The notes under the pieces are model-generated. The model was not told the DNA's origin. It did no database searches and saw only the letters and a list, made by a program, of their open reading frames with translations. The translations under genes and the position numbers were made by a program. Positions 1 to 23,558 of a DNA stretch of 23,558 nucleotides are shown here, piece by piece (the stretch's first letter is position 1; each line of letters begins with the position of its first letter). The DNA comes from Methanosarcina sp. (GTDB lineage: Archaea; Halobacteriota; Methanosarcinia; Methanosarcinales; Methanosarcinaceae): NCBI GenBank assembly GCA_017883485.1, contig JADGNM010000001.1, positions 1 to 23,558 of the forward strand. Reading direction: 5' to 3'.

Positions 1-845
1 ATAAATCATTTCTAAGTAAATATTTTATTAAAAGATTTATTAAATTGTATAAAGCTTATATTGGATATACAATTCTTGCATTTATTCCTTTATATTGTGT
101 TATTTATTTAGCCACTTTTCATTTTAAATTAAATGTTTGGGGTACCAATCATTTTTGGAATAATTTAAACTTAGAGGGTTTATTAAATATAATAGCAGGG
201 GATAATTTTGTTGATAGTGCTCTGTGGTATTTAATTGCTTTAATTATAATCACATTTGTTTGTTTTACAATCTTGTATTACTTTAGCCTTCCGACTTTAT
301 TTTATTTTTCTCTGGCTCTGATAATATTTGATGTAATCTTTTGGGATAATCTAAATCCTGGCTCAGATAATGTTTATCATGCCTCTTTGCTATTTAAGGT
401 CATGATTTATATGCCAGCATATATTTTTGGAATACTTTTTGGATATAAAAAATTCTACTCTAATAACAAAGGATTATTACATATTTTTTCGATTCTATTT
501 GCAGCACAATTCTTATTTTCAATTCTTTTTCCAAATAATATATTACATAAATATGACATCTTATTATATGGATTTACCTTACCACCTTTTATGTTTTTAG
601 TTTCTACAATACTATTAGGAAACAACTATATAAAAAAATCATTATTTATATTTGGGAGTTATTCTTTTCAAATTTATTTGCTACATATGCCAGTCATTTT
701 ACCTGTATCAACCAGATTAGTCAGAGATATTTTTAAAATGAATTACTTTATCACTCCCTATTTAATGACAATAGGGATTATTATTATTTGTATTAGTACA
801 TACAAGGTGTTTAAAAAAATAAAGTTAAATACGCTGTTTGAATGA
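1..845 (+). CDS. Acyltransferase-3 family membrane protein, 5' truncated by window edge
   Basis: The reading frame is open from base 3 to the TGA at 843-845, so the true start lies outside the window; the TTG at 45 is not a credible start. The first residues read KSFLSKYFIKRFIKLYKAYIG, which resembles the F-x-x-R-x-x-R-x-x-P-x-Y segment following the catalytic region of acyltransferase-3 (OafA/WecH-like) proteins. About eight hydrophobic segments follow, with an 'SYSFQIYLLHMPV' stretch typical of the last helices of this family. Such proteins move acyl groups onto surface sugars or other extracytoplasmic substrates; the substrate here cannot be told. The catalytic His-containing N-terminus is missing from view. 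Base composition is very AT-rich, as for the glycosyltransferase at 5505. Family assignment is from pattern recognition only. Confidence 0.7.
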   Translation, partial: KSFLSKYFIKRFIKLYKAYIGYTILAFIPLYCVIYLATFHFKLNVWGTNHFWNNLNLEGLLNIIAGDNFVDSALWYLIALIIITFVCFTILYYFSLPTLFYFSLALIIFDVIFWDNLNPGSDNVYHASLLFKVMIYMPAYIFGILFGYKKFYSNNKGLLHIFSILFAAQFLFSILFPNNILHKYDILLYGFTLPPFMFLVSTILLGNNYIKKSLFIFGSYSFQIYLLHMPVILPVSTRLVRDIFKMNYFITPYLMTIGIIIICISTYKVFKKIKLNTLFE

Positions 846-975
846 GGCAGTGTGCCGATTTTTCTGTAAAATCACAAATCTCAAGAAATTATTGGGTAGA
901 AAATTCCATATCGGAAGAGCAAAATTACTACAGTACACAAAAATATAACTTTGAATTTACAGCAAATTAGGTACA

Positions 976-1095
976 CTACCATTTCCATTCCCTTACAGTT
1001 TTCCGGTCAAAACCTGTTTGTTCGGCGATTTTACTGATGCTCAAGTTTTGTGAACTTAAATCTCGTATCAAAAATATTTCCCCCTGTTTCAGCAT
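976..1095 (-). pseudogene. IS21-family transposase (IstA) N-terminal remnant
   Basis: On the - strand an ATG at 1095-1093 opens a 39-codon frame that begins MLKQGEIFLIRDLSSQNLSI and continues into 'KIAEQTGFDRKTVREWKW' before a TAG at 978-976. The helix-turn-helix pattern, with S-I-x-x-I-A-x-x-T-G-x-x-R-x-T-V-R, matches the N-terminus of IS21-type IstA transposases. The rest of the several-hundred-residue protein is absent, and no IstB ATPase is seen. I take it as a relic left by deletion. A small stand-alone DNA-binding peptide is possible but unlikely. Confidence 0.6.
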
Positions 1096-1155
1096 GATTC
1101 ACAATCCTCGAACTTTTCCTAAGGATTAAGAACTGGAATTTTAATCCGCCGAAGG

Positions 1156-1173
1156 TGAATAATTATTCACCAC
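1156..1173. repeat. Perfect 18-bp palindrome
   Basis: GGTGAATAATTATTCACC is its own reverse complement without a spacer. It lies in non-coding sequence upstream of the IS21-like relic (which reads leftward). It could be an operator for a dimeric regulator or a remnant of the mobile element; function unknown. Confidence 0.5.
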
Positions 1174-1437
1174 GTTTGACAATTCTCAAAAGATAGAAAA
1201 ATTAGCACTTGAATAGAACCAAATGTTTATAAGGATTTAATTGTTTGATATTACCAAAATATACGACATAATATGAGGCGAAAAGATGACGAAACATTCA
1301 CCAACAAAATTACATTAAGTGGTATAGTCTTCAGATAATCGGAGTTTTATATAGTAGTTGGTTTCGAAAAGTTTAGGGAAGCAGATCCAACTTCAGAAGA
1401 GTCTAGTCATAACAATGTATACAAATTATCAAAATTA

Positions 1438-1551
1438 GATCGTGTCAGCGAGTTACTGAAAATCATAAACTCAAGATGCTCTCTACATTCTCCCAAAAAT
1501 GGGTAATATACTTGTTTTTTAAGTTTTAATCAATAACTCACTGACACGACC
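1438..1551. mobile_element. 114-bp MITE-like element, copy A
   Basis: The ends form terminal inverted repeats: left GATCGTGTCAGCGAGTTACTG, right (reverse complement) GGTCGTGTCAGTGAGTTATTG, i.e. about 18 of 21 matching. The interior has no open frame of note. A relative of the same length, with similar ends and interior (both share 'ACTTGTTTTTT' near the right end), lies at 7325-7438. This is the structure of a miniature inverted-repeat element moved by a transposase encoded elsewhere. It ends only 19 bp before the ATG of the UbiA-family gene, so it forms most of that gene's upstream region and may influence its expression. The parent insertion sequence is not identified. Confidence 0.65.
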
Positions 1552-1570
1552 CAATAAAACGGGAGAAAAA

Positions 1571-2424
1571 ATGATTAAAGAAATTATTATATCAATGCGC
1601 CCCAAACAATGGTACAAAAATTTAGTATTGTTTGCTGGGATTTTTTTTTCAGCTAACCTTCACAATCTTCATATGTTGATTATTGTACTCTTCTCATTCA
1701 TTATATTCTGTATATTATCTGGGTCTGAGTATATTATTAATGATATAATGGACAAAGAAAGGGACAGAATTCATCCCAAAAAATGCAATCGTCCAATTTC
1801 TTCAGGGAAATTAAATGTATTACACGCCCTCATTTTTGTGGCACTTATGCTCTTAGCGGCCTTAGCTGGGGCTTACTTAATAAACGTTCAATTCTTTGTG
1901 ATTTCCTTAACTTATTTCCTCTTGATCATTTGCTACTCATCATATCTGAAGCACATTGCTATTGTCGACGTCCTTACGATTTCTATTGGTTTCGTGATAA
2001 GGGCAGTTGCGGGCTGTTTAGCAATAGGAGTTTTCGTTTCTCCTTGGCTGATTATATGTGCCTTTTTGATCGCACTTTTCCTTGCACTTGGCAAAAGAAG
2101 GCATGAACTTATATTGTTGGAAAATGGCGCAAGTAACCACCGTAAAGTACTTGATGATTTTTCGCCAGAGATACTGGATAAAATGATAACTATTGTTACA
2201 AGTGTATTAATTATGTCTTATTCTCTTTATACATTCCTTACAAATAATACCTTTATGATGGTGACGATACCCATAACAATTTACGGGATATTCAGATATA
2301 TTTTACTAATTAATTCCAAAAATGCAGGGGGGAACCGGAAATGTTGTTTAAGAATAAGGGAATGATAACCTGTATGGTTTTATGGGCAATCGCAATAGTG
2401 GGAATACTTTATATAAAAATATGA
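1571..2424 (+). CDS. UbiA-family polyprenyl-phosphate phosphoribosyltransferase-like protein, frameshifted near the 3' end
   Basis: A polytopic membrane enzyme of the UbiA superfamily. Residues 54-65 contain N57-D58-x-x-D61-x-x-x-D65, the Mg/diphosphate-binding NDxxDxxxD motif, preceded by 'MRPKQWYKN'. This combination is typical of decaprenyl-phosphate phosphoribosyltransferase-like members, which use PRPP and a polyprenyl phosphate, rather than of quinone or ether-lipid prenyltransferases. The ATG at 1571 has GGGAG upstream. As read, the frame ends at 2365 after an untypical 'NRKCCLRIRE' tail. If a seventh G is placed in the G6 run at 2327-2332, the frame continues as GEPEMLFKNKG and a last hydrophobic helix, stopping at TGA 2422-2424; that tail fits the family. 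So there is either a sequencing error or a real slippage frameshift. The next gene starts 36 bp after the restored stop. Substrate assignment is inferred. Confidence 0.72.
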
Positions 2425-2460
2425 TATTCTGGCTTGAAATATATAGAAAGAGAAAAAAGT

Positions 2461-3105
2461 ATGGCAAAATTTGACCTCCATATACACTCAAGTTACTCTT
2501 CAGATGGCTTGATGAACCCTAAAACAATTGTAAAAATTGCGATAAAACGCCATCTCTCTGGAATTGCCGTTACAGATCATAATACGATAAAGGGGGGTCT
2601 AAAAGCAAAAAACTGTGAAACTAAAGATTTTAAGGTAATAATAGGTTCAGAGATTATGACTGACCTTGGGGAAGTCATTGGACTTTTCCTTTCAGAAGAG
2701 ATAAGATCCAGAAATTTGACAGACGTAATATACGAGATCAAAAATCAGAATGGGATTATCGTTATCCCCCATCCCTTCGATAAAATGAGACATTCAGCAC
2801 TTAACCCAAGTGACGAGTTTGCCCGTCTAATCGACTGCATAGAAGGTTTCAATTCCAGATGCATTTTCCAAAAGTACAATGAGAAGGCTGTTGAATATGC
2901 TAGTAAACATGACTTACCACTTGTCGCTGGAAGCGACGCTCACTTTGGAAATGAGATCGGAAACGCTGGCATCATCACTGAATGTGAGGATCTGAGAGAA
3001 GCGATAATGAGAAACAACATTGATATATTCGGAAAACGATCAATGCTTGTTAACCATGCTTTTACCAAGGGACTGAAAAAATGGCGAAAAATAAAATATG
3101 GATAA
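2461..3105 (+). CDS. PHP-domain metal-dependent phosphoesterase
   Basis: Chosen start is ATG 2461 (MAKFDLHIHS...), which puts the first metal motif at the usual N-terminal place; an upstream in-frame TTG at 2434 adds nine unneeded residues. The protein (about 214 aa) shows the PHP signatures in order: D-L-H-I-H near the start, 'VTDHNT', 'GSEI', 'IPHPF' and 'AGSDAHF', all metal ligands of a trinuclear site. PHP proteins of this size hydrolyse phosphate esters (histidinol-phosphatase/RNase AM-like folds). The gene overlaps the next by 25 nt and follows the UbiA-family gene by 36 bp. One attractive job is removal of the 5-phosphate from a polyprenyl-phosphoribose phosphate made by that enzyme; this is inference from context only. 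Confidence 0.75.
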   Translation: MAKFDLHIHSSYSSDGLMNPKTIVKIAIKRHLSGIAVTDHNTIKGGLKAKNCETKDFKVIIGSEIMTDLGEVIGLFLSEEIRSRNLTDVIYEIKNQNGIIVIPHPFDKMRHSALNPSDEFARLIDCIEGFNSRCIFQKYNEKAVEYASKHDLPLVAGSDAHFGNEIGNAGIITECEDLREAIMRNNIDIFGKRSMLVNHAFTKGLKKWRKIKYG

Positions 3106-4037
3106 TTATCCTTTTTACAATTGCAGTATATGTCATAATGGGAGTTTATGCCGATTTTGGGAAATTATCTCTCACAATATCTTATTTTCAATGGCAGTAT
3201 TTTTTATTCATGATTATTCTCACTACGATAGGATACTTAATTAGGTGCATCAAATGGAATCTTTTCCTTAAAACAGCAGGTGTACATCTCGATTATAAGG
3301 AAAATCTCTTTGTATTTTTCAGCGGACTTTCCATGATCGTAACTCCAGGTAAGTTAGGTGAAGTGTGGAAAAGCTGGCTCATTCGAGATATTTCTGGAGA
3401 CGAATTAAGCAAAACTCTTCCCGTTGTAATTATGGATAGAGTTACTGACGTGATAAGTCTAATATTTCTCTCTCTCATAGGTATTTTTTACTACAGAGAA
3501 GGGATTTCTGTCCTTATTATTCTCTCTGCAATCTGCATAGGATTTTATATAGCCATTAGATCCAAGACAGTTGTTGAAAAGATGAAAATATTTCTAGAAA
3601 AAAGATTCAGTAAGTATACAAATGATATGCAGTTGATGCACGAAACTATGAATAAAATAATGGCGCCGAAAGTCTTGGTGTCACTTTCCCTGTTGAATGC
3701 TCTTGCGTGGTTTTTCGAGTGTTTGGGGCTTTATTCCGTGATCATCGGCTTTGGACAGTCTATAGATATTTTGCTTGCAACGTTTATATTTAGCTTTTCT
3801 TCCTTAATAGGAGGAGTAAGTATGGTTCCTGGAGGCATAGGAGTGGCAGAAGCAGGAATATCTGGTCTTTTGGTTATGAATGGAATTTCTCCTGCATTGT
3901 CTGTTGGAATAGCCCTGATTCTCCGACTAGGGTCATTCTGGTATGGAGCAATTTTAGGATTTACAGTCTATGCGTTGTTCAAAAAGAGAATTATGAAAGA
4001 TAAAAATAAACTTTTTTATGAGGTTGAAAATGTCTAA
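3081..4037 (+). CDS. Lysylphosphatidylglycerol synthase/flippase-like transmembrane protein
   Basis: A 318-residue, multi-helix membrane protein of the LPG-synthase TM / UPF0104 'flippase-like' family. Recognisable family segments are 'GYLIRCIKWNLFLKTAG', 'TPGKLGEVWKSWLIR', 'VVIMDRVTDVISL' and the C-terminal 'MVPGGIGVAEAGISGL'. It lacks the soluble lysyl-transferase domain found in MprF, so lysine transfer is not supported; relatives are thought to move lipids or lipid-linked precursors across the membrane. The ATG at 3081 lies inside the end of the PHP gene (25-nt overlap), and its end overlaps the DUF362 start by 8 nt, so translation is probably coupled. In context it is a candidate flippase for a lipid-linked sugar. 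Confidence 0.78.
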   Translation: MAKNKIWIIILFTIAVYVIMGVYADFGKLSLTISYFQWQYFLFMIILTTIGYLIRCIKWNLFLKTAGVHLDYKENLFVFFSGLSMIVTPGKLGEVWKSWLIRDISGDELSKTLPVVIMDRVTDVISLIFLSLIGIFYYREGISVLIILSAICIGFYIAIRSKTVVEKMKIFLEKRFSKYTNDMQLMHETMNKIMAPKVLVSLSLLNALAWFFECLGLYSVIIGFGQSIDILLATFIFSFSSLIGGVSMVPGGIGVAEAGISGLLVMNGISPALSVGIALILRLGSFWYGAILGFTVYALFKKRIMKDKNKLFYEVENV

Positions 4038-5157
4038 AGTTGCAGTGCTAAAAACACATCCTAATACTGTTATAAAGGATTATTCAAAATTGATGAAACT
4101 CGTAGAATATGGGAACTTTATACCAAAACAGAATAAAACAATAATAAAAATAAACCTCTCCTGGTCTCTCTTTTACCCTGCCTGCTCAACTCCCCCTTGG
4201 CAACTGGACGGGGTATTAAAAACACTTCGAAATGACGGATATAGAGATATTGTAGGAGTGGAAAACCAAACAGTGGTAACCCACCCATGGAAGGGAGCTT
4301 ACTTGAATAAATGGCTTCCAATCCTCAAGAAATCTGACACGGAGTTTAGACCGTTAACAGATGTGAAGTGGGTACCCTACAGTCCGAAATCTGAAATGCT
4401 TGCAATGTACGACATTTTTGAAGAAATAATCGTTCCAGAGACTTTTATCGGAAGCAACGTTATCCACCTCCCAACAGTAAAAACCCATGGACACACAACT
4501 ACTACAGGTTCTATGAAAAATGCATTTGGAGGCCTTATACCCAAAAGAAGACACCATGCTCATAAGAAAATTCATGAGGTGCTGGTAGACCTCCTATCTA
4601 TTCAGAAAGAGATTCATAAAGGCATTTTTGCAGTTATGGACGGGGCCATATGTGGAAACGGGGCTGGCCCAAGGACAATGGTTCCATACATAGGAAACCT
4701 GATTCTGGCAAGTGATGATCAGGTTGCCATAGATGCAGTCGCTGCAAAGATGATGGGTTTTGATCCTCAAAAAATAGATTACATCCGCATCGCTCACGAT
4801 ATGGGATTGGGAATGGGCGACATTGACCAGATAGAAATTGTAGGGATGGAAAAAAACGAGTTTAATAATATCAATTTTGGCTTTGAAGTCAGTAAAAGCC
4901 CAGTTATCAAATGGGACCAGAGGATTCGTAAGGGCACATCAAATGTAAAGTGGCTACATTCTTTATTATTTCGCTCCCCCATTTTCCGAATGTTTATTTT
5001 TGCATCCGAAACTTATCATGATAAACTGTGGTATCCTACCACAGGAAAAAAGAATATTGATGAAGTTATGAAAACTGAATGGGGGAAACTTTTTGAGAAA
5101 TACGAATATGGTGATTACCCTGCATATACAGAAGTAAAGGAGTGGAATCCATATTAA
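4030..5157 (+). CDS. DUF362-domain protein
   Basis: Start taken at ATG 4030 (MSKVAVLKTH), with GAGGT at 4020-4024 as ribosome binding site; an ATG at 4018 is also in frame. The protein of about 375 aa matches the DUF362 pattern: 'IIKINLSW' near the N-terminus, 'VIHLPTVKTHGHTTTTGSMKNAFGG' in the middle and 'ASDDQVAIDAVAAKMMGFDP' later, the latter two being the conserved P-x-x-K-x-H...K-N-x-x-G and D-x-V-A-x-D-x-x-A blocks. Many DUF362 proteins carry a ferredoxin domain; none is seen here, so it is the short form. Biochemical role unknown. It is the last member of the overlapping cassette beginning at 1571. Confidence 0.8.
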   Translation: MSKVAVLKTHPNTVIKDYSKLMKLVEYGNFIPKQNKTIIKINLSWSLFYPACSTPPWQLDGVLKTLRNDGYRDIVGVENQTVVTHPWKGAYLNKWLPILKKSDTEFRPLTDVKWVPYSPKSEMLAMYDIFEEIIVPETFIGSNVIHLPTVKTHGHTTTTGSMKNAFGGLIPKRRHHAHKKIHEVLVDLLSIQKEIHKGIFAVMDGAICGNGAGPRTMVPYIGNLILASDDQVAIDAVAAKMMGFDPQKIDYIRIAHDMGLGMGDIDQIEIVGMEKNEFNNINFGFEVSKSPVIKWDQRIRKGTSNVKWLHSLLFRSPIFRMFIFASETYHDKLWYPTTGKKNIDEVMKTEWGKLFEKYEYGDYPAYTEVKEWNPY

Positions 5158-5504
5158 TAGTTTTCATGGAGAAATCCCAAGTGAATTTCAAACCTTAACT
5201 CCGCCATCTATAGGGAATAAGTAAATCCAAATCATGTTGTATCCTGAAATGATTTCGCATATTCAAGATTTTTCAACATTTCAATCTTTGATACAATATC
5301 AAGCAGCCCAATGGAGTCAAAAGTATAAGGAATTTCAATTTCATCGTAGTTCTATAGAATGAGCACAAAATAAGAAACCAATCTGAAATAGCAGTATGAT
5401 AGTGAGTCATCTGTACATGAATATAATTGTGATATAAGAATTTCAAAAAGCGAAATAATTTCGGGATAAAACAACATTTAAAAATACAGAATAATCAACT
5501 GGAG
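5158..5504. other. 347-bp spacer, possible short relic ORF
   Basis: No solid gene. A 42-codon frame at 5234-5362 (+) begins MLYPEMISHIQDFSTFQSLI and may be the start of a lost protein, possibly a transposase, but I cannot identify it. The rest is AT-rich and fits an upstream region for the glycosyltransferase that follows. Confidence 0.4.
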
Positions 5505-6962
5505 TTGAGCTTTACGCCTAAATATTATGAAAATTATAAATTTTATCTATTGGCATGCTTACTTATTGGTACATTAATAAGACTTTATGGATTGAATATA
5601 CAAAGTTTATGGCTTGATGAACTATACACAATCGTATATTCATCGAGTGGCATTCCTAGTTTATGGGAACATATAATAATTGATGTTCACCCTCCTCTAT
5701 ATCCAGTATTCATGTTTTATTGGTTCAAAATATTTGGCACTTCAGATATTTCCGCACGTTTACCAAGTGCAATTGCTGGAGTTCTATCATTATTAGCAAT
5801 GTATCACTATTCCAAGAAAGTTTTTGGCCAGTATGTTTCTACTTCAGCCACCATTTTATTATCTCTTACATATGCAGGAGTTTATTATTCACAGGAAGCC
5901 AGATCATACAGTTTCCTGATTTTGTTATCTATTGTTTCTACTTTTAGTTTTATGAAAATAGTATCAAACGAAAAAACTTCAGTGAGAGACTATATAATTT
6001 ATACTATTGTATGTATACTAATCGCATACGTTCATTATTTCGGTCTGCTTTTGATAGAATTCCAATTCATTTACCTGTTTTTAAATGCAGCCTTCCACAA
6101 TAAACAAGAATTCTTAAAAGTGGTATTGATTCAATTTTTATTGCTTATTTCATATATTCCTTGGATTAATGTAATGATAAATACTTTAAACAAAAATGGA
6201 GGGGGGAAATTTTGGATTCAGAAACCTGGTCTGCTTCTCATCGCACAATTTTTCGGTTTGGTCATATATCCGGGTGTAATTAGTATCTTAATTGCATTTG
6301 TATTTTTAATGATTATTCCATTAGCGTTAGATTATGAAAAATTTAAGAGCAATCTATTATCTACCCTAAAGGCAATGAACTTAAAATCACCTTTGTTCAT
6401 TTTATTTTATTTGGCAATAGGTACCTTAATAGCGGGTTTTATAATTTCCCAAAGTACCCCTATACTAACCGCCAGGAATTTATTAACTTTATCTCCGATT
6501 ATTTATATCCTGATATCCGTATGGGTTTCAATGTGCAGTAAACTGTCAGGATATAAACAGAATGCCTACATACTTACTATTTGTATTGTTTGTTTTGCTC
6601 TTGTTTCTCCTCAATTTTATTCACCAAATAAAGAGCAATGGAGAGAAAGTATAAACTACGCAGTAGAGAATTCAGACAACCAGACCACGTTTGTTACTTT
6701 GGGGTATACGGATTATTACAAATATTATTTTGATCAGATTGAAATTCCAAAAAATTCCGTTATCATAAATAAGGGAGATAAAGATAATATCACGAACATT
6801 TACACACAGATGATCGATTTACATAAAAATAAATTGATAATTCTAGGTGCCCATAAGCATAAGCTAACCGAAAATGAGCAGAACTTCCTAGAAAGTAAGT
6901 CCAAGAGTCATGAGGTAAAGGAATTCGTATTATCAGTGGTATACATATACACATTTGATTAA
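5505..6962 (+). CDS. GT39-type (ArnT/PMT-like) membrane glycosyltransferase
   Basis: A 485-residue polytopic membrane protein. The first extracytoplasmic loop has 'SLWLDELYT' (D38-E39) and 'IIDVHPPLYP' (D60, H62), the acidic catalytic motif and D-x-H-P-P motif of GT-C enzymes such as ArnT and bacterial PMT-like proteins. These use polyprenyl-phosphate-linked sugars on the outer membrane face. 'YYSQEARSYSFLIL' is another family landmark, and a soluble C-terminal part follows about ten helices. The TTG at 5505 directly follows GGAG with almost no spacing, so the start is uncertain; the frame is open upstream to 5433 but without an ATG. Very AT-rich. It may use the lipid-linked sugar from the 1571-5157 cassette (inference). 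Confidence 0.78.
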   Translation: MSFTPKYYENYKFYLLACLLIGTLIRLYGLNIQSLWLDELYTIVYSSSGIPSLWEHIIIDVHPPLYPVFMFYWFKIFGTSDISARLPSAIAGVLSLLAMYHYSKKVFGQYVSTSATILLSLTYAGVYYSQEARSYSFLILLSIVSTFSFMKIVSNEKTSVRDYIIYTIVCILIAYVHYFGLLLIEFQFIYLFLNAAFHNKQEFLKVVLIQFLLLISYIPWINVMINTLNKNGGGKFWIQKPGLLLIAQFFGLVIYPGVISILIAFVFLMIIPLALDYEKFKSNLLSTLKAMNLKSPLFILFYLAIGTLIAGFIISQSTPILTARNLLTLSPIIYILISVWVSMCSKLSGYKQNAYILTICIVCFALVSPQFYSPNKEQWRESINYAVENSDNQTTFVTLGYTDYYKYYFDQIEIPKNSVIINKGDKDNITNIYTQMIDLHKNKLIILGAHKHKLTENEQNFLESKSKSHEVKEFVLSVVYIYTFD

Positions 6963-6990
6963 GGAATAGCTAGAAAATAACTTCAAGTTT

Positions 6991-7116
6991 TCACTTTGGG
7001 AATAGCTCTATAATTCCATTTCCCGAATAATCATCAAAGACAATATAGGTAACTGAAATACTTGAAATTATAGTCACGCCTGTAATTGTTGCAATAAAAA
7101 CCATTTTGTAACTCAT
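6991..7116 (-). CDS. Possible 41-aa single-pass membrane peptide
   Basis: On the - strand ATG 7116-7114 opens a frame ending TGA at 6993-6991. It starts MSYKMVFIATITGVTIISSI, a hydrophobic segment with a basic N-terminus, followed by a short polar tail with 'DDYSGNGIIELFPK'. It converges with the GT39 gene. No ribosome binding site is evident, and an in-frame stop precedes the ATG closely. The hydrophobic/acidic layout looks protein-like, but chance is possible at this length. No family recognised. Confidence 0.3.
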   Translation of the reverse strand: MSYKMVFIATITGVTIISSISVTYIVFDDYSGNGIIELFPK

Positions 7117-7324
7117 CGAGTAGTTGCATTATTTGGCCTCGTGACTATATATTCTTGTCATTCCTAAAACAATTGGAGATCCTGTCGAGAAGTTGTGACT
7201 TATGTAACTCCTATGGAGGATAATAGCAACTTTAGTTTTATAGCTGCATTTTTTGTAATTATTCAGGTATTGACGGCGTTCCTTGAAGCGCCGCGTGAAG
7301 TGAATCTTTAGACTTATATTTTCC

Positions 7325-7438
7325 GATGTGTCCACGAGTTACTGAAAACAGTGAGCACAAGAATCTCTCTGCATTTTCCTCAAATGTGAGGTTAGTACTT
7401 GTTTTTTCAGAATTGATCAACAACTCAAGGACGCGACC
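7325..7438. mobile_element. 114-bp MITE-like element, copy B
   Basis: Same length as the element at 1438-1551 and alignable with it along its whole extent, with the left end reading 'CACGAGTTACTGAAAA' and the right end 'CAACTCAAGGACGCGACC'. The terminal inverted repeats are less perfect than in copy A (roughly GTCGYGTCC-N-YGAGTTRYTGA). No coding content. It lies between the end of the GT39 gene and the end of the - strand glycosyltransferase. Together the two copies bracket about 5.8 kb with five genes. Confidence 0.6.
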
Positions 7439-7508
7439 TGACATTTAGATGTCTCAAAACATTAACTGGATAAAAATGGACGACATGTACGATCAAAAAC
7501 TTCAAACT

Positions 7509-8714
7509 TCACTTAAAAGGACCCTGCAAAAGTTTCGAGTATATATCCACAGTCTTTTCTGCGTGGGCTTCCCAGGTAAGTCCCCGCTGGATTATGCTCT
7601 TGCGCCCTAATTTCCCCATCCTCACTCTCAGGTCTCCATCCTCAAGCAGCTTATTAACTTTTTCAGATAGCTCAACTGGGTTTTTTGCAGGCACCAGATA
7701 GCCTGTTTCCCCATTGACCATCAATTCCGGAATCCCTCCTACGTTAGTAGCTACTACCGGAACTTCACAGGCAAGAGCTTCAAGTACTACATTTGGCCTC
7801 CCCTCCGAGAGAGAAGGAAGCACAAGGATATCTGAGGCTGAGATCCAGAGAGGAATATCCTCATGGTTTACGGGTCCGATAAATTTAATGCAATCGGCAA
7901 TTTTGAGCTCTTGTGCTCGCTTTTCCAGGCTTTTTTTCAGGCCATCATCCCTGCCAACCATGTATAACTCGGTGTTTGCATCAACAACATTTTTTGCGGC
8001 CTCAATCAGATAGTCTACACCTTTTATTTTTCTAAGGGCTCCTACAAACAGAACCATTTTCTTATTCTGAGGCAAGTTTAACAGGCCCCTTGCATATTCT
8101 TTTCCTGCGGGCTTGAACTTCTCAGTATCAACGCCATTTGGAACTACACTGACCTTATCTTCGCTTATTCCCAGATTTACTATATGGAGCTTCAGGTCTT
8201 CACTGACAGAAAGGACCTTATCTGCACAATTCATAGCCTCTATTATTTGCCTTGATGTATAGGACCCCTCGTAAGCAACCTTTCTTTCTATCGTGCCCAG
8301 TGCACTTATTACAAGGGGAACCTTCCATTTCTTTGCAAGTCCTATCATCCCAAACCCATCAGGATATGAAAAGTGTGCGTGGATAAGGTCAGGTTTTGGC
8401 TTTATGTTTTTGATTGCATATCCGGAAACAAAATAAGCATATGAAATTCCGGTTATAGGGTAAAAATACTTTTTAGGAACAGCATATACATAGCGTGGAT
8501 AGTGGAGATCATATTTTTCGGTATGCTCAATCCGCGGTAGTTTGGAAAAATTGTGGTATGGAAATGTGGAAAAAGGAAGCACAAAAGGTTTTGGGGAAAC
8601 AACAGTAACATCTACTTTCTGGTTTGCAATTGAATCAATACTTTGCTTTATGAATGTTCCAAGTTGAGGATAATACCTGTTAGGAAATTCCTGACATACT
8701 TCCAGTACTCTCAT
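7509..8714 (-). CDS. GT4-family glycosyltransferase (GT-B fold)
   Basis: A 401-residue cytosolic or membrane-associated transferase. The N-terminal acceptor domain carries 'HAHFSYPDGFGMIGLAKKW' (about 113-130). The C-terminal donor domain has 'VLFVGALRKIKGVDYLIEA' (221-239) and the E-x7-E motif in SEGRPNVVLEAL (E304, E312), followed by 'VATNVGGIPELMVNGETGYLV', all standard for GT4 retaining transferases acting on nucleotide sugars. The ATG (8714) has AAGGT about 8 bases upstream. It is divergent from the glycosyltransferase at 8916, with about 200 bp between. Likely role is synthesis of a surface polysaccharide or glycan precursor; donor and acceptor are not determinable. Confidence 0.88.
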   Translation of the reverse strand: MRVLEVCQEFPNRYYPQLGTFIKQSIDSIANQKVDVTVVSPKPFVLPFSTFPYHNFSKLPRIEHTEKYDLHYPRYVYAVPKKYFYPITGISYAYFVSGYAIKNIKPKPDLIHAHFSYPDGFGMIGLAKKWKVPLVISALGTIERKVAYEGSYTSRQIIEAMNCADKVLSVSEDLKLHIVNLGISEDKVSVVPNGVDTEKFKPAGKEYARGLLNLPQNKKMVLFVGALRKIKGVDYLIEAAKNVVDANTELYMVGRDDGLKKSLEKRAQELKIADCIKFIGPVNHEDIPLWISASDILVLPSLSEGRPNVVLEALACEVPVVATNVGGIPELMVNGETGYLVPAKNPVELSEKVNKLLEDGDLRVRMGKLGRKSIIQRGLTWEAHAEKTVDIYSKLLQGPFK

Positions 8715-8915
8715 GGATTTTTACCTTTTTTCGCTCAGGGCAGGTCAAAAACAGACAAAGGAGAGAGCTAATCCTATAAATACCTCTCTCAAAAGTGCGT
8801 TACATTCTCAGTTCCCGGATTAAAATTAAACCGACGTTTTTTAACTTTAGAAAAATAATATATGAAGTTATGAGATAAACTAATTAACTACTTTTGATAT
8901 TCTGATAAGGCAATC
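8715..8915. promoter_or_regulatory. Divergent promoter region between two glycosyltransferases
   Basis: Two AT-rich boxes are seen. AAAAATAATATAT (8851-8863) sits about 55 bp before the + strand start and is a candidate TATA box for that gene. CTATAAATAC (around 8775) could serve either strand. No clear operator repeat was found. Confidence 0.4.
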
Positions 8916-10115
8916 ATGTTTAAAAAAGTAAAGAATATTTTCCTGGTTTTTTACGGCTCCTTCAATACCAAATCGGGCTCAAACGTACATATACTTGAGC
9001 TTCTCGGAAATTTGAAAAAATATACAAATATAGTCATGTTCGCGCCTGGTCAGAAGAGTGTAAATCGTGCCCTTTCCAGAATAAAATATGTGCCGGTAAT
9101 AGACAATAAGTATCTTGTACAGCCTTCATACGAATTCATGCTTTCCTTCTACCTTCTTTATTCGTGTATAAAAAACAGGCCTGATGTGCTTTATCTCCGC
9201 CAGAATTCTTTCCCGTTCTTTCCTATAGTTCTATGTAAAATTTTGAAAATTCCTTCAATGGTCGAAGTCAACGGGCTGGTTCTTGATGAGTTAGAGGTAA
9301 ATCCGAATTCGAAGTCCTTTGCATACAAGGTTTTTTCTTATCTTGCACTCCGATCCGAAAAACTCAATTACAGGTATTGTGACAGGATCGTTTCCGTCAC
9401 AGATAAGCTCAGAGACGAACTTGTGAGCTTGTACGCTGTCCCTGAAGACAAAATCTTTGTTATCAACAATGGGGCAAATACCGATTTATTCAAGCCTATG
9501 GACCGAGAGCAGGCAAAGGCAGAACTGGGACTGGAAAATTCAAAAAAATACGTATGTTTTGTCGGGCACCTTGCAGCCTGGCAGGGTGTCGAGTTTCTGA
9601 TTTATGCCTCCCCTTTAATTCTGGAAAAGTGTCCTGAAGTTCGTTTTCTTGTTGTCGGGGACGGAGTTATGAAAAATAAATTGCTTGAAATAACTTCCGA
9701 ATTCGGGCTTTCGGATAAGTTCATTTTTACCGGAAGGATCCCTTACGAAAGTGTTCCTCTATACATTAATGCGGCTGATGTATGTGTTGCTCCTTTCATT
9801 AAAGGCAGGAATTTAAAAATAGGGCTTTCAGCCTTGAAAACATACGAATATCTAGCCTGCGGAAGGCCGATAGTAGCAAGCAGTATTCCAGGAGTTGAAG
9901 ATTTAATTGAACTCTCTGGAGGAGGTATTTCAGTACCCCCTGAGAATCCCGAAGAACTTGCAGCTGCCGTAGTAAAATTAATTCTCAATGAAAACACCCG
10001 AACTCTTATGGGCGAAAGAGGCCGCAAATATGTTGTTGAAAATCATAGCTGGAATGGGGTTGCTAGAAGAATTTTGGATATATGTAACGATGTTGTCGAA
10101 AATGGGAGCAATTAA
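8916..10115 (+). CDS. GT4-like glycosyltransferase (GT-B fold)
   Basis: A 399-residue protein of glycosyltransferase group 1. The N-terminus has 'FYGSFNTKSGSNVHILELLGNL', a glycine-rich acceptor-domain loop. The donor domain shows 'YVCFVGHLAAWQGVEFLIYAS' (212-232), 'FLVVGDG' (244-250) and 'ALKTYEYLACGRPIVAS' (306-322), with E311 as the second glutamate of the E-x7-E motif; the first glutamate is replaced in 'KIGLSALKTYE', as in several GT4 subgroups. ATG 8916 is preceded by a weak AAGG. Transcribed away from the other glycosyltransferase. Likely works on surface glycans; specificity unknown. Confidence 0.85.
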   Translation: MFKKVKNIFLVFYGSFNTKSGSNVHILELLGNLKKYTNIVMFAPGQKSVNRALSRIKYVPVIDNKYLVQPSYEFMLSFYLLYSCIKNRPDVLYLRQNSFPFFPIVLCKILKIPSMVEVNGLVLDELEVNPNSKSFAYKVFSYLALRSEKLNYRYCDRIVSVTDKLRDELVSLYAVPEDKIFVINNGANTDLFKPMDREQAKAELGLENSKKYVCFVGHLAAWQGVEFLIYASPLILEKCPEVRFLVVGDGVMKNKLLEITSEFGLSDKFIFTGRIPYESVPLYINAADVCVAPFIKGRNLKIGLSALKTYEYLACGRPIVASSIPGVEDLIELSGGGISVPPENPEELAAAVVKLILNENTRTLMGERGRKYVVENHSWNGVARRILDICNDVVENGSN

Positions 10116-10206
10116 AATAGAGAAGTTGGGGCTAATGGATCAATTAAAATTTTTGAGTGCCGCAAATAAATTATATTAACCTAAAAATATTTTCATGGTA
10201 GATTGA

Positions 10207-10218
10207 ATTATATATTAA
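10207..10218 (+). promoter_or_regulatory. Candidate TATA box for the presenilin-like gene
   Basis: AATTATATATTA lies about 90 bp upstream of the TTG start at 10305, giving a leader of about 60-70 nt if transcription begins some 25 bp downstream. AAGGAGTT at 10291-10298 supplies the ribosome binding site. Confidence 0.4.
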
Positions 10219-10304
10219 TAGTCAGAAAAGGACAGAGAGTCAAGAGACAGCAAATATATAAGGGAATAAATAGGCATATTGCTAAGAATTAAGGAGTTTA
10301 ATAC

Positions 10305-11204
10305 TTGAGTTCCAGCGAACAATCAATAAAAGATTATTTACCTTTCCTTTATATGGCCGGACTGCTTGTGATTGTGCAGATCATTGCACTATTTTTGTCC
10401 AGACCCATGGAAGCTAGCGGGATGCAGGCTTTTGATGATCCAACCCAGGTATCTAATTCTATTTACTATATAGTATTGATCCTGGCTTTCACCCTATTTG
10501 TCTTGATAGCAATAAAGAAGGATATGAAATGGGTAATTAGCCTTCTCATATACTTTGCCATAATAAGCACTCTCTATTACGTATTTCTCTCCCTGCTCAA
10601 TCTCTTTTCGTTCCTTACCGAGCTTGAGGCTATCATTGCCTCAATTCTGGTATCTGCAGGAGTGACAGTCTTGCTTTACAAATATCCCGAGTGGTATGTG
10701 GTTGACTTTGTTGGAGTTTGCGTTGCAAGTGGAGTCAGTGCCCTGTTAGGAATTTCCCTTTCGATTATCCCGGTCGTAATTCTCCTGGTGCTGCTTGCGA
10801 TCTATGATGCCATCTCGGTATACAAGACAAAACATATGATAACCATGGCCGAGGGAATGATGGATCTGAAGCTTCCCATCCTGTTCGTAATCCCAAAACA
10901 CTCGAAGTATTCATTCTTGCATGAAAGCTTTAAAAAGGGGGAAAAACGTGAAGCCTTTTTCATGGGTCTAGGGGATGCCGTTATGCCCACTCTGCTGGTA
11001 GTTTCGGCAAATGTTTTTATGCACAGCAGTGGAGGAATCTCGTATCCAGTACTCGGGGCAATGCTTGGCACTCTTGCAGGCTATGCAGTACTTTATGCTT
11101 TTGTGATGAAAGGAAAACCACAGGCAGGTCTTCCCTTCCTGAATTCTGGAGTAATCCTGGGATTTTTTATCGGTGTCCTGCTCTCAGGGGCATCAATAAC
11201 TTGA
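10305..11204 (+). CDS. Presenilin-like intramembrane aspartyl protease
   Basis: About 299 residues with roughly nine hydrophobic segments. Two catalytic aspartates are visible: D168 in 'AIYDAISVYKTKHM' (the YD motif of TM6) and D224 in 'MGLGDAVMPTLLVV' (the GxGD motif of TM7). 'QAGLPFLNSG' near residues 274-283 sits where the PAL motif of TM9 is expected. This is the arrangement of archaeal presenilin/signal-peptide-peptidase homologues, which cleave membrane helices within the bilayer. The TTG start at 10305 is favoured by AAGGAGTT seven bases upstream, and no nearby ATG fits. A hydrophilic loop between TM6 and TM7 is present. Substrates unknown. It is flanked by non-overlapping genes and appears to be transcribed alone. 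Confidence 0.88.
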   Translation: MSSSEQSIKDYLPFLYMAGLLVIVQIIALFLSRPMEASGMQAFDDPTQVSNSIYYIVLILAFTLFVLIAIKKDMKWVISLLIYFAIISTLYYVFLSLLNLFSFLTELEAIIASILVSAGVTVLLYKYPEWYVVDFVGVCVASGVSALLGISLSIIPVVILLVLLAIYDAISVYKTKHMITMAEGMMDLKLPILFVIPKHSKYSFLHESFKKGEKREAFFMGLGDAVMPTLLVVSANVFMHSSGGISYPVLGAMLGTLAGYAVLYAFVMKGKPQAGLPFLNSGVILGFFIGVLLSGASIT

Positions 11205-11235
11205 AGAGGGAAGTCCTGCTTCATCAACTTACTCC

Positions 11236-11246
11236 TTTTTATAAAA
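11236..11246 (+). promoter_or_regulatory. Candidate TATA box for the HAD hydrolase gene
   Basis: TTTTTATAAAA lies about 70 bp before the chosen ATG (11315). T-rich tracts around 11276-11296 may also end the upstream transcript. Confidence 0.35.
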
Positions 11247-11314
11247 TTCCATTTTAATCGTTTTCTCGCGGTTTTCACAAAGATTTTTTTATTTTCCGGC
11301 TTAATCACTTGTAT

Positions 11315-12115
11315 ATGATTAAGAGAATTGCAGTGGTCTTTGACAGTGCAGGAACCTTATTGCACATGTACAGGGTTGCAAAAGAAGCGAGTACCGGAAA
11401 TATCCTTGAGAATATAGAGAGCACTGCTATTGTCGCGCAGAAGAATGGATGCGGGCTTGTTGTTCTTAATACCGCAAACGATATAATTCTGAGTTCAAGG
11501 AAAGATATGTCTTTATTCGAATTTATAAAAGAGTACGGAGTTTCATTACGTATAAGCTGTTCAAAAGGGAATTTTTCCCCGGAGATTGCATATGAGGTTA
11601 TAGAAGGAACAGCACCTCTTATGGGTGATTTGCATGATGTATTGGAGATGGTTGCATCTCGCTGCCCGAATATTTTTTATCTTGCAACAGGCCTGATAGT
11701 TGACTCCGAAGCCAGACGCATACCATATGTACTTAGCACCGGAGGGCAGGTGTTCAGTACAACGCTGCAAACTGTCCGGACTCTCCATGCCATGAAAATA
11801 GATACGTATATAGCATCAGGAGATGGTATTTTCGCTCTTACCCAACTTGCTGAATTCATAGATATTCCTATGGAAAGGGTCTTCGCCTATTCAGATACTT
11901 TGAAAAAGGAGAGAGTAGTGCTTGAACTAAAAAGAAAGTACGAAAAGGTAATTATGGTAGGTGACGGGATCAATGATATACTGGCACTCAGGGCGGCAGA
12001 TGTGGGAATAATGACAACGCAACAAGGAGATAAAAGACCCAAAGAACTTAGAGAAGCAGCAGATGTGGTAATCAATAATATAATAAAGGTTGTGGATGTG
12101 GTAAAAGGGCTGTAG
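11315..12115 (+). CDS. HAD-superfamily hydrolase with P-type-ATPase/phosphonatase-like motifs
   Basis: Start chosen at ATG 11315 (MIKRIAVVFDSAGTLLHMYR), two codons inside an alternative TTG at 11309. Motif I is D10-S-A-G-T: the nucleophilic Asp is present, but the usual second Asp at +2 is Ala, as in phosphonatase-type and unlike ordinary HAD phosphatases. Motif IV is 'VGDGINDILALRAADVGI' (D217, N220, D221), as in the hinge of P-type ATPases and related soluble phosphatases. There are no membrane helices, so it is a soluble enzyme of about 266 aa. A basic cluster 'LKRKYEKV' precedes motif IV, where the conserved lysine is expected. Substrate unknown. It lies next to the methanogenesis-marker block but is separated from atwA by 351 bp. 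Confidence 0.75.
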   Translation: MIKRIAVVFDSAGTLLHMYRVAKEASTGNILENIESTAIVAQKNGCGLVVLNTANDIILSSRKDMSLFEFIKEYGVSLRISCSKGNFSPEIAYEVIEGTAPLMGDLHDVLEMVASRCPNIFYLATGLIVDSEARRIPYVLSTGGQVFSTTLQTVRTLHAMKIDTYIASGDGIFALTQLAEFIDIPMERVFAYSDTLKKERVVLELKRKYEKVIMVGDGINDILALRAADVGIMTTQQGDKRPKELREAADVVINNIIKVVDVVKGL

Positions 12116-12167
12116 TCGAGAGGTAAAAAGGACTGTAACCGATAATAAAAAGGGCAGTAACTGATAT
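12102..12167 (+). repeat. Three degenerate 22-bp tandem repeats
   Basis: Units at 12102-12123, 12124-12145 and 12146-12167 share the pattern TAAAAAGGRCWGTAAYYGA plus three variable bases. The first unit contains the TAG stop of the HAD hydrolase, so the array starts inside the coding sequence and runs into the spacer before atwA. Confidence 0.65.
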
Positions 12168-12466
12168 TAAAAATAATTATTTAATAAACGTAATCATTAT
12201 TAGCTCGCAGATTTGGCAGATGAGCTTGATTTCAGATGTTAACAGTGAAAAAATAATGCGTTACGTTTATGTAATGTTTACTCTTATTTAGTTGTTGCTC
12301 ATATTTGTGAAAATTGTTGTCTAAAAAATTATTATTTATAAAATTATTGTCTATGTTAGTTTATTATCCACTTGAAATAATTGCTTTTCGTGTTGAGTTA
12401 TATGCCAGGGCAGGCAACAACTAGCCACCAGAATGTTATTGCGCTCATAATTGCGGAGGAACAGTT
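12116..12466. promoter_or_regulatory. 351-bp upstream region of atwA
   Basis: No gene seen. Contents in order are two units of the 22-bp repeat, an interrupted inverted repeat (arms 12184-12201 and 12252-12270), an AT-rich promoter-like stretch with TTTATAAAA at 12336-12344, and a ribosome binding site GGAGG at 12455-12459 just before the atwA ATG. If the TATA box is used, the leader would be about 95 nt. Confidence 0.5.
12184..12270. repeat. Interrupted inverted repeat upstream of atwA
   Basis: Left arm ATAAACGTAATCATTATT (12184-12201) pairs with right arm AATAATGCGTTACGTTTAT (12252-12270): ten bases, ATAAACGTAA, match perfectly, then one or two bases differ, then CATTATT matches. The arms are separated by 50 bp. 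It may be a pair of regulator sites or a relic of a small mobile element. Confidence 0.5.
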
Positions 12467-14074
12467 ATGCCAGTATTTATTGAAATTAAGAATTTAACCG
12501 TAGATCTCAACGGTCTTAAGGCACTGAAAAATGTAAATTTAAGTATCAATGAAGGGGAAATTGTCGGAGTTCTGGGAAAAAGCGGATCAGGGAAAACTAT
12601 CCTGATGCACGTGCTGCGCGGGACCGAGTCGTTTGAAAATATCTCAGGTGAAGTTATTTATCATCTGGCTCGCTGCGAGAAATGCGGATTCATAGATCGC
12701 CCCAGCAAGATCGGCCAGAAATGCCCTGTCTGTGGAGAGGCGCTTGAAGCTTTTGAAGCTGATTTCGTAAAACTTTCCCTTTACGACCCTATAAGGAAAG
12801 ATATTGCCAAAAGAATTGCAATCATGCTGCAGCGGACCTTTGCCCTTTATGGAGACGAAAGAGTTATTGTAAACGTCATAAACTCCCTGAATGAAATTGG
12901 GTATAAGGGGCAAGACTCCATGAGAAAGGCAGTTGAGCTGCTGGATGAGGTTAATCTGAATCACCGCATGATGCATGTCGCAAGGGAACTTTCAGGTGGA
13001 GAAAAACAGAGAGTTGTACTTGCAAGACAACTTGTAAGAAATCCTTTGCTCCTTTTAGCTGACGAGCCCACCGGTACCCTTGATCCCATGACTGCAAAAC
13101 TGGTTCATAGTGCTATGATTAAGGCAGTGAGAAATTATAATATGAGTATGTTCCTTACTTCCCACTGGCCTGAAGTTATTGAGCAGCTGGCGGACAAGGC
13201 AATTCTGCTCGAAAACGGAGAAGTAGTTGTAGAAGGGAACCCGCTTGAAGTCTCTGCAACCTTCATGAAGAATGCATGCATGGTAAGGCAGGAAAAAAGT
13301 GCCATTATCGGAGAACCTATAATCCGGGTAAGAGACCTTTCGAAGCGTTATATCTCGGTAGACCGTGGAGTAGTAAGAGCAGTAGATAAGATCTCTTTTG
13401 ATGTAAATGAAGGAGAGATCTTCGGGCTTGTCGGGGTCAGTGGAGCAGGCAAAACTACTACCTCCAAGATTCTGATGGGAATTCTACCTCCTACATCCGG
13501 AGAAGTTGAGGTTAGAGTAGGAGATGAATGGGTTGATATGACGCAGTACGGAGTGGAAAATAAAGGACGAGCTACAAAGTATATGGGATTCCTGCACCAG
13601 GAATACGGCCTTTATACTCACAGCTGCGTAATAGATAACCTCACCGAATCTATCAGCCTTGACCTACCTTTCGAGCTTGGTGTCCGAAAAGCTATAATAA
13701 CTCTTAAAGCTGCAGGTTTCGAAGAGGATAAAGCAAAAGCTATTTTATCCAAGATGACTGATGAGATGAGTGAAGGGGAACGGCATAGGGTTGCACTTGC
13801 ACAGGTCCTTATAAAAGAACCGAGAATCGTTATCATGGATGAGCCTACAGGTACAATGGACCCGATTACCAAGATATCGGTCTCAACCTCAATTCTCAAA
13901 GCTAGAGAAGAGATAGGAGAAACCTTTGTTATAGTTTCTCACGACATGGATTTTGTAAATGAAATATGTGACCGTGTCGCTCTTATGCGTGGTGGGAAGA
14001 TTGTAGATATAGGTAAACCTCAGAACGTACTCTCTCATCTCACTGAAGAAGAAAGGATCAAAGCTGCAGAATAA
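12467..14074 (+). CDS. atwA: Methyl-coenzyme M reductase activation ATPase, component A2
   Basis: A 535-residue soluble protein with two ABC ATPase domains in tandem. Domain 1 has Walker A GKSGSGKT (37-44), signature LSGGE (175-179), Walker B with ADEPTG (198-203) and H-loop TSH (231-233). Domain 2 has GVSGAGKT (323-330), MSEGE (434-438) and MDEPTG (457-462). Inserted in domain 1 is a C-x2-C...C-x2-C metal site (C70, C73, C86, C89), characteristic of component A2. There are no membrane segments. In methanogens A2 supplies the ATP-dependent step that lets MCR reach the active Ni(I) state of F430. The start is fixed by GGAGG eight bases upstream. It heads the marker-gene block and ends 48 bp before marker 3, so co-transcription is likely. 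Confidence 0.93.
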
Positions 14075-14122
14075 ATATAAATATGCAGCCACCTCTTAGT
14101 ATGGAAAAAACATTAAAATGAG

Positions 14123-15688
14123 GTGCCGATTACGAGTAATGAGATCAGCGTAGAGGTGAACGGTCAAAAATACACTTTGTCTGAAGGCTCTACCCTTGGA
14201 GACGCCCTTAAAATTTCCAGAGTTCCCTCTAATGTAGGTACGGCGATAGGGATTCTTAAAGAGACTGCTGAGAAAAGGAAGGAACTTATTACCGAGTACG
14301 CTATCAATACTCCGAAAGGGGAATTCAGGATAGAGATCAATAACCCTGAGTTACCCTCAGGAAAATTATGGGCTGAGCATTTTAAAGAATATGAAGGGAA
14401 ACCTGTTCATTGGGCAAGCTCTGAGGCTCTGGCCTTTGGACCTTTTGAAGCCGAGATTAAACCTTCGCGTGGAATCAGGAGTTTCAAAGAGTTCGATGTT
14501 CTTTTTGGGGCCGGTGGTTTTGATCCCCGAAATACTCATTTAATCTTTTCCCGAAAAAGACATTCAGCGGAGTATGGAATTCCTGAGGACGGTGTTTTTG
14601 CGGCAGTTGTAACCGGGAGAAATGTTTTATTCAAACTCTCGAGAGAAGACGTTATTCTGAATATCGAGCCGATTATAGAATGGGAACAGCTCTCGGAAAA
14701 TATCTGCACAACTGACCTCTCTACCCCTCTTGAAGACGGAAACGGCATATTTACTTATTTTGAAGTGGAGCTTTCCAGAAACGCTCCCATCGGAGCAGAA
14801 CAATTCTACGCCCTGGCCCGTGAAGGGAGAATTGATGTGGATGTGATTACCAGCTCATTCATATCGGATGACGGCTTGAAAGGAGAGCCTGTCCCTTACG
14901 AAAACTTTGAGCCGAGAAGCGAAGGTGCCATTTCTATCCGCACAGTTGGATATGGAGCAGGCAGGATATATATCTCCAAAGAAGAACGTCCCTCAAGTCT
15001 CGTGCATTCGGTTGTAGGGCATGTGACCGGAGGCATTGAACTCATCAAGCTTGCAGAAAAGGGACAAAAACTATCAGCCGAATGCCTCCCGCCTCAGATA
15101 GTCCTTCTTGGGCACAGTTTCCAGGAGGCAGAGCCTGTTCTTTCTTCCATAGGAGTTGGACTTGTAAAGGACGGATACACCGGAGAGGATGCGGTAATTG
15201 TCAGGCAGGACCCGCCAACAACGCTGGAGATTCTTGGAGAAGCAAAAGTAACTGCCTATGCGGTGTCAAGAGCACAACTCATTGAAATCGAACTTCACCC
15301 TGAAAAGGCCCCGAAGTCCGTGGATTTCTTCCGCCACGCTCTCGGACTTAAAACAAAAATAGTTGGAAAGCTGCCTGTATACATGATATATGATGATACT
15401 TATCTCTTTAAAACAGAAAAGGAAGTTGTGAAATATAAAGAGATCCTTCCGGAGAATACGCCCACAAATAAAGTACTTGCCGGAGAAATAGGGATCACGA
15501 ACCAGGCGGCAAAGAGAATGGGGACCATAGGAGTCAGACTAATAGATGACGACCTCTTCGGACCTACAGGAGAGAAGTTTTCCTCAACCAACATTATTGG
15601 CCGGATTATCGACCCGGAGAGATTAATTGGCATCAAGGAAGGAGATGCTATTTACATAAGTGAAGTTGGGCAGGTAAAACGCAAGTAA
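14123..15688 (+). CDS. Methanogenesis marker protein 3 (cyclophilin-like, UPF0288)
   Basis: A 521-residue protein recognised as marker 3, a subunit of the MCR activation complex (A3a). The N-terminus 'VEVNGQKYTLSEGSTLGDAL' (11-29) resembles a ubiquitin/ThiS-like beta-grasp strand pattern. Residues about 210-315 follow the cyclophilin layout: 'YFEVELSRNAPIGAEQFYALAREG', then 'EGAISIRTVGYGAGRIYIS', then 'HSVVGHVTGGIELIKLAEKGQKL'. A second, weaker copy begins 'LIEIELHPEKAPKSVDFFRHALG' (386-408). The active-site residues of isomerases are not evident, so a structural rather than catalytic role is likely. The start is a GTG at 14123; a seven-codon frame (ATG 14101, TGA 14119-14121) ends just before it, and no separate ribosome binding site is clear. 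Confidence 0.9.
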   Translation: MPITSNEISVEVNGQKYTLSEGSTLGDALKISRVPSNVGTAIGILKETAEKRKELITEYAINTPKGEFRIEINNPELPSGKLWAEHFKEYEGKPVHWASSEALAFGPFEAEIKPSRGIRSFKEFDVLFGAGGFDPRNTHLIFSRKRHSAEYGIPEDGVFAAVVTGRNVLFKLSREDVILNIEPIIEWEQLSENICTTDLSTPLEDGNGIFTYFEVELSRNAPIGAEQFYALAREGRIDVDVITSSFISDDGLKGEPVPYENFEPRSEGAISIRTVGYGAGRIYISKEERPSSLVHSVVGHVTGGIELIKLAEKGQKLSAECLPPQIVLLGHSFQEAEPVLSSIGVGLVKDGYTGEDAVIVRQDPPTTLEILGEAKVTAYAVSRAQLIEIELHPEKAPKSVDFFRHALGLKTKIVGKLPVYMIYDDTYLFKTEKEVVKYKEILPENTPTNKVLAGEIGITNQAAKRMGTIGVRLIDDDLFGPTGEKFSSTNIIGRIIDPERLIGIKEGDAIYISEVGQVKRK

Positions 15689-15740
15689 TCCGAAATACAA
15701 TACACGGTAAAAATGAAATAATGACTAAGATAATAAATAT

Positions 15741-15750
15741 AATATATAAA
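15741..15750 (+). promoter_or_regulatory. Candidate internal TATA box before marker 6
   Basis: AATATATAAA lies in the 161-bp gap between markers 3 and 6, about 100 bp before the marker 6 ATG. It suggests that markers 6-5-15-17-7 can be transcribed separately from atwA and marker 3. The gap also has TCTCC (15823-15827) facing GGAGA (15837-15841), which could fold over the ribosome binding site. Confidence 0.4.
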
Positions 15751-15849
15751 CGAAGTAAATGTATTATACACAGCCGCAGTAATAGTTAAGTGGATTTGAG
15801 TATAAACTTATCGCAGGTGAAGTCTCCCGAAGCTTAGGAGAGACGAAAG

Positions 15850-16293
15850 ATGACGGAAACAAAAAAAGAAGAGATTACAAAATACATTGTAATCAGTTCG
15901 GATGAGGTGCTGCCTTCAGATGCAGCTATGATTATTTATGAGTCAGAGTTTCCGGTTACGGTAAAAGAGACCTGTTTTGGACTTATCGTAACAGGACAGA
16001 AAGAGGATGTCCAGGCAGTGGTTGAAAAAATCCGGCAGCTGGATAAGAATCATATTTTTGTAAAAGACAGGGGCTTTCCTGCAGGAGACGAGAGGCGTTG
16101 CCGTGCAAGCCGTGGAGGGGGTCCTAGGCCTGGTTTCCACTTCCTAAGGGAAGAAGTGAAGATGCTTCCTGCTATAGGGGCTGCACTTGATGAACTTGAA
16201 GCAAATGAACCTGTAAAAGAAAAACGCAAGGAGAAATGCAGGCTTAATGTTTCAGATTTGGAAAAAGTTATTGAGAAAGAGCTTGCGAGGTGA
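15850..16293 (+). CDS. Methanogenesis marker protein 6
   Basis: A 147-residue soluble protein recognised as marker 6 from its conserved stretch '[20 protein letters not shown]' followed by '[18 protein letters not shown]'. The N-terminal half, '[22 protein letters not shown]' and '[22 protein letters not shown]', looks like a small alpha/beta domain. It is found almost only in methanogens and related MCR-bearing archaea; its exact role is not known. The ATG at 15850 is preceded by AGGAGAG. The C-terminus is lysine/glutamate-rich. It stops at 16293, four bases before marker 5. Confidence 0.87.
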
Positions 16294-16297
16294 GGTT

Positions 16298-16801
16298 TTG
16301 GCAAAGGTCTTCATTTACCCTATAAACAGTCTAATTCTGGCTGACCTGGTTGAGCGCTTCGGGCATAAACCCCTTACCATGATGAACCAGATAAGAGAAA
16401 AAGTTACGAATATTAGCTTGGATTCTCCCCCAATAAATATCACTCCTGAAGATCCAAAATTAGGGCTTCGATATGCTGCAATTGAAGTTCCTCCAGGGGT
16501 AAGGGGCAGGATGGCCCTGATAGGTCCCCTTATCGAAGAAGCAGAAGCTGCAATTATAGTTGAAAACCCACCGATTAACTTTGGGTGCATTGGCTGTAGC
16601 CGCACAAATGAACTGGCGAAATATTTGATCCGCTCAAAAGGGGTCCCGGTTTTGGAAGTAAAGTATCCTGAATCCGACGAAGAAGCCCGTGATTTTGTGA
16701 ACAAAATCGCAGCATTTCTGGAGTCACTGCCTAAAGAAAAACAAGAAGAAACGGGAAAGGTTAAAAAGGAAAAGCCTCTGGAGCAGGAGATTAAAAAATG
16801 A
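16298..16801 (+). CDS. Methanogenesis marker protein 5
   Basis: Start chosen at TTG 16298 (product begins [21 protein letters not shown]), with GAGGTG at 16287-16292 as ribosome binding site. The upstream in-frame ATG at 16247 would add 17 residues overlapping marker 6 and is less likely. The protein is about 167 aa, with the marker 5 landmarks '[29 protein letters not shown]' and '[13 protein letters not shown]'; the C-x2-C pair is notable. The lysine/glutamate-rich tail ([20 protein letters not shown]) is probably disordered. Its last four bases (ATGA) overlap the start of marker 15. Function not established. Confidence 0.86.
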
Positions 16802-18045
16802 GCGCTGAAGAAGCCGGACTTGTCAAAATTGCGCTGGTGTCCTGCGGCTCTGAATATTCCGGAGTTCAGCCTGAGTTTGATGAAGCCGCAGCTAAGGTTA
16901 ATGCGAAGTTTGTTTACCCTGAGATTGACGTCGCATCGCTAGATACTATAGGGAGGGATTTCGGGCTTGAGGTCGCAAGCGGAGACCTTAGGCTTATGCT
17001 GGCACGTGCAAAAGCTGTTGTCGAAGGCACAACCAATGTGGACGGAGTTTTCATTACCACATGTTTCCGCTGCGCCGAAGGGGCTATTGTTCGCAATGAG
17101 ATCAGAAGGTATATTCACAAGCATTCAAACATTCCTGTAATCAGCTATTCATTTACCGAACGCACCAGCGCAGGTACCCTGCTCACTCGTCTGGAAGCCC
17201 TGACCACAATTGTCAGGCGCAGGCACCTCCTTACAAGAGAAACCCAGACAGGACTGACTGCAGGAATAGACTCCGGGTCGACAACTACCAAGGCAGTAGT
17301 CATGAGAGACAACAAAATAATAGGTAAAGGCTGGGTGCCCACAACGAAAGTTCTTGAGAGCGCAGAAGAAGCATACTCTCTCGCCCTGAAAGAAGCCGGG
17401 GTTTCCAGGGAAGAAATCCAGGCCCTTGGCACTACAGGATACGGGCGTTTTCTTGTGGGGAACCATTTCAAAGCCCAGCTTATCCAGGAAGAAATCACAG
17501 TTAACTCAAAGGGAGCAGTCTATCTTGCGAACAAACAGAAGGGCTCGGCAACTGTTATTGATATAGGCGGGATGGACAATAAAGCAATCTCGGTTGAAGA
17601 CGGGATTCCTGGAATGTTTACAATGGGAGGGATCTGCGCCGGAGCCTCAGGGCGTTTCTTTGAAATGATCGCAAAACGTCTTGGTATAGATATTACCGAG
17701 CTCGGAGCCCTGGCAGTCAAAGGCATGCACGAAAATGTATCCATGAACAGTTACTGCATAGTTTTCGGGATCCAATCTCTCGTAAATTCCCTTGCCAGAG
17801 GAGCTACTCCGGAAGACGTGGCGGCTGCAGCTTGCTACAGTGTGGTAGAACAGATTTACGAGCAGCAGTTGCAGGAAGTGGATGTAAGGGAGCCATTGAT
17901 TCTTGTAGGCGGTTCTTCCCTTATTGAAGGAGTTCCAAAAGCTCTCGGAAGACTTCTCAAGATCGATGTCCTTGTGCCCGAAAACTCCCACCTGATTGGG
18001 GCTGTAGGAGCAGCTTTGCTTGCTTCCGGCTTTGTGGAGGAGTGA
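16798..18045 (+). CDS. Methanogenesis marker protein 15 (BadF/HgdC-type ATPase)
   Basis: A 415-residue soluble protein. Residues 1-150 form a marker-specific domain with '[19 protein letters not shown]' (C89, C92). From 154 on it is an ASKHA ATPase of the BadF/BadG/BcrA family: phosphate-binding loop [12 protein letters not shown] (156-167), '[12 protein letters not shown]' (209-220), '[14 protein letters not shown]' (251-264), '[13 protein letters not shown]' (277-289) and 'NSYCIVFG' (317-324). C280 and C320 match the cysteines that hold the intersubunit [4Fe-4S] cluster in dehydratase and benzoyl-CoA-reductase activators. This suggests ATP-driven low-potential electron transfer, although its partner in methanogens is not proven. 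The ATG overlaps the marker 5 stop. Confidence 0.9.
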
Positions 18046-18052
18046 GGAAAAG

Positions 18053-18649
18053 ATGGATTTGCTTGAGATCTTCGTTGTCGAGTCCGCAATTGCTTCGGAG
18101 CAGGAATTTTACAGGAAGATTATCGAGGACAACCTCGCAAGTCTCAAGCTTGCCCCGGCAATAGGAAGAATAAAGGTAGTGCTAAGACCTGAAGATTCCC
18201 TCTTTCAAATGGCGATAATTCTCAGAAACGTGGGTACCAAAGTAACGACAAGTGACATTGCCGATATTGAAGCGAGACCAGTTGCCCATGAGATTCAAAT
18301 TTTAATCAAAAAAGAGCAATATATTCCTGAGCTTCTAGGCAAACTCTGGGAACGTTACGGGAAAGCGAACATAAGTCAGCCGGACCGCTGGACTGTAGCC
18401 ATACATACTGATAAGGCAGAGAAAGAAGCGGCTTTTCTTGGAGAAATGCAGATCGCAGATCCCAGACACAGGCTCCATGAAAATTTAGTTGATTTTGCAA
18501 TCAGGGTTACTCCGGAAGGTTTCAGAGTCCGATACCATCTATATAAGGGCAACAACTTTATTTTTGTAGCATCCGAAGAAGCATTAAAACATGAATGGAT
18601 CGAAGAGGCAGAGGTAATGCTTAAAGAACTGATGGGAGGGAAGAAGTAA
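18053..18649 (+). CDS. Methanogenesis marker protein 17
   Basis: Start at ATG 18053 (MDLLEIFVVES), seven bases after the marker 15 stop, with GAGGA just upstream; an upstream in-frame ATG at 18020 lies inside marker 15 and is rejected. The product is about 198 aa, soluble, with conserved segments 'LAPAIGRIKVVLRPEDSLFQMAI' and 'PEGFRVRYHLYKGNNFIFVASEEALKHEWIEEA'. No catalytic motif is visible to me. Marker 17 is a known component of the MCR activation complex with markers 3 and 7 and McrC. Marker 7 starts two bases after it stops, so the two are made together. Confidence 0.88.
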   Translation: MDLLEIFVVESAIASEQEFYRKIIEDNLASLKLAPAIGRIKVVLRPEDSLFQMAIILRNVGTKVTTSDIADIEARPVAHEIQILIKKEQYIPELLGKLWERYGKANISQPDRWTVAIHTDKAEKEAAFLGEMQIADPRHRLHENLVDFAIRVTPEGFRVRYHLYKGNNFIFVASEEALKHEWIEEAEVMLKELMGGKK

Positions 18650-18650
18650 G

Positions 18651-19583
18651 ATGGCAATACTCCTACCCTATCTTTATACTGGCGGTGTCTACAAACATGG
18701 GCTTTTAATCGAGTTGCTGGAAGATCTGGGAGGCTACATTATTCAGAAAGTAGTTACCGGGACTGAAGTCAACCTTATAATGCTTATCCCTGAAAAGGAT
18801 ATCCCGATCGTAAAAAAGCAATCAGACGAACTACTTGGAGTCATGACAGAAGCTCCTCTTACAGGCGTGGAGATTGCAGTCATTTCGCCGACCCTTGCTT
18901 CACATCATCTTCCTCATTCAGCCTGTGACGTAGCAGAGTATCTCCGCCACCCCGGAGCTAATACAAATATGATAGGGCTTGCCAGAGGTATGGGGCGCAG
19001 GGTATCCCTATCCATGGACTATGAAAGAAGACTTATCAATGAACATGATATTGCGGTTTTTACATTCGGGTCTTTCCGTGACTGCATTATTAACAAGAAG
19101 CCAAAGCTCTTCGAGGGTATCGAAATACCTATTGTGGTGACAGGTGGCCCTGACCTGAAGACCGAAGAAGTTTCCGGAGCGGACCTCTATGTTGGAAATA
19201 TTGGAAGGACCTCTCACAGGTTAAGGAAAACAGAAGAGGTTAACGCCCTCGAAAAGCTTAATGAAGAGATTGGAAAGATAGCTGACAATATTCGTAAAGA
19301 GCAGGCAAAAGACCCCCTTGCGGTTATTCCTGCCAGGGCCATGAAAGAGATCGAAAATCAGGTCCCTGAAATCCAAACTGTGCTTTCTCCTGCCCCTCTT
19401 ACCCTTCAGCTTAATGGGGTCAGGGTCAAACTGCCCTATGACGAATTCCATGAAAAAATTGAAAATCTGGAATTTGACGAGGGAGTTATCCTTTCCGAAC
19501 TTGCAAATGTTTCCAGATCAAAAATAAAAAATTATATATTGATAAAAATCAAATCTAAGTCTGACGTCGGTTTTGCAATTTGA
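18651..19583 (+). CDS. Methanogenesis marker protein 7
   Basis: A 310-residue soluble protein. Recognised as marker 7 from 'LLPYLYTGGVYKHGLLIELLEDLGGYI' at the N-terminus, 'SPTLASHHLPHSACDVAEYLRHPGANTNMIGLARGMGRR' (about 84-124), with H/C residues that could take part in cofactor binding, and 'VFTFGSFRDCI' and 'VVTGGPDL'. Marker 7 is a subunit of the MCR activation complex, where recent structural work places unusual iron-sulfur clusters; which residues here bind them is not something I can show. The ATG at 18651 has GGGAGGG about ten bases upstream. Last gene of the marker run; the following 138 bp hold no gene. Confidence 0.88.
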   Translation: MAILLPYLYTGGVYKHGLLIELLEDLGGYIIQKVVTGTEVNLIMLIPEKDIPIVKKQSDELLGVMTEAPLTGVEIAVISPTLASHHLPHSACDVAEYLRHPGANTNMIGLARGMGRRVSLSMDYERRLINEHDIAVFTFGSFRDCIINKKPKLFEGIEIPIVVTGGPDLKTEEVSGADLYVGNIGRTSHRLRKTEEVNALEKLNEEIGKIADNIRKEQAKDPLAVIPARAMKEIENQVPEIQTVLSPAPLTLQLNGVRVKLPYDEFHEKIENLEFDEGVILSELANVSRSKIKNYILIKIKSKSDVGFAI

Positions 19584-19690
19584 CCCAGATTCTATGAGTA
19601 AGAGTTACCCTTTACATTTCTACTGGGTTCGTGTCTTTTCACTTATCCTTTAAACTGTAAAGCTTACAGGAAAATGGAGTCCAGACCCGG

Positions 19691-19710
19691 TTTATACGCT
19701 AATGTATAAA
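19691..19710 (+). promoter_or_regulatory. Dyad TTTATAC-N6-GTATAAA before the AhpD-like gene
   Basis: Perfect 7-bp arms at 19691-19697 and 19704-19710 are separated by six bases, ending at the AAGGTGAT ribosome binding site of the next gene (ATG 19722). The TTTATA part also looks like a TATA box. A repressor bound here would cover promoter or ribosome binding site. Confidence 0.4.
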
Positions 19711-19721
19711 GGTGATTTCGT

Positions 19722-20210
19722 ATGGAACTTGAGGATATTGTGGAAATTTTAGAAAATGATCCTGAAAAAGCCGTTCCTGAACTCCTTGAGGATGTCCGGA
19801 AGCAGTATGGCGAAGTCCCTTATATTACGAACTTCATGAAAGATTTTCCTGAAATATTTATCCCGAAAACAATTTATGACAACTCCGTCATGCGAGGGCT
19901 GAAGAGTCTCGATCCGAATACAGTTGAACTTATTTCAATAGGCGTGGCTTCTGCCCTCCGCTGCGACCATTGCCTGAAAATGCATATCAGGGTTGCAAAA
20001 AGAAGAGGGATTAATAAAGAAAGCATATTTTATGCTATTATGATAGGAGCATCCCTTGCCAGCGCCGCAGTTCTTGCCGATAGCACTAGAGCCCTTGCCT
20101 CGGAATTTCCGGGTGAAGATGAAGACGGTGACCAGAAGGGGAAAGATCCAGGACACTGCTGCGATCCAAATTGTGAAATCTGCAATATCTCCAGAGATGA
20201 TCTTAAATAA
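19722..20210 (+). CDS. Carboxymuconolactone decarboxylase/AhpD-like protein with Cys-rich tail
   Basis: A 162-residue, all-helical cytosolic protein. 'ISIGVASALRCDHCLKMHIRVAKRRGINKESIFYAIMIGASLASAAVL' (71-118) holds the AhpD core with C81-x2-C84-x3-H88, the redox-active motif of alkylhydroperoxidase D-like proteins, which act as thiol peroxidases or disulfide relays. After the core comes an acidic linker and the tail 'CCDPNCEIC' (C146, C147, C151, C154), not part of the family, which looks like a small metal or Fe-S site. The start is supported by GGTGAT upstream. Being next to the MCR activation genes and probably redox-active, it may protect or service oxygen-sensitive enzymes; this is inference. 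Confidence 0.8.
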   Translation: MELEDIVEILENDPEKAVPELLEDVRKQYGEVPYITNFMKDFPEIFIPKTIYDNSVMRGLKSLDPNTVELISIGVASALRCDHCLKMHIRVAKRRGINKESIFYAIMIGASLASAAVLADSTRALASEFPGEDEDGDQKGKDPGHCCDPNCEICNISRDDLK

Positions 20211-20227
20211 ACAGGGAAATCAAACGA

Positions 20228-20237
20228 TTATATTATA
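20228..20237 (+). promoter_or_regulatory. TATA box of the matrixin-like gene, probable leaderless transcript
   Basis: TTATATTATA ends 28 bases before the ATG at 20266, the usual distance from TATA box to transcription start in archaea. No ribosome binding site precedes the ATG. Both facts point to transcription starting at or next to the start codon. Confidence 0.45.
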
Positions 20238-20265
20238 GAGGGCTGTTTATATTAATCGAAATAGT

Positions 20266-20955
20266 ATGCATGAAATTAGATTGTGCTTTGCACTGCTTCT
20301 GATGGTAACTTTTCTACCTATCCCTTCGATTGCCTCTGAAACGAGTCCTGAAAGGCTTTCAGATCATCCCTGGGATCATTCTCCGATTACAGTATATATA
20401 GATGATAAAAATGTGCCTGCCGATTATAGTCCCACCTATTACGCACAGATAAAAAAAGCTCTTGAATATTGGGAAAAAGGCGGAAACGGAAACCTGAAGT
20501 ACACTCCTGTTTTTCGGATTGTGGACACGAAAGAAGCCGATATCAGGATAAAATGGGTGGAAAACCTGGAGAATATCGAAGGCGCTCCTTCCGGAGTGGC
20601 AGGCTATGCAAGTCCCGCGGTGGCAGACGGGCGATTTGTAAGGGTAGATATCGTGCTTGAAGCCGGAAACTATCAGGGAAAGTCCTGGGTCCAGTATGGG
20701 GATGCGACAATGTTAGGTATTGCGAAACATGAGCTTGGGCATGCCGTTGGGTTGGGGCATAGTAATGACAGGCGGGATATTATGTATCCCCAGTATGAGC
20801 AGAGAGACAACATAAACCCCATTCTGCTGAACAAATACGGTTCCATGCTGCAGGCAGCAGCTTTCATCGCTCTGGCGCTTCTTCTTTTCCTTGGTGTAAG
20901 CTGGCAGCGCAGCAGGAAAAAGAGGAAAGCACTTGAGGATGAATACTTAAAATAG
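20266..20955 (+). CDS. Membrane-anchored matrixin-like zinc metalloprotease
   Basis: A 229-residue protein with an N-terminal signal peptide (hydrophobic 7-23, then S-E-T). The mature part has 'PITVYIDDKNVP' and 'IKKALEYWEKGG', common at the start of matrixin domains, the zinc motif HELGHAVGLGH (H155, E156, H159, H165) and a downstream Met-turn 'DIMYP' (M173). A hydrophobic helix (about 194-211) followed by a basic stretch 'RSRKKRK' forms a C-terminal anchor with a short cytosolic tail. It is therefore a surface-displayed zinc peptidase. No propeptide cysteine switch is visible. Probably a single-gene transcript. Confidence 0.87.
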   Translation: MHEIRLCFALLLMVTFLPIPSIASETSPERLSDHPWDHSPITVYIDDKNVPADYSPTYYAQIKKALEYWEKGGNGNLKYTPVFRIVDTKEADIRIKWVENLENIEGAPSGVAGYASPAVADGRFVRVDIVLEAGNYQGKSWVQYGDATMLGIAKHELGHAVGLGHSNDRRDIMYPQYEQRDNINPILLNKYGSMLQAAAFIALALLLFLGVSWQRSRKKRKALEDEYLK

Positions 20956-20964
20956 GAGTCTCTC

Positions 20965-20995
20965 AAAAAAATAAGAATATCTCTAAGAAAAAAAA
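20965..20995 (-). terminator. Oligo-T terminator for the NUDIX gene
   Basis: Read on the - strand, this stretch just past the NUDIX stop has runs of eight (20988-20995) and seven (20965-20971) T residues, the usual archaeal T-tract termination signal. The matrixin-like gene converges from the other side. Confidence 0.4.
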
Positions 20996-21055
20996 TTCAA
21001 ACAGACATTTTAATGAAAGATCTCAAATAGAAAAATCATTTAGCTTCGATTTGAG

Positions 21056-21493
21056 TCAAATAAACGGCTCTGGAGGTTCCTTTTCCTCTATGGCAAACCT
21101 CTTGAAGAAATCTTTGAAATAAGGAGGCAACGTATGCATTTCGAGAATTTCATTCAGAGAGATCCATGCGTATTCAGTATGTTCGTAACTCAATTTAACT
21201 TCAGAGACAATGTACCCCCCATAATATACTATAGCAATCACCCTTTTTTCAGGGAGCTCAAAAGTTACATACCCTGCAATCTCCCCGGGGACAATGGAAA
21301 TCCGGGTTTCTTCCCAGACTTCCCGCACAACAGCTTCTTCAAGGATTTCTTCACGTTCTAATTTTCCCCCCGGCAGGTCCCATTTGCCCGGATTGGTGTG
21401 AGAGTCTTCAGAGCGCCTGAGAAGTAGGAATTCACCTTTCTCGTTCCGAAGAATCGTATATACTGAAATAATGTAAGGCTTCTTCAGATCCAT
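21056..21493 (-). CDS. NUDIX hydrolase
   Basis: A 145-residue cytosolic enzyme. The Nudix box is complete: G43-x5-E49-x7-R57-E58-x2-E61-E62 in 'GGKLEREEILEEAVVREVWEETRI', with R64 in place of the usual glycine. The N-terminal 'YIISVYTILRNEKGEFLLLRRS' and 'PGKWDLPGGKL' are typical of MutT/ADP-ribose-pyrophosphatase-like members that hydrolyse nucleoside diphosphates linked to another group. Substrate cannot be decided. Convergent with the matrixin-like gene. No clear ribosome binding site precedes the ATG (21493). Confidence 0.88.
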   Translation of the reverse strand: MDLKKPYIISVYTILRNEKGEFLLLRRSEDSHTNPGKWDLPGGKLEREEILEEAVVREVWEETRISIVPGEIAGYVTFELPEKRVIAIVYYGGYIVSEVKLSYEHTEYAWISLNEILEMHTLPPYFKDFFKRFAIEEKEPPEPFI

Positions 21494-22075
21494 GTGCTTA
21501 TATGTGAGATTTCCCTCTCTTAAAGGCTGGCTCTTTCAAAATCTTCCAAACTTGATCAACTCTTAAGAATTAAAATGATCCCAAAATATTGAAGCAAACA
21601 CAGGCACAGGCCGGATACTCAAGCAGTGAGCCAAAAAACAGGGAGTGGTGACATATTACTGGCTTCACCAGGACAGCGTCACCCTCTTAATCCTGCTTGC
21701 CAGGCTTCCTTTATTGAAAATCAGAGCTAATGGTATTGAGTGTTTAGCAAACCAACTGATTGCAGGAATTTAACAAGCCGATCTAGATCCGTATTAAAAG
21801 CAGATTAATAATATTCATAGATTCATAAAATTCACCTTATATAAAAGGAAAAAAGAAAGAGGATCAAAATCACTACCAATGTATAAATTATCCAATTCGG
21901 AAGCCCACGAGACATAATTCATAATATAATTATGACTATAAAAAATTTACTGAACACTCAGTTAATACTGCACATTTGCACTCAATACCAAGCAGATGGA
22001 TATTAGACATATACAAAAATAGATTCTGAATAAGAACAGGAAGGAGAAATATCACTCTCGTAGCTTGGAAAATTA
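21494..22075. other. 582-bp non-coding stretch between NUDIX and helicase genes
   Basis: No supported gene. It holds a compact hairpin-forming segment (21647-21683) and a good TATA-like box CTTATATA on the + strand (21836-21843) with no gene downstream. It also contains the upstream region of the NUDIX gene and the 3' flank of the helicase gene. Otherwise AT-rich with stops in all frames. Confidence 0.5.
21647..21683. repeat. Imperfect hairpin with two nested stems
   Basis: GGTGAC (21647-21652) pairs with GTCACC (21678-21683), and inside it CTGG (21659-21662) pairs with CCAG (21668-21671) around a CTTCA loop; six-base unpaired stretches lie on both sides between the stems. Could be a structured RNA or a DNA site; no T-tract follows on the + strand. 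Confidence 0.35.
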
Positions 22076-23389
22076 CTACCTTATTGAAAGTTCTTTGCCT
22101 TCCTTATCAATCATTATCTTTAATAAAGCAGCAGCTATGTCTAAAGAAGTGTAGTCTTCCTGAATAAGTTTTTCAATTAAATTGCTAAATTCTCGCAGAT
22201 GCCCTGCATCAACAACGTCTTTAACATTCTTTAAAATCATGTTTGTTCTTATTTCTTCAACATCACTGACAGAAGGAATTCTTTTAGCTATTATTTTAGT
22301 CTTTGTGAACTTCTGGATCTCTTTTATTCGATACACTTCCTTTCCGATTACAAAGGTGAACGCAAGTCCTGCTTTTCCTGCCCTGGCTGTTCTTCCGATT
22401 CTGTGTACGTAATATTCATCATCCATAGGAATATCATAGTTAAAAACAGCTTCCACATCTCCCACATCAATCCCTCTGGCTGCCACGTCAGTTGCTACTA
22501 AAACTTCAATCTCTTTCCTTCTGAATTTGGACATTACAGCATCTCTTTGCTTCTGTTGCATATCCCCATGAAGGCCATCAGCGATATATCCTCTTATTAT
22601 TAGTTCCTCAACCAGTTCGTCCACACGTTTTTTAGTATTACAAAATACAAGCGACAATTTCAAATCATAATAGTCGATTAAACGGGCAAAAGCCTCGGTT
22701 TTTGCCTGCTGCTTGACCTCAACATAAAATTGCTCTACATTGGGAACGGTCATTTCCTTATGTACCAGTTTTATAAATTGAGGGTTGCTTTGATACTTTT
22801 TCGTCAAATCCAGAATCGCTTTAGGCATTGTTGCAGAGAAGAAAATGGTCTGTCTTTGCCCCGGAATCTTCTTCATAATAGTCTCGATATCTTCTCTAAA
22901 CCCCATATCCAGCATTTCATCGGCTTCATCAAGGATGATTATTTTCACACCTTCCATTCTCAAAGTGCGGCGGTCCATATGATCCATAACACGTCCGGGA
23001 GTCCCAATGATGATCTGTACGCCTCTCTTTAACGCTTTAATCTGGTGGTCTATAGGCTGCCCACCATAAATGGGTAAGATATCAATGCCCTTTTTGTATT
23101 TCGAAATCTTTTTGAGCTCTCCTGCTACCTGAATTGCCCGCTCTCTTGTTGGACATAAAATTACAGCCTGCAGCCCCTTATTTGTAGGGTCTATCCTCTC
23201 TAAAACTATAGTCCCGAAAGCTACAGTCTTCCCAGTTCCTGTAGGAGCCTGCCCGATAACATCTCTGCCTTCCAGCATATAAGGAATAGATTGAGCCTGA
23301 ATCGCGGTAGTCTCTTCAAAACCCATGTCCTCTAATGCCAGCTGTATCTCTTTTGATAAATTTAAATCCGTAAATCTTGAACCTGCCAT
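22076..23389 (-). CDS. DEAD-box ATP-dependent RNA helicase
   Basis: A 437-residue cytosolic helicase. Motifs in order: Q motif region 'MGFEETTAIQAQSIP' (22-36), motif I APTGTGKT (48-55), Ia 'PTRERAIQV' (80-88), 'GTPGR' (129-133), II DEAD (154-157), III SAT (185-187), V 'VATDVAARGIDV' (298-309) and VI HRIGRTARAGK (329-339). The C-terminus is short, without the RNA-binding tail of bacterial CsdA/DbpA, so it is a near-minimal DEAD-box protein. It unwinds RNA in ribosome assembly or mRNA turnover. The ATG (23389) has GAGGAGAAGAGG upstream. A TATA-like ATATTATAT (about 23491-23499) would give a leader of about 75 nt; related archaeal helicase genes are cold-induced, but nothing here proves that. 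Confidence 0.92.
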   Translation of the reverse strand: MAGSRFTDLNLSKEIQLALEDMGFEETTAIQAQSIPYMLEGRDVIGQAPTGTGKTVAFGTIVLERIDPTNKGLQAVILCPTRERAIQVAGELKKISKYKKGIDILPIYGGQPIDHQIKALKRGVQIIIGTPGRVMDHMDRRTLRMEGVKIIILDEADEMLDMGFREDIETIMKKIPGQRQTIFFSATMPKAILDLTKKYQSNPQFIKLVHKEMTVPNVEQFYVEVKQQAKTEAFARLIDYYDLKLSLVFCNTKKRVDELVEELIIRGYIADGLHGDMQQKQRDAVMSKFRRKEIEVLVATDVAARGIDVGDVEAVFNYDIPMDDEYYVHRIGRTARAGKAGLAFTFVIGKEVYRIKEIQKFTKTKIIAKRIPSVSDVEEIRTNMILKNVKDVVDAGHLREFSNLIEKLIQEDYTSLDIAAALLKIMIDKEGKELSIR

Positions 23390-23489
23390 CTAATCCCCTC
23401 TTCTCCTCATCTAGTCTTGCGTTATCCTATACCTATCCGATTTTCTTCACTGCGAATAATATGGTCGTCAATTTGTATTCGATTGATGT

Positions 23490-23500
23490 TATATAATATG
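23490..23500. promoter_or_regulatory. AT-rich box shared by helicase and right-edge gene
   Basis: TATATAATATG is near-symmetrical and could act as a TATA box leftward for the helicase gene. Rightward, its centre is about 25 bp from the ATG at 23519, which would make that gene leaderless. Confidence 0.35.
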
Positions 23501-23518
23501 TCTAATATATATTCGTAC

Positions 23519-23558
23519 ATGGGGAAACGGGGACCAAAATCAAAGTTTACTGATATTG
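23519..23558 (+). CDS. Start of a probable transposase, cut by the window edge
   Basis: ATG 23519 opens a frame that stays open to the edge and reads MGKRGPKSKFTDI. The 'GKRGPKPKFTD' type of beginning is familiar to me from archaeal insertion-sequence transposases with an N-terminal zinc-finger/HTH part, but 13 residues are too few to be certain. It is divergent from the helicase gene. A TATA-like box about 25 bp upstream fits a leaderless start. Confidence 0.4.
   Translation, partial: MGKRGPKSKFTDI

Follow-up and report, generated by a model that had tools for sequence, protein, structure and literature searches.

What might a tight run of genes beginning with a UbiA-family protein make in a methanogen? 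We addressed this in a stretch of 23,558 nucleotides from Methanosarcina sp. (contig JADGNM010000001.1), hereafter the window. The preliminary description had proposed, for 1571..6962, four closely set genes followed by a GT39-type gene, which together could make, dephosphorylate, flip and transfer a lipid-linked pentose. The UbiA, PHP, LPG_TM, DUF362 and PMT_2/GT39 reading frames were all found on the forward strand where it had placed them, and the four-gene arrangement is borne out by these positions and by Pfam matches over cut-off (Table 1). The PHP and LPG_TM genes overlap, as do LPG_TM and DUF362, while fewer than 100 bp separate UbiA from PHP and PMT_2 follows DUF362 at a distance of about 350 bp. 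A MITE-like element, with five matches in its own genome, stands on both flanks.

Table 1. Features of the cassette and its flanks (positions in the window).
Feature	Positions	Strand	Remarks
MITE-like element, about 110 bp, inverted ends	1436..1555	.	upstream flank of cassette
UbiA-superfamily protein, predicted DPPRS/PPPRS-type polyprenyl-phosphate phosphoribosyltransferase	1571..2365	+	264 aa; Pfam, NF008977, PDB 8j8j, tree, site residues
PHP-family phosphoesterase, predicted 5-phosphatase	2461..3105	+	ATG 2461; ORF open from TTG 2434
LPG_synthase_TM / flippase-like membrane protein, predicted lipid-sugar flippase	3081..4037	+	PF03706, TIGR00374
DUF362 protein, predicted LarA fold, predicted pentose epimerase	4030..5157	+	in-frame ATG also 4018; DUF362 Pfam match
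PMT_2/GT39 GT-C-type glycosyltransferase, possible acceptor transferase, loosely linked	5505..6962	+	PF13231 49.9 bits
MITE-like element, second copy, 76% identical	7328..7438	.	downstream flank of cassette

The explanation that we favour, with a probability of about 0.68, is that a PRPP-derived lipid-pentose is made, epimerised, flipped and transferred; that the module makes an exported lipid-linked pentose is, taken by itself, highly probable. The product would be a polyprenyl-phosphate-linked pentofuranose built from PRPP, from which PHP would take off the 5-phosphate. The DUF362 protein, with its predicted LarA fold, would invert one ribose hydroxyl (at C2 giving arabinose, at C3 giving xylose), a step missing from some relatives, LPG_TM would flip the lipid-sugar, and an outer GT-C enzyme, here PMT_2 and elsewhere others, would pass the pentose to a surface glycan. 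All activities, the step order, the lipid, the sugar and the acceptor are predictions; what was computed is family membership, the tree, the residues at the site, the conservation of the linkage, the part-for-part substitution and the predicted fold.

For the UbiA protein, several lines of evidence point to a first step of the PRPP type. It scored 98.1 bits against Pfam and passed the curated DPPRS model NF008977 (252.1 bits, cut-off 234), with the sister models below cut-off (NF008978, 187.6 of 207; NF008976, 149.7 of 474); a haloarchaeal relative (L044) reached 221.4 bits on NF008977. It also matched PDB 8j8j (E 1.5e-34). In a UbiA-superfamily tree, the check proposed earlier, 44 DPPRS-type rows (5 bacterial) split from 17 other archaeal UbiA proteins on a 100/100 branch, with several long branches flagged among the other UbiA and bacterial rows, and the window member groups with bacterial DPPRS and not with ether-lipid enzymes. 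Furthermore, of 11 PRPP-site residues of Rv3806c (R22, K28, Y70, N73, D77, K87, R90, Q135, Y138, K143 and Y157), with roles as given in the accessible part of PMC10994848, nine are identical in the window (R10, K16, Y54, N57, D61, K71, R74, Y122 and K127). Q135 (ribose O3) is replaced by I119, and Y157 by F141, as in 43 of the 44 DPPRS-type rows. The match of K208 to K192 says little, because only 19 of the 44 rows have K there; L158 was omitted from the residue count. Model, structure match, tree and site residues thus agree with the features of PRPP:polyprenyl-phosphate transferases first noted for this protein, and we predict with high confidence that it is a phosphoribosyltransferase. At a run of six G (2327-2332), a point missed earlier, its frame breaks: the last ~10 residues are out of frame and the last helix of its relatives, in frame in the five compared, is absent. 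The other frame still reads helix-like up to 2424, past the break, which is read from one draft contig.

An ordinary prenyltransferase of ether-lipid, quinone or heme synthesis, standing among unrelated neighbours, would also belong to the UbiA superfamily, and is very improbable here given the 100/100 branch, the retained 5-phosphate and pyrophosphate site residues and the conserved linkage of the genes. An ether-lipid or quinone role in particular was rejected by the tree, the site residues and an NCBIfam scan of other archaeal UbiA proteins, where 4 of 9 non-DPPRS members exceeded the geranylgeranylglycerol-phosphate geranylgeranyltransferase cut-off.

The co-occurrence check, run in other archaeal genomes, found the genes kept together in many archaea. 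In a phylum sample of 392 genomes, 23 carry a close UbiA (E<=1e-20), 15 a close DUF362 (among the matches listed, at least 51% identity, fragments included) and 11 both. The close DUF362 was thus present in 11 of 23 UbiA genomes versus 4 of 369 others (Fisher p 2e-12, kinship ignored), a co-occurrence that exceeds chance. Since neither a grouping of the UbiA with ordinary prenyltransferases nor a scattering of the genes in other genomes was found, the first reading of the cassette is supported. For gene neighbourhoods, 60 loci were reduced to 56, the window among them, by removing duplicates (L058, L061, L100 and L104, of L035, L036, L052 and L062); for PMT_2 and gene order, L054, a near-copy of L056, was also removed, leaving 55. 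The 24 haloarchaeal loci are part of the matches listed, and one genome contributes two modules, L101 and L102. A UbiA match had to reach 300 bits, which excluded truncated or disrupted copies, among them L047, L066, L050, L051, L130 and L135. The other bit thresholds were our own choice (100 for PHP, EamA and HAD, 300 for LPG_TM and DUF362, 350 for SDR, all within 6.5 kb), and the loci scored had also served to build the profiles. The PHP-UbiA order of L043 is an artefact of an overlong ORF start. Some contigs are apparently misbinned, namely L053 (titled Nanohalarchaeota), L054 (Thermococcus) and L035/L058 (Archaeoglobus), the last with a UbiA identical to that of L057.

Relatives of the module show part-for-part replacements, and for this reason the make-dephosphorylate-flip-transfer logic is supported. 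The window PHP protein matches PF02811 (50.2 bits) and PHP_C PF13263 (41.5 bits) over cut-off, and its residues D14, H18, H49, E73, H113, D168 and H170 (TTG numbering) are kept in at least 95% of 47 sequences. PHP is absent near UbiA in 11 of the 56 loci, some of them cut by contig ends; one of its absences is L048, where a HAD-GtrA fusion follows UbiA. LPG_TM matches PF03706 (134.8 bits) and TIGR00374 (101.4 bits). Counterparts that score 300 bits or more occur at 44 of the 56 loci and EamA takes their place in 2, the two never occurring together; counting the GtrA fusion, a flippase-like gene stands near UbiA in 47 of 56. The flippase activity of LPG_TM is predicted from gene context alone. 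Two loci (L040, L064) have UbiA without any other cassette gene. The GT39 transferase, earlier placed in the pathway, is present and over the PMT_2 cut-off, but it is only loosely linked: 12 of 55 loci, the window counted, have a homologue of 400 bits or more no further than 6.5 kb from UbiA, and we rejected the gene as a core member. GT4, SPP and methanogenesis-marker genes further downstream were likewise rejected. Neither LPG_TM nor PMT_2 had a match when searched against PDB sequences.

The role of DUF362 had been left open; in our preferred reading it epimerises the sugar. The protein (91.4 bits in Pfam, over cut-off) has counterparts in 21 other loci, 22 of 56 in all; an SDR gene also occurs in 22, and no locus has both. 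This exclusion reflects few independent events (the haloarchaeal clade and L048), since the 9 haloarchaeal SDR rows of the UbiA tree form one clade. L114, whose SDR is divided between two ORFs, was for that reason scored as having neither gene, and weaker SDR matches near DUF362 (L037, 116 bits; L055, 262; L105, 266) were excluded as another kind of SDR. The predicted structure has a LarA fold in the cofactor-binding part, aligned mostly over residues ~8-294; the Foldseek E-values against LarA-type structures are marginal (6e-4 to 7e-3; 9e-5 to 1e-3 for a second model). Among the first 50 Foldseek rows of the second model were 4nar, 9q3j and 9q3k but not the other racemases, which the VIA-align list contains. 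H153, K163 and H178 are invariant in 60 of 60 sequences. Two weak profile alignments place them, with the spacing of 10 between H153 and K163, on H174, K184 and H200 of the genome's own LarA, which would make K163, H178 and H153 counterparts of the NPN-tethering Lys, the Ni-ligand His and the catalytic His174. The hhalign probabilities were 1.8, 14 and 7.9%, and the narrow alignment (1.8%) lacked this register. H85 is found in 41 of 43 module proteins and 0 of 14 distant DUF362 proteins, its equivalence to LarA His108 being uncertain. A Pfam search up to E 10 matched DUF362 only, with no LarA_N (PF09861); against PDB sequences, the DUF362 profile found nothing relevant and the single protein no match. 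According to the accessible part of PMC11770544, DUF362 and PF09861 share Pfam clan CL0471. All 25 genomes tested have LarB and LarC matches over cut-off, which is only a necessary condition for a nickel-pincer nucleotide in the protein, as they also occur without the DUF362 module; among the loci then compared, LarB adjoins DUF362 only in L034 and in L072, an overlapping copy of it, which makes no rule.

Taken together, we give even odds to DUF362 being the sugar epimerase of the cassette. A broader proposal, which we consider rather unlikely, is that DUF362 proteins are hydride-transfer epimerases of polyprenyl-phosphate sugars, using the nickel-pincer nucleotide or a like cofactor; the cassette member would do the job of DprE1 and DprE2 on lipid-linked ribose, and cousins would act on lipid-linked sugars from GT2 synthases. 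In the stretches around distant members (L138, L139), the neighbours are GT2 enzymes, LPG_TM and an FAD amine-oxidase-like protein, and UbiA was not found.

We also considered that, within the same pathway, DUF362 does not epimerise but modifies the lipid-sugar in another way, for instance by oxidation or reduction, or serves as a cofactor carrier, any epimer coming from an enzyme elsewhere. This is a real though lesser possibility: the family is broad, with some match in 162 of 392 genomes and other contexts such as L138 and L139, and five modules (L032, L041, L052, L123, L124) lack DUF362 and SDR alike. COG2006, for its part, is presumably the same family as DUF362. As far as the accessible text of the papers goes, there are context-based hints of two kinds: DUF362 is reported together with iron-sulfur domains (PMC5742341, PMC7955657), and one paper infers from context that a bacterial COG2006 protein acts in redox (PMC4510573). 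PMC12423673 and PMC10892978 concern DUF3623. Against it stand the predicted LarA fold, the three invariant residues and the 0 of 56 loci with DUF362 and SDR together. If, on the other hand, plain polyprenyl-phospho-ribose were the final product, for surface ribosylation or a membrane glycolipid, modules such as L052, L123 and L124 would fit, and in the bacterial O1 system the ribose stays unaltered (PMC11127046, accessible part). The frequency of DUF362 and SDR genes in these loci speaks against this, and we regard it as improbable.

The pathway with an epimerising DUF362 resembles the mycobacterial decaprenyl-phospho-arabinose route (Rv3806c DPPRS, Rv3807c phosphatase, DprE1/DprE2, Rv3789, Emb/Aft transferases) in its first step, by a DPPRS-type UbiA that retains most of the PRPP-site residues, and in its distinct phosphatase, epimerase, flippase and GT-C slots. 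It differs in using PHP for the Rv3807c-type phosphatase, DUF362 for DprE1/DprE2 and LPG_TM for the SMR protein, and the lipid is presumably dolichyl and not decaprenyl phosphate; by Pfam, neither an Rv3807c-type 5-phosphatase nor DprE1/DprE2 was found beside the window UbiA, where PHP and DUF362 stand instead. The three-component pentofuranose system of Citrobacter youngae (PPPRS-PRP ORF15, MATE ORF14, GT136 ORF12, SDR epimerase ORF13) likewise has, in the accessible part of PMC11127046, a PRPP-derived lipid-linked ribose donor, a flippase, a GT-C enzyme and an optional epimerase, but the archaeal module has PHP and not HAD, LPG_TM and not MATE, DUF362 and not SDR. Its closest locus is L048, with a HAD phosphatase and SDR. 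The window holds a GT-C candidate for such a set, but one with few homologues near UbiA. With the LarA superfamily of nickel-pincer nucleotide racemases and epimerases, DUF362 would share the predicted fold and the H153/K163/H178 register, but its C-terminal part is different and a second catalytic His uncertain; its substrate would be a lipid-linked sugar, whereas known LarA substrates are 2-hydroxy acids (PMC11770544, PMC12611868, accessible parts).

Literature searches, poor in subscription journals and preprints, returned no publication on the archaeal module or an archaeal lipid-linked pentose, and no tested DUF362 function. The cassette looks like an archaeal version of the tuberculosis-type bacterial lipid-linked pentose pathway. 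From it we predict, for a scatter of archaea that includes methanogens and haloarchaea, a PRPP-derived route hitherto described in bacteria, three of its parts being exchanged. DUF362, a large family of unknown function, would gain a concrete, testable job and cofactor and, if the prediction is true, would be a one-protein alternative to DprE1/DprE2, LarA chemistry would include lipid-linked sugars besides small hydroxy acids, and pentofuranose surface chemistry would be shown for archaea.

The open reading frames (ORFs) of the window, one contig of a 2.83-Mb draft genome of the genus Methanosarcina, bore out the five gene positions of the preliminary description, which had proposed an archaeal lipid-linked pentose cassette, and UbiA, PHP, LPG_synthase_TM (LPG_TM), DUF362 and PMT_2 each scored above their own Pfam cut-off. 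UbiA lies less than 100 bp upstream of PHP, the PHP/LPG_TM and LPG_TM/DUF362 ORFs overlap end to start, and PMT_2 follows about 350 bp downstream of DUF362. Where the end of UbiA is out of frame, another frame still resembles the last helix of relatives. The MITE-like elements flanking the cassette perhaps hint at its past movement; in eight genomes searched, they had 5 matches in the window genome, 15 in genome G594 and none in G595 or G095.

Features of the window
Feature	Position	Remark
MITE-like element, ~110 bp	1436-1555	similar to the second element, inverted ends
UbiA	1571-2365	+ strand
UbiA end, out of frame	2327-2424	starts at a run of six G
PHP	2461-3105	+ strand
LPG_TM	3081-4037	+ strand
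DUF362	4030-5157	+ strand
PMT_2	5505-6962	+ strand
MITE-like element, ~110 bp	7328-7438	inverted ends
Archaeal presenilin/signal-peptide-peptidase-like membrane protease	10305-11204	382 bits
Methanogenesis genes	12467-19583	component A2 (met_CoM_red_A2), Mmp3, markers 6, 15 and 7
Matrixin-like metalloprotease	20266-20955	signal peptide and C-terminal membrane segment judged by eye

Judged by its sequence, the window UbiA is a protein of the decaprenyl-phosphate phosphoribosyltransferase (DPPRS) type. It matched NCBIfam NF008977, the model of that enzyme, at 252.1 bits (cut-off 234) and PRK08238 at 158.1 bits, with all models other than these and further DPPRS ones at or below 51.6 bits; among solved structures M. 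tuberculosis DPPRS came closest (8j8j, E 1.5e-34), ahead of another enzyme at E 1e-6. In a tree of 61 proteins, the comparison proposed earlier between DPPRS and prenyltransferases, it fell on the DPPRS side of a fully supported branch splitting 44 DPPRS-type rows (five bacterial) from 17 other archaeal UbiA proteins. The window protein keeps 9 of the 11 scored PRPP-site residues that the Rv3806c structure paper (PMC10994848) describes. K28, Y70 and K87, described there as contacting the 5-phosphate or pyrophosphate, occur in 44/44 DPPRS-type rows each, versus 0/16, 3/16 and 0/16 of the other UbiA proteins. Against this reading count the Q135 position (ribose O3 contact in Rv3806c), where the window protein has I, and the lack of conservation of K208, with K in 19 of the 44 rows.

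In the proposed mechanism, UbiA would join PRPP and polyprenyl phosphate into polyprenyl-P-ribose-5-P, PHP would take off the 5-phosphate, DUF362 would invert one hydroxyl by hydride removal and return, LPG_TM would flip the lipid-sugar and a GT-C enzyme would transfer it on the outer side. The putative metal-ligand positions of PHP are conserved. This chemistry is predicted from the genes. Phosphorylated dolichol serves as glycan carrier in Archaea, according to PMC4476749.

The module is scattered, not universal, as seen from UbiA counts in overlapping genome samples: close UbiA proteins occurred in 23/392 genomes of the phylum at E<=1e-20 (26/392 at E<=1e-10), 3/59 of the class of genome G272, 13/111 of the window's own family and, with a haloarchaeal query, 21/242 of a class sample, including 13/18 of one family. 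Of the 392 genomes, 15 had a member of the close DUF362 subfamily (counting listed rows with 51% identity or more, fragments included), and 11 of these 15 also belong to the 23 that have a close UbiA (Fisher p 2e-12, 392 genomes, phylogeny uncorrected); in one of the other four (G278), a DUF362-LPG_TM-PHP run goes off the contig end. The four genes kept company in many neighbourhoods, in varying order: among 55 neighbourhoods we found UbiA-PHP-LPG-DUF362 in 9, DUF362-UbiA-PHP-LPG in 4, UbiA-LPG-DUF362 in 2, and UbiA-DUF362-PHP-LPG and UbiA-PHP-DUF362 in 1 each. That the genes keep company while their order is shuffled speaks for a joint function and not for an inherited gene order, although two loci (L040, L064) have UbiA and no other module gene nearby, which counts against linkage. 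One Methanosarcina (G595:C2) carries two UbiA-PHP-LPG_TM-DUF362 modules about 12 kb apart (L101, L102). In the ANME-1 genome G064 the module is apparently decaying; a broken UbiA lies near an EamA-type gene (L047/L066) and, on another contig (L136), a broken DUF362 adjoins a PHP gene.

Module parts are swapped for others suited to the same step. At locus L048 (genome G217), the genes after UbiA encode a HAD phosphatase with a fused GtrA domain, then an SDR epimerase and a PMT_2 protein. Near UbiA, LPG_TM occurred in 44 of 56 loci, EamA in 2 and both in none; the small EamA-type protein stands in place of LPG_TM in L032, another Methanosarcina, and in L041, where it has no Pfam match itself and clusters with its L032 counterpart. 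Of the 24 haloarchaeal loci examined, 21 had an SDR epimerase near UbiA and none had DUF362 there; annotated haloarchaeal records (L178, L183) also have the epimerase. Bacterial plasmid DPPRS genes adjoin an FAD oxidoreductase and an SDR (L179), PAP2 proteins (L180, L181) or an SDR (L182). Over the 56 loci, DUF362 alone occurred in 22, SDR alone in 22, both in none and neither in 12, some of the last being cut by contig ends and one SDR (L114) being split; the probability of zero overlap at these totals is 2.6e-7, valid only if loci are independent. Because the haloarchaeal rows form one clade in the UbiA tree, the exclusion amounts at best to two independent archaeal cases. Five loci (L032, L041, L052, L123, L124) have neither DUF362 nor SDR nearby though PHP is present, which agrees with an optional epimerase such as the one published for Citrobacter O1 and O2 (PMC11127046).

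Distant DUF362 proteins (29-31% identity) lie beside GT2 enzymes, LPG_TM and an FAD-binding protein in L138, L139 and L187 (the last read from ORFs only), which suggests that DUF362 acts on more than one kind of lipid-linked sugar. Neither L138 nor L139 showed a UbiA or PHP gene, but L139 starts at a contig end; the three clusters are perhaps a second lipid-linked sugar system. Some DUF362 match occurred in 162/392 phylum-sample genomes, the family being wider than the cassette subfamily. According to other reports, DUF362 is found with iron-sulfur domains (PMC5742341, PMC7955657) and serves as outgroup for the racemase family LarA, both in Pfam clan CL0471 (PMC11770544), and a COG2006 protein was given a redox role from its context (PMC4510573).

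Our literature searches found no paper on an archaeal pathway with PHP, LPG_TM and DUF362, and the bacterial lipid-linked pentose pathway is already known; the proposed cassette pathway would thus be a variant of a known one, its new aspect being the archaeal PHP/LPG_TM/DUF362 version.
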